From Alphaproteobacteria bacterium (lineage in GTDB: Bacteria; Pseudomonadota; Alphaproteobacteria; UBA7985; JAUIBT01): a stretch of 64,000 nt of DNA. Position numbers and translations under genes: made by a program. This document shows, piece after piece, positions 1-64,000 of this stretch. A model generated the notes under the pieces. It saw nothing but the letters and a program-made list of their open reading frames with translations. It did no database searches and had not been told where the DNA came from. How positions within the stretch are numbered: position 1 is the first letter of the stretch; each line of letters starts with the position of its first letter. The stretch spans positions 62,001 through 126,000 of the forward strand of contig JAUIBT010000006.1 in the NCBI GenBank assembly GCA_030428255.1. Direction: 5' to 3'.

Positions 1-389
1 TCGTGCTCGGCGCGGTCAATTTCTCCATCGGCCGCTGCGATCATCAGCAGACCGGTTAGTAGATCGCGCAGTGCTTCGGGCTCTTTTGCGAACTGGCGGC
101 CGATCTGCCGTGCGTAGGACTCAAAGCCCGCGGTATCCTTACGCGCCATATTAAACAGGCGACCAACTTTGGCTTCATCTTCGGGTTCGATTGTAAAGAG
201 TCGCTTGAAAACGGCGACCTCATCGCGCGTCACCCGACCGTCAGCTTTGGCCAGTTTGGCGCTCAAGGCGATAATCGCCATTGTAAAAGTCGCCATCTTG
301 TTTTTTTCACTAGCGCCAAACATGCTGCCCCACCAGGACGAAAAGGCGTTGTCATCAATCTGGCTACTAAGGTATGACCAAAGTCTCAT
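1..389 (-). CDS. TerB/DjlA-like protein, N-terminal part (runs off the left edge)
   Basis: Reading the minus strand from the ATG at 387-389 gives 129 codons with no stop before the window edge, so the C-terminus is missing. After a short Trp-rich start, the product has the helical, acidic pattern of the TerB/DjlA N-terminal domain: AKADGRVTRDE near residues 45-55 and AADGEIDRAEHD at the edge are the paired Asp-containing segments typical of this fold. In the family, a C-terminal J-domain often follows (DjlA-type DnaK co-chaperone), but that part is not visible, so a J-domain is inference. The gene is divergent from the carboxylase gene with 76 bp between starts. Confidence 0.75.
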   Translation of the reverse strand, partial: MRLWSYLSSQIDDNAFSSWWGSMFGASEKNKMATFTMAIIALSAKLAKADGRVTRDEVAVFKRLFTIEPEDEAKVGRLFNMARKDTAGFESYARQIGRQFAKEPEALRDLLTGLLMIAAADGEIDRAEH

Positions 390-465
390 AAATCGAACCT
401 GTTGTCGTGCGTCGGCTTTTGAGGCCGTTTGACCCTGCATATACCTGCATATAAATGAGTGAACC

Positions 466-2406
466 ATGTTTGACAAAATCCTGATCGCCAACCGTGGCGA
501 GATTGCTTGCCGTATCATCAAAACCGCACAGGCGATGGGGATTAAATGCGTAGCCGTCTACTCTAGCGCCGATGCGGGCTCGAAGCACGTGCAGATGGCG
601 GACGAGGCGTATCTGATTGGCGGCGCGGCGTCTTCCGAATCTTACCTGAAGATCGACAAGCTGATCGAGGTTTGTAAAGAATCCGGTGCCCAGGCCGTGC
701 ACCCTGGTTTTGGATTCGTGTCGGAGAATGCGGCCTTCGCTCAGGCCTTGGCCGATGCAGGCATCGAGTTTATCGGCCCACCCAAAGGCGCCATTGAGGC
801 CATGGGCGACAAGATCACCTCTAAGAAACTCGCCGCAGAGGCAGGGGTTTCGACCGTCCCAGGCTATATGGGGCTGATTGATGATGCCGATCACGCGGTG
901 CGCATCTCTGAAGAGATCGGCTATCCGGTGATGATCAAGGCCTCAGCAGGCGGGGGCGGCAAGGGCATGCGCGTGGCCTACTCTTCGGCCGAGGTCCACG
1001 ACGCCTTCTCCAGCGCCAAGCACGAGGCCAGCTCTTCCTTCGGCGATGACCGCATCTTTATTGAAAAATTCATCGAGCAGCCACGCCACATCGAAATTCA
1101 GGTGCTGGCGGATAAGCACGGCACCTGCCTTTACCTGGGCGAGCGAGAGTGCTCGATTCAGCGTCGCCACCAAAAGGTGGTTGAAGAAGCACCCAGCCCC
1201 TTTTTGGACGAAGCCACCCGCAAAGCTATGGGCGAGCAGTCCGTCGCGCTGTCAAAGGCGGTCGACTATTGCTCGGCAGGCACGGTGGAGTTCATCGTCG
1301 ATAAGGACCGCAACTTCTATTTCTTGGAGATGAACACCCGCTTGCAGGTCGAGCATCCGGTGACCGAGAAGATCACAGGCTTGGACCTGGTTGAGCAAAT
1401 GATTCGCGTCGCTGCGGGCGAAAAGCTGAGCCTGAGCCAAGAGCAGGTCAAGCTGAACGGCTGGGCCATGGAGTGCCGCTTGTACGCCGAAGATCCGCTG
1501 CGCGGCTTCTTGCCCTCGATCGGCCTGCTGTCGGACTACCAGCAACCGGATGAGAACGATGCCGTACGCGTTGATTCGGGCGTTCGCGAAGGCGACGAAG
1601 TCTCCATGCACTATGATCCCATGATCGCCAAGCTGGTCACCTATGGCCCAGACCGAAACTCAGCCATCGATTCGATGATTGGGGCGCTGGACGACTATTT
1701 GGTGGCGGGCGTCAATCACAATGGGGCCTTCCTGAGCCAGATCATGCAGCACCCGCGCTTTGTAGATGGCAATCTGTCGACCAACTTTATCGCCGAAGAA
1801 TACCCGGACGGCTTCACGCTCGATCACCTTCGCCCTGCGTCGGTCGACGCCTTCTTGGCGGCCCTGGCCGTCGTCGCGCAATTGGGTGAGGGCAACTGGA
1901 CCGCTGCTGAGGGGCAAAATCTCTACGACTTTGGCGTTCTCAGCGATGCGCCGGGTACCAAGACTTTGGACATCATGCGCTCAACCCGTGAAGTCAGCTT
2001 TGACTGGCGACCGGGCCAAAAGCGCTTGCGCCTCACTTTGGACGGCCAAGCCATGACCTTCCAGATCGCTAAGGACGGCGTCGCTTGGACCCTGAGCCAT
2101 GCGGGCAGGGTCATGCGCTTGTTGGTTCTCAATCCGCGCGAGGCCGAGCTGTGGTCGCACATGCCTGAGAAGGTCGGCCTGGACAGCTCCAAGGTCTTGC
2201 TGGCGCCCATGCCGGGCCTGCTGGTTTCTTTGGCGGTTAAAGAAGGCGATGAGGTCCAAGCTGGACAAGAGCTATGCCGCATGGAAGCCATGAAGATGGA
2301 GAACATCCTGCGTTCTGAGAAGCCAGCGACCATCGGAGCGATCAAAGCTGGCGTTGGCGACAGCTTGCAGGTCGATCAGGTCATTATTGAGTTCGTGACT
2401 GACTAA
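466..2406 (+). CDS. pccA: acetyl/propionyl-CoA carboxylase alpha subunit (biotin carboxylase + biotin carrier)
   Basis: This 646-residue protein carries out ATP-dependent carboxylation of its own biotin, which the beta subunit then transfers to an acyl-CoA, most likely propionyl-CoA. The N-terminal biotin carboxylase half starts with FDKILIANRGEIACRI; the ATP-grasp glycine loop KASAGGGGKGMR lies near residues 158-169 and FLEMNTRLQVEHPVTE near 287-302. A biotinyl domain closes the protein with EAMKMEN, biotin lysine K610. The BC-BCCP fusion and length fit PccA/MccA rather than the shorter AccC. No beta-subunit gene is adjacent. The start is an ATG with no overlapping neighbour. Methylmalonyl-CoA epimerase, the next enzyme for propionate, lies at 51.4 kb. 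Confidence 0.93.
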   Translation: MFDKILIANRGEIACRIIKTAQAMGIKCVAVYSSADAGSKHVQMADEAYLIGGAASSESYLKIDKLIEVCKESGAQAVHPGFGFVSENAAFAQALADAGIEFIGPPKGAIEAMGDKITSKKLAAEAGVSTVPGYMGLIDDADHAVRISEEIGYPVMIKASAGGGGKGMRVAYSSAEVHDAFSSAKHEASSSFGDDRIFIEKFIEQPRHIEIQVLADKHGTCLYLGERECSIQRRHQKVVEEAPSPFLDEATRKAMGEQSVALSKAVDYCSAGTVEFIVDKDRNFYFLEMNTRLQVEHPVTEKITGLDLVEQMIRVAAGEKLSLSQEQVKLNGWAMECRLYAEDPLRGFLPSIGLLSDYQQPDENDAVRVDSGVREGDEVSMHYDPMIAKLVTYGPDRNSAIDSMIGALDDYLVAGVNHNGAFLSQIMQHPRFVDGNLSTNFIAEEYPDGFTLDHLRPASVDAFLAALAVVAQLGEGNWTAAEGQNLYDFGVLSDAPGTKTLDIMRSTREVSFDWRPGQKRLRLTLDGQAMTFQIAKDGVAWTLSHAGRVMRLLVLNPREAELWSHMPEKVGLDSSKVLLAPMPGLLVSLAVKEGDEVQAGQELCRMEAMKMENILRSEKPATIGAIKAGVGDSLQVDQVIIEFVTD

Positions 2407-2576
2407 GACCAGAAATCGCGCTTCGCTCTAACCATCGCAAAGCCGGATCGTTACGGGTTTTGCGCGCGCCTGTCAGGGGGGGGGCGTCACCGCGGCGGGG
2501 CGCTTTTCAAGACGTTTTTGCGTGGAAGGCAATGCGCGCCCGGACTGTGGCCGTTCTTACACCGGTCGACGGCGCG

Positions 2577-3758
2577 CTAAAGGCTGCGCGCGAAACGGCG
2601 CACATCCTCGATCAGCAATTCGGGTTCTTCCATCGCTGCGAAATGCCCGCCACGAGGCATTTCGGTCCAGTGGGTAATGTTGTAGATGCGCTCGGCATAG
2701 GAGCGTGGCGGCCAACGTAGCATTTCGGCAGGGAAGACAGCGCAACCGGTCGGCACTTCAACTCGATGACCCTCAGGCGATAGGATGCGCCCGCCTTCTT
2801 CACGCCGCCCGTAATAGATCCACGAGGCGGTGTTGAAGCTGCGCGTGATGATGTAGATCATGATGTTGGTCAGCAAATCGTCTTTGCTGTGGGCGTCCTC
2901 GATCCGACCGACTGGCACATCAGACCAGTCGTGAAATTTCTCTATCAGCCAGGCAGCGAGGCCGACCGGACTGTCCATCATGGCATAGCTGAGCGTTTGC
3001 GGTCGGGTGGCTTGTTGGGTGCGATATCCGTCTTGCATGATTTGATCCGCATCGAACTGCTGGGCCCAAGCTCGCTCTTCGGGGGTCTGCGGCTCGTCGG
3101 GATGACGCATCGTGAGAACATTGATGTGGATCGCGCGACAGGCTGAGGCGTGATCAAAACCGAGCCAAGAGCAGATGGCACCGCCCCAGTCGCCTCCCTG
3201 CGCGAGGTAGCGGTCAAAGCCAAGTGTCTCTGTCATGAGGGCGTTTAGAACAGCAGCCATTTTGCGTGGGCCATAGGGGCGCGGCGGTCGTCCGGAGAAA
3301 GCGAAGCCCGGCAGCGAGGGCGCAATGACAGTGAAGGCATCCTCGACACTGCCGCCGAAGCGCTCGGGGTGCGCAAGAGGCTCAATGATGTTCAGGAACT
3401 CTGCGACCGACCCCGGCCAGCCATGGCTGATCAACAAAGGTCTAGGGGTGGGCCCGCTGCCGAGCTCATAGATGAAGTGCAGATCGATGCCATCAACGGT
3501 CGCTCGGAATTGCGGAAATGCGTTGAGCCGCGCCTGCTGAGCGTGCCAGTCGAAGTCTTTGACCCAATAGGCGCAAAGCTCCTTCATATAGTCAAGGTTG
3601 GAACCGTAGTCCCAGCCGCCATCGTCAGGCATCTCATGCCAAGGGAACTCGGCCACACGGCTTAGAATATGGCGCAGCGTTTCGCCACTGACATGGCACT
3701 CAAAGGGGGTGAGTGGGCGGCGGGAAGGAGCGATCGGCAAAACGGTATCAAGCGTCAT
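2577..3758 (-). CDS. epoxide hydrolase (alpha/beta hydrolase with EHN domain)
   Basis: The 393-residue protein matches microsomal/juvenile-hormone-type epoxide hydrolases, which open epoxides to diols through an Asp-ester intermediate. The N-terminal EHN-like segment (PFECHVSGETLRHILSRV) is followed by the oxyanion motif HGWPGS (112-117), the nucleophile motif GGDWGG with D190, and the catalytic His in PRGGHFAAMEEP (H372). Lid tyrosines are plausible but were not assigned. There is no signal peptide. The gene stands alone on the minus strand, with a copy of the intergenic repeat upstream of its start. Substrate is unknown. Confidence 0.88.
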   Translation of the reverse strand: MTLDTVLPIAPSRRPLTPFECHVSGETLRHILSRVAEFPWHEMPDDGGWDYGSNLDYMKELCAYWVKDFDWHAQQARLNAFPQFRATVDGIDLHFIYELGSGPTPRPLLISHGWPGSVAEFLNIIEPLAHPERFGGSVEDAFTVIAPSLPGFAFSGRPPRPYGPRKMAAVLNALMTETLGFDRYLAQGGDWGGAICSWLGFDHASACRAIHINVLTMRHPDEPQTPEERAWAQQFDADQIMQDGYRTQQATRPQTLSYAMMDSPVGLAAWLIEKFHDWSDVPVGRIEDAHSKDDLLTNIMIYIITRSFNTASWIYYGRREEGGRILSPEGHRVEVPTGCAVFPAEMLRWPPRSYAERIYNITHWTEMPRGGHFAAMEEPELLIEDVRRFARSL

Positions 3759-3793
3759 GGGGGCATCCTTGCTGCTAGAGCCCGTTTGGTTGG

Positions 3794-3892
3794 ATACAAG
3801 TCACTCGGCGCGCTGTGCCTCTTTGGTTTTGCCGCCAACGCGTCGCTGGATGCTTTGGCGCAATCGAGGGCGCCTGCTCGGGCTTTGCGCTA
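3794..3892 (+). repeat. dispersed intergenic repeat, copy A
   Basis: This is one of three related intergenic segments in the window (others at 20.0 and 48.8 kb), all in the same orientation. The shared 32-bp core occupies 3861-3892 (begins CAATCGAGGG, ends GCTTTGCGCTA) and differs from copy C by two or three bases. The left part (CACTCGGCGCGCT from 3802) aligns with the GC-rich end of the left hairpin in the other copies, at a spacing of 59 bp from the core, almost the same as copy B. It lies upstream of the epoxide hydrolase start. Confidence 0.7.
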
Positions 3893-4013
3893 GCGTACCA
3901 AGCGCAGGAGGCCGCAGCAGAGCTGTATGTTCTTTGCTCTCGCAGGTCGTCGGGTTGGACCGCAAACCTTTGCCCCTGCGACTTGCGTTGGAGTAGCAGG
4001 CCCGTTTGCGCCC

Positions 4014-5687
4014 TCAATAAGCCTGGAAGGTTTGATTGGAATACCCCTGCGCAGGCTGGACCGGTTGCGGGCTGTAAGTCGGCTGGCCATAGCCCGAGGA
4101 CTGCTGCTGATAGCCCTGCTGATAACCTTGAACCGGCTGGCCGTAGGTCGGTTGACCATACACTGCCTGCTGCTGAGCGCCGGGAACCGCCTGCCCACCA
4201 GGCGCAGCACTAGCGTAAGCGCGAGGAATGAAGACCGGCAACGGGACATCTGGAGCGGCTTGGGCAACAATGGAATTGCTGCGCCCCACTTGCTTAATTG
4301 CCAGATTGCGCTTGGCGACCTGACCGTTTTGGAAACGGACGACGCCGTAGATCGTGTTGAAGCTGCCCGATTGCAGAGCCGCCGAACTAAAGCCGCCAAA
4401 GCGTTGCATCTGTTGCGCAATTTGAGCGGCTTCGTAGGCAAGAATTGCGGGCTCAGAAGGGCCGCCGCCGAATTGGCTGCGATAGCGTTGCTTGAACTGG
4501 CTGATCTGCGGGTTCGCGGGGGCCGCGAACCATGCGCCGGTCAAGGAGCGCTCGTCGCCCAAGTTGGTTCCGTCCCAAATATCGGTGCCCAGCAGCTTGA
4601 CGCGTTTTAGATCCACCCGGTGATAATTCAGCAGGGCGGCGACTTCCTTCAGGCGTGCGGATCCGTCAGCGATCAAAATGGCGTCGAAGTTGTCGGACAA
4701 CTCCGCCAAGTCCTTGGTGGCTTGCGTCCGGTCGCTGGCATCGCGGCCCGCGTCGTAAAACCGCGTCTCGATGATCGCTGCGCCCACTTGTGGGCCGGAT
4801 TGCACCGCCGCCTGTGCCGCCGCGTAGCCATAGGTGTTGCTGGGGGCTAAAACCGCAACGCGGGCGTGGCCGCGTTGGGCTGAGTAGGCCAAGATCTGGC
4901 TTACCGCATTGGCAGGGGTAAGGCCGCCGATCACGCCGCCCGCCTGCAATTGGGCCATGTCATTTGAGAAAGTGACGACCGGCACAGATCGGTAGGTGGC
5001 GGCCTGAACCACTGCGGGAACCGATGCGCCGCGCAGAGGGCCGAAGATCATGCCAGCGCCAGCATTCAGGGCTTGTTGGGCGGCCATTTGCGCGCCCTGC
5101 GGTGTGCTTTGCGTATCGAAGACTTGAATGCGCAGACCGCTGGCAACTTCATTTTGGGCCATCTGAACGGCGTTGTTCATCTCCTCCCCAAAGCGCGCCA
5201 GCTCGCCGCTCAGCGGCAGCAGCATAGCCAGCATCGATTGACCATTGCCGCCTACGTATTGGGTCGACGCCTGGCCGCCAGCGTAAGGCGCGTTGTAGGC
5301 TGTCGCAGCCTGAGGCGAAACGAAGGGGTTCGCCCCGGCCACGTGGGGTTGCCCAGCCGCAGGTGGGTTTACGCTGGCGTATTGATTGTTGGGCGCGGCG
5401 GTTTGCCCTGCGATGGGCTGGCTTTGGATGTTGGAGCTAGGGAAGGCGGCTAGGCGAGGGGCCGATGCTGTTGCCGACTGCGCGCCGGATTGGGGAAGCG
5501 GTGCGTAGTTGGATGGCTGTGCGGACTGAGTGTTTTTGCCGAGCCCTGAGGCCTGAAAACTACAGCCCGCCAAGCTCAACATTATGACTGCCGTCAAGGG
5601 TGCGAGGCTGCCGACACAGCAGCGCGTCAGGCGCGAACGAAAGGCTGAGCGGGATACATGAGATGCGGCCGGCGAGTGTGCGGTCAT
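4014..5687 (-). CDS. LppC-family lipoprotein / penicillin-binding protein activator
   Basis: The 557-residue product starts with a basic, hydrophobic leader and lipobox LAGC (C42), so it should be a lipoprotein. From about residue 150 (MLAMLLPLSGELARFGEEMNNAV) it has the type I periplasmic binding-protein fold of the LppC/LpoA family, which in gammaproteobacteria activates peptidoglycan synthase PBP1A. The alphaproteobacterial homologues are named from this fold; activation of a PBP here is inference. Residues 40-145 are a low-complexity Ala/Gln/Pro linker. The last 60 or so residues are a Gln/Tyr/Gly/Pro tail with repeats of GQPTYGQP type. The rsmI-yraN neighbours usual for this gene are absent. 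Confidence 0.82.
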   Translation of the reverse strand: MTAHSPAASHVSRSAFRSRLTRCCVGSLAPLTAVIMLSLAGCSFQASGLGKNTQSAQPSNYAPLPQSGAQSATASAPRLAAFPSSNIQSQPIAGQTAAPNNQYASVNPPAAGQPHVAGANPFVSPQAATAYNAPYAGGQASTQYVGGNGQSMLAMLLPLSGELARFGEEMNNAVQMAQNEVASGLRIQVFDTQSTPQGAQMAAQQALNAGAGMIFGPLRGASVPAVVQAATYRSVPVVTFSNDMAQLQAGGVIGGLTPANAVSQILAYSAQRGHARVAVLAPSNTYGYAAAQAAVQSGPQVGAAIIETRFYDAGRDASDRTQATKDLAELSDNFDAILIADGSARLKEVAALLNYHRVDLKRVKLLGTDIWDGTNLGDERSLTGAWFAAPANPQISQFKQRYRSQFGGGPSEPAILAYEAAQIAQQMQRFGGFSSAALQSGSFNTIYGVVRFQNGQVAKRNLAIKQVGRSNSIVAQAAPDVPLPVFIPRAYASAAPGGQAVPGAQQQAVYGQPTYGQPVQGYQQGYQQQSSGYGQPTYSPQPVQPAQGYSNQTFQAY

Positions 5688-6202
5688 GACAGGTCCAAAT
5701 TTTGCGTCTAGGCGGATACGAAGCGGATACTAAAGCGCAAGTTCTACAGGTCTTTTGCCCTGGCGGCTAGGGGCGGCGTGTGCCAAACCTTCGCGCCCTG
5801 GGCAGGCAAGCCACTAGTGTTGCTGGTGGTACCAGAATTTCAAGCAATGAGGCCTTGGCATGCCAATTGCCGACCAAAGACTGTGGCATTTCTAAGATTA
5901 TCCACAAGAACGCTGGCAATGCCAGCCATATTGTCACTATCTCAGTGGGGGCACTGCCGACCGCCAGCCGTCTTGAAGTTGTGCGAAATTGGCACGTGGT
6001 GAACAGATTTTCTGAAAGCCTAGGGCCTAGCAAGGGCCTGGCGGTTGTAATCCGACCAGCAAAGCGCTAAGCCGCTAGCGCTGGCTGTAATGGTCCTGGC
6101 GTGCATCGTGTCGCGGAGCATGCAAGCAGATGTTCCGTCTTTTCTGTTTGCGTGCCGGGCGGCCGTTTGGCCGGGCACTGATCCTAAACTGGTGGTGAAC
6201 TC
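5688..6202. other. 515-bp intergenic region between the divergent lppC-type gene and ispG
   Basis: No convincing coding sequence or RNA gene was found. It should hold the divergent promoters of the lipoprotein gene and ispG. Visible structure: a perfect 12-bp palindrome TTGGCATGCCAA at 5855-5866, a 7-bp-stem inverted repeat AGCGCTA/TAGCGCT at 6063-6082, and a GC-rich hairpin in the ispG leader described separately. None is assigned a function. Confidence 0.5.
6152..6178 (+). promoter_or_regulatory. GC-rich hairpin in the ispG leader
   Basis: GTGCC (6152-6156) pairs with GGCAC (6174-6178), and GGCC (6161-6164) with GGCC (6169-6172) around a GTTT loop, 24 bp before the ispG ATG. There is no T-run, so it is not a typical terminator; it could affect ispG translation or transcript stability. 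Confidence 0.35.
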
Positions 6203-7321
6203 ATGTCCTCCGTTCGTCCTTGGCGCGATATTGACCGACGCGTTAGCAAGCAAATCATGGTTGGCGATGTGCCCGTTGGCGGCGGTGCGCCGATCAGCGT
6301 GCAGTCCATGACCAACACCTTGACGACCGACATTGACGCCACCGTGGCGCAGATCCACGCCATGCAAGAGGCGGGGGTTGATATCGTGCGCGTCTCATGC
6401 CCGGACCCTGAAAGCTCGGCGGCGCTTCGCAGTATCGTGGATCAGGTTCAGGTGCCGGTGGTCGCGGACATACACTTCCACTACAAGCGTGCGCTGGAAG
6501 CAGCCGATAACGGCGCGGCCTGCCTGCGCATCAACCCTGGAAACATCGGGAACCAAGATCGCGTCAACGAGGTTGTACGCGCTGCCAAGGCGAACGGCTG
6601 TTCCATGCGTATCGGCGTCAACGGCGGCAGCCTGGAAAAGCACTTGCTGGAAAAGTACGGCGAGCCTTGCCCAGAGGCGCTGGTTGAAAGCGCCATGGAT
6701 AACGTGCGCATGCTCGAAGCTGCAAACTTCGATCAATTCAAGATTTCGGTTAAAGCCTCGGATGTTTTCTTGGCCGTCGCCGCCTACAGCGGTCTGGCCG
6801 ACGCTTGCGACTATCCTTTGCACCTGGGGATTACCGAAGCCGGGCCTCAACGCCTGGGCACGGTCAAATCCTCGATTGGCCTTGGTATGCTGTTGTGGTC
6901 GGGCATCGGCGATACCCTGCGCGTGTCCTTGTCCGCTGATCCGGTGGAAGAAGTGCGCGTGGGCTTTGATATCCTCAAGTCCTTGCAACTGCGCCAAAAG
7001 GGCGTGACTGTCATCTCCTGCCCCTCCTGCGCACGCCAACAGTTCCCGGTGATCGACATCGTTGAGCAGCTCGAACAACGCGTGCAGCATATCAAGACCT
7101 CCATGTCGGTCTCGGTCATTGGCTGTGTGGTCAACGGCCCCGGCGAAGCGCGCGAAACCCAGATCGGCTTGACCGGCGGCGGCAATGGCAATCACCTGAT
7201 CTATATCGGCGGGCAGCCGGATCACAAGGTCTCGACAGAAGCCATGGTCGATCGCATGGTGGAGTTGATCGAAGACCAGGCGCGCGAACTTGACCGCCAG
7301 CAGCACAATCAAGCGGATTAG
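6203..7321 (+). CDS. ispG: 4-hydroxy-3-methylbut-2-en-1-yl diphosphate synthase
   Basis: IspG (GcpE) catalyses the penultimate step of the MEP isoprenoid pathway, reducing MEcPP to HMBPP with a [4Fe-4S] cluster. The 372-residue length is typical of the short bacterial form. The N-terminal TIM barrel starts near [17 protein letters not shown], and the C-terminal cluster region shows [12 protein letters not shown] and [12 protein letters not shown], which provide the three cysteine ligands of the family. The start is ATG 6203 after a GGTGGTG stretch. ribF follows 9 bp downstream, so the two are probably cotranscribed. Confidence 0.96.
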
Positions 7322-7330
7322 GAGCACGGC

Positions 7331-8251
7331 GTGAAGATCATCAGCTCATTGGAGGCGCTCAGCCAGGCGCCCAGCGGTGCGACCTACGCCATCGGCAATT
7401 TTGACGGCTTTCATTTGGGCCACCGCGCCTTGATCGAGCGGGTGCAGCGCGAGCCTGGGCTCAGCGGCTTGATCACCTTTGAACCGCATCCGCGCCGTCT
7501 GTTTAACCCCGATGGCCCACCACAACGCCTGATGAGCCGCGAAGACAAGCACCGCCAGGCCCGTGCTTTGGGCCTGGATGTCTATGTCGAGTTGCCCTTC
7601 ACCTGGGACTTTGCCGGGATGGAGGCTGAGGCATTTCACCAAGCCGTTTTACAGCCTTTGGCGCCACGCTTGCTGGTGACCGGCCAAGACTTCCACTATG
7701 GCAAGAAGCGCGGCGGATCGCTGGGCACCCTGCGCGCAGCCGGATTTCAGGTCGAGGGCCTGGCCAAAGTCGGCGATGCCAGCGGGCAGTCTTATGGCTC
7801 TTCGCGCATCCGCCAGGCCATTCGCGATGCTGATTTCGGGCAAGTCGCAGCGCTCATGGGTGCGCCTTGGACGCTGACCAGTCAGGTTGAGCGGGGTGAT
7901 CAAATCGGCCGCACGATTGGCTTTCCGACGGCAAATCTGTCAATGGGCGGTTATTTGCGCCCACCGATTGGGATCTATGCGGCGCGCGTTGGAATCGGCG
8001 AGGATGTGCCGACCCTGCCAGCCGCAGCCTACTACGGCTATCGACCGAGCCTTGACGGACAGCAAGAGCGCTTTGAGGTGCATTTGTTGGACTTCGAAGG
8101 GGACCTTTATGACCAACAGCTTCGCGTTGCCTTGATCGCACATTTGCGCGGCGACAAGGCGCTGGATGGGCTGGAGGCTTTGAAGGCGCAAATCGCGGAC
8201 GACTGCCAGCAAGCGCGCCAGCTTCTGGCTCAGACTGCCCTGGTTGCTTAA
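7331..8251 (+). CDS. ribF: bifunctional riboflavin kinase / FAD synthetase
   Basis: RibF makes FMN from riboflavin and then FAD. The N-terminal nucleotidyltransferase domain has IGNFDGFHLGHRAL with the HxGH motif (about residues 21-34) and TFEPHPRRLF; the C-terminal riboflavin kinase domain begins near RGDQIGRTIGFPTANL (about 187-202) and includes YGYRPS and FEVHLLDF. The 306 residues are normal. An AGGAG Shine-Dalgarno site precedes the GTG start at 7331, only 9 bp after ispG. This cofactor is needed by NuoF and by two flavoproteins encoded elsewhere in the window. Confidence 0.95.
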   Translation: MKIISSLEALSQAPSGATYAIGNFDGFHLGHRALIERVQREPGLSGLITFEPHPRRLFNPDGPPQRLMSREDKHRQARALGLDVYVELPFTWDFAGMEAEAFHQAVLQPLAPRLLVTGQDFHYGKKRGGSLGTLRAAGFQVEGLAKVGDASGQSYGSSRIRQAIRDADFGQVAALMGAPWTLTSQVERGDQIGRTIGFPTANLSMGGYLRPPIGIYAARVGIGEDVPTLPAAAYYGYRPSLDGQQERFEVHLLDFEGDLYDQQLRVALIAHLRGDKALDGLEALKAQIADDCQQARQLLAQTALVA

Positions 8252-8348
8252 CCTATTGATATCGCTAGTCGCACCACTGTCGCAGCGCCCCCACAAGGCG
8301 TGACGCGGGTGGACATCGGCGCGCATTCGCGAGGCTGCCACCGCCACG

Positions 8349-8780
8349 TTAAAGCAGGTGCGGGCCGGAGCCTTGAGCCGCCAGGTGGTCGTCGTCATTG
8401 ACCAGCGGGCAGCGTTTCATGCTCAAACAGCCGCAGCCGATGCAGTCGTCCATCTTGTCACGCAGCGCGGTAAGGGCTTCGATCCTCTCGCTCAAGTCAT
8501 CGCGCCAGACTTCAGACATGCGCGCCCAGTCGTGGGCGTCGGGCACCGATTGCCCCGGCAAACTCGACAGCGCCAGGGCGATGGTCGCCAGCGGCACGCC
8601 CGCGCTTTGAGCAACCTTGATTATGGTCACACGGCGCAGGGTGTCGCGCCGATACACCCGGTGGTTGGCAGCATTGCGCGACGAGGCAATCAACCCTTTG
8701 CGTTCATAAAAATGCAGCGTTGAGACCGGCAGGCCGCTGCGTTCTGCGAGTTGGCCAACCGACAAAAGTGGATCGGACAT
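8349..8780 (-). CDS. soxR: redox-sensitive transcriptional activator SoxR (MerR family)
   Basis: The 143-residue protein has an N-terminal MerR helix-turn-helix (LLSVGQLAERSGLPVSTLHFYERKGL, residues 5-30), a dimerisation helix, and the [2Fe-2S] motif C-x2-C-x-C-x5-C at C113, C116, C118 and C124, identical in spacing to E. coli SoxR. Oxidation of the cluster by redox-active compounds activates SoxR, which untwists promoters with an over-long spacer. I chose ATG 8780 because an upstream in-frame start would run through the operator and the neighbour's promoter. It is divergent from an MFS exporter with a perfect SoxR box between them; no soxS is present, as is usual outside enterics. Confidence 0.95.
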   Translation of the reverse strand: MSDPLLSVGQLAERSGLPVSTLHFYERKGLIASSRNAANHRVYRRDTLRRVTIIKVAQSAGVPLATIALALSSLPGQSVPDAHDWARMSEVWRDDLSERIEALTALRDKMDDCIGCGCLSMKRCPLVNDDDHLAAQGSGPHLL

Positions 8781-8791
8781 AGGATTTCCTC

Positions 8792-8822
8792 TTGACCTCA
8801 ACTTAAGTTGAGGACCTATGAA
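8792..8822 (+). promoter_or_regulatory. SoxR-activated promoter of the MFS gene with a long spacer
   Basis: TTGACC (8792-8797) and TATGAA (8817-8822) are separated by exactly 19 bp, the over-long spacing characteristic of SoxR-activated promoters. The SoxR box sits inside the spacer. The MFS start codon lies 35 bp after the -10 element. Confidence 0.85.
8796..8813. promoter_or_regulatory. SoxR box operator
   Basis: CCTCAACTTAAGTTGAGG is a perfect 18-bp palindrome that differs from the E. coli soxS box only at the central positions (CTTAAG in place of GTTAAC). It lies between the -35 and -10 of the MFS promoter and 16 bp upstream of soxR, so it may also control soxR. Confidence 0.92.
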
Positions 8823-8856
8823 GGGGGCTGTCCTCTCAGCTGTCAAGGAGCTTCAA

Positions 8857-10302
8857 ATGACGACAGCCACACCAACCCGCCCTGTCGGCCAGACTGATTT
8901 TGTCTCGTGGCGCGAGTTTTTGACCAGCCCCTACGCAGCGTCGCTGGCGCTGGTCTGCCTGGCTGTGTGGCTGCATGCAGCAGATTCTCTGATCGTTGCG
9001 ACCATGATGCCCTCGATGGTGGCAGAGATCGGCGGCGCACATCTGGTCGGCTGGAACGTTTCACTGTATGGCACCGCCTCCTTGGTCGCTGGGGCGGCCA
9101 GCGCGCTTCTGACCATGCGCTTTGGCCTTCGCGCTCCCATGAGCTTGGCAGCGGTCATGTTCGGCCTCGGCTGTCTTTTGAGCGCGCTTGCGCCTAGCAT
9201 GCCGGTGGTGTTGGCCGGACGCCTGTTCCAAGGGCTGGGCGGTGGCGGTTTGGTTTCCATGAGCTTCGTCGCCGTGAGCGTCATTTTTCCCAGCCGCTAT
9301 ACGGCGCGCGCAATCGCGACGGTTTCGACCTGCTGGGGCATGTCCGCCTTTTTGGGGCCGCTGGTTGGCAGCATCTTTGTCGAATACGCTACCTGGCGTT
9401 GGGGCATGGCGTTTTTCGGTTTGCAGGCCTTTGGTTTGGCCGCTTGGATTGTGCTTCGTGGTGCTGCCCGTCAAACCACTGAGCACCAGCCGTCCGACAC
9501 CGGGCGCGGTTTTCCCTTGCTGCGCCTGGCTCTGTTGAGCCTTGCGGTGGTTGCGGTCTCCTATGCCAGCGTTCGTATTGAGCTGTTTGTCACCAGTGGC
9601 TGTGTCGTACTGGGCCTGGCGAGCTTGGCGTTGTTCTTGTGGCTTGATGAGCAAGCGGGCAAGCAGCGCTTGTTGCCGCGTCGCGCTTTTGACATGCGGC
9701 GTCCGACGGGGGCAGCTTTGACAATGAATCTGCTGTTGTCGCTGGCGACCGTGGCCATTTCCTCATTTATGCCCTTGCTGATATCGCAGATTCACGGGGC
9801 CTCAGCTCTGACGATAGGCTACGTCGTCGCTTGTGCTTCCATTTCCTGGACCTTGATGGCCATCTTGGTTAGCGGGTCGCCCGAGCGTCGCGACAGCACA
9901 CTGATCACCATCGGAGTCCTAATGATCGTAGCGAGCGTCATCGGCTTTTACTACGCGCTGCCTCGCGGACCGGTTTGGCTCATCGCGCTGTGTTCAGCGT
10001 TAGACGGAGCAGGGTTCGGAATGGCTTGGACCTTCTTGTTGCGGCGCACGACCGCTTTGGCCGACCCCAAGGACCGCGAGCGCATCGCGGGGGCATTTCC
10101 GACGGTGCAGCGCTTGGGCATAGCTTTGGGCGCAGCCTATGTGGCAATTGTCGCCAATGCCTCTGGTTTTGCCACCATGCAGACCGTAGCTGAGGCGTCT
10201 CACGTCGCCCGCGTCGTTTACGCAGCTTGCCTGCCCGTCGCCCTGCTGGGGCTTCTGTCGATGATCCAGCTTGTGCGCCCTCAGCCTGAAACCTTGGGCT
10301 AG
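8857..10302 (+). CDS. MFS multidrug-type exporter under SoxR control
   Basis: The 481-residue product is a polytopic membrane protein of the major facilitator superfamily, DHA2/EmrB-like in its first half: an Asp in TM1 (AADSLIVATMMPSMV), motif A region TMRFGLRAPM, GRLFQGLGGGG and motif C-like FLGPLVGSIF. About 14 hydrophobic segments are visible. AAGGAG at 8845-8850 lies 6 bp before ATG 8857, which decides this start over the earlier GTG at 8818 within the promoter. The SoxR promoter suggests it exports redox-cycling or other toxic compounds; the actual substrate is unknown. Confidence 0.9.
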   Translation: MTTATPTRPVGQTDFVSWREFLTSPYAASLALVCLAVWLHAADSLIVATMMPSMVAEIGGAHLVGWNVSLYGTASLVAGAASALLTMRFGLRAPMSLAAVMFGLGCLLSALAPSMPVVLAGRLFQGLGGGGLVSMSFVAVSVIFPSRYTARAIATVSTCWGMSAFLGPLVGSIFVEYATWRWGMAFFGLQAFGLAAWIVLRGAARQTTEHQPSDTGRGFPLLRLALLSLAVVAVSYASVRIELFVTSGCVVLGLASLALFLWLDEQAGKQRLLPRRAFDMRRPTGAALTMNLLLSLATVAISSFMPLLISQIHGASALTIGYVVACASISWTLMAILVSGSPERRDSTLITIGVLMIVASVIGFYYALPRGPVWLIALCSALDGAGFGMAWTFLLRRTTALADPKDRERIAGAFPTVQRLGIALGAAYVAIVANASGFATMQTVAEASHVARVVYAACLPVALLGLLSMIQLVRPQPETLG

Positions 10303-10955
10303 CCCACCGCGAAGCTAGAGATGGTGTCGAGGTTGTTGCCACGCCAGGGCACCAGAGCCAGCAAAGGTCCGGGCTGCATGTCGATGGCGTGGAGTTGAAA
10401 GCTGCGATGATGCACCCAGTCGCCAGGGCCGACCAAGCGTGGCGCGAGCCCTTCGGAATGGAACACCGCTTGACCCGCGAGGATGCAATAGGTCTCTTCG
10501 GGCTCATGCTTGTGTTGCGGATAGTGCAGACCCGCACCCCAATAGCCGATGGTCAGCCGCAGGCTGTCGTCAAAAAATGGGCCTTCGGTGGAGATCAGAT
10601 TGATCCAGCCGTAGTGGTCCAAATAGGAGCGATCAAAGCCATGCTTGGCCGTATAGGACTGCTGCCAGCTCAGGCCGTGGCGGCAAGCAACCAGCGTGTC
10701 AACCAAGGGCTGGGTGGCCTCACAGGCCAGATCCCGGCAGGCGGCGAGCTCGCCCAGCAGGGGCAATGCCTGGGGTGGTCCAACGCGGTACGAGACGCGC
10801 GGGAGGACGCCGTGGGGCTCTGGCGGGTCGGTCAGTTTCTGCCAGGCTGCCGGCAGAAGGGCATGGGCTTCAGGAAAGTGCTGCCTCATGCAGTCAAGCG
10901 CCGTGTCCAGCAAGATCATCTGCATGGTTTCCGGGTCATTGGGGCCACTAAACAC
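10299..10955 (-). CDS. DMSP lyase-type cupin (DddL/DddQ/DddW-like)
   Basis: The 218-residue protein has an N-terminal helical region and a C-terminal cupin. The segment HYPQHKHEPEETY contains H-x-H-x3-E-x-Y, the metal-binding and catalytic pattern of the cupin DMSP lyases (DddK/L/Q/W), followed by the conserved second-motif histidine region (GDWVHHRSFQLHAID). Those enzymes cleave dimethylsulfoniopropionate to acrylate and dimethyl sulfide. Length matches DddL/DddQ. The likely GTG start at 10955 overlaps the stop of the upstream dehydrogenase gene by 8 bp, suggesting translational coupling; an ATG at 10925 is an alternative. Its stop overlaps the MFS stop by 4 bp. Activity on DMSP, rather than on a related onium compound, is inference. 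Confidence 0.78.
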   Translation of the reverse strand: MFSGPNDPETMQMILLDTALDCMRQHFPEAHALLPAAWQKLTDPPEPHGVLPRVSYRVGPPQALPLLGELAACRDLACEATQPLVDTLVACRHGLSWQQSYTAKHGFDRSYLDHYGWINLISTEGPFFDDSLRLTIGYWGAGLHYPQHKHEPEETYCILAGQAVFHSEGLAPRLVGPGDWVHHRSFQLHAIDMQPGPLLALVPWRGNNLDTISSFAVG

Positions 10956-12051
10956 GGTCAGATTCCGTAATCACAACGATATTGCCAACGTGCTGTTTGT
11001 CGATGAAGGCTAGCTGAGCCGCTCGCAGCTCAGCCAGGGGGTAGGTGGCGGCCAGCATGGGTCGGATTTCGCCCCGCTCGATATAGCCGACCAAATCGGC
11101 AAACATGCCCGGCGGCACGACGGTTGCGCCGGTAAAAGTTAGGTCGCGCAAGTAAAAACTGCGCAGGTCGAATGGCACCAGGGGGCCGGCGATGGCCCCC
11201 GCGCAGGTCAGGCGCCCGCCACGTTCGATTACCTCGAGCCAAGCGGGCCAGTCTGGGCCGCCCACGACATCGGCCAACACCGTCACATTGGGACGCCCGA
11301 TCGCTTGCTGCAATGCCGCCGCCAGGTCTGGTACAGAGCGGGGCAGCAAAGCGGTGGGACGAGCGCCCGCCAGGTCGGCGTGCTTGGACGGCGAGGCCAT
11401 GGCGACGGTCTGAGCCCCGCGGCGGTTTGCGAGCTGGATTAGAGCGGAGCCGACGCCCCCAGAGGCTCCGGGGATCAGCACCACGTCGCCAGCGCCGACC
11501 TGCGCGCGGTTCAACATGTTCTCGGCGGTGATATAGGAAGTGGCGAAGGTCGCAAGCTCAGCGTCGCTCAGGGCGCTGTCAATCGGATAGACGTTGGTCA
11601 GCGGTGCCTTGGTGTAGTCGGCAAAGCCGCCGTCCATCTCGGAGCCAAAATAGCCCGTCTTAGCCAGGTTGAGCGGATCGTCCCAATCGCGCAGCCAGGT
11701 ATCGATCAGCACTCGCCGCCCGACCAGCGCCGGATCGCCGCCTTGGCCCACGGCCTCGACCGTGCCGCACACGTCTGCGCCTTGGATGCGTGGGAAGGCG
11801 ATGGCAGCTCCGCCCCAGGTGGCGTCTTGCTCCTCGGCGTCCGTGTTCTCTTGGCCGCTGGTGGCCTCGACATTGCCCTTGGAATACCAGGCGGTGCGGG
11901 TGTTGACATCCGTGTTGTTGAGCCCGCAGGCAGCCACTCGGATCAGCGCTTCACCCGGTCCTGCAACCGGCTTTGGCAGATTTACGCGATAGATCAGCTT
12001 GTCAAGGCCGCCATGACCGACCAATTGGACCCCGCGCATCGTCTGGGTCAT
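10948..12051 (-). CDS. zinc-binding-type medium-chain dehydrogenase/reductase
   Basis: This 367-residue MDR-superfamily oxidoreductase has a GroES-like N-terminal domain (PGEALIRVAACGLNNTDVN, IQGADVCGTVEAVG) and a Rossmann domain with VVLIPGASGGVGSALIQLA near residues 190-210. The typical Cys-x-Gly-His catalytic zinc cluster is not obvious, so it may be a quinone-oxidoreductase-like or enoyl-reductase-like NADPH enzyme. It is the middle gene of a coupled trio: its ATG overlaps the Rieske gene stop by 4 bp, and its stop overlaps the cupin start by 8 bp. By context it might act on acrylate or an aldehyde product of the pathway, but the sequence does not prove this. Confidence 0.85.
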   Translation of the reverse strand: MTQTMRGVQLVGHGGLDKLIYRVNLPKPVAGPGEALIRVAACGLNNTDVNTRTAWYSKGNVEATSGQENTDAEEQDATWGGAAIAFPRIQGADVCGTVEAVGQGGDPALVGRRVLIDTWLRDWDDPLNLAKTGYFGSEMDGGFADYTKAPLTNVYPIDSALSDAELATFATSYITAENMLNRAQVGAGDVVLIPGASGGVGSALIQLANRRGAQTVAMASPSKHADLAGARPTALLPRSVPDLAAALQQAIGRPNVTVLADVVGGPDWPAWLEVIERGGRLTCAGAIAGPLVPFDLRSFYLRDLTFTGATVVPPGMFADLVGYIERGEIRPMLAATYPLAELRAAQLAFIDKQHVGNIVVITESDRV

Positions 12052-13142
12052 GCCTCCACCGCCGCTTTGAGCCAGGTATGCAGGGCGGCGATCGAGTGCT
12101 CTGAATCGATGCCTTCGGCTGGATTGAGCACCAAAGGTCCGGGGCGATAGCCGCGCGATCCCAGGCCTCTGTGAACCTGTTTGACCAGCACTAAGTCTTC
12201 GGCAAAGGTGGTGTCGCGATCCAGGTCGATGACCTTTTGCAGGCTGTCGTCGATCAAGCCATCGCGTGAAAACCAGCCGCGGTGAACTGTCGTGTTATTC
12301 ACGTCCTCAGGCCGCCAGTGATAGGTGTTGACCAGGCCCGAGGGATAGCACTGCAAGCTGAAGGCAGGCCAAAAGAAAAAGGATTTATAGCCCGCGCCAG
12401 AGGTGTCGTACCAGGCGCTTTCGCCGCGATTGGCGTCGGCAGTGTGCCGCAGCACCCGCGCGCCTTGCTCGTCGGCGTGGATGTTATAGGAACTGGGGTC
12501 GATCACGCCTGAGGCAAAGGTGGGGTGAACCACCTTGCAGTGATAGCATTCGTTATAGTTTTCGACCGCAATCATCCAGTTGCAGAATTCTGGGGCGGTG
12601 TGCTCGTGGGCAAAGACGCGCTGCTCGATGTCCGGGCAATGGGCCAGGATATCGTCGCGTAGGCCAGGGAAGGTCTGGTCCATGCTGGCGCTGTCGGGGT
12701 CCAAATTGACGAATAGGAAGCCCAAGAAATTCTCGACCTTGACCTCGCTCAGGCAGATGTCCGACTTGTCGAAATTGGACATGGACTTGGTGCCAGGTGC
12801 TGCGCGTAAACGACCGTCCAGCTCATAGGTCCAGGCGTGGTAGGGGCAGGAGATGACGCTGGTCTTGCCGCTGCCGCTGACCATGGTGTGTGCGCGGTGC
12901 TGGCAGACATTATAGAAGCAGCGCACAGAGCCGTCGCGCTGGCGGGCGATGAACAAGCCCTCATCCATAATATCGAAGGACAGATAGCAGCCGGGCTCTG
13001 GAATTTGGCTCTGATGGCAAGCGTACTGCCAGGTCCGGTAATAGAGCTTGTCGCGCACCAGGTCATGGATGGTCGGGTCCAGGTAATACTTCGGGTCCAA
13101 GCTGCGAATCGGTGCTTGGTCTTGGGAGGGGCGGTGGGTCAT
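12048..13142 (-). CDS. Rieske non-haem iron oxygenase, alpha subunit (quaternary-amine demethylase type)
   Basis: The 364-residue protein has a Rieske [2Fe-2S] domain CQHRAH-x15-CPYHAW (C-x-H and C-x2-H) and a catalytic domain with ENYNECYHCKVVHPTF, where the two His and a later Asp form the iron site. This resembles the family of glycine betaine, carnitine, stachydrine and choline mono-oxygenases, which remove or oxidise methyl groups on quaternary amines. ATG 13142 follows AGGAAG by about 7 bp; an upstream start would enter the divergent promoter. No reductase partner gene is adjacent, so electrons must come from elsewhere. The substrate is unassigned; an onium compound is likely from the neighbours. 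Confidence 0.9.
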   Translation of the reverse strand: MTHRPSQDQAPIRSLDPKYYLDPTIHDLVRDKLYYRTWQYACHQSQIPEPGCYLSFDIMDEGLFIARQRDGSVRCFYNVCQHRAHTMVSGSGKTSVISCPYHAWTYELDGRLRAAPGTKSMSNFDKSDICLSEVKVENFLGFLFVNLDPDSASMDQTFPGLRDDILAHCPDIEQRVFAHEHTAPEFCNWMIAVENYNECYHCKVVHPTFASGVIDPSSYNIHADEQGARVLRHTADANRGESAWYDTSGAGYKSFFFWPAFSLQCYPSGLVNTYHWRPEDVNNTTVHRGWFSRDGLIDDSLQKVIDLDRDTTFAEDLVLVKQVHRGLGSRGYRPGPLVLNPAEGIDSEHSIAALHTWLKAAVEA

Positions 13143-13300
13143 GGGCGAGCTTCCTGCTATGGCGCGCGAGCGATAAGGCGTCTGTGTGACAGAAATTTTC
13201 GCTGGCTGCTCGAACAAGTGCGGCAGAGCACGCGTCCGCTTGCGACTTGCGCAATTTTCTTAGCTCTTGCCAACTTACCGAAAATGGAACGATGGCGCGA

Positions 13301-13317
13301 ACCTTGCGGCGCAAGGT
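13301..13317. promoter_or_regulatory. 17-bp perfect inverted repeat between the divergent Rieske and flavoprotein genes
   Basis: ACCTTGC-GGC-GCAAGGT lies 84 bp upstream of the flavoprotein ATG and 159 bp upstream of the Rieske ATG. It has the size and symmetry of a dimeric repressor operator and is well placed to control both directions. The cognate regulator is unknown. Confidence 0.5.
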
Positions 13318-13400
13318 CGGTCTTGTGATCGCGCGGGGTGGCTCAAGCGTGCCACCACTGGAGCCCACCACACGCTCGCAAACAGAAGGCAGCAGCACAC

Positions 13401-15824
13401 ATGCGCAACCAAGCCAAAGTTGTCATTATCGGAGGGGGCGTCATGGGCTGCTCCCTGGCCTACCACCTGGCTAAGGAGGGATGGCACGACACCGTGTTAT
13501 TGGAAAAGGCCGAGCTAACGTCGGGATCGACTTGGCACGCAGCGGGGCAGATTACCCACTCGGTGAGCCACTATGGATTGGCCAAAATGGCCGCCTACGG
13601 CACGCAGCTCTACCCGCAATTGGAGGCCGAGACTGGCCAGTCCGCCACCTGGCACGGCTGCGGCTCGCTGCGCGTGGCCTATGAGGATGCCGAGGTTGAT
13701 TGGCTGCATTATACGCGCTCGATCGGCGTCGGCCTGGGGCATGAGATGCACATCATCGGCCCAGAGCAAATCAAGGCGCTGCATCCCTTCTATAACACCG
13801 ACGGCATCAAGGCCGCGCTGCACACGCCGCATGACGGCCACGTCGATCCGGCAGGGGTCAGTTTTGCGCTGGCCGCCGGCGCGCGCCAGCAGGGAGTCGA
13901 AGTGCTGCGCCACAACCGCGCTACCAACATTCGGCGCGATAAAGCTGAGTGGATCGTAGAAACCGAGCAGGGCGAGATTCGCTGTGAGATTGTGGTTAAC
14001 GCAGGCGGTACCTACGCACGCCAGATTGGCGCTTGGGTGGGCTTGGACCTGCCGATTGCCAACCTGCTGCACCACTACCTTATCACCGAGACCGTGCCGG
14101 AATTTTTGGATTTGGAAAAAGAACTGCCGGTGGTGCGCGATGACCGTGAGGTGTCGGGCTATATCCGTATGGAGCAGAAGTCAGGCTTGATCGGCATCTA
14201 TGAGAAGGAGGGCGCAACAACCATTTGGGACGAGGGCACGCCTTGGGCTGCGGAAAACGAGCTGTTCGACCCGGACTATGACCGCATCATGCCCTGGCTG
14301 GAAAACGCCTTTAATCGCATGCCGATCCTAGCTGATCTGGGCATCAAGCGTGTCGTGCATGGTGCTATTACCCATCCGCCTGATGGCAACATGATGTTGG
14401 GGCCGTCGGGGGTTGAAAACTTCTGGCTCTGCTGTGGTTCGCAAGTGGGCATCGCTTGGGGGCCAGGAGCGGGCAAATATCTGGCACAGTGGATGGTACA
14501 CGGCGCGGCTGATATCTCTATGGCCAGCTTTGATCCGCGCCGCTTCGGAGCCAAGATCGACGACCGCTATCGCCTGGACAAGGCCAAAGAAGACTATTGC
14601 TTGCGGCACGAGATTCCCTTCCCGCATTTGGACCGTCCAGCCTGCCGTCCTTCGCACTCCAAGACTACGCCGCTGTATGAGGTGTTGAAGGACAAGGGCG
14701 CGGTCTATCAGGACGTGTTCGGCTGGGAGCGGCCGTATTGGTACGCGCCCGCAGGCATGGCGCCCGCGCACGTCCACGCTTTTCGCCGCTCGGCTTTGCA
14801 TGATGTAATCGGTGCAGAGGTCAAAGGCCTGCGCGAAGCCGCAGCTATCGCCGACCTATCGGCCTTTGCCAAGATCGAGGTCACCGGTGCGGATGCCAGA
14901 GCCTACCTGGAGCGCGTCAGCTCAAACCGTGTGCCGACCAAGGTGGGCTCGGCGGGTCTGACCTACCTGGTGAATGGCAACGGCCGCCTTGAAGGCGAGA
15001 CCTCGATCGTGACGCTGGGCGAGGCGACCTTTTACCTGGTCTACGCGGCAGCCAAGGAAGCCAGCTTGTTCGACTGGTTACAAGGGCAAGCCCTGCCGGG
15101 TGAAGCGGTGACCTTCACCAATGTCTCAGAGCAGCGCGGCGTGATCATGCTCGCTGGCCCCAGAGCGCGCGACATCCTGAGCCAAGCGACGCCTGCCGAT
15201 CTGAGCAAAACCGCTTTCAAGTGGTTGACCTGCCAGCACATCGAGGTGGCGGGCGTGGCAAACGTGCGCGCTCTGCGGGTCACCTACACGGGTGAGCTGG
15301 GCTGGGAGCTGCACGTTCCCATGTCTGGCATGCGCGCGGTCTATGACGCGCTTGTCGCGGCGGGCGAGCCCTTGGGCATGGTCCACGCTGGATCTGCTAT
15401 GCTGAACGCGGTGCGCATGGAAAAGGCCTATAAGTCGGGCCACGAGATCACCAACGAAGTGACCTTGACCGAGGCGGACTTGCTGCGCTTTACCCGCAAG
15501 GACGGCGGCTTTCAGGGGGCTAAGGCCTCTATGCAGCCCGCGACGCGGTGGAAAGTCGCCCTGCTGCAACTGGAGGAAACCGCTGATGTCGTGGCCGATC
15601 CGTTGGGTTCAGAGAGCATCTGGCAGGGCCAGCGCTACCTTGGCACGATTGCCTCGGGTGGCTTTGGCTATGCCGTTGGGGCCTATCTGGCCTGGGCTTA
15701 CCTGGAGGTTGAAGCCTGCGCACCGGGAACCGAGGTCGAGGTCATGGTATTGGGCAAGCCGCGCAAGGCCAAGGTGCTTGACGGCCCAGTTTGGGACCCA
15801 GACAATAGCCGCATGAAGGCCTAG
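13401..15824 (+). CDS. dimethylglycine/sarcosine dehydrogenase-like flavoprotein with GcvT domains
   Basis: The 807-residue protein starts with a DAO-type FAD-binding motif VVIIGGGVMGCSLAYHLAKEG, then SGSTWHAAG, where the His is the covalent FAD site in dimethylglycine and sarcosine dehydrogenases. After the FAD domain (about 1-400) come a linking domain and GcvT-type folate-binding domains (about 430-800; RGVIMLAGPRARDIL, YTGELGWELHVP). Such enzymes oxidise N-methyl groups and pass formaldehyde to tetrahydrofolate. ATG 13401 was chosen because the Rossmann motif begins 6 residues later. It leads a plus-strand pair with the next gene and is divergent from the Rieske operon. DMSP demethylase DmdA is a related GcvT-fold enzyme but lacks the FAD domain. 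Confidence 0.9.
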   Translation: MRNQAKVVIIGGGVMGCSLAYHLAKEGWHDTVLLEKAELTSGSTWHAAGQITHSVSHYGLAKMAAYGTQLYPQLEAETGQSATWHGCGSLRVAYEDAEVDWLHYTRSIGVGLGHEMHIIGPEQIKALHPFYNTDGIKAALHTPHDGHVDPAGVSFALAAGARQQGVEVLRHNRATNIRRDKAEWIVETEQGEIRCEIVVNAGGTYARQIGAWVGLDLPIANLLHHYLITETVPEFLDLEKELPVVRDDREVSGYIRMEQKSGLIGIYEKEGATTIWDEGTPWAAENELFDPDYDRIMPWLENAFNRMPILADLGIKRVVHGAITHPPDGNMMLGPSGVENFWLCCGSQVGIAWGPGAGKYLAQWMVHGAADISMASFDPRRFGAKIDDRYRLDKAKEDYCLRHEIPFPHLDRPACRPSHSKTTPLYEVLKDKGAVYQDVFGWERPYWYAPAGMAPAHVHAFRRSALHDVIGAEVKGLREAAAIADLSAFAKIEVTGADARAYLERVSSNRVPTKVGSAGLTYLVNGNGRLEGETSIVTLGEATFYLVYAAAKEASLFDWLQGQALPGEAVTFTNVSEQRGVIMLAGPRARDILSQATPADLSKTAFKWLTCQHIEVAGVANVRALRVTYTGELGWELHVPMSGMRAVYDALVAAGEPLGMVHAGSAMLNAVRMEKAYKSGHEITNEVTLTEADLLRFTRKDGGFQGAKASMQPATRWKVALLQLEETADVVADPLGSESIWQGQRYLGTIASGGFGYAVGAYLAWAYLEVEACAPGTEVEVMVLGKPRKAKVLDGPVWDPDNSRMKA

Positions 15825-15859
15825 GGCCGCATCGCTCAAAACAAAAAAGGAGCCCATAT

Positions 15860-16237
15860 ATGGACGGCAAATTCGACATCGGCCTAGAGAAGCGCAAAGC
15901 CACGCTTGGCGCGGACTACGTTGAAAAAAATCTGGCGGCAGCCGACGACTTTACCCGGCCGTTCCAGGAAGCCATGACCGCCTGGTGCTGGGGCTTTGGC
16001 TGGGGTGACGAGGCCATCGACGCCAAGACCCGCTCGATGATGAACCTGGCGATGATCGGTGCGCTGGGCAAAATGCACGAGTGGGAAATCCATTGTCGCG
16101 GCGCGATCAACAATGGTGTCAGCAAAGAGGAAATCCGCGCGATTATCCATGTTGTCGGCATCTATTGCGGCGTGCCTCAGTCTCTGGAATGCTTCCGTGT
16201 CGCGCGCAAAGTGCTGGAAGAACAGGGGCTGCTGTAG
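15860..16237 (+). CDS. carboxymuconolactone decarboxylase family protein
   Basis: The 125-residue all-helical protein has the CMD-family core: FGWGDEAIDAKTRSMMNLAMIGALGKMHEWEIHCRGAINNGVSKEEIRAIIHVVGIYCGVP, close to PcaC-type 4-carboxymuconolactone decarboxylases rather than to AhpD (no CxxC). AAAGGAG lies 8 bp before the ATG. It is 35 bp after the flavoprotein gene and probably cotranscribed. No other protocatechuate genes are nearby, so a role in beta-ketoadipate metabolism is unlikely; its job in this cluster is unknown. Confidence 0.87.
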   Translation: MDGKFDIGLEKRKATLGADYVEKNLAAADDFTRPFQEAMTAWCWGFGWGDEAIDAKTRSMMNLAMIGALGKMHEWEIHCRGAINNGVSKEEIRAIIHVVGIYCGVPQSLECFRVARKVLEEQGLL

Positions 16238-16253
16238 GGGCCGTCACCTGGAC

Positions 16254-16871
16254 CTAGGTTCGGGGTTTCAGCTCGCTTCCTGAAAAGCTGGGGCCAAGCG
16301 CGAGCAAGGCCGAACGCGCTTGGGCGAGCTTGGCCGCCTGATCCAAGCCAGCGCCCAAGGCGCCCTCGACATAGAGTGCGGTTAGACCGTGAACGCTGCT
16401 CCATGCCAGCAGCTCTTGCGGCGACAAGGCGTGCTGATCGTCGTCAGTCAGGCTATCGGCAAAACCGCCTGCTAGCAGCGCGCCCAGACGCAGGGAGGCG
16501 CGGCGATACTCTGGGTCGTGGGCATCAATCAGCTCGCTGCGCCACATGACTTGAAACATGGCGCGGCGCTGCAAACCAAAGGCGATGTAGGCAAGGCCCA
16601 CGTCTAAGAAGGGGTGAGGTCCGGCGCTGGTCGCCGCAGCAGCCTCCATCTGTGCCGCCATGGCGTGCAGGGCCTTGGTCGCAAAGGCAGTAAACAGCGC
16701 GCGCTTGTCGCGATAGTGCTTGAAGGCCGCCGAGGGCGCAACACCGATCAGTTTCGCACAGCCGCGCAAAGTCACCGCCTCCAGGCCAAAGCGCTCGGCC
16801 AGCTCCTCGACCGCGTCAAGCAAGCTTTCTGCTAGGGCGCCGTGGTGATATCGGCCTGGTTTATGCTGCAA
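16254..16871 (-). CDS. TetR-family transcriptional regulator with WHG-type ligand domain
   Basis: The 205-residue protein has an N-terminal TetR helix-turn-helix (residues 6-52: YHHGALAESLLDAVEELAERFG, TLRGCAKLIGVAPSAAFKHYRDKRALF) and a C-terminal helical domain like WHG/TetR_C_33 regulators. It is convergent with the CMD gene (17 bp apart) and divergent from the DUF2852 gene. Two similar operator-like palindromes lie in the 151-bp divergent region, so autoregulation and control of the DUF2852 side are likely; control of the onium cluster is only possible. Confidence 0.9.
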   Translation of the reverse strand: MQHKPGRYHHGALAESLLDAVEELAERFGLEAVTLRGCAKLIGVAPSAAFKHYRDKRALFTAFATKALHAMAAQMEAAAATSAGPHPFLDVGLAYIAFGLQRRAMFQVMWRSELIDAHDPEYRRASLRLGALLAGGFADSLTDDDQHALSPQELLAWSSVHGLTALYVEGALGAGLDQAAKLAQARSALLALGPSFSGSELKPRT

Positions 16872-16893
16872 AATCAGTCTCTACTCGAAAAAA

Positions 16894-16908
16894 GTGAACA
16901 GTGATAAC
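16894..16908. promoter_or_regulatory. TetR operator-like site 1
   Basis: GTGAACAGTGATAAC, 22 bp upstream of the tetR start, matches the reverse complement of site 2 at 12 of 15 positions. The near-symmetric GTGAAC-type half-sites fit a TetR-family operator. Confidence 0.5.
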
Positions 16909-16961
16909 TTTTTTAGGTGCTGGGTCTTGCAAGTCAAGTCTCAGGTCCATATCTTTTCAAT

Positions 16962-16976
16962 GTGAGCGCTGTTCAC
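16962..16976. promoter_or_regulatory. TetR operator-like site 2
   Basis: GTGAGCGCTGTTCAC is an imperfect palindrome with GTGA/TCAC ends, 46 bp before the DUF2852 ATG. Together with site 1 it brackets the divergent promoter region. Confidence 0.55.
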
Positions 16977-17022
16977 TTGAGGGCGGCGCTGTTATGCAAA
17001 CGAAATGGAGAGGATGAGACCC

Positions 17023-17523
17023 ATGCGTGGTTGGGCAAGAAATCGTGATCGTAGCGAGATGGGTGAGCGCTATTGTTCTGTCTGGACACCCTTCGGCATT
17101 GGCATGATGGTGCTGGGCTACATCGTTTTTTGGCCCTTGGGCCTGGTGCTAACCTTGTGGATGGTCTCTGGCCGCCACGTTGCCGATCTGCCGCGGTCCA
17201 TCGGACAAACGGTATCGGGTTGGTTCCCGCGCCGCGATGGTGACGGCGGTTGGTCGGGCCACGCGGGCAAGGCCGACGGCTTTTCGGGCTTCTCGCGCTC
17301 CAGCGGTTCTGGAAACAGCGTGTTTGATGACTACCAGCAGACGCAGTACGACCGCATCTCTGAGATCAAGCAAGAGATCAAAGACACCTGGCGTCGTTTC
17401 CGCGAATTCCGCAGCGACGAGCAGCGCCGCCAGGAGCGCGACGAGTTTGATCGCTTCATGCGCGGCGGTGGTTCTGAGCCGGGTTCGGGCAGCGCCAATA
17501 ATCCCCAGAACTCGAACAGCTAA
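17023..17523 (+). CDS. DUF2852 family membrane protein
   Basis: The 166-residue protein has one or two hydrophobic segments near residues 23-50 (FGIGMMVLGYIVFWPLGLVLTLWMVSG) and a C-terminal charged helix ending in RQERDEFDRFM, the hallmark of DUF2852. Function is unknown; the family is common in Alphaproteobacteria. I prefer ATG 17023 because GAGAGG lies 9 bp upstream; ATGs at 17005 and 17014 lack a well-spaced ribosome site. It is divergent from tetR and followed by a terminator-like hairpin, so it appears to be a single-gene unit. Confidence 0.85.
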   Translation: MRGWARNRDRSEMGERYCSVWTPFGIGMMVLGYIVFWPLGLVLTLWMVSGRHVADLPRSIGQTVSGWFPRRDGDGGWSGHAGKADGFSGFSRSSGSGNSVFDDYQQTQYDRISEIKQEIKDTWRRFREFRSDEQRRQERDEFDRFMRGGGSEPGSGSANNPQNSNS

Positions 17524-17530
17524 GGCGAAC

Positions 17531-17564
17531 AACCGGCGTGGTCCACCAGGGCTGCGCCGGTTTT
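17531..17564 (+). terminator. rho-independent terminator after the DUF2852 gene
   Basis: AACCGGCG (17531-17538) pairs with CGCCGGTT (17555-17562), and T residues continue to 17564. It starts 7 bp after the stop codon. Confidence 0.65.
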
Positions 17565-17701
17565 CGGCCTGGGTAGGTGCTTTTACTGCATGACGCGTTT
17601 GGACCGAAGCTCCAGGCAAAGCGCCGCCTTCAAGCCAGCCTGTAGCTTTGCCAAGCGCTAGCGTTTTGGTGTCGATCACACAAGCTTGGAAGGCTCGTCC
17701 T

Positions 17702-19219
17702 ATGGCTCGCACCAGCCGCTCGCGCAGCGCCGCACCTGACCGTCCAATGGGCGCTCCGCCGTCCCCCTACGTCCGACGCGTTCTGCCCTTTTTTGACGTG
17801 TTGGACGAGGAGTCTTTGCGGCGTCTGGAGGACCAGGCCGAGTTCATCATGCAGGATATCGGCCTTGAGTTTCGCGACGATCCTCTGGCTTTGGAGCGCT
17901 GGCGAACGGCGGGCGCTGATGTCGACGAGACCCGCGTGCGCGCGCCGCGTGGGCTCGTGCGCGAGCTTTGCAAAACCGCGCCCAGCGTCTTTACGCAAGT
18001 GGCGCGAAATCCAGAGCGCTCGGTGGTGATTGGCGGCAGCAATCAGGTCTTCGCGCCGGTCTATGGCCCGCCTTTTGTGCGCGATCTTGACGGCGGTCGG
18101 CGCTATGGCAACATGGCCGACTTTGAAAAGCTGGTGAAGCTCTGTCAGATGCTACCCAGCTTGCACCACACGGGCTTGGTGGTGACCGAACCCTGTGACG
18201 TGCCGGTCTCCAAGCGCCACCTTGACATGGTGTTCGCGCACATGCGCTACAGCGACAAGCCGCACCTGGGTGCCATTACCGAAAAATCCCGCGCTCAAGA
18301 CAGCGTGGACATGGCGCGCATTTTGCATGGCGAGGCGGTGTTCAACTCGTCTTGCGTGATCATGGGCAATGTCAATACCAACTCGCCTCTGTTGGTCGAT
18401 CGCGTGGTTACAGAAGCCATTGAGGTCTACTGCGGCGCGGGGCAGGGCATCGTTGTCGTACCCTTTATCCTCAGCGGCGCTATGGGCCCCGTGACCTCGG
18501 CGGCCTCAATCGCGCAAGCCTTGGCGGAGGCCTTGATGTGTTGCGCCTACAGTCAGATTGTACGACCCGGTGCACCCTTTGTGCTGGGCAATTTCTTATC
18601 GTCCATGTCATTGAAGTCGGGCGCGCCCACCTTTGGCATGCCCGAACCGGTGCTATCGAACTACGTCATTGGACAGTTGGCGCGCCGCGTGGGCCTGCCG
18701 CTGCGCTGTGGCGGCAGTTTGACGGCCTCCAAGACCGCCGATGCTCAGGCCGCCTACGAGAGCGCGGACTCGGCGCATTCAACCGTCATGGCCGGCGCCA
18801 ACTTTATGCTGCACGCCGCCGGTTGGCTGGAAGGCGGGCTCTGCACTGGCTTCGAAAAGCTGGTGATGGACGCCGACCGCCTGTCGGCCTACCAGAGCCT
18901 GATGGGCGGGTTGGACGTGAGCGACGAGGCGCTGGCGCGCTCGGCCTACGAGGAGGTTGAGCCTGCTGGTCACTTCTTGGGCTGCAGCCACACCATGCGT
19001 AACTTCCAGACCGCATTCTGGGAGTCCTCGCTGTCGGACTCTGAAAACGTTGAGAGCTGGGAGGAGCGCGGTGCCAAAGACATGGAGCGCCGGGCCTACG
19101 AGCGTTGGCAGTCCTTACTGGAAGACTACGAAGAGCCGCCCATGGCCCCGGAGACGCTGGAGGCCTTGACCGCCTTCATCGCCCGGCGCAAGCAAGAGCT
19201 GCCTGACGCTTGGTATTGA
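17702..19219 (+). CDS. MttB-superfamily (trimethylamine/glycine betaine methyltransferase-like) protein
   Basis: The 505-residue protein matches COG5598/MttB across its length, with VRRVLPFFDVLDEESLRRLEDQAEFIMQDIGLEFRDDP at the N-terminus and the TIM-barrel core around GPVTSAASIAQALAEALMCCAYSQIV. MttB enzymes transfer a methyl group from a methylamine or betaine to a corrinoid protein. The reading frame has no internal TAG, so this is the non-pyrrolysine type, as in glycine betaine methyltransferase MtgB. No corrinoid protein or reductive activator is adjacent. ATG 17702 follows GGAAGG. It is separated from the onium cluster by tetR and DUF2852, so membership of the pathway is inference. Confidence 0.88.
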   Translation: MARTSRSRSAAPDRPMGAPPSPYVRRVLPFFDVLDEESLRRLEDQAEFIMQDIGLEFRDDPLALERWRTAGADVDETRVRAPRGLVRELCKTAPSVFTQVARNPERSVVIGGSNQVFAPVYGPPFVRDLDGGRRYGNMADFEKLVKLCQMLPSLHHTGLVVTEPCDVPVSKRHLDMVFAHMRYSDKPHLGAITEKSRAQDSVDMARILHGEAVFNSSCVIMGNVNTNSPLLVDRVVTEAIEVYCGAGQGIVVVPFILSGAMGPVTSAASIAQALAEALMCCAYSQIVRPGAPFVLGNFLSSMSLKSGAPTFGMPEPVLSNYVIGQLARRVGLPLRCGGSLTASKTADAQAAYESADSAHSTVMAGANFMLHAAGWLEGGLCTGFEKLVMDADRLSAYQSLMGGLDVSDEALARSAYEEVEPAGHFLGCSHTMRNFQTAFWESSLSDSENVESWEERGAKDMERRAYERWQSLLEDYEEPPMAPETLEALTAFIARRKQELPDAWY

Positions 19220-19477
19220 TGCGACCAGTCTCAAGCTTGAGCGGTGGATCGCGCGCACTACGCGTTGGAGCGCTGCGTCCGCGATCAGACGGGCAACCTG
19301 TCCCTGCGGTTTTGCGCGTCAATGCGTCGAATTTGGCAATGGTCAACTCGATGGGATTGCAGTTCAGGCTTTAGGGTGGCAAGCACAAGGGCCGGGCCTT
19401 AACATCTGCAAGAGCCATTGCGCCGCCCTGCACCTGTGACAAACACCGCTCTTGCGGTGACGGAAGACCCTTGAACC

Positions 19478-19977
19478 ATGAAAAGCTCTGGCAGTCCTTC
19501 AATTGAGGTCAGAAAAGCCGCCCAAACTGATTACGCCCGCGTCCGCAGTCTTTTTGCCGAGCTGGGCGGCAAGCTGCCGGTTCCAGATGGGCAGTCAGGG
19601 CTGGCGCATTGGCAAACACTGCTTGCGCATCCCGGCACCACGGTTTTCGTAGCAGAGGCTGACGGTGCGGCAATGGCGATTGCGGTTATTCATGTCCTGC
19701 CCAACATGACCAATGCAGCCAGACCGTATGCCTTGATCGAAAACGTCGTGGTGTCGGCCCAATGGCGGGGGCATGGTCTTGGGCGCGCGGTCATGGAGGC
19801 GGCGATGCAACACGCCTGGGATCAAGAATGCTACAAGATCATGTTGATGGCCGGGCAGGTGCGTAAACCGGGCAGGTGCGTAAAGATGGCGGGGCGCGCA
19901 AATTCTATGAAGCCTTGGGTTTCCGCGCGGATGAGAAATTTGCCATGACCCTTCGCACACTCCCTGAACGCGATTAG
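19478..19977 (+). pseudogene. GNAT N-acetyltransferase gene frameshifted by a 17-bp tandem duplication
   Basis: The N-terminal 125 residues form a good GNAT fold, including the acetyl-CoA-binding motif QWRGHGLGRAVME. At 19851-19884 the 17-mer CCGGGCAGGTGCGTAAA occurs twice in tandem. This shifts the frame and ends translation at 19948 (156 residues). Removing one copy restores an open frame through DGGARKFYEALGF, the typical GNAT C-terminal motif, to a TAG at 19975-19977. The shortened protein still has the CoA site but lacks the last beta strands, so it is probably impaired. It stands alone on the plus strand. Confidence 0.88.
19851..19884 (+). repeat. 17-bp perfect tandem duplication inside the GNAT gene
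   Basis: CCGGGCAGGTGCGTAAA is at 19851-19867 and again at 19868-19884 without a mismatch. Perfect identity suggests a recent event or a sequencing/culture variant. Confidence 0.97.
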
Positions 19978-20001
19978 GGTCCTGACCGTGCGCGATGTGG
20001 G

Positions 20002-20119
20002 CGTAAGCGGGTTTCACTGATTTGCATTCAGTTTACGCGCTCTAACTATTGGATTTTAAGGTAAATATACCTTGCGTACCTTTGGCACAATCGAGGGCGA
20101 TTGCTCGGGCTTTGGGCTA
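20002..20119 (+). repeat. dispersed intergenic repeat, copy B
   Basis: The left part folds as nested inverted repeats: GCGTAA (20002-20007) with TTACGC (20034-20039), and ACTGA with TCAGT inside. The right 32-bp core (20088-20119) contains CAATCG-AGGG-CGATTG, a second small hairpin, and differs from copy C at one base. It lies between the convergent GNAT and MFS genes, where it could act as a bidirectional transcript end. Confidence 0.75.
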
Positions 20120-20187
20120 GCTTCAGTGACGGACCACTCGTTCGCTGCTTTGATGCAAATGCAGCCTCAAAGGCGGCGCAGCACGCT

Positions 20188-21405
20188 CTAGCCGCGCGCC
20201 CTTGCAAAGCGCGTTTCGACGCCGGGCTCGGGGCGACGCGGGATCATGAGCGCAAAGACCAGCGACAGCACCGCAAAGCCCGCTCCGACCAAGAAGACCG
20301 CAGCCTGCGAGTGCAGCCACAACAGGCCAAGTGCTATGGGCAAAAAGACCGCCGCGATGTGGTTGATGGTAAAGGCCATGCCCGCAGAGCCGGCAATATC
20401 CGCCGGATCGGCAATCTTCTGGAAATATGTTTTGATGCCAATGGCCAAGGCGAAGAACAGATGGTCGATCATATACAGGCCAATCGCTGCCGTCTGATTG
20501 GGGACGAAGGCATAAGAGACAAAGATACCGACTAGGCCTAGGTATTCAAAAACCAGCACAGGGCGCTCGCCAAAGCGGGCGATGAAACGGCCAGCGACGG
20601 GAGCCATGACCATGCTCATGATGCCGGTGGCGATCATAACCCAAGCCATGCTGTGCACCTGCAGGCCATAGCGTTCCACCAACATCCAGGCGGCAAAGAC
20701 GGTAAAGATTTGCCGCCGTGCTCCTGAGCAAAATTCCAAGGCGTAGAACAACCAATAGCGTTTGCGCAAAATGATCTGCTGGTGCTGGGGGACCTTGGAA
20801 GGAAACAAGGGATAGCGCCACCAGACATAGACCACGATCACAGCGGTGAGCCCGCCGCCAATCCAATAGATCGCGGCGTAGGGCAGGCCCAGAACCCGCC
20901 AGCACAAGGCGACCATGGCCATGGCCAACAGGCCGACACCAGCGCGCACGGCGGCCATCTGGCCCAGTACTATCGGCGCACGCTCCTTGCTCAGCCATTG
21001 CAGGGCCAAGGAGTTCAGCACCGGCTCTTGAAAGTGAAAGCCGATCGAAGCGATCAGGGTAATGAACAACAGGCCCCAGAGGCTGGTGAAGTGGCCCGTC
21101 ACCGCCGAGCCAATCGCCAAGATTATCAGCGCGATGTAGGCCAGGCGCTGCTCTTTCAAGAACAGCAATACATAGGCGATCGCGAAGGCCATGAATCCTG
21201 GGATCTCGCGCACCGAGTGCAGCAGGCCAATCTCAAAGCCGGTAAAGTGGGCCTGCTCGTGGGTGAAGTTGTTGACCATCACCATCCAGCTTGAGAAGGC
21301 AAACGGCATGGCGGCAGCAAACCACAGCAGAGCGCTCTCAGGCGTGATTTGAAAGAAGCGGGCGGGCCGCAGGCTCGCAAGTGCGGATAGGGTGGACTTG
21401 ACCAC
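20188..21405 (-). CDS. MFS transporter
   Basis: The 405-residue protein has about 12 hydrophobic segments and the internal pseudo-repeat of MFS permeases; MSMVMAPVAGRFIARFGERPVLVFEY resembles the motif A loop between the halves. I recognise no substrate-specific signature. The closest general type seems to be the 12-TM sugar/nucleoside-like group (early FSSWMVMVNNF and HSVREIPGF segments), but this is weak. It is a single gene on the minus strand, 128 bp before the purC end. Confidence 0.82.
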   Translation of the reverse strand: MVKSTLSALASLRPARFFQITPESALLWFAAAMPFAFSSWMVMVNNFTHEQAHFTGFEIGLLHSVREIPGFMAFAIAYVLLFLKEQRLAYIALIILAIGSAVTGHFTSLWGLLFITLIASIGFHFQEPVLNSLALQWLSKERAPIVLGQMAAVRAGVGLLAMAMVALCWRVLGLPYAAIYWIGGGLTAVIVVYVWWRYPLFPSKVPQHQQIILRKRYWLFYALEFCSGARRQIFTVFAAWMLVERYGLQVHSMAWVMIATGIMSMVMAPVAGRFIARFGERPVLVFEYLGLVGIFVSYAFVPNQTAAIGLYMIDHLFFALAIGIKTYFQKIADPADIAGSAGMAFTINHIAAVFLPIALGLLWLHSQAAVFLVGAGFAVLSLVFALMIPRRPEPGVETRFARARG

Positions 21406-21533
21406 AAGGCGCTCCAGTTACCCGCGCTGGGGCTTGGGGAAGAGAAAAAATGCCAGGCGAGCCGACGCATCGGCCCGCTGGTATGACCGGAATTTATGAC
21501 CGGTAGGCAGAGCTGGCAGTCAGGGCCGCCAGA

Positions 21534-22253
21534 CTAGGGCAGAACGGACAAACGGCGTGCGACCTCTTGATAGCCCTCGGCCACTTCGCCCATGTCGTGG
21601 CGAAAACGGTCTTTGTCCAGACGCTTTTGGGTCTCGCGATCCCACAAACGACAGGAGTCCGGGCTGATTTCATCCGCCAGCACGACACGCATCTCGTCAC
21701 CCTCGTACAGGCGACCAAACTCCAGCTTAAAGTCGATCAGACGCAGGCCGATGCCGGAGAAAATGCCCGACAGGATGTCGTTACAGCGCATGGCCAAGTT
21801 GTAGATGTCGTCGATCTCCTGCGGGGTGGCCCACTCGAAGACATAGATGTGCTCTTCGGCCACCAGCGGGTCGCCCAGGGCATCGTTCTTATAACAGTAT
21901 TCGATCAAAGGGCGGGGCAAGCTTTGGCCCTCTTCCAGACCCAGCCGCTTGCAGATCGATCCCGCAGCGACATTGCGGATGATGACTTCCAAGGGAATGA
22001 TTTCAACCGCCTTGACCAATTGCTCGCGCATATTCAGCGCTTTGATGAAGTGGGTGGGCACTTTCATCTCTGCTAGGCGCAGCATGAGGAATTCAGAGAT
22101 GCGATTGTTGATCACACCTTTGCCCTCGATCACGTCCTTTTTCTGTGCGTTGAAGGCGGTGGCATCATCCTTAAAGTGCTGAATAATGGTGCCAGCTTCA
22201 GGGCCTTCATAGAGGATCTTGGCTTTGCCTTCGTAGATCTTACGACGTGACAT
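21534..22253 (-). CDS. purC: phosphoribosylaminoimidazole-succinocarboxamide synthase
   Basis: PurC (SAICAR synthetase) joins CAIR with aspartate using ATP in purine synthesis. The 239-residue length is standard. Signatures are [13 protein letters not shown] (5-17), [18 protein letters not shown], and [14 protein letters not shown] with [12 protein letters not shown] near the C-terminus. ATG 22253 starts [10 protein letters not shown]. In many Alphaproteobacteria purC is followed by purS, purQ and purL; here those genes are absent and an MFS gene lies downstream. Confidence 0.97.
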
Positions 22254-22347
22254 GGGGGGGTCCTTTTCTTGTGCGGGAGCGCTTTGCGCTTTGCGGTCCG
22301 GTTTGGCTCAGGCTGGTGAGCGCGCCGACGTCGACCGCTTGCTTGCT

Positions 22348-23256
22348 TTAGCGCATTAGGAGCAACAACAAAATACCAAAGACGAGGAATGCAAAGCCAA
22401 CCCACTCCAAGCGTTTGGGCACCTCTCGGAAATACAGCAGCGAAATTAGCATGACAAAGAACAGTTCTAGCTGACCCAAGGTCTTGACATAGGAGGCATT
22501 GATCGCCGCCATGGCGGTAAACCAGCCGACCGAGCCCGCCAGAGAGGTGAGGCCGACGAAGCCAGCCAGCCCAGGTCGCTGCCACAAGCCGATGAGCGCT
22601 GGCCGCTCGCGCAGTGCCATCCAAGCCAGGCAGATCAGGGCCTGCATGCTGACCATGGTCACCAGAACGCAAGCCGCGCGCAGCATGACGTTCGGGTGCA
22701 CAACCTGCTGGCTGGCGTCACGCAGAAACAAGGAGGTCAGTGCGAACAACAATGAAGCCGTCAGCCCCCAAAGCGCTGACGGTTCACTCAGCAGTTGCCA
22801 GGGATTGACCCAGCCTTGCTTGGCGGCGGTCAAGAAGAGCAAGCCCAGGAAGGCGATGAGCATTGCAGCCCAGCCCCAGGGCGAAATTACCTCGGTAAAG
22901 AACAGGCTGCCGATGATGGCGGTCAGCAGGATTTCGGATTTGATGTACATGGTAGCGACTGCGAAATTGCGCAGGCGGAACATGTGGATCAAGACCGCCG
23001 TGGCGGCAATTTGCGTGAGGCCGGCTGCCAAACAGAAGCCAAAGAAACGCAGACCCTGGCCGGCGTTGGGCCAGGCTTGCGGACCACCAAACAGCCAAAC
23101 CAGCATGGCAAGATAGGCCCAGGCGAAGGGCAGGCCGTGGGTATAGCGCGCCGTCGTCGCGGCCATGATCGAGGTTGCGGCGGAGAGCTGTTTTTGCCCG
23201 GCGGTGCGCACCGCTTGCATCAAGGCCGCGAAGAGGGTGAAGGGGATCCAAGTCAT
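22348..23256 (-). CDS. EamA/DMT-superfamily transporter
   Basis: The 302-residue protein has ten hydrophobic segments in two EamA-like halves (MTWIPFTLFAALMQAVRTAGQKQ at the start; LGQLELFFVMLISLLYFREVPKRLEWVGFAFLVFGILLLLL at the end). Such permeases move small metabolites such as amino acids or nucleosides. I chose ATG 23256 because the longer frame from 23391 adds a non-hydrophobic stretch inside the phosphatase gene. The start lies 29 bp after the phosphatase stop, so it may be the last gene of the murA block. Confidence 0.85.
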   Translation of the reverse strand: MTWIPFTLFAALMQAVRTAGQKQLSAATSIMAATTARYTHGLPFAWAYLAMLVWLFGGPQAWPNAGQGLRFFGFCLAAGLTQIAATAVLIHMFRLRNFAVATMYIKSEILLTAIIGSLFFTEVISPWGWAAMLIAFLGLLFLTAAKQGWVNPWQLLSEPSALWGLTASLLFALTSLFLRDASQQVVHPNVMLRAACVLVTMVSMQALICLAWMALRERPALIGLWQRPGLAGFVGLTSLAGSVGWFTAMAAINASYVKTLGQLELFFVMLISLLYFREVPKRLEWVGFAFLVFGILLLLLMR

Positions 23257-23284
23257 CGGCTCGGTCCGGTCCTCTGGTGCCGCA

Positions 23285-23752
23285 CTAGGCGGCCGCACCC
23301 ACAACAAAACGCTCTTTGATCTTGAGCACCAGTCCATCGCGCACCCGATTGAGATGCGCGCGCTGCTCTTCGCGGCTGGCTTCGTCGCCAAGCTGAGGCT
23401 CTTGGGTCGCCCAATGCTCCAAGGCCACGTCGCGACCAGCGGCGAAGTGCATCAAGAACATGCGCGCGGGGTCTGACAATGAGATGATGAGATCGACTTG
23501 ATCCAGGTCCACTTCGTCCAGGGTTTGACCTTCATGCTTGGACATGTCCAGCCCGATTTCGCGCATACTGGCAATGGCGTAGCCGTCGGTCAGCTTAGCT
23601 TGCACACCGGCCGAGCAGACCTGCAACCCCAGGCCTTTGCGCGCGGACATGTCGCGCAAAATGGCCTCAGCCATCGGCGAGCGGATCGAATTAAAGGTGC
23701 AAACAAACAGCACCGATTTAGCAGGTTGAAACTCAGCCACGGCCACCTCCAA
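23285..23752 (-). CDS. low-molecular-weight protein-tyrosine-phosphatase-like protein
   Basis: The 155-residue protein has the LMW-PTP fold with the phosphate loop [17 protein letters not shown], i.e. C18-x5-R24, then strands and helices of the ArsC/LMW-PTP family. Family members usually have G and C in the loop (C-x-G-N-x-C-R); here these positions are F and I, so catalysis may be altered. It overlaps the end of the UPF0262 gene by 20 bp, an arrangement often seen downstream of hisD in Alphaproteobacteria, suggesting a conserved but unknown partnership. Confidence 0.85.
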
Positions 23753-24260
23753 AACCCGTCATGTCTTTGCTGGATTTGAGATACAGGGAGGCGATCAGCG
23801 TGATAAATCGCCGAGCTGTTGGTAGGTCCATTTCAATTTTCCCCTCTAGCCGCTGTAGCAACAGCTCAGCGGTCTCGTTGTGCAGGCCCCGACGCGCCAT
23901 GTCGATGGCCTCGATCTTTGATGGATGCGCGCTGCGAATGGCTTCGTAATAGGATTGGCAGATTTCATGGTAGTCGCGGATCATGCGCCTAAATGGCGTC
24001 AGCGACAGAATAAATTGCCCAAGCAGATCGCCTGCCTCGGTCTGAATATCAAAGCGCAAGCGGTTTTCGATCACCCAAAGTTCCAAGCGATAAGGACCCT
24101 CGGGATCTTTGGCCGGACGGAAAAAGTTCTCTTCCGTCAGGTCATAGATGGCCACCTGCCGCTCGTGCTCGACATCAGAAGACTGGCGTTTAGCCAAGTC
24201 ACCGGCCAGGATCAGCATCGAAATGCGAAAGTTTTGGTCGCCGTCCATGTTCAGGCCCAA
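23733..24260 (-). CDS. UPF0262 family protein
   Basis: The 175-residue protein matches UPF0262, an alphaproteobacterial family of unknown function found between hisD and the LMW phosphatase. Typical are [52 protein letters not shown] and the C-terminal [12 protein letters not shown]. It is predicted soluble. Its start is 5 bp after hisD, and its end overlaps the phosphatase gene, so translation is probably coupled. Confidence 0.92.
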
Positions 24261-24265
24261 GTCTG

Positions 24266-25558
24266 CTAGCGGTTGAGGCGCTGCTCGACAGCGCGGGCGT
24301 GCGCCTCCAGGCCTTCTTCTCGCGCCAAGGTCGTGGTCGCCGCAGCCAGCTCTTGCAAGCTTTCCGCTGTTAGGGCCAGAAATGACGAGCGCTTGAGGAA
24401 AGTAAAGACGTTCAGACCCGAAGCGTAGCGCGCTGAACGTGCAGTGGGCAAGACGTGATTGGGCCCGGCCATGTAATCGCCAATGGGTTCGGGCGTGAAA
24501 TGCCCCAAAAAGACCGACCCGGCGTTGCGAATGGCGGGCAGCAGGGCGTCAGGGTCTTCAATCGCCAACTCCAAGTGCTCGGGCGCAAGGCGGTTTGACA
24601 GACGCGCCGCTTCGGCCAGGTCATTGACTGCGATCAAAGCGCCGTAGTCGCGCCAGGAGTCGCCCGCAATCTCTGAACGCGGCAGAGTGTCGAGCTGACG
24701 CGAGACCTCTTCGCTCGTTCGGCGCAAAAGGTCGGCATCCGGGCTAATCAAGATCGACTGCGATGAGCGGTCGTGCTCGGCTTGGCTCAAGAGATCGGCG
24801 GCGATCCAGGCCGGGTTGGCGCTGGAGTCGGCGATCACCAAGATCTCTGAGGGCCCGGCAATCATGTCGATGCCAACCTGTCCGTAAACTAAGCGCTTTG
24901 CGGCCGCGACATAGGCGTTCCCCGGGCCAACGATGACATCAACAGGTTGAATGCTTTCGGTGCCGTAGGCCAAGGCGGCAATCGCTTGCGCACCGCCAAT
25001 CGTATAGATTTCGTCCACGCCTGCGATTTGCGCTGCGGCCAGGACGGCAGGGTTCAACGCGCCATCGGGAGAGGGCACGCACATCACCAGGCGCTCGACG
25101 CCCGCGACCTTAGCAGGAATGGCATTCATCAAAACCGATGAAGGGTAGGCCGCCGTACCACCGGGCACATAGAGCCCCGCCGCCTCAACTGGCAGCCAGC
25201 GCGCACCCAGCCGAACGCCCTGGTCGTCGCGGTAGTCCTGGTTCTCAGGTACCTGCTTTTCGTGATAGGCGCGGATGCGCTGGGCCGCCAACTCAAGCGC
25301 AGCATAAACGGCCGGATTTACGCTTGAAGCGCGCTCAGCTATATCTTGGGTGCGCAAGCGCAGGTTTGCTGGCGAAAGCTTTAGGCGATCAAAGCGCTGC
25401 GTGAGTTCGATCAGCGCGGCGTCACCTTGGCTGCGGACCTGCTGAATGATGCCTTGAACGACCGTATCCACCTCTTCTGATGTCTCGCGCTTGGCATGCA
25501 AGAGGGCTTGAAATTCAGCTTCAAAATCAGACGCTTGTGAGTCGAGCCAGAAGGTCAT
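24266..25558 (-). CDS. hisD: histidinol dehydrogenase
   Basis: HisD performs the last two oxidations of histidine synthesis, histidinol to histidine, with NAD and zinc. The 430 residues are typical. Seen are [24 protein letters not shown] (NAD-binding region), [46 protein letters not shown] with zinc ligands Q and H, and [18 protein letters not shown]. It sits between DUF2948 and UPF0262, in the conserved murA-hisD block, away from other his genes. Confidence 0.97.
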
Positions 25559-25600
25559 GAGGGTCTTTCAGTCTTAGATGTTCAGGCGCGCGTTCGGATA

Positions 25601-26140
25601 CTAGGGGGCCAAGGCGTGGTCGGGTCGATAGAGCGTTGGCCAAGGCTCGCCCAGATCTTCAAGCGCTGCGCGCAGACCACTAACCTGCAGACGGATCGCG
25701 ATACCGTGTGAAAAAGTTAAGATAAGTGCGCCTGGCTCCGCGACATCAATCGACAGCAGGTTGAGGTTGGTCTTTGGGTCTGTTGGCATGTGACGAGTCT
25801 GGGCTGCGGTCAGCCCCTCGATCCGCAGGGCACAATGGACGCGGTGATAGACGCCAGAGCCCTCTGCTGGAACGTCTTCAAAGCGTGCGTCGCTATCGAC
25901 GTCGCCTTCCGGTTCGCGTGATGGTGCAGGGGTGGAGGGCTCCGGTGCTTGCGCCGAGTCACCTTGACTCGCGGCCTCCCACATAAAGCGGCTGAACACA
26001 GCGATAAAGCTGCCAGCGCGCAAGTCGATCTGCATGTCCTGGACGACCAAGAGTGCGTCTTGCATCAGGCCGGAGACGAGTGCCAAGTCGTCTTCAGTCT
26101 GAACCAGCAGCTTGAGTTTTTTTGGGGTGTGTCCGGCCAT
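25601..26140 (-). CDS. DUF2948 family protein
   Basis: The 179-residue protein matches DUF2948, a family conserved in Alphaproteobacteria between murA and hisD. The region KLKLLVQTEDDLALVSGLMQDALLVVQDM followed by FIAVFSRFMWEA is typical, as is the C-terminal AALEDLGEPWPTLYRPDHAL. An acidic, Pro/Ser-rich linker lies near residues 58-85. ATG 26140 lies 25 bp after the murA stop; the longer frame to 26239 would run inside murA. Function is unknown. Confidence 0.88.
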   Translation of the reverse strand: MAGHTPKKLKLLVQTEDDLALVSGLMQDALLVVQDMQIDLRAGSFIAVFSRFMWEAASQGDSAQAPEPSTPAPSREPEGDVDSDARFEDVPAEGSGVYHRVHCALRIEGLTAAQTRHMPTDPKTNLNLLSIDVAEPGALILTFSHGIAIRLQVSGLRAALEDLGEPWPTLYRPDHALAP

Positions 26141-26165
26141 AGTTGTTGGGTGCGCTCCTGGGCTG

Positions 26166-27461
26166 CTAGCTGCCGTTGCCATTGGTTGGGTCGTTTTCAC
26201 GCTCGATGCGCGCGCCGACCGCCTTGAGCTTGTCTTCAAGCTGCTCGTAACCGCGATCTAAGTGATAGATGCGATGGACGGTGGTGTCGCCATCGGCAAT
26301 CAAACCTGCCAGCACCATGGTCACAGAGGCGCGCAAATCGGTGGCCATGACCGGCGCGCCTTTGAGCTGTGGCACGCCCTTGACGATGGCGGAACGGCCT
26401 TCGACGCGAATGTCCGCACCCATGCGCAGCAGCTCTGGAACGTGCATAAATCGGTTTTCAAAGATGTGCTCATTGATCACCGACGCACCTTCGGCAACGC
26501 ACATCAGACCCATGAACTGCGCTTGCAAGTCGGTGGGAAAGCCGGGAAAAGGCTCGGTGGTGATGTCGGTGCCGTGCAAGGTACCGCGGGAGCGCTGAGC
26601 ACGCAGGCCACCGCTTTCGGCGGTCAAGCTGACGCCAGCAGCAGCCAGAGCCGAGGCTGCGGCTTCCAAATGCTCTAGCCTGGCGTTCTTTAAGAACAGA
26701 TCGCCGTCGGTGATGCCTGCGGCCATGGCAAAGGTGCCCGCTTCGATGCGGTCGGCCACCACCTGGTGCTCGCAGCCACGTAGGCGCTCGACGCCTTCGA
26801 TGGTCAGGGTGTCGCTGCCGATGCCGTCGATCTTTGCGCCCATCTTAACCAAGCATTCGGCTAGGTCCACGACCTCAGGCTCGCGCGCGGCGTTTTTGAG
26901 CACGCTCGTACCGCGTGCCATGCTGGCAGCCATCAGCGCGTTTTCGGTCGCGCCGACTGACACGGTGCGGAAGACATAGGTTGCGCCTTGCAGGCCGCCC
27001 GCCGGGGTCTTGGCAACCACATAGCCTTCTTCGAGTTCGATTTCAGCGCCAAAGGCTTCCATGACCGACAAGTGCAAATCGACGGGCCGCGAGCCAATGG
27101 CGCAACCGCCAGGCAATGATACCTTGGCCCGGCCCTCACGCGCCAACAGGGGCCCCAGCACCAGAACAGAGGCCCGCATGGTGCGCACCAAATCGTAGTG
27201 CGCTGTGTGACTGGTGATGATCGGCGTATGAATGCGCATGGCCTTGGCTGCGCTGTTCGGCGCGTAATCGACCTCCGCGCCATGGCCCTCCAGTAGGGCC
27301 TGGAGCGTGCGGATATCTGCCAAGTTCGGCACATTGGTGAAGGTCACCGGCTCATCGGTCAGAAGAGCTGCTGCCAACAAGGGCAGGGCGGCGTTCTTTG
27401 CACCCGAAATGGGCATTGTGCCAGCCAGTCGACTGCCGCCTGTGATACGAATTCGCTTCAT
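26166..27461 (-). CDS. murA: UDP-N-acetylglucosamine 1-carboxyvinyltransferase
   Basis: MurA transfers enolpyruvate from PEP to UDP-GlcNAc, the first committed step of peptidoglycan synthesis. The 431-residue protein has [16 protein letters not shown] with K22, the catalytic loop [13 protein letters not shown] with C120 (the fosfomycin target residue), and [18 protein letters not shown] near the C-terminal third. GAGAGG lies 6 bp before ATG 27461. It leads the block murA, DUF2948, hisD, UPF0262, LMW phosphatase. Confidence 0.98.
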
Positions 27462-27694
27462 GCGCGCCTCTCACCTTATCTTTTAGGGGTCAACCACCTC
27501 GCTTGACGCGTGCCGCGACACGAACAGCGGTTCGACGCCCGCAGGCCTATGGCCGACCCATCACTTCACAGACGGACCAACCTGCGACTTGCCTTGGCGC
27601 TGTTGTTGCGAGTAACGCGCAAAAATGCAAGCGCCATCGCGGCTTTGATGCCATTTCGTGCAGTTTCAACGCCAAATGCGCGCCTTCAGGCTGC

Positions 27695-28249
27695 TTAGAT
27701 GCGCGGCAGGGTTACACCACGCTGACCTTGGTACTTGCCGGCGCGATCGGCGTAGGTCACATCACAGGGGCTATCGCCTTTCAGGAACAAGAACTGGCAA
27801 GCGCCTTCGTTGGCATAGATCTTGGCAGGAAGGGGGGTGGTGTTGGAGAACTCCAGCGTCACGTGACCCTCCCAGCCGGGCTCCAGCGGGGTGACGTTGA
27901 CGATGATCCCGCAGCGGGCATAAGTGGACTTGCCCAGGCAAATGACCAATACATCTTTGGGGATGCGGAAATACTCGACCGTGCGTGCCAGAGCGAAGCT
28001 GTTGGGCGGAATGATGCAAACGTCGGTCTTGCGATCCACGAAGGAGCTGGGAGCGAAGGCCTTAGGATCGACGGTAGCGCTGTCTACGTTGGTGAAGATT
28101 TTGAACTCGTCAGCCACCCGCGCGTCATAGCCATATGAGGAGACGCCGTAGGAGATGGTGTCCTCGCGATGCTGGCGATCGACGAAGGGTTCGATCATGC
28201 CGTGTTGCTTGGCTTGTTCGATGATCCAGTGATCCGGCAAAATGCCCAT
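27695..28249 (-). CDS. dcd: dCTP deaminase
   Basis: Dcd deaminates dCTP to dUTP, the main source of dUMP for thymidylate. The 184-residue product shows GILPDHWI at the start, [93 protein letters not shown], which includes the catalytic Glu region. ATG 28249 with GGAG 7 bp upstream is preferred over the in-frame TTG at 28255. Confidence 0.97.
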
Positions 28250-28520
28250 GGTCAAACTCCGTGCAGTGCTGCGGTCAGTGGTGCTGGCGGCGTACCTACG
28301 CCTGCTCCTCGCGCAAGGTTTTATGTATCGGCAAAGGGGCCACCGATTGCGGGCGGGTCAGCGGGTTTTGCCTGTTCGCGCCGCGCTGCATGCAAGGCTA
28401 GGGAGGGATCCATGCTGCCAGTCGGGAGCGCGCCGCGCGCGTGCCTAGCGTGTGCGCTAGCTGGTTCCAAGAGTCCAGAAGTGATGTGCCATTATCCACG
28501 GGCTTGGTGCCCGAGCAGGC

Positions 28521-28700
28521 TTAGTCGGTGTTGGTGTCTGGCTGAGAGGGCGTTGATGGTTGCTCGTATTTGCGCTGGCGGCTCTGCTGCTTTCGCCGCT
28601 TTAGGTTTGCGCGAAGGGTCTGGGCCAAGCGCGCACGGCGGTCGTCGCTTGCAGCTTCGCTCTTGTTGCGGTGGAGCTTCTTTTCGGGAGCATCGGCCAT
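28521..28700 (-). CDS. small basic conserved protein (59 aa)
   Basis: An ATG at 28698-28700 opens a 59-codon frame ending at TAA 28521-28523. The product is highly charged, with the central segment DDRRARLAQTLRANLKRRKQ followed by QSRQRK, a pattern seen in small hypothetical proteins of Alphaproteobacteria; the C-terminus is polar. It has no membrane segment or signal. The basic helix could contact nucleic acid, but this is speculation. It is transcribed in the same direction as dcd, 271 bp upstream of it. Confidence 0.6.
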   Translation of the reverse strand: MADAPEKKLHRNKSEAASDDRRARLAQTLRANLKRRKQQSRQRKYEQPSTPSQPDTNTD

Positions 28701-29061
28701 AGGTCTGGGGTGTCTTGAGGGTGCGGTTCAGGACTGCAATCAGCAGCAAGGTTAGGCCTTGATGTGCCAACATGCTGGCGAGGATGTCAATGCCAGGCCC
28801 ACTGCAAGGTCAAGGCCCTGGCAATATGATCTTGCTGAGGTCCCTGCAGAGGTCCTTGGTGAGGCCCAAGGCATGTCGCGCGGGCGTTTGGGCCATTGCT
28901 CGGGCGCGGGCGCGCAAGCAAATCCCCTGTGCAGCAAAGTCGTCAGCCCGCTTCCGGTTGTGCCAATTTTGCTTGCTGCATGCGAGAAAAAGAGGCTTGC
29001 AATGTCGAGGCGGCGGTGGCATACGGGCGCTCCAACGCGGCGAAGCGCACGTTGCAGGTAA
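28701..29061. other. 361-bp intergenic region upstream of tRNA-Thr
   Basis: Open frames here have no protein-like composition or recognisable motif. The segment should contain the promoter of the tRNA and of the small basic protein. I see no repeat or terminator of note. Confidence 0.45.
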
Positions 29062-29136
29062 GCTGCTGTAGCTCAGTGGTAGAGCACACCATTGGTAATG
29101 GTGAGGTCGGGAGTTCAAGTCTCCCCAGCAGCACCA
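29062..29136 (+). tRNA. tRNA-Thr (anticodon GGT)
   Basis: A complete 75-nt cloverleaf is visible: acceptor GCTGCTG/CAGCAGC, D-arm stem GCTC/GAGC, anticodon stem CACCA/TGGTG with loop TTGGTAA (anticodon GGT at 29094-29096), variable loop AGGTC, T-arm GGGAG/CTCCC around TTCAAGT, and an encoded ACCA end. It reads ACC (and ACT) codons. A five-T run follows at 29138-29142. Confidence 0.97.
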
Positions 29137-29624
29137 CTTTTTCGTAACAAAATTGGTAGCTCGACCGCAGCGCCCGCAAGCATTTCGCCCGCCTAATGAG
29201 CGCGCCTCGTTCCTGTGCGTGCGATCATAGCTGATGGTCCTACGTGCGGTGCCTTCACGGATGCCACCAGCACTCCCGGCACCTTGGCTGCCAAAAACAG
29301 AGCCAGAGATCGCTGGGTTCGAGTCCAGGGCCCGTGTTTTTGGATCCTCGCCTTGTATCGATACAGGTTGTAGCGCTTCCCATTAGTCTGAGAGCGCCTG
29401 AATGGCCAAGCCTGCGAGTTGTGTCTCGAAAACCCGGATCTCTGGTTGCTAGGCACATCCGCTTTCTAGGCACAGGAGCGCTTTGCGCAAGATCGGCATG
29501 GCCAACCGCCAAGCCGCCCTGCCGAGCTCGCGCGTCCTTCAGCGAAAGCGACTGAGACGACGCGGGTCCGTGTTGGCGCCCGAGGTCATGGCGGGCCAAT
29601 AGACGGCAGGCCCGAGCGCTTACT
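29137..29624. other. 488-bp intergenic region between tRNA-Thr and rpoH
   Basis: No convincing gene was found on either strand. A CTAGGCACA word occurs twice (29448-29456 and 29466-29474), and a T-arm-like stretch at 29313-29328 has no tRNA around it. The 3' end of rpoH lies at the right side. Confidence 0.45.
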
Positions 29625-30554
29625 CTATGCGTTTTCGGCCTCGGTCTTGTCGGCTGCCAACTGAGGCAAGGTCATGTTGGCATTGCGGGCCAGCTCCACC
29701 ATGGCTTTTTGCAGCTTTTCAAAAGCCCGTGCCTCGATCTGGCGCACGCGCTCGCGCGAGATGTCATAGACCTGGCTCAGATCCTCAAGGGTTTTCGGCT
29801 CGTCGGACAGGCGACGCTCGGTCAAAATGTGCTGCTCGCGCTCATTCAAACGGCCCATGGCCTCGACCAGCAAAGATCGGCGCTTGCTCAGTTCGTCTTC
29901 TTCGACCAGTACGGCCTCTTGGGTCTGCTGGTCTTGGTCAACCAGCCAGTCTTGCCACTCGCCGTCACCATCGATGCGCATGGGGGCATTGAGCGATTGG
30001 TCGCCGCCACCGGCCATGCGGCGATCCATGTTGATCACCTCTTGCTCATCAACGGCCAGATCTGTGGCGATTTTCTTAATGTTTTCAGGTGACATGTCGC
30101 CTTCGTCCAAGGCCTGAAGCTTGCCTTTCATGCGGCGCAGGTTAAAGAACAACTTCTTCTGCGCTGCCGTAGTGCCGATCTTAACCAGCGACCAGGAACG
30201 CAGAATGTATTCCTGGATCGACGCCTTAATCCACCACATGGCATAGGTCGCCAAGCGGAAGCCCTTGTCGGGGTCAAAGCGCTTCACGGCCTGCATCATG
30301 CCGACGTTGCCTTCAGAAATCAGCTCGGCCACCGGCAGGCCATAGCCGCGATAGCCCATGGCGATCTTGGCCACCAAACGCAAGTGGCTGGTGACGAGCT
30401 GAGCCGCTGCGTCGCGGTCGCCCTCGTCCTGCCATTTCTTGGCGAGCTGAAATTCTTGATCCGCTTCCAACATGGGGAACTTGCGGATCTCTGACAGATA
30501 GCGCGACAGGTTACTTTCGGCATCCAGGGCAGGGATAACAGCAAGGTTCGACAT
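29625..30554 (-). CDS. rpoH: RNA polymerase heat-shock sigma factor sigma-32
   Basis: The 309-residue sigma-70-family factor has region 1.2 (LSRYLSEIRKFPMLEADQEFQLAKKW), region 2 (LRLVAKIAMGYRGYGLPVAELISEGNVGMMQAVKRFDPDKGFRLATYAMWWIKASIQEYILRS), the RpoH box QKKLFFNLR at 132-140 that separates it from other sigma factors, and region 4.2 (LEDLSQVYDISRERVRQIEARAFEKLQKAM). It directs transcription of chaperone and protease genes on heat stress. It may be cotranscribed with the pseudouridine synthase 244 bp upstream, or have its own promoter. Confidence 0.96.
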   Translation of the reverse strand: MSNLAVIPALDAESNLSRYLSEIRKFPMLEADQEFQLAKKWQDEGDRDAAAQLVTSHLRLVAKIAMGYRGYGLPVAELISEGNVGMMQAVKRFDPDKGFRLATYAMWWIKASIQEYILRSWSLVKIGTTAAQKKLFFNLRRMKGKLQALDEGDMSPENIKKIATDLAVDEQEVINMDRRMAGGGDQSLNAPMRIDGDGEWQDWLVDQDQQTQEAVLVEEDELSKRRSLLVEAMGRLNEREQHILTERRLSDEPKTLEDLSQVYDISRERVRQIEARAFEKLQKAMVELARNANMTLPQLAADKTEAENA

Positions 30555-30606
30555 GCGTGGTCCTCTTCATTCTAAACAATCAGCGCGACACTCACGCCAA
30601 TAAAAG

Positions 30607-30620
30607 GCCAGAGCTCTGGC
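30607..30620 (-). terminator. possible terminator between rluD and rpoH
   Basis: GCCAGAGCTCTGGC is a perfect 14-bp palindrome followed, on the minus strand, by CTTTTATT. It could end the pseudouridine synthase transcript or attenuate rpoH, whose ATG is 52 bp away. Confidence 0.4.
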
Positions 30621-30798
30621 ACTTCAAGGCCTAACTAGCCAGCTTGGCCCCAATCGCGTGCACAAGGTCGTGACCGCTAGAGATGGGAAGCCTGGCTTGA
30701 AAATCAAGCGGGCAGGCTTTGGTCAGATGCCCATCCTGGCATAAAACAGAACAAAATGCAAACACTTTCGCGTAAAAGTGAATGTATCGGCAACAAAC

Positions 30799-31905
30799 CT
30801 ACGTTTCGCCTTGCCAATCCCAGTCGTCGTCTTCGTCGTATTCGAAGTCCAGGTCCTGGTTGCGCAGCCGGGCGTCCTCGCGGCGTTGCTCCAGCTTGGC
30901 CTGGTTGTTGGCGGCCACTTGCGCAACCTCCTGCCAGGGGGTCTGCGATAGAGCTGAGGCCAGCGCCTGCATGTCCTCGGGGCAGGGCTGTTCAAAGCGC
31001 AACCAGTCCCCGCTTGTGGGGTGTTCAAAGCCCAAAATGCGCGCGTGCAGCGCCTGGCGCGCGAAGTTGGCGATGACAGCGTTCTGTACCTCGTCAAAGG
31101 TCCGCCGCCTTGCTGGGGTAGCCTTACCGTATAAGGGATCGCCGATCAGGCTGTGTCCCAAGTGAGCCATGTGAACACGAATTTGGTGCGTTCGCCCGGT
31201 GGCCAAGCGGCACTCGATCCACGTGGCGGACAGTCCAAACAAGGCTAGGCGGCCAAAGCGGGTGAGGGCGGGCTTGCCCTGATGCTCCTCGAGGACCGCC
31301 ATCTTTTGGCGATGGGTGCGCGAGCGGCCGATGTTGGCGTCGATCTGGCCATGCGCCCCGGGATCACCCCACACGAAGGCGTCGTAGGCGCGCTCAATGC
31401 TGCGCGCGGCAAACTGGGCTTGCAGGTGGGTCAGCGCGGTCTCGGTCTTGGCCACAACCATAAGGCCGCTGGTGTCCTTGTCCAACCGGTGAACAATGCC
31501 GGGGCGAACGACGCCACCAATGCCAGTCAGGCTGTCGCCGCAGTGGTGCAGCAGCGCGTTGACCAGGGTGCCAGATGGATTGCCAACCGCAGGGTGGACC
31601 ACCATGCCCGCGGGCTTATTGACCACCAGCAGGTCGGCATCTTCATAGAGGATATCGAGCGCGATCGCCTCGGGCAACAGGTGCAGAGCTTCGTCAGGTG
31701 GCGGGATGGTTAGGCTGATGGTATCGCCCAAAGCCACCTTGCGCTTGGGCTGATCGACATGCTCGCCATTGACTTGCACGTGCTGCTGTTCAATGAGTTG
31801 CTTCAAACGTGAGCGAGAGAGACTGGCTTCCAGCTCCGCAAGCGCTTGGTCCAGGCGACGGCCAGCTTGCTGCTCTTCAACGAGAAAGTTTTTTTGGGAT
31901 GTCAC
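30799..31905 (-). CDS. rluD: RluA-family 23S rRNA pseudouridine synthase (RluD-like)
   Basis: The 368-residue protein has an N-terminal S4 domain (RRLDQALAELEASLSRSRLKQLIEQQHVQVNG) and the RluA/RluC/RluD catalytic core with GIVHRLDKDTSGLMVVAKT, catalytic D142, then GRTHQIRVHMAHLGHSLIGDPLYG. It converts uridines in 23S rRNA to pseudouridine; RluD assignment is the usual one for this linked S4 form next to rpoH. I chose GTG 31905 because GAGG lies 6 bp upstream and the S4 domain follows. An acidic C-terminal tail (FEYDEDDDWDW) is unusual. Confidence 0.9.
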   Translation of the reverse strand: MTSQKNFLVEEQQAGRRLDQALAELEASLSRSRLKQLIEQQHVQVNGEHVDQPKRKVALGDTISLTIPPPDEALHLLPEAIALDILYEDADLLVVNKPAGMVVHPAVGNPSGTLVNALLHHCGDSLTGIGGVVRPGIVHRLDKDTSGLMVVAKTETALTHLQAQFAARSIERAYDAFVWGDPGAHGQIDANIGRSRTHRQKMAVLEEHQGKPALTRFGRLALFGLSATWIECRLATGRTHQIRVHMAHLGHSLIGDPLYGKATPARRRTFDEVQNAVIANFARQALHARILGFEHPTSGDWLRFEQPCPEDMQALASALSQTPWQEVAQVAANNQAKLEQRREDARLRNQDLDFEYDEDDDWDWQGET

Positions 31906-32399
31906 AAGAGACCTCACATGTGAGCGGGCTGCAATCATCGCAAGCCCAAGAACCCGGGGGATCGACTGAGGCCACGACCAAGGCTGATCAGAGCGCTTGG
32001 GACGAAGCCCGCAAGCGGGCCAAGTCACGCCTGAAGCTGCGCATGGCCCAAGCGGTAGCAGCCGTTCTTGGGGTGCTCATTTTGCTGGTTGTGGGCTTAA
32101 TGGTCTATTTGGCGTTTAGCAAGTATACAGATCGCCAGCGCGAGCAGGCCGCCCAGATCGGCGGCACGACTCTGGCGCAGAAAACCAGCCAGCAGGCCGG
32201 GGCCAAGGGGGCTCAAAGCCCGGCGCAGGGCCTGGTTGGCCCAGACTGCCGACTGGCCTCAAGCGCCCTGGACGGCGGTCGCTTGGTCCTGATTTTTGAA
32301 GGCGAGGCAGCAAACTGCCAACGCTTGATCATTTTGAACACCAACACGGGCGCCTTGGTCGTGGATCGCGCGCTGATTCAGGCCCAGCCCCAGGAGTAG
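31899..32399 (+). CDS. single-pass membrane protein of unknown function
   Basis: The 166-residue frame has a polar N-terminus, a charged segment (DEARKRAKSRLKLRM), one hydrophobic helix near residues 50-72 (AVAAVLGVLILLVVGLMVYLA) and a periplasmic-type domain with two Cys (PDCRLASS, EAANCQRL), which may form a disulfide. I do not recognise a family. The start is uncertain: ATG 31899 overlaps the start of the divergent rluD by 7 bp and lacks a clear ribosome site; a downstream GTG at 31920 or ATG at 32043 is possible. The threonine aldolase gene follows 8 bp after its stop. Confidence 0.65.
   Translation: MSQETSHVSGLQSSQAQEPGGSTEATTKADQSAWDEARKRAKSRLKLRMAQAVAAVLGVLILLVVGLMVYLAFSKYTDRQREQAAQIGGTTLAQKTSQQAGAKGAQSPAQGLVGPDCRLASSALDGGRLVLIFEGEAANCQRLIILNTNTGALVVDRALIQAQPQE
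31913..31924. promoter_or_regulatory. 12-bp palindrome at the rluD start
   Basis: CTCACATGTGAG is perfectly symmetric and includes the rluD ribosome-binding bases on the minus strand. It may be a regulatory site, or chance. Confidence 0.3.
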
Positions 32400-32407
32400 C
32401 TACAGCT

Positions 32408-33445
32408 ATGTTGTTTGCCAGCGATAACGTTACCCCCGCCAATCCAGAGATTGTTGCAGCGCTGCAAGCCGCCAACCAAGGCAACGTCATGCCCTATGGT
32501 GCGGATCCGATTTCCCAGCGTGTCAGGGCAGCGTTTGGTGTTTTGTTTGAGCGAGGTGTGGATGTCCATTTCGCAACCACTGGCACGGCTGCAAACGCCC
32601 TGGGATTGGCAACTTTGGTACCGAGCTATGGCGCGGTCTTTTGTACCAATTTGGCGCATATCAACACCGATGAGTGTGCAGCACCCGAGTTTTTTACCGG
32701 CGGGGCGAAGATCATCGATGTCCCGACCGAGGACGGGCGATTGTCGCCTGAACGTTTAAAGGCCGCCATTGAAAAGTCTATGCCGGGGTTTGTTCATCGC
32801 CCCGAAGCTTGGGCGGTGTCGGTGTCCCAAACCACCGAGTGCGGATCGCTCTATAGCCGTGACGAGCTGGACGAGATCGTCGCCATCGCGCAGCACTATG
32901 GCTTATTGGTGCATATGGATGGTGCACGCTTTGCCAACGGTCTTGTAGCCAGCGGTCTGAGCGCAGCAGAGATGGCGCGCGGTGTGGATGTCTTGAGCTT
33001 TGGCGGATCGAAAAACGGTTGCATGTTGGCCGAAGCGCTGCTGTTTTTTGACCCTGAACGATCGAAGCACGCCAAGTTCCTGCACAAGCGCGCAGGAATG
33101 ATGTGTTCCAAGACCCGCTATATCTCGGCCCAACTTGAAGCCTATCTGGCCAACGATCTCTGGTTGGCGAACGCCTCGCACGCCAACGCCATGGCGCAGC
33201 GCTTGGGCGCGGGTATGGCAAAGCTACCAGGGGTTCGCCTGGCAGCCCCCATTGAGACCAACATGGTGTTTTTGGTCTTGCCGCATGATTTGGCCGACCA
33301 ACTGAGAGCTGCAGGCGCTGAATTCTATTTCATTGGAGACTTTCCCACGCCCGCCTATCGCTTTGTGACGGCTTGGAATACGCAAGAGGCCATGGTGGAT
33401 GAGTTTGTCGCCTTGGCGCGGCAGCTCAGCGCCGATGCGGCCTAA
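32408..33445 (+). CDS. threonine aldolase family protein (beta-eliminating lyase fold)
   Basis: The 345-residue PLP enzyme resembles low-specificity L-threonine aldolase, which splits threonine or allo-threonine into glycine and acetaldehyde. The start LFASDNVTPANPEIVAAL matches the family. Key residues visible are H84 near the cofactor, D171 in HMDGARFANG and the PLP lysine K202 in SFGGSKNG. GGAG lies about 12 bp before ATG 32408. It is 8 bp after the membrane-protein gene. Confidence 0.92.
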   Translation: MLFASDNVTPANPEIVAALQAANQGNVMPYGADPISQRVRAAFGVLFERGVDVHFATTGTAANALGLATLVPSYGAVFCTNLAHINTDECAAPEFFTGGAKIIDVPTEDGRLSPERLKAAIEKSMPGFVHRPEAWAVSVSQTTECGSLYSRDELDEIVAIAQHYGLLVHMDGARFANGLVASGLSAAEMARGVDVLSFGGSKNGCMLAEALLFFDPERSKHAKFLHKRAGMMCSKTRYISAQLEAYLANDLWLANASHANAMAQRLGAGMAKLPGVRLAAPIETNMVFLVLPHDLADQLRAAGAEFYFIGDFPTPAYRFVTAWNTQEAMVDEFVALARQLSADAA

Positions 33446-33493
33446 ATGCAGGCCAAACGCAGTCCAGTTGGAAGAAAAGCGCACAATTGACAC

Positions 33494-33895
33494 TTATAAG
33501 TTGCGAAGCAGCTCAAGAACAGCTTGGCGGTGCCCGCGATCAAGTCTATAAAACAGGTTGAGCAAATCGCTGGACATGGCTTGATTGAGCAATCCCAGGT
33601 CGATCTGATCCGCGCCAATGGCAAGGTTGCCGCCGTCTACTTCGATGCCTTCAAAGAAGTAGTCTAAGGTGACGTTGAGCACCTGCGACAGTTGCTTTAG
33701 TCGTTTGGCGGTGATGCGATTGTGGGCGCGCTCAAATTTCTGAATTTGTTGAAATGTCACCCCGATTTGCTCGCCAACTTGGCTTTGGGAGAGGCCGAGT
33801 TGTGTGCGTCTTAGGCGTAGTCGATGACCAATGAAGGCGTCAACGGGGTCAATGTTCGGTCCCTTGCTGGGGGCCTTTCCGGCTTGCTTTACCAT
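33494..33895 (-). CDS. XRE-family transcriptional regulator
   Basis: The 133-residue protein has a Cro/C1-type helix-turn-helix (FIGHRLRLRRTQLGLSQSQVGEQIGVTFQQIQKFERAHNRITAKRLKQLSQVLNVTLDYFFEGI, about residues 22-85), and a short C-terminal helical region. This type is widespread in Alphaproteobacteria, often as several paralogues; targets are usually unknown. It is divergent from the nuo operon with a 473-bp AT-rich gap that contains a 12-bp palindrome, a likely site for its own binding. Confidence 0.92.
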   Translation of the reverse strand: MVKQAGKAPSKGPNIDPVDAFIGHRLRLRRTQLGLSQSQVGEQIGVTFQQIQKFERAHNRITAKRLKQLSQVLNVTLDYFFEGIEVDGGNLAIGADQIDLGLLNQAMSSDLLNLFYRLDRGHRQAVLELLRNL

Positions 33896-33986
33896 AGCTT
33901 AGCTCGTGTTGTCCTTGGGTTCATGCTCCTAGCCCTAATCCAAAAACGAAAGAAGAACAACAATAATATTAAAAAATTAACAAAAC

Positions 33987-33998
33987 ACACTATAGTGT
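33987..33998. promoter_or_regulatory. 12-bp palindrome, possible XRE operator
   Basis: ACACTATAGTGT is perfectly symmetric, with TATAGT resembling a -10 element on the plus strand. It lies 92 bp upstream of the XRE gene start in AT-rich DNA. Confidence 0.45.
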
Positions 33999-34005
33999 AG
34001 GAAAT

Positions 34006-34185
34006 GCCTTCGTGTCGCCGGGCGAGTGAGGTGGGGTGTTTCCCCGTGCAGGCGATCCGTAAGCCTGAGGCTCTGTTAGGACTTCCCAATGGCAAATCGA
34101 GACTGTCGCGTTAAATCTGGCTGCGGAGTCCCTTTGTCGGGGCAGGGGCGTTGCAAATCGGCGAGTTGCGGCGACCTGCGCAGGC
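34006..34185 (+). ncRNA. candidate structured RNA of about 180 nt upstream of nuoA
   Basis: GCCT (34006-34009) pairs with AGGC (34182-34185) and TCGCCG (34015-34020) with CGGCGA (34169-34174), closing a long segment that contains the local hairpins GGGG-TGTTT-CCCC and AGGC/GCCT and the inner pairing GGACT/AGTCC. An AT-rich promoter-like stretch with TATAGT at 33991-33996 lies just upstream. Size and a closing stem around a loose centre recall 6S RNA, but I cannot confirm the family; a nuo leader is the alternative. Confidence 0.3.
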
Positions 34186-34368
34186 CTTAGGTCTTGACAA
34201 ATCACCCTTCGCTCAGCTTCCAGGCGAGAGACTCCAGCCCTTTGCGCGCTCAGGGGCGCAACGAGTGTGGCACAACGCCCAAGTTGTTCGAACTTGGCTC
34301 ACCAACTCTTGACAGCGCCGCCCTATGGCGCGACAGAAGGCGCGTATCAACGAACAGGAGCCTCTTCC

Positions 34369-34734
34369 ATGGCGGACTTTCTGGCCGACTATTTGCCCAT
34401 ACTTATCTTTTTCGGCATTGCCGGCGGTATGGCGGTCTTGATGGTGGTAGCGTCACTGCTGATCGCCCCACAGCGACCCTATGAAGATAAGGTCGATGCC
34501 TACGAGTGTGGCTTTGAGGCTTTCGACGACGCGCGCTCGCGTTTCGATGTGCGGTTCTATCTGGTCGCCATTCTGTTTATCATCTTCGATTTGGAAGTAG
34601 CCTTCTTGTTCCCTTGGGCGGTATCGCTGGGCAAGATCGGGATTTTCGGTTTCTGGTCGATGGTGTTATTCCTTGGTCTGCTGACCATCGGTTTCGTCTA
34701 TGAATGGCGCAAAGGCGCGCTGGAATGGGAGTAA
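34369..34734 (+). CDS. nuoA: NADH-quinone oxidoreductase subunit A
   Basis: The 121-residue membrane subunit has three transmembrane helices and the conserved loop [48 protein letters not shown]; the loop Cys faces the quinone-binding region. It is the first gene of a complete nuoA-N operon for respiratory complex I, which couples NADH oxidation to proton pumping. ATG 34369 is preceded by CAGGAG, and an upstream in-frame GTG/ATG adds only non-conserved sequence. Confidence 0.96.
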
Positions 34735-34824
34735 GCGTGATGGCAGCTTGTGCGCTCGGCGGCAGGCTTTGCCTTCGCCTTACTCCATGACCTATACTCA
34801 ATGCTGGCAAGGATCTTGCTGACC

Positions 34825-35382
34825 ATGACAAACACCATTACCTCAAGCGACCTTATTTCTGGTGATCCCCTACCGCCGGGCGCCGACCAAGATGCGCTGC
34901 TCAAGCGCGTTGGCGATGAGATCCAAGACCGCGGCTTTGTCGTGGCCTCCATGGACAAATTGGCGGCTTGGGGCCGGACCGGATCGTTGTGGCCCATGAC
35001 CTTTGGCCTGGCCTGCTGCGCGGTGGAGATGATGCACGCGGCTGCGGCGCGCTATGACATGGACCGTTTCGGCTGGCTGTTCCGCCCGTCGCCGCGCCAA
35101 TCCGATGTGATGATCGTCGCAGGGACCTTGACCAACAAGATGGCCCCGGCCTTGCGCAAGGTCTATGACCAGATGCCAGAGCCACGCTGGGTCATTTCGA
35201 TGGGCTCTTGTGCCAACGGCGGTGGCTACTACCACTATTCTTATTCCGTTGTGCGTGGCTGTGATCGCATCGTGCCCGTCGACGTCTATGTTCCAGGGTG
35301 CCCGCCGACCGCCGAGGCCCTGATCTACGGTATTATGCAGTTGCAAAAGAAGATCCGCCGCGAGGCGGACTTTGTGCGCTAG
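34825..35382 (+). CDS. nuoB: NADH-quinone oxidoreductase subunit B
   Basis: NuoB carries iron-sulfur cluster N2, the last electron carrier before quinone. Its ligands are seen in [11 protein letters not shown] (tandem Cys), MGSCANGGG and [17 protein letters not shown] 34825 gives 185 residues, the usual alphaproteobacterial length; the GTG at 34750 would add 25 non-conserved residues. The gap to nuoA is 90 bp. Confidence 0.96.
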
Positions 35383-35446
35383 TCCCCTTGAGCCTGCGAT
35401 CTGACGCGCAAGAACGATAACGCACAAGAACGATAAGGAATTCCTT

Positions 35447-36070
35447 GTGGCCCTTTCTCTTGAAGCCTTAAACGAACATCTTGGCGATGTACAATCGGCC
35501 CTGGTCAATACCGGTGCTGAGGCCCGCATCGAGCGCGACGAACTTGTCGTGGTTTGCGCGAGCGAGGAAATTTTGACTGTCTTGCAGGCTCTGCGTGACG
35601 CCAGCACCACCGAGTACCGCCAACTGATTGACGTGACCGCAGTAGACAACTTGGCGCGCAGCCCGCGCTTTGACGTGGTTTATCACCTGCTGTCGCACAC
35701 CCAGAACCAGCGCGTGCGCGTGAAATGCGCGACCAGCGACGAGCAGCCCGTCGGATCGGCCTTCGATCTCTTCTCGTCGGCTTTGTGGTTCGAGCGCGAA
35801 GTTTGGGATATGTACGGCATCTTCTTCTCAGGCCACCCAGATTTGCGCCGCCTGCTGACCGATTATGGCTTTGAGGGCCACCCCTTGCGCAAGGACTTCC
35901 CGCTGACCGGCTACACCGAAGTGCGCTATGACGAAGCGCAAAAGCGCGTGGTCTATGAGCCCGTTAACCTTCCGCAAGAATTCCGTAACTTCGATTTCAC
36001 CTCCCCTTGGGAAGGCCAGGGCTTGCCTGGTGACGAAAAAGCCCAAGCCAGCGAAGAGGGAGCGCAGTAA
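35447..36070 (+). CDS. nuoC: NADH-quinone oxidoreductase subunit C
   Basis: The 207-residue 30-kDa-type subunit ends with its signature [48 protein letters not shown]. It forms the connection between the peripheral arm and the membrane arm together with NuoD. It is a separate protein here, not the NuoCD fusion of enterics. Its start is a GTG at 35447 with AAGGAA upstream, and its stop touches the nuoD ATG directly. Confidence 0.96.
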
Positions 36071-37249
36071 ATGGCTGATACAGCAATCAAGCCTTTAACT
36101 TTTAACTTTGGTCCTCAGCACCCGGCGGCTCACGGCGTATTGCGTTTGGTCCTGGAGATGGATGGCGAGATCATCGAGCGCGCAGATCCGCACATCGGCC
36201 TGCTGCATCGCGGCACCGAAAAGCTGATCGAGCACAAGACCTACCTGCAAGCGATCCCCTATTTCGACCGCTTGGACTACGTAGCGCCCATGAACCAAGA
36301 GCACGCGTTTTGCCTCGCGGTCGAACGTTTGTTGGGCATCGAAGTGCCCGAGCGCGCCTCATACATCCGGGTGATGTTCAGCGAAATTGGCCGCGTTCTC
36401 AACCACTTGATGAACGTTTGTACCTTCTTGATCGACGTGGGTGCGACCACCCCGCTGCTGTGGGGCTTTGAAGAGCGCGACAAGCTGCTGGAGTTCTATG
36501 AGCGGGCCTGTGGCGCGCGTCTGCACGCCAACTACATCCGCCCAGGCGGCGTTCACCAGGACTTGCCCGAGGGCCTGCTGGCCGACCTCAAGTCGTTTTG
36601 TGATGGCTTCGACGAATTCTATCGCGACATGTCCACGCTGGTGAACAACAACCGCATTTTCCGTCAGCGTACTGTTGATATCGGTATTGTCTCGGTTGAA
36701 GACGCCCAAGACTGGGGCTTTTCTGGTGTGATGCTGCGGGGCTCTGGTGCGGCTTGGGACTTGCGCCGTGCGCAGCCCTATGAAGTCTACTCAGAGCTGG
36801 ATTTTGACATCCCCGTGGGCAAGAACGGCGACTGTTTCGACCGCTATCTCTGCCGTATGTTGGAGATGAAAGAGAGCATCAAGATCATCCGCCAGTGCAT
36901 CGACAAGATGCCGAACGGTCCGGTGATGATCGACGACCACAAGATTTCTCCGCCGCGTCGCGCCGAAGCCAAGGGCACCATGGAGTCCTTGATCCACCAC
37001 TTCAAGCTTTATACCGAGGGCTTCCACGTCCCGGCAGGTGAGGTCTACACGGCCGTAGAGGCGCCCAAGGGTGAGTTCGGTGTTTATCTGCAAGCCGACG
37101 GCTCAAACAAGCCGTCAAAGTGCAAGATCCGGGCACCCGGGTTTGCGCACCTGGCAGCCATGGATTTCATGTGTAAGGGCTATATGTTGGCGGACTCGGT
37201 CGCGATCCTAGGCTCGATGGATATTGTGTTTGGGGAGATTGACCGATGA
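36071..37249 (+). CDS. nuoD: NADH-quinone oxidoreductase subunit D
   Basis: The 392-residue 49-kDa-type subunit shares the quinone site with NuoB. Typical are [53 protein letters not shown] and the C-terminal [12 protein letters not shown], which ends in the invariant Arg. It is related to the large subunit of [NiFe] hydrogenases but lacks their Ni ligands. Its stop overlaps nuoE by 4 bp (ATGA). Confidence 0.98.
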
Positions 37250-37860
37250 AAGTCACCGCCCGTCCAGAACTCAACTACGGCGATTTCGCCTTCTCAGAGG
37301 AACGCGAGGCCCAGGCTCAGCGGATCCTGGCGCGCTATCCAGAAGGCCGCGAGGCGTCTGCCATCATTCCATTCTTGGATTTGGCACAGCGCGAGAACGG
37401 TGGTTGGTTGTCAAAGGAAGCCATTGACTACGTGGCCTTCCGTACTGGCAGCGCCAGCATCCGCGTCTATGAGGTCGCCAGCTTCTATACCATGTTCTAC
37501 CTTGAGCCGGTCGGACAGCACGTCGTGCAAGTCTGCCGCACTACGCCCTGTTGGTTGCGTGGCGCGGACGAGCTGACCGCTGCCGCCAAGGCTAAGTTGG
37601 GGATCGAGCTGGGGGAGACCACGGCGGACAAGAAGTTTACCTTGATCGAAGTCGAGTGTCTGGGGGCCTGCTGTAACGCGCCCATGGTCCAGATCAACGA
37701 TGATTTCTATGAAGACCTGACCCCAGAGCGATTCGCGCAGATCTTGGATGACTTGGGCGACGGTAAGCAGGTCGCTGCCGGCCCGCAAAACGGTCGCCGT
37801 TTTTCCGAGCCCGAAGGTGGGCCGCAGACGCTGCTGCACATCAACGGCGGCGAGGCCTAG
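37246..37860 (+). CDS. nuoE: NADH-quinone oxidoreductase subunit E
   Basis: The 204-residue 24-kDa-type subunit holds [2Fe-2S] cluster N1a with ligands in [10 protein letters not shown] and CLGACCNAP. The thioredoxin-like core spans about residues 75-170; the C-terminal tail ([26 protein letters not shown]) is the extension common in Alphaproteobacteria. It partners NuoF and NuoG in the NADH-oxidising module. Confidence 0.96.
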
Positions 37861-37869
37861 GAGCGAGAT

Positions 37870-39177
37870 ATGTTGCAAGATCAAGATCGCATTTTCACCA
37901 ACCTCTACGGCCAACAACACTTTGGCCTGCAAGCGGCCCTGAAGCGCGGCGTTTGGGACGGCGTCAAGGAAATGGTGCAGCGTTCGCGTTCAGACATCAT
38001 TGATGACGTGAAGGCCTCTGACCTGCGCGGCAGAGGCGGTGCGGGTTTCCCAACCGGTATGAAGTGGTCCTTTATGCCCGCTGATGATCGCATGGACGAC
38101 CGCCCGCACTATCTGGTGGTCAATGCCGACGAATCAGAGCCAGGCACCTGTAAAGACCGCGAAATTCTGCGCAACGATCCGCACCGCTTGCTAGAAGGCA
38201 TGGTGGTGGCCTGCCGCGCAATGGGCGCACACACAGGCTACATCTATATCCGTGGCGAATTCTACAGCGAAGCCAGCAACGTGCAGGTGGCCATTGATGA
38301 AGCCTATGAGGCTGGCCTGCTGGGTAAGAACTCCAAGCTGGGCTATGATGTCGATATCCATCTGCATCGCGGTGCGGGCGCCTATATCTGTGGCGAAGAA
38401 ACCGCCTTGTTGGAGAGCCTGGAAGGCAAGAAGGGCCAACCGCGCCTTAAGCCTCCGTTCCCGGCGGGTGCGGGCCTCTACGGCTGTCCGACCACCGTCA
38501 ACAATGTTGAGACCATCGCCGTTGTGCCCGAGATTTTGCGCCGTGGCGTGAGCTGGTGGACCGGCCTTGGGCCCGAGCGCAACCGCGGCACCAAGCTGTT
38601 CTGCGTTTCTGGCCACGTCAATACCCCGTGTAACGTCGAAGAAGAGATGGGTATTCCGCTGCGTGAGCTGCTGGAAAAGCACTGTGGTGGCGTTCGTGGT
38701 GGCTGGGACAACCTGCTGACCATCATTCCTGGCGGCTCGTCGGTGCCTTGTCTGACCTCGGATGTCTGCGGTGAGATTAAGATGGACTTCGACTCGCTGC
38801 GTGCGGCGGGCTCGGGCCTGGGCACCGCGGCAGTGATCGTGATGGACAAATCCACCGATATTATCCGCGCGATTGAGCGTCTTTCGCACTTCTATATGCA
38901 CGAATCTTGCGGCCAATGTACGCCGTGTCGCGAAGGCACCGGCTGGATGTGGCGCGTGTTGCAGCGCATGGCCGAAGGCCGCTCGAGCTATGATGAAATC
39001 GACATGTTGTTCGATGTCACCAAGCAGATCGAAGGCCACACCATCTGTGCGCTTGGCGACGCAGCGGCTTGGCCGGTTCAGGGTCTGATCCGCAATTTCC
39101 GCCCGGTTATCGAAGAGCGCATTGATCGCTTTGTTGCCAGCCAAAACGGTGCCGCTATGCCCGTGGCAGCAGAATAA
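37870..39177 (+). CDS. nuoF: NADH-quinone oxidoreductase subunit F (NADH- and FMN-binding)
   Basis: The 435-residue 51-kDa-type subunit accepts hydride from NADH onto [19 protein letters not shown] is the NADH site, the FMN site region is [15 protein letters not shown], and cluster N3 ligands are in [16 protein letters not shown] with a later Cys in [24 protein letters not shown] lies before ATG 37870, 9 bp after nuoE. Confidence 0.98.
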
Positions 39178-39190
39178 GAAGGACCCGAAC

Positions 39191-41251
39191 ATGTCGAATG
39201 TAACGGTAAAAGTTGACGGCGTTGAAGTCGAGGTTCCTGCGGGCTCCAACGTCTTGCAAGCCTGCGAGGCTGCTGGTGTAGAGGTGCCGCGGTTTTGCTA
39301 TCACGATCGCCTGTCCGTCGCAGGCAACTGCCGCATGTGCTTGGTCCAGATCGAGGACGCGCGCGGCATGGCGCCGAAGCCTGCCGCCTCTTGTGCCACG
39401 CCGGTCATGCCTGGCCTGATGATCCACACCAAGACCGAAGCCGTCAAAAAGGCGCGCAAGGGTGTGATGGAATTCTTGCTGATCAACCATCCGCTGGACT
39501 GCCCGATCTGCGACCAGGGTGGCGAGTGCGATTTGCAAGACCAGGCCATGGCTTACGGCATGGACCGCACGCGCTATCAGGAAAACAAGCGCGCGGTGAC
39601 CGAAAAGTACATGGGTCCGATCGTCAAAACCATCATGACACGCTGCATTCAATGTACGCGTTGCGTGCGCTTTGCGACCGAGGTTGCAGGCGTCGAGGAA
39701 ATCGGCCTGGTTCAGCGCGGTGAGCACGCCGAGATTTCGACCTTGGAAAAGGCCATCAACTCTGAGCTGTCGGGCAACCTGATCGACGTCTGTCCGGTTG
39801 GTGCGCTGACCTCTCGCCCTTACGCATTCCACGCGCGCCCTTGGGAGCTGCGCAAGACCCCCAGCGTTGACGTGTTCGACGCCGTTGGCTCAAACATCCG
39901 TATCGATACGCGCGGCAAAGAGGTGCTGCGCATCCAGCCGCGTTTGCATGAAGATGTGAACGAAGAGTGGCTAGCTGATAAGGCGCGCTATGCTGTGGAC
40001 GGTCTGAAGCGTCAGCGTTTGGACCGCCCCTATGTGCGCGAAGACGGCAAGCTGCGCCCGGCGAGCTGGGACGAGGCTCTGGGCCTGGTGCTGGAGAAGT
40101 TGAAGGCTGTGTCTGCCGACAAAATCGGTGCCATTGCTGGCGACCAAGTGGATGCCGAGAGCATGTTCGCGCTGGGCAGCTTGATGCATGCTCTGGGCTC
40201 GAAGAACCTAGATTGCCGCCAGGACGGTGCCAAAGTGGGCGGTGGCGAGCGCGGCTCTTACCTCTTCAATACCAGCATTGCCGGTCTGGAAGAGGCTGAC
40301 GCTATCCTGCTGGTCGGCAGCAATCCGCGTTGGGACGCCCCGCTGATCAATGCGCGTATTCGTAAGCGCTTCTTGCAGGGCGGCTTGACTGTGATGGGCA
40401 TTGGCCAGCCGCACGATTTGACCTACGAAGTTAATTGGTTGGGCGAGAGCCCGGCGTTGCTGAGTGCCATGCCGCAAGAAGCTCTGGACGTTCTGAAGGC
40501 AGCCAAGAACCCGGTGGTTATCCTGGGCTCTGACGCACTGACCCGCAAGGATGGCGCCGAAATCGCCAGTGCGGCCTATCAAGTGCTCAAGCAAGCCGAC
40601 GGCCTGCGCGACGACTGGAACGGCTTCAATGTGCTGCACTCTGCGGCCTCGCGCGTTGCGGGCCTGGATATGGGCTTCCTGCCGGGCGAGGGTGGCTTGG
40701 ACGCTGCTGCTATGCTGGCTGGCGGCGTCGATGTGCTCTATCTGCTGGCGGCCGACGAGTTAGACACCAGCGGCTTGGACAACACCTTCGTGATTTATCA
40801 AGGCCACCACGGGGATCGCGGCGCGCATGCGGCTGATGTGATCCTGCCCGGTGCGGCCTATACCGAAAAGAACGGCACCTACGTCAACACCGAAGGTCGC
40901 GTTCAGTTCGGACGTTTGGCGGTCTTCCCGCCGGGCGATGCGCGCGAAGATTGGACCATCATCCGCGCTCTGGCGGGCCAGATGAACCTGCGTTTGGGCT
41001 TTGACTCTCTGATCGAGCTGCGTCAGGCCATGATTGCAGCCGTGCCGAGCTTGGTCATAGCAGACAGCCTGCCCAGCGAGAGCCTGAGCCAAGCAGGCCA
41101 AGCGGGTTTGATCGATGCAGACGCATTGGAAGCGACAATCGACAACTACTACATGACCGACCCCATCTCTCGGGCCTCAAAGACCATGGCGGATTGCAGC
41201 CAGCTCTTTGTCACGGGCCAAGCAGCAAAGGCGACCGGAACCCATGGTTGA
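39191..41251 (+). CDS. nuoG: NADH-quinone oxidoreductase subunit G
   Basis: The 686-residue 75-kDa-type subunit has an N-terminal ferredoxin domain for N1b ([18 protein letters not shown]), the His/Cys ligands of N5 ([17 protein letters not shown]) and cluster N4 ([16 protein letters not shown], then CPVGAL), followed by a molybdopterin-oxidoreductase-like domain without obvious molybdenum function. ATG 39191 was chosen because [10 protein letters not shown] directly precedes the ferredoxin fold; the upstream frame overlaps nuoF. Its end overlaps nuoH by 8 bp. Confidence 0.97.
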
Positions 41252-42278
41252 TATCATCAAGTTTCTCATCAATCCTTTTGGTACCATGCTGGGTGGCATC
41301 TTGATGTTGCTGGTACCCGTGTTGATCGGTGTGGCCTACTACACCTACGCAGAGCGTCGCGTTATCGCCGCTGCTCAATTGCGTAAGGGCCCGAACGTTG
41401 TCGGCCCGTTTGGCCTGTTGCAACCCTTCGCCGATGCTGTGAAAATGCTGTTTAAGGAAACGATTGTTCCTGCGGGCTCAAGCCCGGTGGTCTTCATGTT
41501 GGCGCCGATGTTGACCATGGTGCTGGCGATGATTGCCTGGGCGGTAATCCCGGTGGGCGAGGGCGGTTGGTTCGCCGATGGTCCTTGGGTCATCGCGGAT
41601 ATCAACGTCGGTGTTCTTTACCTGTTTGCCATCTCGTCCATGGGTGTCTACGGCATCATCATGGCCGGTTGGGCGTCCAACTCCAAATATCCCTTCCTGG
41701 GCGCGCTGCGCTCAGCGGCTCAGATGGTGTCTTATGAAGTCTCCATGGGCCTGATCATCGTTTCGGTGATTTTGTGCGCGGGCTCGTTCAATTTGTCAGA
41801 CGTGGTGCGCTCGCAAGCAAACCTTTGGTACATCGTCCCGCACTTCCCACTGTTTGTTGTGTTCTTCATCTCGATCTTGGCTGAAACCAACCGCGCGCCC
41901 TTCGACTTGCCAGAAGGCGAATCAGAGATCGTTGCAGGCTTCTTCTTGGAATACTCGTCGATGGGTTTCGTGCTGTTCTTCTTGGGCGAATATGCCAACA
42001 TGCTGCTGATGTGTGCTATCACCACCGTGTTGTTCTTGGGCGGTTGGTATGCGCCTATCGATGTGGCTTGGCTGGCTTGGATCCCGGGCGTGTTCTGGTT
42101 CGTCCTGAAAGTTTGCGCCTTGGCCTTCATCTTCTTGTGGGTGCGCGCCACGGTCCCGCGCTATCGCTATGACCAGCTGATGCGCCTGGGTTGGAAGATC
42201 TTCCTGCCTTTCACTTTGTTCTGGGTCATTGCGACCGCCGGGGTTCTGGTGGCCTTTGACTGGCTTCCCAACACATAA
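41244..42278 (+). CDS. nuoH: NADH-quinone oxidoreductase subunit H
   Basis: The 344-residue ND1-type membrane subunit has about eight helices and forms the quinone entry channel. Signature stretches are [40 protein letters not shown] and [30 protein letters not shown], with conserved Glu and Asp residues. ATG 41244 overlaps the nuoG stop by 8 bp. Confidence 0.97.
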
Positions 42279-42290
42279 AGGAGCGCCCTT

Positions 42291-42779
42291 ATGAGCACTG
42301 CACGCGCCATTTCTCAGCTCTTTTTGTTGGAACTTGTCAAAGGCTTGGGCCTGACGCTCAAGTACATGTTCTTCAAGAAGCGTGTAACCATCAACTACCC
42401 CTACGAAAAGGGGGCTTTGAGCCCGCGTTTTCGTGGCGAGCATGCCCTGCGCCGCTATCCCAGTGGCGAAGAGCGCTGTATCGCCTGTAAGCTGTGCGAG
42501 GCGATCTGCCCCGCCCAAGCCATCACCATCGAGGCTGAGCCGCGCGATGATGGCCAGCGCCGCACCACGCGCTATGACATCGACATGACCAAGTGCATCT
42601 ACTGCGGTTATTGTCAGGAAGCCTGCCCCGTTGACGCCATCGTGCAGGGCCCGAACTTCGAGTTCGCGACCGAGAGCCGCGAAGAACTCTACTACAACAA
42701 AGATAAGCTGCTTGCGAACGGCGACCGCTGGGAGACAGAGATCGCCCAGAACATCGCGCTCGACGCGGCCTATCGATAA
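42291..42779 (+). CDS. nuoI: NADH-quinone oxidoreductase subunit I
   Basis: The 162-residue TYKY-type subunit carries two [4Fe-4S] clusters (N6a, N6b) with motifs [16 protein letters not shown] and [16 protein letters not shown]. They pass electrons from the NuoG side to N2. AAAGGAG lies 9 bp before the ATG. Confidence 0.98.
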
Positions 42780-42806
42780 GAGCTGGATAGAAAGGACCTT
42801 GGTCAC

Positions 42807-43424
42807 ATGGCTATAGCTGCTCTTAGTTTTTACGTTTTCGCTTTCATCACGCTGTTTGCAGCGGTGAACGTGATTTTCACCCGCAACCCGGTTCACTCGG
42901 TCTTGTTCTTGATCCTGGCATTCTTCAGCTCGGCGGGCTTGTTCGTGCTGATCGGTGCCGAGTTCTTGGCCATGGTGTTGGTCATCGTCTATGTCGGTGC
43001 CGTCGCGGTGCTGTTCCTGTTCGTGGTCATGATGCTGGATGTCGATGTCGCAGCGCGCGGCAAAGGGCTGGCGCGGCATGCATCGGTCGGCGCCCTAGTC
43101 GGCGGCTTGCTGTTGGTTGAGCTGGTGTTGTTTGTAGGCGGGCGCTTCAGCAGCCTGCCGACCAACGTCGCCGCGCCCAGCCAACCGATCCCGGACATGG
43201 CGGTGCGCAGCAATACCCAGGCTTTGGGTGATGTACTTTACACGGATTACATTGTGCTGTTCCAGACCGCAGGCCTGATCCTGCTGGTGGCCATGGTCGG
43301 TGCCATCGTGCTGACACTGCGCAAGCGCCCGGGCGTCAAGCGCCAAGACGTGCGTAAGCAAACTCTGCGCCGCATTGATGAAGCGGTTGAATTGAAAAAA
43401 GTCGAGCCCGGCGCCGGACTCTAG
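42807..43424 (+). CDS. nuoJ: NADH-quinone oxidoreductase subunit J
   Basis: The 205-residue ND6-type subunit has five helices. RNPVHSVLFLILAFFSSAGLFVLIGAEFLAMVLVIVYVGAVAVLFLFVVMML is the conserved first half, including the pi-bulge helix. The C-terminal tail is hydrophilic. AAAGGA precedes the ATG. Confidence 0.97.
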   Translation: MAIAALSFYVFAFITLFAAVNVIFTRNPVHSVLFLILAFFSSAGLFVLIGAEFLAMVLVIVYVGAVAVLFLFVVMMLDVDVAARGKGLARHASVGALVGGLLLVELVLFVGGRFSSLPTNVAAPSQPIPDMAVRSNTQALGDVLYTDYIVLFQTAGLILLVAMVGAIVLTLRKRPGVKRQDVRKQTLRRIDEAVELKKVEPGAGL

Positions 43425-43505
43425 ACCAACGGATTGAACGAGCCGAGCGACCCCTCAAACAGTGGGGGAAGTCTCGGGCTAAACGAAAAGGACTTGGAGA
43501 GAACA

Positions 43506-43817
43506 ATGTTGGAGATTGGCCTGGGCCATTATTTGACGGTGGCCGCCATCTTGTTCACGCTCGGCGTGTTTGGGATCTTCTTAAACCGTAAGAATGTGAT
43601 CATCATTCTTATGTCCCTGGAACTGATTTTGCTGGCGGTAAACGTCAACTTCGTCGCGTTCAGCCACTTCTCGGGCGATCTAACCGGGCAGGTCTTCTCT
43701 TTGTTGATCCTGACTGTTGCCGCCGCAGAGGCTGCGATTGGCCTAGCGATTTTGGTGATCTACTTCCGAAATCGTGGCTCGATTGAAGTCGACGACATCA
43801 ACGTTATGAAGGGCTAA
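43506..43817 (+). CDS. nuoK: NADH-quinone oxidoreductase subunit K
   Basis: The 103-residue ND4L-type subunit has three helices with the two conserved membrane Glu residues, in [14 protein letters not shown] and [12 protein letters not shown], which belong to the proton path. ATG 43506 follows TTGGAGAG; the 81-bp gap after nuoJ could in principle code for a 24-residue extension from 43434, but this is not conserved in the family. Confidence 0.97.
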
Positions 43818-43826
43818 GGACCAGCT

Positions 43827-45785
43827 ATGTATACTGCGATTGTCTTTCTGCCGCTGCTTGGCGCGTTGATCACTGGCTTGGGTGGCAAGCGCTTGTCGAT
43901 GCGTGCTGCGCAGGTGATTACTTCCGGCTTGCTGGTCGTGGCAGCCATCCTGGCGACCTACGCCTTTATCGGCATTGTCCAGCACAACATGGCCGCTGCT
44001 GACGGGCACGGCCACGTCGAACCAATCAAGGTCACCATCCTGACCTGGTTCGCCTCAGGCGACTTTAAGCTGGATTGGGCGCTGCGCATTGATACGCTGA
44101 CCGCGGTCATGTTCATCGTCGTGACCTACGTTTCGTCGGTCGTTCATATCTACTCTATCGGTTACATGGAGGGCGACCAGGGCGTTCGCCGCTTCCACAC
44201 CTACCTCTCGCTCTTCACCTTTGCCATGCTGATGCTGGTCAGCTCAGACAACCTGGTGCAGCTCTTCTTTGGTTGGGAAGGCGTGGGCGTCTGCTCTTAC
44301 CTGCTGATCGGGTATTACTATCACAAAGACAGCGCCAACCAGGCCTCGATGAAGGCCTTCATCGTCAACCGGGTCGGCGACTTCGGTTTTGCCTTGGGCA
44401 TTTTTGCGACCTTCTTGCTGGTCGGCAGCGTCGACTTCGACACCATCTTCAGCAGCGCTGAAAGCCTGAAGAGCCAGGAGCTGTTGGGCGCAAGCGCTGT
44501 GACGGTGATTTGCTTGTTGCTGTTCATTGGCGCTATGGGTAAGTCGGCTCAGCTTGGCTTGCACACCTGGTTGCCCGATGCCATGGAAGGCCCGACTCCG
44601 GTCTCCGCTTTGATCCACGCTGCAACCATGGTGACTGCCGGTGTCTTCCTGGTCTGCCGCATGTCACCCTTGTTCGAGCTGTCGCCTTTTGCCAGCGATG
44701 TCGTGACCTATGTTGGTGCGGCCACGGCTCTGTTTGCCGCCACCGTCGGCATGACCCAATTCGATATCAAGCGCGTGATCGCCTATTCGACCTGTTCGCA
44801 GCTCGGCTACATGTTCTTTGCTGCGGGCGTGGGCGCCTATGGCGGAGCCATGTTCCACTTGATGACCCACGCATTCTTTAAAGCCCTGCTGTTCTTAGGC
44901 GCGGGCTCTGTGATCCACGCCCTGCACCACGAGCAGGATATGCGCAACATGGGCGGTATCTGGCGCAAGATCCCTGTGACCTATACCTATATGGTCATTG
45001 GATCGCTGGCTTTGGCGGGCGTTGGTATCCCAGGCGTCTTTGGCTTCGCGGGCTTTTATTCCAAGGATGCGATCCTTGAGAGCGCTTATGCGGCGCACTC
45101 GCTGGCGGGTAATACGGCCTTTTGGTTCGGCATCGTCGCCGCCTTCATGACAGCTTTCTACTCGTGGCGCTTGCTGCTGCTGACCTTCCACGGCAGCTAT
45201 CGCGGCGACCAGCACACCTTTGACCACGCGCATGAATCGCCCAAAGTTATGATCGTACCGCTGGCCTTGCTGGCTCTGGGCGCGGTCTTCGCCGGCTACT
45301 ACGCCTACGAATGGTTCTTTGGTCACGATCGCTTTGCTTTCTTTGCCGGTGCGATCACCCAAGATCACCACGACATCGTTGAAAAAGCGCACCATGTACC
45401 CGAGTGGGTCAAGTGGGCGCCGCTGGTGGTGGGCTTGTCTGGCATCGCGACCGCCTATGCGGTCTACGGCTTTGGCAATTTCGGACCAAAGTTGGCCAAG
45501 ATCTTTGCGCCGCTGGACGTTCTGTTCCGCAACAAGTGGTTCTTTGACGAGATCTATGACGCGATCTTTGTCCGTCCCGCGATTGCCTTGGGGCGCGTGT
45601 TCTGGAAAACCGGCGACGAAAAACTTATCGACGGCCTAGGACCGAACGGAATTGCATCGCGCATCGCCGCCGGGGCGCGCCAAGTGGCCCGCATGCAGAC
45701 CGGTTACATCTATCATTATGCCTTTGCCATGCTGATTGGGGTGGTGGTCTTCGTGACCTATTACCTCTTGGCTGTCGGCTTCTAA
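43827..45785 (+). CDS. nuoL: NADH-quinone oxidoreductase subunit L
   Basis: The 652-residue ND5-type antiporter-like subunit is a proton pump with the long lateral helix at its C-terminus. Typical are [21 protein letters not shown] with the TM5 Glu, [27 protein letters not shown] and [22 protein letters not shown]. It is 9 bp after nuoK. Confidence 0.98.
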
Positions 45786-45806
45786 GCGCAAGGGAGACAC
45801 GAAATT

Positions 45807-47306
45807 ATGTTTGATACTTGGCCTCTCTTATCGCTGGTTACCTTCCTGCCGCTGGTGGGCGCTGGCTTGATATTGCTGCTGGTGAGCAACAACGATCAGG
45901 ACGGCTCGGCCACAACTGCCAAAATCTTGGCGCTGTGGGTCTCTGGCTTCACCTTTGTTCTGTCTTTGGCGCTTTGGTTCGGTTTCGATCGCGGCACTGC
46001 GGATTATCAATTCGTCGAAATGCTGCCTTGGATTCCGGCGCTCGGCATTTCCTACCACCTGGGCGTGGACGGCATTTCGGTGCTGTTCGTCCTGCTGTCG
46101 ACGCTGTTGACCCCGGTGGCGATCTTGGCCTCTTGGGATGCGATCAAGACCCGCGTGCGTGACTACATGGTGGCATTCCTGGTGCTCGAGACCTTGATGG
46201 TTGGCACCTTCTCCGCCCTCGACCTGTTCTTGTTCTACATCTTCTTTGAAGCCGTGCTGATCCCCATGTTCTTGATCATCGGCATTTGGGGTGGCGAGAA
46301 CCGGGTCTACGCCTCTTACAAGTTCTTTTTGTACACGCTGTTGGGCTCGATCCTTATGCTGGTCGCCATGCTGGTCGTCTACCGGATCGGCGGCAGCAGC
46401 GATATTCCGACCTTGCAGGCGACGCTTGATTTGCCCGCCAATATCCAAACCTGGCTCTGGTTGGCGTTCTTCGCTTCGTTTGCTGTCAAAATCCCCATGT
46501 GGCCGGTTCACACCTGGTTGCCGGATGCCCACGTGCAAGCGCCAACCGCAGGTTCGGTCATTCTGGCGGGCGTCCTGTTGAAGATGGGCGGCTATGGCTT
46601 CTTGAGGTTCTCTTTGCCCTTCTTCCCCGATGCATCCCTGGCGCTGTCGCCTTTGGTGTTCGGCCTGTCGATTGTCGCCGTGGTCTACGCCTCGCTGGTG
46701 GCTTTGGTGCAAGAGGACATGAAGAAGATGATTGCCTATTCCTCTGTCGGGCACATGGCCTTTGTGACGGCGGGTATTTGGGCCTTCAACCAACAGGGTA
46801 TTGACGGTGCGATCTTCCAAATGCTGAGCCACGGTATCGTGTCCGCAGCCTTGTTCTTGTGCGTCGGCGTGGTTTATGACCGCCTGCACACACGCCGGAT
46901 CGATGCCTATGGCGGCGTTGCCAACACCATGCCGCACTACGCCATTGCCTTCATGATCTTCATGCTTGCTTCGGTCGGTTTGCCCGGAACCTCGGGTTTT
47001 GTGGGTGAATTCTTGGTGCTGGTGGGCTTGTTCCAGACCTCGATCTTGGTCACCGCTTTCTTGGCGACCGGCTTGATTTTGGGCGCAACCTACATGCTGT
47101 GGTTGTACCGCAAGGTGATTTTCGGGGCCATGACCAGCGATAATGTTAAAGCTTTGTTGGACCTGGAACTGCGCGAGAAGCTCGTGCTTTACCCCTTGAT
47201 CGTTCTGGTATTCTGGATGGGGATTTACCCCAAACCAATCTTGGATATCACCAGCGCATCGGTCGCTAACCTCGTTCAATCCTTCCAAGCAGCCGTAGGA
47301 GGCTGA
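45807..47306 (+). CDS. nuoM: NADH-quinone oxidoreductase subunit M
   Basis: The 499-residue ND4-type antiporter-like subunit shows [24 protein letters not shown] with the TM5 Glu, [30 protein letters not shown] with the central Lys, and [19 protein letters not shown]. Fourteen hydrophobic segments are expected. GGGAGA precedes the ATG. Confidence 0.98.
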
Positions 47307-47309
47307 TCC

Positions 47310-48761
47310 ATGACACATTTGGACTTGATCGCATTTGCGCCCGAACTCTTTATGGCAATCGCCATTCTGGCGCTGATTTTGTTTGGCGCTTTCACCGGCG
47401 ACAAGGCCGCGCGCCCCGTGGCCATTGCTGGCGTGGTCATCATGCTGGTGGCAGCCTTTTTGGTTGCAAATCAGGGGACGGACGACGGGCTGTTCTTCAA
47501 CAACTTGGTCGCGGTGAATGACTTCACCGGCGCGGCTAAAATCCTGATTCTTCTGGTGTCTGCCGCCAGCCTGTTCCTGGCGCTGCCGCATATCTCACGC
47601 GACGTGAACAAGCGCTTTGAATTCCCGCTGCTCTACCTTTTTGCAACGCTCGGCATGATGATCTTGGTGTCAGCGCAAGATCTCATGACCCTCTATCTGG
47701 GTCTGGAGCTGATGAGTTTGTCGCTCTACGTCTTGGCGGCTTTGCGGCGCGAGCTGTTGCGCGCCTCTGAAGCGGGCCTAAAGTACTTTGTACTGGGCGC
47801 GCTGTCGTCGGGCATGATCCTTTATGGATCGTCGATCATCTATGGATACAGCGGTGCGACCAACTTCGACCTGATCGCCGGCGCGCTGAGCGCCAGCGAC
47901 GGGGCCAACGTGGGCCTGCTGATCGGCTTGGTCTTCCTGATTGCCGGTCTGGCCTTTAAGGTGTCCGCAGTGCCGTTCCACATGTGGACGCCCGACGTCT
48001 ACCAGGGCGCTCCGGCGGCTGTGACGGCCTTTTTCGCGGGCGCACCCAAAGTCGCGGCCATGGTCATCTTTGTCCGTGTTCTGGTCCAACCCTTCGCCGA
48101 CCTGACCGACCAGTGGCAACAGGTGCTGGCGATCATCGCCATGGCCTCCATGGTGCTGGGTGCTTTTGCGGCCCTGAACCAAAAGAACATCAAGCGTCTG
48201 ATGGCCTACTCTTCAATTGCCAACATGGGCTATGCGTTGATTGGCGTCGCCGCAGGCACCGCAGAAGGCGTGCAGAGCGTCATGGTCTATATGGCGATCT
48301 ATGCCGTGATGACGCTGGGTAGCTTTGCGGTCATCATGTTGATGCGTCGCGAGGACCGCCCACTCGAGAACATCGACGATCTTGCCGGGCTATTCTCACA
48401 GAAGCCGCGTATGGCTGCGGCCATGGTCATTATGATGTTCTCTTTGTCGGGCATTCCGCCGCTGGCTGGCTTCTTCGGCAAGCTGATGGTCTTTATGGCA
48501 GCCATCAACCAGGGCTCGACGCTCATGTTGATCGTCGCCGTCGTCGGGGCTCTGACCTCCGTGATTGCGGCCTTCTATTACCTGCGTATCATCAAAATCA
48601 TGGTCTTTGATCCGCAAGTCGATGAGCTGGATCACAAGGATGCCAAGGAGTGGAGCATCACTGCCGGTGTTGCGGCGGTGCTGCTGATTGTCATGACCTT
48701 AGGCTTCCACCATTTGAACGCTTGGTTTGCCACCGCTTCAGCGACCTTGTTCGCTGGCTAG
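47310..48761 (+). CDS. nuoN: NADH-quinone oxidoreductase subunit N
   Basis: The 483-residue ND2-type antiporter-like subunit ends the operon. Seen are TLYLGLELMSLSLYVLAALRR with the TM5 Glu, GLAFKVSAVPFHMWTPDVYQGAPAAVTAFFAGAPKVA with Lys residues, and KRLMAYSSIANMGYALIGVAAG. Its TAG stop forms part of the left arm of repeat copy C. The birA gene that often follows in Alphaproteobacteria is missing. Confidence 0.98.
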   Translation: MTHLDLIAFAPELFMAIAILALILFGAFTGDKAARPVAIAGVVIMLVAAFLVANQGTDDGLFFNNLVAVNDFTGAAKILILLVSAASLFLALPHISRDVNKRFEFPLLYLFATLGMMILVSAQDLMTLYLGLELMSLSLYVLAALRRELLRASEAGLKYFVLGALSSGMILYGSSIIYGYSGATNFDLIAGALSASDGANVGLLIGLVFLIAGLAFKVSAVPFHMWTPDVYQGAPAAVTAFFAGAPKVAAMVIFVRVLVQPFADLTDQWQQVLAIIAMASMVLGAFAALNQKNIKRLMAYSSIANMGYALIGVAAGTAEGVQSVMVYMAIYAVMTLGSFAVIMLMRREDRPLENIDDLAGLFSQKPRMAAAMVIMMFSLSGIPPLAGFFGKLMVFMAAINQGSTLMLIVAVVGALTSVIAAFYYLRIIKIMVFDPQVDELDHKDAKEWSITAGVAAVLLIVMTLGFHHLNAWFATASATLFAG

Positions 48762-48863
48762 AGCAGGCTTCGGTGAATTGCATTCACTCAGCGTGCTCTA
48801 ACGATATGGTTGTGACGCAAAGGCACTTCCACAATCGAGGGCGATTGCTCGGGCTTTGCGCTA
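48759..48863 (+). repeat. dispersed intergenic repeat, copy C
   Basis: The left half is a strong nested inverted repeat: TAGAGCA (48759-48765) pairs with TGCTCTA (48794-48800), and GTGAAT-TGC-ATTCAC (48773-48787) is a perfect inner hairpin. The right 32-bp core (48832-48863) contains CAATCG-AGGG-CGATTG. The copy fills the whole gap between nuoN and coaX, may end the nuo transcript, and its last bases run into the AAGGAG of coaX. Confidence 0.75.
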
Positions 48864-48876
48864 AGGAGACGCGGCT

Positions 48877-49671
48877 ATGCTGATCGTCGTTGATGTCGGA
48901 AATACTAATGTTGTATTTGCTCTCTACGACGGCGAGCGGTTGGCGGCCGAGTGGCGCTGTGAGACCAATGCCAAGCGCACGGCTGATCAGTACGCCGTCT
49001 GGCTGCTCGGGCTCATGGCCTACGAAGGCATAGAGCCCAAGCGCGTTGAGGGTTTTGTGGTCGCCGCTGTGGTGCCGACCGTGATCTTCTCGCTTCAGCA
49101 GTTGTCGCAAAAATACTTTGGGCAAAAAGCCATGGTGTTGGGGCGCGACGGTATCAAGGTGCCGATCACGCTTGAGATCGATGCGCCTGAGCAGGCGGGC
49201 ATGGACCGCTTGGTCAACGCCTATGAAGCCTTTGAGACCTATAAACAAGCGCTGATCGCATTGGACTTTGGCACCGGCACGACCTTCGACGTGGTCTCCC
49301 ACACTGGAGCCTATTTGGGCGGGGCCATTTCGCCCGGTATCCACCAAGCAGTAGAAGCCATGTACATCGCAGCCTCGCGTTTGCCGCGCATCGCGGTGGA
49401 CAAACCGCCTCAGGTAATTGGCAAAGCGACCATCCCTTGCATGCAGTCCGGCGTGTTCTGGGGCTACATTGGTTTGATTGAAGGGCTTGTAACGCGCATC
49501 CGAAAGGAATATGTCGCTAGCACAGGGCGAAATGACCCCTTGCCGGTGATTGCGACCGGCGGCCTAGCCAGTCTGTTTGCAGACGAAACAGACTGCATCG
49601 ATGAGATTGACCCCCACCTCACGCTACGGGGAATAAAGCGCGTGTATGAAGCTCTGACAGAGCGGAGCTAA
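48877..49671 (+). CDS. coaX: type III pantothenate kinase
   Basis: CoaX phosphorylates pantothenate, the first step of coenzyme A synthesis. The 264-residue ASKHA-fold protein shows VVDVGNTNVVFALYDG (phosphate 1 loop), QAGMDRLVNAYEA, LDFGTGTTFDVV and GGAISPGIHQAVEAMY. AAGGAGACG precedes ATG 48877. It is followed closely by RNase J, a pairing conserved in the class. Confidence 0.96.
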   Translation: MLIVVDVGNTNVVFALYDGERLAAEWRCETNAKRTADQYAVWLLGLMAYEGIEPKRVEGFVVAAVVPTVIFSLQQLSQKYFGQKAMVLGRDGIKVPITLEIDAPEQAGMDRLVNAYEAFETYKQALIALDFGTGTTFDVVSHTGAYLGGAISPGIHQAVEAMYIAASRLPRIAVDKPPQVIGKATIPCMQSGVFWGYIGLIEGLVTRIRKEYVASTGRNDPLPVIATGGLASLFADETDCIDEIDPHLTLRGIKRVYEALTERS

Positions 49672-49695
49672 ATTTAAAGACCAAAGGAAGAAAAT

Positions 49696-51405
49696 TTGGA
49701 ACAGAAGACTTTGAAGCACTTTGGCACCAGCCGTTTGAAAGCTGGCGCTGATGAAGTGCTGTTTGTGCCGCTCGGCGGTGTCGGCGAGATTGGCATGAAC
49801 CTCTATTGCTACGGCCACAACGGCCGCTGGTTGGTGGTGGATTTCGGCGTCACTTTTGCCGATCACCACGCGCCGGGCATTGATGTGATCACGGCCGATA
49901 TTCGCTTCTTAGAAGCCAACGTCGATCTGATCGACGGCATCGTGCTGACCCACAGCCACGAAGATCACCTGGGCGCCTTGCCCTATCTGTGGGACATTTT
50001 GAAGGTGCCGGTTTATGCCTCGCCCTTCGCCCACGCCATGGCGCGCACCAAGATGGAAGAGAACCAGGGCGAGGAAGCCGTTCCCAGCTTGGTGAAAGTG
50101 AAGGTTGGTGAGGACTTTAAGGTCGGCAGCTTCGATCTTTGTCTGGTGCCCATGACCCACTCGATTGCTGAGGCTTGTGCGCTGCACATCAAAACCAGTG
50201 TTGGTGGGATCTTCCACACCGGGGATTGGAAAAACGATCCCGAGCCGCTGATTAGTGATCCCATCAACGAGGATACCTTGCGCCAGATCGGTCAGAGCGA
50301 TCTGCTGGCCTTGGTCGGTGATAGCACCAATGCGATGGAGCCGGGCCATTCTGGCAGTGAGGCGACCGCAGCCAAGGGCTTGATGGAGGCGGTTGCGTCT
50401 TGCAAGAACCGTGTGGCAGTGACCATGTTCGCAACCAACGTGGCGCGCATGCAAAGCGCGTTTCGTGCCGCCGCTGCCTCTGGCCGCCATGTCGGCGTTG
50501 CCGGACGGTCGATCAAACGTGTACTGGCTTGCGCCCAAGAGGCAGGCTATCTGACCGACCGCCCGATTTTTGTCGATGAGGACCGGATCAACGAGCTGCC
50601 GCGCGACAAGGTGCTGTTGCTCTGCACCGGCTCGCAAGGCGAAGGCCGTGCAGCCATGGCCCGCATCGCCCAGGGCAAGCATCCCAGCATCGCATTGAGC
50701 GCGGGCGATAGCGTCATCTTCTCCTCAAAGACCATCCCGGGGAACGAGAAAGAAGTGGCGCGCATCGAAAACATGCTGGCCGAGCGAGACATTGAAATCA
50801 TTGAAGATATTCAAACCAAGGTCCACGTTACCGGCCACCCGCGCCAAGAGGAGCTGAAGTGGCTCTATGGCCTGATGCAGCCGAAAATCTTGGTGCCGAT
50901 GCACGGCGAGCTGCGTCATTTGAAGGCCCATGCCCGCTTGGCGCGCGAGCAGGGCGTGCCGCACACGCCGATCGCGGTCAACGGCCAGGTCTTGCGCCTG
51001 ACCCGCGATGAGGAGCCACAAATCATCGGCGAAGTAACCCATGGCCGCTGGGGCGTGGATGGCGACCGCCTGCTGGATGTTGACGGCCAAGTCTTCCGCG
51101 AGCGCAAGCGCATGATGCACAAAGGCCTGTGCCACATCAGCCTGGTGATGAGCGACGCCGGGGCCTTGCGCTCTGACCCGCGAATTTTGACCATTGGCTT
51201 GATGGACAACGAGGTTGACGATCCAGAGATCTTGACCGACGCCGAAGACTTCGCCTGGGACCACTTGGAGCGTTTGCCCAAGACAGCACGCCAAGACGAT
51301 CAGCAGGTTAAGGGCGTCATGATCAAGACCATGAAGCGCTTCTTCAACGACACTATTGGTCGTAAGCCACTGATTGAAGTAACAATTCACCGGGTAGGAA
51401 AATGA
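49696..51405 (+). CDS. rnj: ribonuclease J
   Basis: The 569-residue metallo-beta-lactamase/beta-CASP nuclease processes and degrades RNA from the 5' end or internally. It shows VPLGGVGEIGMNLYCYG, the zinc motif LTHSHEDHLGALPYL, HTGDWKNDPEP, the beta-CASP region and VTGHPRQEELKWLYGLMQPKILVPMHGE. The start is a TTG at 49696 with AAAGGAAG upstream. Its stop overlaps the mce ATG (ATGA). Confidence 0.96.
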   Translation: MEQKTLKHFGTSRLKAGADEVLFVPLGGVGEIGMNLYCYGHNGRWLVVDFGVTFADHHAPGIDVITADIRFLEANVDLIDGIVLTHSHEDHLGALPYLWDILKVPVYASPFAHAMARTKMEENQGEEAVPSLVKVKVGEDFKVGSFDLCLVPMTHSIAEACALHIKTSVGGIFHTGDWKNDPEPLISDPINEDTLRQIGQSDLLALVGDSTNAMEPGHSGSEATAAKGLMEAVASCKNRVAVTMFATNVARMQSAFRAAAASGRHVGVAGRSIKRVLACAQEAGYLTDRPIFVDEDRINELPRDKVLLLCTGSQGEGRAAMARIAQGKHPSIALSAGDSVIFSSKTIPGNEKEVARIENMLAERDIEIIEDIQTKVHVTGHPRQEELKWLYGLMQPKILVPMHGELRHLKAHARLAREQGVPHTPIAVNGQVLRLTRDEEPQIIGEVTHGRWGVDGDRLLDVDGQVFRERKRMMHKGLCHISLVMSDAGALRSDPRILTIGLMDNEVDDPEILTDAEDFAWDHLERLPKTARQDDQQVKGVMIKTMKRFFNDTIGRKPLIEVTIHRVGK

Positions 51406-51815
51406 TTGGACGCCTGAACCACGTTGCGATTGCTGTTCCAAACCTTGAAGCAGGCGTCGCGCGCTATCGCGATACCCTGGGGGCTCAGGTGTCTGCGCCG
51501 CAAGCCTTGCCTGAACATGGCGTGACCGTGGTGTTTGTCACCTTGCCGAACACCAAGATTGAGCTGCTGGAGGCCCTGGGCGAGGGCTCGCCGATTGGCA
51601 AGTTTTTGGAGCGCAACCCTGAGGGCGGCATCCACCATATTTGCTATGAGGTGAGTGACATCCGCGCCGCTCGCGATACGCTGTCGGCCACTGGTTTGCG
51701 GGTTCTTGGCGATGGCGAGCCAAAAATCGGCGCGCACGGCAACCCAGTGCTGTTCTTGCATCCCAAGGATATGAACGGCACCCTGGTTGAATTGGAAGAG
51801 GTGGCTGCGGCCTAA
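51402..51815 (+). CDS. mce: methylmalonyl-CoA epimerase
   Basis: The 137-residue VOC-fold enzyme interconverts (R)- and (S)-methylmalonyl-CoA, following propionyl-CoA carboxylase. The pattern GRLNHVAIAVPNLEAGVARYRDTLGA, ELLEALGEGSPIGKFLERNPEGGIHHICYEV and LFLHPKDMNGTLVELEE includes the metal ligands H, H and E. It is translationally coupled to rnj. A strong terminator follows. Confidence 0.95.
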   Translation: MIGRLNHVAIAVPNLEAGVARYRDTLGAQVSAPQALPEHGVTVVFVTLPNTKIELLEALGEGSPIGKFLERNPEGGIHHICYEVSDIRAARDTLSATGLRVLGDGEPKIGAHGNPVLFLHPKDMNGTLVELEEVAAA

Positions 51816-51847
51816 TCTTCCGAAAGCCTAACCACTGCTGCGGCATG

Positions 51848-51869
51848 AGGCCCCGACTGGGGCCTTTTT
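51848..51869 (+). terminator. rho-independent terminator after mce
   Basis: AGGCCCC (51848-51854) pairs perfectly with GGGGCCT (51859-51865) around a 4-nt GACT loop and is followed by TTTT, 33 bp after the mce stop. Confidence 0.88.
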
Positions 51870-51983
51870 GCTGCCCGATATCTGGCGAGACAGCCGGGGA
51901 TGCTCTATGTGAGTCTTGCGCAAGGCGCTGCATCTTTTCGAGCCCGCAAGCTCTCCCAAACTTTTGTTGAAAGAGGCCCCGTG

Positions 51984-52247
51984 ATGTGGAGCACTTTGAT
52001 AACCTACTTCTTTGTTTTTCTGATCATCTGGTGGTTGGTTCTCTACACCCAACTGCCGCGCGGTGGTGTTGCCCCGGGCGAGCAAGAGGTCAACGAGCAC
52101 GGCGCGCCTTTGCATTCCAACATGAAGGCCAAGCTTCTACGCACGACGCTCATCACAGCGGGCATCGTTGGTATCCTCTTCATCCTCAGCCAGCTCGGCG
52201 TCATTTCCTTGTTCGAGATCCTGACGGGCCGTGCGCGCCTGGGCTAA
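51984..52247 (+). CDS. DUF1467 family membrane protein
   Basis: The 87-residue protein has two hydrophobic helices (LITYFFVFLIIWWLVLYTQLP and TTLITAGIVGILFILSQLGVISLF) around a polar loop with PGEQEVNEHGAP, matching DUF1467, which usually follows mce in Alphaproteobacteria, often before proS. Function is unknown. ATG 51984 follows AGAGGCC. The expected proS is not here. Confidence 0.9.
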   Translation: MWSTLITYFFVFLIIWWLVLYTQLPRGGVAPGEQEVNEHGAPLHSNMKAKLLRTTLITAGIVGILFILSQLGVISLFEILTGRARLG

Positions 52248-52257
52248 GTCGCTGGCG

Positions 52258-53028
52258 CTATGGCTGGGCGTCATGGTGCAACAAAGAGCGCAGTTCCAGG
52301 CCAAGGCCAGGGGCTGTTAGGAGCAAGCTATCGCCGTGTTCAAGCGATTGATCAGACGGGTGCCATGCGACCTGCTGGCTCGACAAATCGAGCAATGCGA
52401 AGGCGGCGGCGGTCGGCCCAAGCGTAGTGAGCATAGCTCCAATCTGTGACTGATTTGGTAGCTGCAGGGTCGCCTCGATGCGCAGGATGGGTGCCGCCAT
52501 GCGCGAAATTTCATAGGACACCGCTAGCTCGTGACCCCAAGCGGGCGCAGAAAGCAGAAGGCTTGGCCCAAAGCACCAGCTTTCGATGTCGCTTGTCCCG
52601 GTCTGTAGTCCCAAAGTTAGACCCAAGGGTTGCGCCTGGCCCTTGGGGGAAACCCAGACGGCAAGCAACAGGAGCGGCAAGGGAAGCTCGGGGTTCGAAG
52701 ACGGCAAGGGCATCGCAGGCCGGCAAAGATTGCGACCATCGGCCAAGGCCTGCCAGCCCGCACTTGTTTGGCGCAAAAGCTGCAGATGCTCGGGCTGACT
52801 CGGCCAAATCGGCGGACGAATGCGCCCATCAAGCAACAGCTCGTTGAAGCTAAAGCGCTGTTTTGTTAGGGAATTATGGGCCTGCTCAGTCAGGCTCCCT
52901 TCGGTCCGCAACGCAACGCAAGCCATGTCGGCTAAGTCCATGCCTTCGCGCAGCGCAGACACATCCCCGCCATTTACGAGGCCAAAGCGGGGGCCAGAAG
53001 ACAAAGCCTCGAACTGAATGAGGTGCAT
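52258..53028 (-). CDS. divergent FAH/AraD1-fold protein without clear metal ligands
   Basis: The 256-residue product starts MHLIQFEALSSGPRFGLVNGG and continues with FSFNELLLDGRIRPPIWPSQPEHL, similar in pattern to FAH-superfamily AraD1 dehydratases/hydrolases. In those, an E-x-E and a later D bind the metal; in the equivalent region (LPLPLLLLAVWVSPKGQAQPLGLTLG) acidic residues are missing, so catalysis is doubtful. ATG 53028 was chosen over a longer frame with an Arg-rich extension. It is the only minus gene between DUF1467 and the secreted-protein gene. The family call is tentative. Confidence 0.5.
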   Translation of the reverse strand: MHLIQFEALSSGPRFGLVNGGDVSALREGMDLADMACVALRTEGSLTEQAHNSLTKQRFSFNELLLDGRIRPPIWPSQPEHLQLLRQTSAGWQALADGRNLCRPAMPLPSSNPELPLPLLLLAVWVSPKGQAQPLGLTLGLQTGTSDIESWCFGPSLLLSAPAWGHELAVSYEISRMAAPILRIEATLQLPNQSQIGAMLTTLGPTAAAFALLDLSSQQVAWHPSDQSLEHGDSLLLTAPGLGLELRSLLHHDAQP

Positions 53029-53202
53029 GCAGGGTCTCCGATACGTAAAATTTGGTACGCGCAGACCACGCCGCAGTCGGTCAGGACGCTGCGCGCTGGC
53101 CGAAGCGGCGCTGTCGCTCTTTGTCCTAGGGCGCGCGCGCGAAGGCAAGTCTAAATCTCGGCTCAAGTCAAGCTAGGCCTGTTTACCAAGTCAGGTGTCC
53201 AG

Positions 53203-53238
53203 CTAGATTTCAGGCTAGGTTTCAGGTTAGATTTCAGG
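53203..53238 (+). repeat. three tandem 12-bp repeats
   Basis: CTAGATTTCAGG, CTAGGTTTCAGG and TTAGATTTCAGG follow each other without gaps, in the divergent region between the FAH-like gene and the secreted-protein gene. Confidence 0.85.
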
Positions 53239-53354
53239 CGTCACAACAGGCCGTATCACAGGCTAGTGTCGCCTGTTCCTTTGCAGTTGCCAGGTCAGGA
53301 GTGGCGCACTATTCTTGCGCTACTCACCGTGCTGGATACCGAAAGGCTCTGTCT

Positions 53355-54143
53355 ATGCTTTCGCCTAGGCCCCTGGCAGGGCTGCCCGCTTTGTTCGTTG
53401 CTCTGACCTGGCTCGTCTTGAGCGCTGTGCCCGGGGCTGCCCAGACCACCGCGAGCTATTTCTCCACGCCTGAACCGCAGTGTGAGGGCATTTTGGTGGA
53501 TGAAGAGTGCAAGAGCGAACGCGAGGTGATCAAGCTGGTTCAAGCGACGCTGAACGCGGCGGGCTGCGATGTCGGCCCGGTCGACGGCGTGATGGGGCGG
53601 CGCACGCGCGGCTGGCTGAGGGTCCACGACACGATTTGGGACGACGTTAGCTATCAATCCCTGTTTGATGACAAGCGGGGCGATGATCTTTTGGTACGCG
53701 TAGAGCTCTTGTCAGGTATGGTCTGCAACCGCGCCTATCAGATGTCCAGCGAGTGCCAAGCGGCCTACAACAAATGGAAGCGGGCGCCGGGTGCGGGGGC
53801 TTTTGCCGTGAGCGGCTTGGGCGGTTGCGCGTCTGCCAGCGGATATGAGAGCGTATCTGCTGCGAAATCGGCGGTGCTTGCGCGCTGCTCAAAGAATGGC
53901 ACTTCTTGCCGAATTCAAGATACCAAAAGCGGGCGCGGTGGTGCCAGTCGGGGCAGCAGCTCCGCGTGCAACACAAGCGACACCAACTATCGTCAGCTCA
54001 GCGGTCCTAAGGCCTTGGTCGAAGGGTCCAACGGTTGCTATGTATATTCGGGCGGCGGTACACGATTGGCGCTGCGTAGCCGGGCCCTTCGCTTTTGCCG
54101 CAACAAGGGTGGCAAGAATTGCCGCGTGGTCGATACACGCTAG
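53355..54143 (+). CDS. secreted protein with peptidoglycan-binding-like domain and two Cys-containing repeats
   Basis: The 262-residue protein has a signal peptide (hydrophobic stretch ALFVALTWLVLSAVPGAAQ, cleavage probably after GAA). Near residues 50-80, LVQATLNAAGCDVGPVDGVMGRRTRGWLRVH resembles a peptidoglycan-binding PG_binding_1 unit. Two C-terminal units (about 155-190 and 220-262) each have a pattern of Ala-rich helix, Cys and C-R-V/I, resembling DUF4189-like repeats; paired Cys suggests disulfides. It should act in the periplasm, possibly on the cell wall. ATG 53355 was chosen because the signal peptide begins there. Confidence 0.72.
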   Translation: MLSPRPLAGLPALFVALTWLVLSAVPGAAQTTASYFSTPEPQCEGILVDEECKSEREVIKLVQATLNAAGCDVGPVDGVMGRRTRGWLRVHDTIWDDVSYQSLFDDKRGDDLLVRVELLSGMVCNRAYQMSSECQAAYNKWKRAPGAGAFAVSGLGGCASASGYESVSAAKSAVLARCSKNGTSCRIQDTKSGRGGASRGSSSACNTSDTNYRQLSGPKALVEGSNGCYVYSGGGTRLALRSRALRFCRNKGGKNCRVVDTR

Positions 54144-54190
54144 CGCGAGCCGGCGGCCCAAGCGCGCCCAAAATATAGGAACAGCATCGC

Positions 54191-54649
54191 TTGACCGATC
54201 TTCGCTTCTATCATCTGACCGCGACGTCGGTTGAACAAGCCCTGCCGCTGATGCTGAGCAAGACGCTTGAGCGCGGCAAGCGCGCGCAGTTGCGCTTTGT
54301 CACCGCTGAGCGGCTGGAGGCCGTCAACCAGCACCTTTGGACCTACGAGCAGGCAAGCTTTTTGCCCCATGGTGGCCCCAAGCAGGGACGCGCCGAGGCT
54401 CAGCCGATTTGGCTAACCCTGGATGACGATAATCCCAACCAGGCCGAATATCTGTTTCTGCTCGAAGGCCGCGCGCCTGACGTGCTCCAAGGCTACGAGA
54501 TGGTTGCCTTGCTATTCGATGCCCGCGATGAGGTGGCCATGGCGGCTGCCCGCCAGCATTGGAAAACCCTTAGTCAAGACCAGCACTTGCGAGCGGGCTT
54601 GTCCTATTGGCGTCAGACTCCGCAAGGCGGGTGGGACAAGCAGCGTTAG
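54191..54649 (+). CDS. holC: DNA polymerase III chi subunit
   Basis: HolC links the clamp loader to single-strand-binding protein. The 152-residue protein shows the chi-family layout: TDLRFYHLTATSVEQALPLMLSKTLERGKRAQLRFVTAERLEAVNQHLWTYEQASFLPHG, and the C-terminal LLFDARDEVAMAAARQHWKTL. TTG 54191 follows AGGAACA. The usual upstream pepA is absent. It overlaps the methyltransferase stop on the other strand by 4 bp. Confidence 0.92.
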   Translation: MTDLRFYHLTATSVEQALPLMLSKTLERGKRAQLRFVTAERLEAVNQHLWTYEQASFLPHGGPKQGRAEAQPIWLTLDDDNPNQAEYLFLLEGRAPDVLQGYEMVALLFDARDEVAMAAARQHWKTLSQDQHLRAGLSYWRQTPQGGWDKQR

Positions 54650-55473
54650 GCGGCGGGCTTGCGCCACATCATGCTCATGCCCAGCGGCAAGTTTGGGCCA
54701 TCCGGGCCGAAGCTGTAGACGCCCCGTTCGTCGCGCTGCATGCTGGGGAACATGCGCCAGGGGATGACGCGGTGTTCGTGGAAAAACACCAGTTCTAGCC
54801 CCAAGTCTAAAAAGGCGGTCATGAAATCCGACAGCGGATGGTTCCAGCAATGAACAACGCGGTTTTCCAGTTTGACGGTGCTCTCATTATAGGAATGGTC
54901 GGCGGTCTCTATGATGGGTTCGCGGTGCCAATAGGGCGTCATGGGGGTCAAACGGCCATCGACTTCTTCTAAGATGAAGGAGCAGGGATGGCCCTCAGCA
55001 TAGTAGAATCGGCCGCCAGGCTTGATAAACCCAGCGATGACCTTGGCCCAAGCCGCCAAGTCGGGCAGCCAGCCGGTCACGCCCCAGGAGGCGTAGACTA
55101 AGTCAAAGGTTTCATCCAAAACCTCATGGGCTTTGTAGATGTCGGTTTCAATCCAGCGCGCCTTGTGCGCCAGGCCGCATTTTTCTGCCAGCTCCTGAGC
55201 GTGAGCCAAGGCCACGGGCGAAAAATCTAGCCCCACAACGCGGTCAGCGCTGCGGGCCGCACTCAAAGTATCAAGGCCAAAGTGGCACTGAGCGTGCAGC
55301 AGCGAAAGCCCACTCAGATCGCCCATCTCCTCAATATCGACATGAAAGCGCACGTCTTGACCGGCCAGGAAGGGGCCAATTTTGTACCAATCCGCCGGGT
55401 CTTCGAAGTGGATCTTAGCTGCCTCGTTCCAGTTGGCCTTGTTGATGCGTATGTAGTCTGGCTCCTGGCTCAC
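54646..55473 (-). CDS. class I SAM-dependent methyltransferase
   Basis: The 275-residue protein has the Rossmann methyltransferase core: LSLLHAQCHFGLDTLSAARSADRVVGLDFSPVALAHAQELAEKCG (motif I and II, about residues 56-100) and DLVYASWGVTGWLPDLAAWAKVIAGFIKPGGRFYYAEGHP (motif IV-V region). The substrate is unknown. It is 25 bp after oppF on the same strand and may be the last gene of the opp operon. Confidence 0.88.
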   Translation of the reverse strand: MSQEPDYIRINKANWNEAAKIHFEDPADWYKIGPFLAGQDVRFHVDIEEMGDLSGLSLLHAQCHFGLDTLSAARSADRVVGLDFSPVALAHAQELAEKCGLAHKARWIETDIYKAHEVLDETFDLVYASWGVTGWLPDLAAWAKVIAGFIKPGGRFYYAEGHPCSFILEEVDGRLTPMTPYWHREPIIETADHSYNESTVKLENRVVHCWNHPLSDFMTAFLDLGLELVFFHEHRVIPWRMFPSMQRDERGVYSFGPDGPNLPLGMSMMWRKPAA

Positions 55474-55498
55474 GACCTTGGCCCTTTGTGTTGTTGTG

Positions 55499-56533
55499 TT
55501 ATGCGGCTACTGCGTTTTGCCCTTCAAGCGCAATACCTGGGAAATGACAAGCGACCTCGCGCCCCTCATAAGCGGTCAGCGCGGGTTTGGCGGTATGGCA
55601 TTGTGCGGTCGCGACCGGGCAGCGGGTTGCAAACGGGCAGCCCGCGAGTTTTGACGAGGGGCTAGGCAGATCGTCCTTCAGGTAGATGCGCTTGCGGGTC
55701 TCGCGTCCGCTGACTTGCATGCGCGGCACGGCTGACAGCAGCACCTTAGTATAGGGATGCTGCGGGCGCTCATAGATGGCGCTGGCTTCTCCGATTTCCA
55801 TGATCTGCCCCAGATAGAGCACCAGCAAGCGATCAGAGATGTGGTGCACCACGCTCAAGTCGTGGCTGATGAACAGCATGGAAACTTGCCGCTCTTGCTT
55901 GATGTCGGCCAAGAGATTGAGCACTTGGGCTTGGATCGATACATCTAGGGCCGAGACGGGCTCGTCAGCAACCAGCAGGCTTGGCTCCATGACCAACGCG
56001 CGGGCGATGCCGATGCGTTGCGCCTGACCGCCAGAGAACTCGTGCGGATAGCGGTTGCGCATGTCCGGCAGCAGGCCAACCGAGGCCATGACCTCGGCAA
56101 TTTTCTCCCGCCGTTCCTTGCCGCTGAGACTTGGCATGTGGGTCAATAGCGGCTCAGAAATGATTTGTTCGACGGTTCGCCGTGGCGATAGGCTGGCGAT
56201 GGGATCTTGGAAAATGAGCTGCATGTCTTTGCGACTGCGGCGCAGCTCTTCGGGTGACAAGCCGCCGAGCTCTCTGCCGTTCAGCCAAACTTGGCCCTTG
56301 GTTGGCTTAAGCAACTGCAGGACCCCGCGCGCCAGGGTGGACTTGCCCGAACCGCTCTCGCCAACGATCGACAGGGTTTCGCCTTCCGCCAGATCAAAGC
56401 TGACATCTTCGACGGCACGCAGGGGCGGGCGGGTGCGAAACCATGATTTGCCTTGCTTGAAATGGACCGATAGCCCGCGAACCTTGAGCAGCGGCTCACT
56501 GGCTGCAGGCGAAGGGCTCGATTGATCAGACAT
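55499..56533 (-). CDS. oppF: oligopeptide ABC transporter ATP-binding protein OppF
   Basis: The 344-residue ATPase shows Walker [14 protein letters not shown], the signature EFSGGQAQRIGIARAL, Walker B LLVADEPVSALD and a C-terminal oligopeptide/dipeptide domain with the Cys-rich CPFATRCPVATAQC. ATG 56533 overlaps the oppD stop by 8 bp; the longer frame to 56689 lies inside oppD. Confidence 0.95.
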   Translation of the reverse strand: MSDQSSPSPAASEPLLKVRGLSVHFKQGKSWFRTRPPLRAVEDVSFDLAEGETLSIVGESGSGKSTLARGVLQLLKPTKGQVWLNGRELGGLSPEELRRSRKDMQLIFQDPIASLSPRRTVEQIISEPLLTHMPSLSGKERREKIAEVMASVGLLPDMRNRYPHEFSGGQAQRIGIARALVMEPSLLVADEPVSALDVSIQAQVLNLLADIKQERQVSMLFISHDLSVVHHISDRLLVLYLGQIMEIGEASAIYERPQHPYTKVLLSAVPRMQVSGRETRKRIYLKDDLPSPSSKLAGCPFATRCPVATAQCHTAKPALTAYEGREVACHFPGIALEGQNAVAA

Positions 56534-57545
56534 GCCCGGTCTCCCTGAGTTTGAGCGCCGCTTCCATCCTAAAGCAAGCGCAGCTATGCCCCGGCTGGCG
56601 CTCTTCAAGCTCGGGTGCGCGCTCGCTGCATGGCTGAGCTTGGCCGACCGCGCAGCGCGGGAAGAAGGCGCAGCCTGGCGGTGGTACACGCATATTTGGT
56701 GGCTGGCCTGGGATCGCCGCCAAGCGCTGAGTTTTGTCGTCAGCTTCGACCCGTGGCGTCGCCTGCATTAAGGCAATGGTGTAGGGATGCTGCGGGTTTT
56801 CAAACAGCTCTTTGGCGGGGGCGACCTCCTGCAGGCGGCCACCGTACATGACCGCAACACGGTCACAGGTCTCCGCCACCACGCCCAAATCGTGGGTGAT
56901 CAGAACAATTGACATGTTTCGCTCGGCCTGGAGTGCGCGCAAAATGTCCAGGATCTGGGCTTGAATGGTCACGTCCAGCGCGGTTGTCGGCTCATCGGCA
57001 ATCAAGATTTGGGGGTCGTTCAACAGCGCGATGGCGATCATCAGGCGCTGGCGCATACCGCCAGATAACTCGTGCGGATACTGATTAAAGCGTCGTGCTG
57101 CGTCGGGGATGGCCACTTGGTCCAGCATATCAATGCAGCGTTTCTTGGCGTCACGTCTGGAGATGTCTGGATTGTGGTAGCGCAGCCCCTCCATCATCTG
57201 CGTGGCGATTGAAAGATAAGGGTTGAGGCAGGTCATGGGGTCTTGGAAGACCATGGAGATTTTCGTGCCTCGGATTTGGTTGAGCTCCCTGGTGCCCAAG
57301 CTCAACAAATCGTGGCCCTGGAACAGGGCTTGCCCGCTGACCTCTGCGTTGTCAGCCAACAGCCCCATGGGAGCCATAAAGCTCTGGCTTTTGCCAGAGC
57401 CACTCTCGCCGACGATGCCCAGGATCTCGCTTTGATTGAGGTCCAAACTGACCCCATTGACCGCTTTGACCCAGCCGTCTGGGGTCTTGAAACGGATAGT
57501 CAAGTCTTTGATGGACAAGACCGGCGAAGCGCTTTGCGTGCTCAT
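56526..57545 (-). CDS. oppD: oligopeptide ABC transporter ATP-binding protein OppD
   Basis: The 339-residue ATPase has Walker [12 protein letters not shown], signature [17 protein letters not shown], Walker [13 protein letters not shown] and the C-terminal [15 protein letters not shown] segment. It pairs with OppF to power peptide import through OppBC. It begins 12 bp after oppC. Confidence 0.95.
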
Positions 57546-57557
57546 GGCGTTGCTCCT

Positions 57558-58478
57558 CTAGCGGTCTTTGGGATCGAAGGCATCGCGCAGGCCATCGCCG
57601 ATAAAATTCAGCGCCATCAGCAGGATGATCAAGAAGGCGCCCGGCGCAAACACCAGCCAAGGCTTGTGCTCGACGCGGGTCGCGCCTTCAGAGATCAAGA
57701 CCCCCAAGGAGGTGTTGGGCTCTTGCACGCCCAAACCCAGGAAGCCCAAGAAGCTTTCGACCAGAATCACCTCAGGGATGGTCAGCGTCAGGTAGACAAC
57801 CGCGATGCCAATCACGTTTGGAATAATGTGGCGGCGTACAATGGCCCCCGTCGGCGCACCGGTCGCACGGGCGGCCTCAATGAAGTCGGAGTTGCGCAGG
57901 CTCAAGACCTGGCCGCGCACGACGCGGGCCATGATCTGCCATTCGACCAAGCCGATGATAGCAAAGACGATATAGATATTGCGTCCGAAATAGGCCAAGG
58001 CGATGACCGCGATCAGGGTGAGGGGATAGGAGATGAGCAAATCTAAAAAGCGCATCATAAGGACATCCACCCAGCCGCCGACCAGACCGGATATTGCACC
58101 GTACAGCACGCCAACGATCAAGGCCACGGTGGCCGCGACCAGCGCGACCAACATGGAGATGCGCAGGCCAAAGATGACGCGCACCAAGATATCGCGGCCA
58201 TTTTGATCGGTGCCAAAGAAGTGACGTGCCTCCCAGTTGGGCGGCTTAGCACTGTAGAAATTGCGGTCTTGGAATTCCATGGCATAACCGGTCAGCATTT
58301 CAGCCACCGGCGCAAAGATGGCCATCAGGACCAAAATGACCAGGATGAAGGACGAGACCACAGCGACCTTGTTACGTGCGAAGCGTTCGAAGGCCAAGCG
58401 GGTCAAAGACCGGCTCTTCACAGTCTCGAAGGCTCCGTTTAGAGCCTCTTCGGTTGATTTTGGGCGCAGCAGGCTCAT
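57558..58478 (-). CDS. oppC: oligopeptide ABC transporter permease OppC
   Basis: The 306-residue permease has an N-terminal cytoplasmic segment, six helices and the EAA loop DFIEAARATGAPTGAIVRRHIIPNVIG. FFGTDQNGRDILVRVIFGLRISM is the characteristic OppC/DppC N-terminal part. Its ATG overlaps the oppB stop by 4 bp. Confidence 0.96.
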   Translation of the reverse strand: MSLLRPKSTEEALNGAFETVKSRSLTRLAFERFARNKVAVVSSFILVILVLMAIFAPVAEMLTGYAMEFQDRNFYSAKPPNWEARHFFGTDQNGRDILVRVIFGLRISMLVALVAATVALIVGVLYGAISGLVGGWVDVLMMRFLDLLISYPLTLIAVIALAYFGRNIYIVFAIIGLVEWQIMARVVRGQVLSLRNSDFIEAARATGAPTGAIVRRHIIPNVIGIAVVYLTLTIPEVILVESFLGFLGLGVQEPNTSLGVLISEGATRVEHKPWLVFAPGAFLIILLMALNFIGDGLRDAFDPKDR

Positions 58479-59683
58479 GTAGGGCTGCCTCCAGTGCGAA
58501 TGCGGGGGTCCAACCAGGTGTAGAGCAAGTCAACGATGAAGTTCAGCACGATGACGAACAGCAGCAGGATAACGGTGGTGCCCATCAGCAAGGTGTAATC
58601 GCGATCTGTCGCCGCAGAGATGAACTGCGAACCCAGCCCTGGCAGAGAAAAGGTGAACTCGATTACCAGCGAACCGGTTAGGATGACCGCCGAGACCGGG
58701 CCAAGGTAGGTGACGACCGGCAGGATTCCGGGCTTCAAGACATGGCGAAAGAGGATCAGCCAATTGGGCAATCCCTTAGATCGTGCGGTTCTGACGTAGT
58801 TTGACCGCAAAGCCTCTAGCGCGCCAGCGCGCGATAAGCGCACAATGCGGCCCAACAAAGCGGTGCCCAGCACCAAGGTGGGCAACAAATAGTGGATCGG
58901 CCCACCACTCTTACCCGATGGAATCAAATTGAGAGTTCTTTGCCGCCTGCTCAGTTCGACCCATTCGAGCTGATCGACAAAAATCCAATGGAAAAAGCCA
59001 TCGAGTTGGTTGGCGAGCAGGTAAATCAACAGTGGCCCCATGACCAAATTGGGAATGATGGTTCCGATCATACCCACCGAAACCATGGAGAAGTCCAATC
59101 GGGTATTTTGAAAGTAGGCTGCCACGAAGCCCATGGGAACGCCCAGAAATAGCGCGAAGAGCAAGGAGGGAATGGCATATTTGAGTGTCCCAGGCAGGCC
59201 GTCGCGCACATAGTCGTTGACGTAGATGTTGCGCTTGGTCATCGACAAGCCAAAGTCGCCGCGCACGATCCCGCACTTGCGTAAAGGCCGGGCATCGACT
59301 GGCTTGTCCACGAATCGCCTCAGCCATTCACCCCAGGGGCACCATTTGCGCACCACCAGAGTTTCGCCAAGATCCTCCCCATCAAGCGAGCCGGTAATGC
59401 TGACTTCGGCTGCTTTTGGGATAGACACCCAGTGTACGCGACCAGGTCGGCCATTGGCTCCAACGTCGCGCGCGGCCATGCCGAACAGATAGCCCATGAA
59501 CTGGGCGGGCATGCCCAGGTCCATATCGTAATAGGCTTCCAGGTTGATCAGAATATCCGGCGGTGGCGGCTTCTCGCCATCGAAGGGGCCTCCGGGAGCC
59601 AAGCGCTGGGTAGAAAAGACCGCAGCCAAAGCAATGACGACCAGAATGAGCATCTGGCCGAAGCGGCGCAGGACATAAGCCAT
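58475..59683 (-). CDS. oppB: oligopeptide ABC transporter permease OppB with an enlarged periplasmic loop
   Basis: The permease has the OppB start AYVLRRFGQMLILVVIALAAVFSTQRLAPGGPF, EAA loop NYVRTARSKGLPNWLILFRHVLKPGIL and the C-terminal GLGSQFISAATDRDYTLLMG. At 402 residues it is about 100 longer than standard OppB; most of the excess lies at residues 70-139 between TM1 and the GDFGLS motif, with two Cys (C115, C137) that may form a disulfide. ATG 59683 is chosen over one 9 codons upstream because the conserved part starts there. Confidence 0.93.
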   Translation of the reverse strand: MAYVLRRFGQMLILVVIALAAVFSTQRLAPGGPFDGEKPPPPDILINLEAYYDMDLGMPAQFMGYLFGMAARDVGANGRPGRVHWVSIPKAAEVSITGSLDGEDLGETLVVRKWCPWGEWLRRFVDKPVDARPLRKCGIVRGDFGLSMTKRNIYVNDYVRDGLPGTLKYAIPSLLFALFLGVPMGFVAAYFQNTRLDFSMVSVGMIGTIIPNLVMGPLLIYLLANQLDGFFHWIFVDQLEWVELSRRQRTLNLIPSGKSGGPIHYLLPTLVLGTALLGRIVRLSRAGALEALRSNYVRTARSKGLPNWLILFRHVLKPGILPVVTYLGPVSAVILTGSLVIEFTFSLPGLGSQFISAATDRDYTLLMGTTVILLLFVIVLNFIVDLLYTWLDPRIRTGGSPT

Positions 59684-59907
59684 AAGTATTGGTTTTCGCT
59701 GTTCGAGCAAGTACGGGCTGTAGAACTTGGTCTGGCCCAGGACCTGCTGTCATGTTTGATCTACTTTTGCTGGTCCGAGTCTAGGCGCGGGTCAAAGCGG
59801 CCGGTGGCGGATCGCAAGGGCGAGTATAGCCATGCAGAGCGCCAAAACCGGCAATCTCAGGTAACAGATTGGCCGAGATTGATGCTCAGGCATAGCAACA
59901 GGCGATC

Positions 59908-59942
59908 CTGTCTGCCCGAGCGCGGAGGCCACGGGCAGACAG
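59908..59942 (-). terminator. strong hairpin between oppA and oppB
   Basis: CTGTCTGCCCG (59908-59918) and CGGGCAGACAG (59932-59942) are perfect complements with a 13-nt loop, 14 bp after the oppA stop. There is no T-run on the minus strand, so it is more likely an mRNA-stabilising or partial-termination hairpin that favours oppA expression. Confidence 0.75.
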
Positions 59943-59956
59943 GCAGCTCTGCTGGC

Positions 59957-61522
59957 TTACTCGCTAATTGAGATCCAGCGAGATGGGTGGCGGTCATCGC
60001 CGTTCGCGACGTAGCCGTTAACGTAAGACGCCACCAAGTGCTTGGAGTTGTAGTAGTAGATCGGCGCCAAGGCGGCCTCTTCCATCGCAATGGCTTCGGC
60101 CTTCTGCATGGTCTCGATACGCTCTTGACCGCTTTGGGTATATGACGCTTCAAGCAGTGCATCGAACTCAGCGTTGGAGTACTGGCCGTAATTGTAAGAC
60201 TTGCCAGAGGCCATCAATGCCAACAGGTTTTCCGCATCGGGATAGTCCCAAATCCAGCCCGCACGACCAACTTGGAAGTCCTGCTTTTGCAGGTCATCAT
60301 AGTGGGTGCGCGCATCTGTGTTGAACAGCTCAACCTCAACACCCAGCTTGGCCCACATGTCAGACACCGCCAAAGCAATGTTCTTGTGGCCTTCGTTGGT
60401 GTTGTAGCGGAGCTGGATTTTCAACGGATTGTCGGCCCCGTAGCCAGCACCAGCCAGCAGGTCTTTCGCCATCGCGACACGCTCGTCATAGGACTTTGAA
60501 GCCCAAGACGGGTTCTGCGCCTGGTAGCCAGGCAGCGAAGTCGGAACGAAAGAGTAGGCCGGTACGATGCCTGAGGTGTTCACAACCGTGGTGATGAAAT
60601 CGCGATCAATTGTCATGGACAAAGCACGGCGAATGTCAACGTTGTTGAACGGCTCGCTCGTGGCGTTGAAGGTATAGTAGTAGGTGCCGCCGTAAGGGGT
60701 GATCATGACCTCGTCGCCGAACTCAGCTTTGATCTCGTCAATGATGTCAGCCGGCATGTTATAGGTAACGTCCAAACCACCTTCGCGATACAGGTTCAGC
60801 TCAGCGGTTTCTTCCTTAATCGGGAAGTAGTTAACCGCATCAAGCGCTACGTTGCCTGCATCATAGAACATGGGGTTTTTCTTGACCGTCAGCTTCTCGC
60901 CGATGACCCAATCGTCAACCTTGAAGGCACCGTTGACGACGATGTTTTCAGGGCGTGCCCAGTCGCCACCAAACTTTTCGACCACGTGCTTTGGCACGGG
61001 GTAGGCGGTATTGTGCGTGGTTTGGGCGATGAAGTAGGGCGCGGGCGATGCCAGCTTAACTTCCAAGGTCATATCGTCGATGGCTTTGACGCCGACTGCA
61101 TCAACGCTGCCTTCGCCACCGTTAAAGTCTGCGCCGCCGGCAATGATGTGCATCAGGTAGGCGTAGTCGGCAGCAGTTGCAGGATCCAAAATGCGCTTAA
61201 ATGCGAACTCAAAGTCGCCAGCGGTCACAGGAGTGCCATCAGACCAGTTGTGCTCACGCAACTTGAAGGTGTAAGTCAAGCCATCGTCAGATACGGTATG
61301 GCTTAAGGCTGCACCGGGAATAATGCTGCCATCTGCGGCTTCGGTGTAGAGACCCATAAACTGGTCCCGCGCGATGTCCGATTCCCAAGTGCCTGAGATT
61401 TGGTGCGGGTCCAATGACCCTGGGTTGTCACCGCCGCCGCGGTTTAGCACCATTTCGGCACTCGCAACGCTGGACAAGCCAAGCGCAGCAAGCGCTGCAA
61501 TAGATACGAGCAACTTCTTCAT
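59957..61522 (-). CDS. oppA: periplasmic oligopeptide-binding protein OppA
   Basis: The 521-residue SBP family 5 protein has a 22-residue signal peptide (MKKLLVSIAALAALGLSSVASA, no lipobox Cys, so soluble periplasmic). The mature part has LNRGGGDNPGSLDPHQISGTWESDIARDQFMGLYTEA, SDDGLTYTFKLREHNWSDGTPVTAGDFEFAFKRILDP and DYPDAENLLALM. AGGAGGT precedes the ATG. It delivers peptides to OppBCDF; it leads the operon, separated from oppB by 273 bp. Confidence 0.96.
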   Translation of the reverse strand: MKKLLVSIAALAALGLSSVASAEMVLNRGGGDNPGSLDPHQISGTWESDIARDQFMGLYTEAADGSIIPGAALSHTVSDDGLTYTFKLREHNWSDGTPVTAGDFEFAFKRILDPATAADYAYLMHIIAGGADFNGGEGSVDAVGVKAIDDMTLEVKLASPAPYFIAQTTHNTAYPVPKHVVEKFGGDWARPENIVVNGAFKVDDWVIGEKLTVKKNPMFYDAGNVALDAVNYFPIKEETAELNLYREGGLDVTYNMPADIIDEIKAEFGDEVMITPYGGTYYYTFNATSEPFNNVDIRRALSMTIDRDFITTVVNTSGIVPAYSFVPTSLPGYQAQNPSWASKSYDERVAMAKDLLAGAGYGADNPLKIQLRYNTNEGHKNIALAVSDMWAKLGVEVELFNTDARTHYDDLQKQDFQVGRAGWIWDYPDAENLLALMASGKSYNYGQYSNAEFDALLEASYTQSGQERIETMQKAEAIAMEEAALAPIYYYNSKHLVASYVNGYVANGDDRHPSRWISISE

Positions 61523-61903
61523 AGCATACCTCCTGTAAGATCATGCATTTGTTGTTTGTTTCCTGTCCGCATTCTTTGGCAGGCAGGTTTGTGCTTTGCT
61601 TCCGCACCACTCGGCGCTCTGATACCACAGTGCCGTCGGTCAGCAGCGTCGCCATGCTAGGAGCAAGCTGCCCAGGCAGCAAGTCAAATGTTTCAAGCTT
61701 GAGTAAGAAATGGAAAATCCTTGGCCGGATAGCTCACGCTCGGGAACTTGACACAGCAAGTATTTCTGGCAGCACGAAGAGCGTCTTGGCTGTAAAGCTT
61801 TGCTGGCACCAGGCCTTTAGTGTCTAGAGCAGTGTGCTTATGTGGGTTCACGCCCAATTTGAGCGGCGGTCGGCGCATTTAGCTGCCTGTCGCAGGGCAA
61901 CTA

Positions 61904-61921
61904 TTTGCAACCGGTTGCGAA
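61904..61921. promoter_or_regulatory. LacI-type operator-like palindrome
   Basis: The centre GCAACCGGTTGC (61907-61918) is a perfect 12-bp palindrome with a central CG step, flanked by TTT and GAA, as in LacI/GalR-family sites. It adjoins the -35 element of the putative hydroxyacid-oxidase promoter. No LacI-type gene is in the window. Confidence 0.5.
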
Positions 61922-61949
61922 TTGACTGTTGTAATGGCGGGAGTATTTT
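61922..61949 (+). promoter_or_regulatory. putative promoter of the hydroxyacid oxidase gene
   Basis: TTGACT (61922-61927) and TATTTT (61944-61949) are 16 bp apart, 98 bp before the start codon and next to the palindromic operator. Confidence 0.4.
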
Positions 61950-62047
61950 GCTTGCACCGACGCGGCAGGCTTGGTTTGCTGCCCGAACCCCCTAGACACT
62001 CAGGTTGCGGCGCCTAGAGGGGCAGTCGCAAGTGGCGGAGCACTCAA

Positions 62048-63202
62048 ATGGATTTGAATAAGTCCTATCCTTCCATAGCTGACCTGGAGCAGGTCTGTTT
62101 GCGCCGCATTCCAAGGTTCGCCAGTGAGTATTTGCGCGGCGGCATCGGCAGAGAAGTGGCCTTGAACCGCAACCGCCAGGCTTTGGACGCGGTCCAATTT
62201 GACGCGCGCTATATCCCAGATGGCGTTCTGCCGGGGGTGTGCCTGAACACGCGAATCCTTGATCAAGATTTTGATTTGCCGTTTGGCATGTCGCCAGTTG
62301 GGCTAGCGGGTCTCATGTGGCCGCGTGCGGTCGAAATTTTGGCCAAGGCGGCAGTACGGGCCAACATACCCATGGGGCTTTCCCATCACGCCACGACGCA
62401 TCAGGTTGATTTTCGGGCTATCGCGGGGCGCAATGGCTGGTTTCAACTCTACCCTGCGCGCCAGGACGCCATGCGCAGAGCCATGATCCAAGAGGCCATT
62501 GATACGGGCTTTGAGACCCTGGTTGTGACCATCGATATTCCGGGTCTAACCCGTAGGGATCGAGAACTGCGCGTCGGGCTCAGCGTGCCGCCCAGGTTGA
62601 ACCACCAGACAGCGTGGCAAATCGTGACCCATCCGCGGTGGGCGTTCAGCACGGCGCTCAACGGGCCGCCGCAGTTCAAGAACCTGTTGCCTTACCGACC
62701 GCAGGGGCTGAGTGCCAAGCAGCAGGTGGAGTTCTTTGCGACATTTATGGATCGTCCAGTCAGCCGTCAGGTTCTGGACGACATCCGCGCTCAATGGCCG
62801 GGCAAGCTGGTGGTCAAAGGCGTCTCTACACCGCAGGACGGCCGGGCCGCGCTGGACTGTGGGGCGGACGCAGTTTGGGTCTCTAACCATGGTGCGCGTC
62901 AACTTGATGCGGCCCCGCCAAGCCTCGCCATGTTGCAAGAGGTTCGCAGCGCCCTTGGACCAGAAGCCACACTATTTGTGGACAGCGGACCGCGCACTGG
63001 GCTGGACATCGCACGCATGTTGGCTTGTGGTGCGGATTTTGTATTCTTGGGACGGCCGTTCTTATATGGCGTTTGCGCCCTGGGGCGTCGGGGAGGGGAT
63101 CACGCTGTCCACATTCTCCGCGAGGAGCTTAAAGCGGTGTTGGTGCAACTGAATTGCGCCCGCCCCCAACATCTCAAACAGTTCGTTAGACCAAGCCCAT
63201 GA
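62048..63202 (+). CDS. FMN-dependent alpha-hydroxy acid dehydrogenase (LldD-like)
   Basis: The 384-residue TIM-barrel flavoprotein belongs to the L-lactate dehydrogenase/glycolate oxidase family, oxidising L-2-hydroxyacids. Y28 (FASEYLRGG), FQLY with Y135, K257 (LVVKGV) and the catalytic His H281 with R284 in WVSNHGARQLD are visible. The family motif is usually NHGGRQLD; here one Gly is Ala. Lactate is likely, but mandelate-type or glycolate substrates cannot be excluded. GCGGAG precedes the ATG. Confidence 0.9.
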   Translation: MDLNKSYPSIADLEQVCLRRIPRFASEYLRGGIGREVALNRNRQALDAVQFDARYIPDGVLPGVCLNTRILDQDFDLPFGMSPVGLAGLMWPRAVEILAKAAVRANIPMGLSHHATTHQVDFRAIAGRNGWFQLYPARQDAMRRAMIQEAIDTGFETLVVTIDIPGLTRRDRELRVGLSVPPRLNHQTAWQIVTHPRWAFSTALNGPPQFKNLLPYRPQGLSAKQQVEFFATFMDRPVSRQVLDDIRAQWPGKLVVKGVSTPQDGRAALDCGADAVWVSNHGARQLDAAPPSLAMLQEVRSALGPEATLFVDSGPRTGLDIARMLACGADFVFLGRPFLYGVCALGRRGGDHAVHILREELKAVLVQLNCARPQHLKQFVRPSP

Positions 63203-63367
63203 TCGCCATCACCTGGCTCTGGAACTGAATCTTAGAAGCAAGCCCCAGTGGTGGACCCAGACCGCGGAGGTAGGTTTGATATACGTCTGTGGCGCGGGCG
63301 CTTTTGTTGTTGCGCAGTTCGGGCAAGCACTGTCTGGCGCCTTAGGTTGACAGCCTGACGATGGAGG

Positions 63368-64000
63368 CTAGACCGGCACCTCGAGATCTGCCGGTTTGGG
63401 TGCTGCGATTTCTGGCATGGCCTGAGAACAGAAGAACTCGCTTGGTGTCCAAGTTTGTCCACGTGATCTGACCTCCAGAGCCTCCGTTAAAAAGCGCTTA
63501 ACTTGATCGCGCAGCGGTTGGTTGGCGTCGGAGATTTCTTTTGCGCGCATGAAGTCGAACGGCCGGAACTTGTCCTGCCGCCCCCAAATCATAAGATCTG
63601 GCTTGCGCTTCACGGTTGATGATTCCACCAGTTGACTGGTTAGAATCTGAACGCAACCCATCATGATTTCGTTGAATTTCAAGGCTTTGGTGCTGCCGTC
63701 TTGTGTGAATTTGGTTTGAGTCTCACGTGATGGAGCGCCGATGACGCTGCTGGCAATGATCAGATCACAGTCGCTTGGCAGGTATTCGACAGGCAGCGGG
63801 CTCACCAGTCCGCCGTCCAGATGCGCTTGCCCATCAATGTAGACCGGTTTGAACAAGCCCGGGATGGCCATGGAAGCGGCAACCGCGGGTTTCAGGGCAC
63901 CGCTTGAAAACGGCACTGCCGCACCGGTAGCGAAATTGGTCGCGACCAAATGGGTCTCGATGTCGAGGGCTTCAAAACTCTCGGGAACCGGAAGCATGAA
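63368..64000 (-). CDS. patatin-like phospholipase, C-terminal part (runs off the right edge)
   Basis: The minus-strand frame is open to the window edge, so the N-terminus with the GxSxG nucleophile lies outside. The visible part contains AVAASMAIPGLFKPVYIDGQAHLDGGLVSPLPVEYL, with the catalytic Asp in DGG, typical of bacterial RssA/patatin family proteins (acyl hydrolases of membrane lipids). The in-frame ATG at 63995-63997 is internal rather than the true start. Confidence 0.85.
   Translation of the reverse strand, partial: FMLPVPESFEALDIETHLVATNFATGAAVPFSSGALKPAVAASMAIPGLFKPVYIDGQAHLDGGLVSPLPVEYLPSDCDLIIASSVIGAPSRETQTKFTQDGSTKALKFNEIMMGCVQILTSQLVESSTVKRKPDLMIWGRQDKFRPFDFMRAKEISDANQPLRDQVKRFLTEALEVRSRGQTWTPSEFFCSQAMPEIAAPKPADLEVPV

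Follow-up and report, generated by a model that had tools for sequence, protein, structure and literature searches.

What do the genes at positions 10299 to 19219 of a 64,000-nt stretch of alphaproteobacterial DNA (hereafter the window) do together? The initial annotation read them as an integrated pathway for methylated onium compounds, and all of the genes that it named were found there by domain and profile matches. On the minus strand lie genes for a DddQ-type cupin (10299..10955), an MDR-family dehydrogenase/reductase (10948..12051) and a group V Rieske non-heme iron oxygenase with a Va signature (12048..13142). A dimethylglycine-dehydrogenase-like flavoprotein with a folate-binding GcvT half (13401..15824) and a CMD-family, PcaC-like protein (15860..16237) are encoded on the plus strand. 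Further along are a TetR-family regulator (16254..16871, minus strand), a DUF2852 gene (17005-17523), which was missing from the initial annotation, and an MttB-superfamily methyltransferase (17648..19219, plus strand). The cupin ORF overlaps the MDR gene by 8 nt (less if an internal ATG is the cupin start), the MDR gene overlaps the Rieske gene by 4 nt, and the gap between the flavoprotein and CMD genes is 35 nt. The operon coupling proposed earlier is borne out by these distances: cupin, MDR and Rieske form a single operon with overlapping ORFs, and flavoprotein and CMD form a divergent unit. The likely starts are an inferred ATG at 13142 for the Rieske protein and an ATG at 13401 for the flavoprotein, leaving a divergent promoter region of approximately 258 bp (13143..13400). 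This region carries a perfect 17-bp inverted repeat, ACCTTGCGGCGCAAGGT (13301-13317), which has no other exact match in the window and is a possible operator. The palindrome is not repeated upstream of tetR, so that it could not be tied to TetR. Promoter and terminator scans stayed at chance level.

The gene set was compared with 80 loci carrying the closest MDR relatives. Because the set consists of the top MDR matches, with Ruegeria accounting for many of them, the counts are conditional and do not represent 80 independent events. Full-length Rieske, flavoprotein and MDR genes occur together in 45 of the 80; among these 45, CMD is also present in 34, the cupin in 20 and all five genes in 15, nearly all of the last being roseobacters. 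A cupin lies within 10 kb in 25/80 loci, whereas the density of such cupins in the genomes would predict about 0.05. It was concluded that the genes co-occur far beyond chance and form one conserved module. Rare co-occurrence had been named beforehand as the observation that would speak against a common pathway; across the MDR loci the opposite was found, since the same five genes stand together in 15 other loci. The usual order is CMD-ALDH-Rieske-RpiR / flavoprotein-MDR-cupin-enolases-aminotransferase, and elsewhere the module also includes enolase-family enzymes, a GSAM-like aminotransferase and an aldehyde dehydrogenase. The linkage of dddQ to an MDR gene was reported in 2012, and the roseobacter dddQ gene cluster is known from Ruegeria pomeroyi (SPO1593-SPO1596) and Roseovarius nubinhibens (ISM_14095) (PMC3338564). 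By its cupin beside a dddQ-type MDR, together with Rieske and DMGDH-like genes, the window locus belongs with this cluster; RpiR, enolase and aminotransferase genes, which would also mark membership, are absent from 10299-19219. We conclude that the locus is a compact, rearranged and divergent version of the dddQ-carrying gene cluster of marine alphaproteobacteria. The idea of an integrated pathway thus stands as far as the conserved module goes, but the locus probably does not encode the whole pathway, as the enolase, GSAM-like aminotransferase and aldehyde dehydrogenase partners of other loci are absent locally. Two enolases (contig C5) and one aminotransferase with 60% identity (contig C42) are found elsewhere in the same genome. 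The remark that no described pathway is known to use this exact set holds in that none with the remaining genes was found in the open-access literature, but the cupin context is the known dddQ neighborhood with its published MDR linkage (PMC3338564). Homarine and proline-betaine pathways were considered as ready-made identities and rejected, as no matching gene set appeared in the literature searched. A shared transporter gave no hint to the substrate: the HisP/EhuA-like ABC transporter ATPase encoded close to 9 of the 52 core loci is too general to name a solute.

The window cupin passes the PF16867 model with 58.9 bits (cut-off 27) and its best PDB matches are DddQ structures (4b29, 5cu1, 5jso and 4la2). 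The six essential DddQ residues Tyr120, His123, His125, Glu129, Tyr131 and His163 (PMC4437653) are all kept, as Y145, H148, H150, E154, Y156 and H189. In the tree it falls into one clade (support 100/98; 36 rows, 32 from MDR loci) with the cupin of locus L138, a full-length match to the solved Ruegeria lacuscaerulensis DddQ (320 bits). Its own sub-branch has seven members (support 99/92), none tied to a solved or assayed enzyme. By family, residues and clade the cupin is a DddQ-type lyase, for which cleavage of DMSP/DMSOP is predicted. Both the window cupin and the window Rieske protein sit on long branches, so their specificity may have shifted.

The window Rieske protein (residue numbering follows the 389-aa ORF starting at 13217) contains Rieske and Ring_hydroxyl_A domains. 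Its best solved match is the carnitine monooxygenase CntA (192 bits, residues 44-378); cinnamate dioxygenase scores only 96 bits. The equivalents of CntA Tyr203, Glu205, His208, His213 and Asp323 are all present. An aromatic residue at CntA position 203 together with the bridging Glu205 marks group Va (PMC7948474); the tyrosine is kept in 54/55 and the glutamate in 55/55 aligned cluster Rieske proteins, and as Y221 and E223 they give the window protein the group Va quaternary-ammonium signature. In contrast, six residues of the CntA carnitine pocket (Tyr225, Phe258, Asn270, Tyr295, Tyr315 and Phe319) are all changed, to S, Y, Q, R, D and T, respectively. Five of the replacements (Y277, Q289, R313, D333 and T337) are invariant in all 55 cluster proteins, which suggests one common substrate class other than carnitine. 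The initial annotation had the Rieske enzyme strip methyl groups. Like the group Vb enzymes Stc2 (stachydrine demethylase) and GbcA (glycine betaine monooxygenase), the protein has the group V Rieske fold, and GbcA is its best NCBIfam model; unlike them, it carries a tyrosine where they have Asn (position 203), and its score of 155.7 bits is below the GbcA cut-off of 670. A GbcA/Stc2-type assignment was therefore rejected. Tyr at this position belongs to group Va (oxidation of carnitine, choline and benzalkonium), and demethylation as such is unsupported because the N-demethylating type carries Asn. No gene for a Rieske reductase, CntB-type or other, is evident within the locus.

The flavoprotein has the domain set of the dimethylglycine dehydrogenase family (DAO, FAO_M, GCV_T and GCV_T_C), matches human DMGDH with 532 bits over residues 4-800 and conserves the STWHAAG motif. 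An onium-type substrate, as first proposed, is indicated by this flavoprotein and the Rieske family. The CMD protein is 79-97% identical across all cluster members; it scores 121.1 bits with the PcaC (4-carboxymuconolactone decarboxylase) model TIGR02425, below the cut-off of 155.7. The MDR protein (ADH_N and ADH_zinc_N domains) is of the same subfamily as the MDR adjoining roseobacter dddQ. A role as AcuI (acryloyl-CoA reductase) is ruled out by 29.1 bits against the cut-off of 440 for NF051456.

On balance we somewhat favor the reading that the locus breaks down one carboxylated quaternary-ammonium compound, an amino-acid-type betaine, with the DddQ-type cupin as an accessory lyase. In its favor, the nearest structures to the cluster enolases are 3eez, 2rdx and 2qdd, followed by 2pmq and 4h2h, the last two being hydroxyproline-betaine epimerases. 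Points against it are the lack of an evident reductase gene, the missing enolase, aminotransferase, ALDH and RpiR neighbors, and the long branches of the cupin and Rieske proteins. We infer the substrate, the order of steps and the part of the cupin as follows. The Rieske oxygenase would bind the ammonium group through a cation-pi interaction with Y221 and oxidize an adjacent carbon, so that the betaine is released or opened. Any N-methyl groups left over would be transferred to folate by the DMGDH-type flavoprotein. The MDR enzyme would reduce or oxidize the carbon skeleton, and the CMD protein may carry out a retro-aldol, decarboxylation or isomerization step. The cupin, as an accessory metal lyase, might abstract the alpha-proton of a similar beta-onium acid, be it DMSP, DMSOP or the betaine, and open it by beta-elimination; the unsaturated acid formed in this way would feed into the pathway. 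The enolase-family steps and the aminotransferase step likely come from other contigs of the genome. A bolder and rather doubtful proposal is that DddQ-type cupins evolved as C-N (trimethylammonium) beta-lyases within the route for an undescribed amino-acid-type betaine, with weak DMSP activity as a by-product; the window would then hold a sister branch in a stripped-down pathway.

In the strongest alternative, which we consider unlikely, the cupin would be a genuine lyase of DMSP/DMSOP, and its companions would act on sulfonium compounds or on what is formed from them (acrylate, DMSO, methyl groups). DddQ cleaves both DMSP and DMSOP (PMC5395565; PMC10686828) and DMS output of an R. pomeroyi dddQ mutant fell by 97% (PMC5395565), so a sulfonium function keeps some probability. 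Elsewhere in the same genome lie genes for DmdA (481 bits; cut-off, 410) and for an AcuI that falls just short of its cut-off (439.4 against 440), so the organism probably handles DMSP. However, the reported Km of DddQ for DMSP is 22 mM (PMC5395565), DMSP induction of dddQ is modest (1-4 fold; PMC4437653), and the dddQ-linked MDR cannot replace AcuI (PMC3338564). The core module also exists without an adjacent cupin (Mesorhizobium, Sulfitobacter plasmids), and the Rieske signature is that of a quaternary-ammonium enzyme.

It is less probable still that the locus is a wider methyl-compound island in which TetR and MttB serve the same pathway and a corrinoid protein receives a methyl group from MttB. 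One same-genus genome (L221) keeps the order MttB-DUF2852-TetR-CMD-flavoprotein, and an MttB-like gene lies directly past CMD in two same-order genomes (L228 and L236). However, the nearby MttB copies of the same-order genomes belong to another subfamily (26-29% identity), just 9/80 MDR loci have MttB within 10 kb, and the window's genome has about 10 MttB homologs, making chance proximity plausible. Together with DUF2852, MttB makes up a unit of its own, whose neighborhood is conserved only inside the genus; MttB, listed initially as a cluster member, is doubtful and its membership unproven. The protein matches its family profile with 719.9 bits; against the trimethylamine methyltransferase model TIGR02369 it scores 247.7 bits (cut-off 525) and its ORF has no in-frame TAG, so it is not of the pyrrolysine type. 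A second MttB copy (contig C44) was considered for pyrrolysine, but its halves are in different frames, indicating a frameshift instead of an in-frame TAG.

A ring route, in which Rieske dioxygenation of an aromatic or N-heterocycle is followed by muconate-cycloisomerase-like and CMD steps while the flavoprotein removes N-methyl, seems quite improbable. The CMD protein is PcaC-like and the enolases are distantly related to muconate cycloisomerase, but the Rieske protein is closest to CntA and not to a classical aromatic-ring dioxygenase, and each of three enolases tested scores highest with the cis-3-hydroxyproline dehydratase model, below cut-off. That the genes are an ordinary group with no common pathway is barely credible: the window order departs from the usual cluster and several genes are missing, but the ORF overlaps and co-occurrence counts largely refute it.

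DddQ is counted among the main bacterial sources of the climate gas DMS; its Km for DMSP stands in contrast to this, and the other enzymes of the conserved cluster look suited to nitrogen betaines. If a betaine is the cluster's real substrate, dddQ abundance could no longer be used in the present way to estimate DMS, and the natural role of DddQ would become directly testable, for which the window offers a compact five-gene version.

Among known systems, dimethylglycine dehydrogenase/oxidase shares with the window flavoprotein the domain order (DAO plus folate-binding GcvT halves) and the HAAG motif, although the genome encodes about 11 flavoproteins of this general type. The Mesorhizobium (L054) and Sulfitobacter plasmid (L050) clusters show 45-49% identity to the window in Rieske, 54-55% in flavoprotein, 51-59% in MDR and 83-89% in CMD; unlike the window, they have enolase, ALDH, aminotransferase and RpiR genes, and the cupin is not adjacent. 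The roseobacter dddQ cluster resembles the window in pairing a DddQ-type cupin with a neighboring MDR of matching type, and Ruegeria dddQ loci also carry Rieske, DMGDH-like flavoprotein and CMD genes within one cluster. The window differs in its Rieske-MDR-cupin operon opposite flavoprotein-CMD, in TetR replacing RpiR (two same-genus genomes likewise keep TetR beside CMD), and in having no adjacent enolase, aminotransferase, ALDH or racemase-family gene.

All the genes that the initial annotation listed for window 10299-19219 are present where it placed them. The cupin, MDR and Rieske genes are on the minus strand and overlap one another, and the flavoprotein and CMD genes are on the plus strand with 35 nt between them. 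The probable start codons are the ATG at 13142 (minus strand) for the Rieske gene and the ATG at 13401 (plus strand) for the flavoprotein gene, which leaves a common promoter region of about 258 bp. This divergent promoter carries a perfect 17-bp inverted repeat, ACCTTGCGGCGCAAGGT (13301-13317), which has its sole exact copy within the window here and is a possible operator. The TetR gene lies 16 nt from the CMD gene and is convergent to it. DUF2852 and MttB form an additional unit beyond TetR.

The MDR alignment was searched against 84,980 species genomes, the best 80 loci were kept with 10 kb flanks, and the neighbours were identified by translated search. Enolase-family genes were found near MDR in 56 of the 80 loci, DMGDH-like flavoproteins in 55, Rieske genes in 52, class III aminotransferases in 50, RpiR in 48, CMD in 39, ALDH in 25, cupins in 25 and Amdase/racemase-like genes in 18. 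With length filters applied, Rieske, flavoprotein and MDR occur together in 45 of 80 loci; CMD is found in 34 of these and the cupin in 20. The initial annotation had called for a comparison of the neighbourhood, and all five genes were found together in 15 other loci. Where a cupin is present, its start is usually no more than about 20 nt from the end of the MDR match. From density alone, a nearby cupin is expected in about 0.05 of 80 loci (25 observed). Because the sample was selected by MDR likeness and contains many Ruegeria, the loci are not independent events. The sample also takes in Hyphomicrobiales, Paracoccaceae and other lineages. A sulfotransferase-family gene (PF19798; e.g., 12317-13057 in locus L084) is found in 15 of 52 core loci and is odd in a breakdown cluster; most of these loci also carry the Amdase/racemase-like gene. 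A GFA-domain gene, formaldehyde-related by name, is found in five core loci, e.g., at 4955-5380 in L100, where it directly adjoins the Rieske gene.

Within the genus, MttB and TetR remain beside the locus, as no more than possible partners in its function. One genome (G004) keeps the order MttB-DUF2852-TetR-(MBL hydrolase)-CMD-flavoprotein to its contig end. In another (G003), locus L056 (16177-17540) keeps CMD and the cupin and lacks the Rieske gene and most of both the flavoprotein and MDR genes; the contig end falls inside the cupin, and the shortening may reflect either a true deletion or faulty assembly. G003 also has a separate canonical cluster on contig C77. Two same-order genomes carry an MttB-like gene after CMD (L228 11934-14443 and L236 3134-4423; 26-29% identity to the window MttB); in L228 the next gene, still within the cluster, is dehydropantoate-reductase-like. 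The window's own genome has two enolase copies on contig C5 (66-67% identity to cluster enolases) and an aminotransferase on C42 (60%), and the route may thus be complete, with its genes dispersed over the genome. Also encoded there are DmdA (481 bits, cut-off 410) and an AcuI near its cut-off. MttB-superfamily genes number about ten in this 3.5-Mb genome, and DMGDH-like flavoproteins about eleven (C58, C52, C28, C13, C6, C1, C44 and the window); the MttB copy on C44 is split by a frameshift.

The window flavoprotein aligns with human DMGDH almost end to end (532 bits). The MDR was rejected as AcuI (29 bits, cut-off 440). CMD shows 79-97% identity to the CMD proteins of other clusters and of same-genus genomes, compared with medians of 48% (Rieske), 55% (flavoprotein) and 61% (MDR), and is under strong constraint relative to its partner enzymes. 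The structures closest to the cluster enolases are 3eez, 2rdx and 2qdd (no stated function), then 2pmq and 4h2h, both hydroxyproline-betaine epimerases. The nearest NCBIfam model is cis-3-hydroxyproline dehydratase, below its cut-off. The cluster aminotransferase is GSAM-like.

The closest solved structure to the window Rieske protein is that of CntA, a carnitine monooxygenase, with a match of 192 bits across residues 44-378; scores are lower for Stc2, the stachydrine demethylase (118 bits), and for ring dioxygenases of the cinnamate type (at most 96 bits). In the tree it pairs with a Pelagibius MAG protein (L091; 60% identity, support 100/100) on a long shared branch. The metal ligands of CntA are also aligned; in the numbering of the 389-aa ORF, Y221 lies at the position of CntA Y203 and E223 at that of the bridging E205, and these are kept in 54 and 55 of 55 aligned relatives, respectively. 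Quaternary-ammonium Rieske enzymes of group Va (carnitine, choline, benzalkonium) have an aromatic residue at 203, while those of Vb, which demethylate glycine betaine and stachydrine, have Asn (PMC7948474). The initial annotation read the locus as a possible integrated pathway for methylated onium compounds; the conserved module bears this out in part, but the Rieske protein has the Va signature and not the demethylating Vb one. CntA pocket residues F258, N270, Y295, Y315 and F319 are replaced by Y277, Q289, R313, D333 and T337, identical in all 55 relatives. Being invariant and unlike those of CntA, these five residues suggest that the cluster Rieske enzymes share a single substrate class, not carnitine. 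Arg313 could hold a carboxylate.

We propose that the locus would break down a quaternary ammonium compound bearing a carboxyl group and that its DddQ-type cupin would act as an accessory lyase. A 2018 study of DMSP-lyase-like cupins reportedly argued for a possible different native substrate of DddQ. It is rather unlikely that the cupin is a true DMSP/DMSOP lyase whose partners process sulfonium compounds. DddQ does act on DMSP and on DMSOP, the latter often being the better substrate (PMC10686828), and DMS production is largely lost in dddQ mutants of R. pomeroyi (PMC5395565), but the Km is 22 mM (PMC5395565) and induction just 1-4 fold (PMC4437653). Modules also exist without an adjacent cupin, and the Rieske signature is of the quaternary-ammonium type.

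The Ruegeria lacuscaerulensis cupin (L138) matches the solved DddQ of that species (4la2, 5jso) end to end (320 bits), and the usual cluster is therefore the dddQ neighbourhood. The window cupin has the six residues essential in DddQ (Y145, H148, H150, E154, Y156 and H189; PMC4437653). A tree of 58 cupins places it in a 36-member clade (support 100/98) to which MDR loci contribute 32 sequences, and within that clade in a sub-branch of seven (99/92) with L127, L111, L058, L126, L116 and L140; R. lacuscaerulensis DddQ is on the other branch of the clade. The other same-order cupins, from five genomes of family f3, form part of another clade that is more distant; in two f3 genomes one contig carries the cupin together with genes for the Rieske enzyme, CMD, MDR, enolase and aminotransferase (L224/L225 and L226/L227). 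The dddQ-MDR linkage was already reported in 2012 for Ruegeria pomeroyi and Roseovarius nubinhibens, and the Roseovarius MDR left an E. coli yhdH mutant sensitive to acrylate (PMC3338564). No pathway for the remaining cluster genes was described in the largely open-access literature searched, so this absence is weak evidence. It was concluded that the window locus, its pathway undescribed in the literature found, is a variant of this known cluster type.
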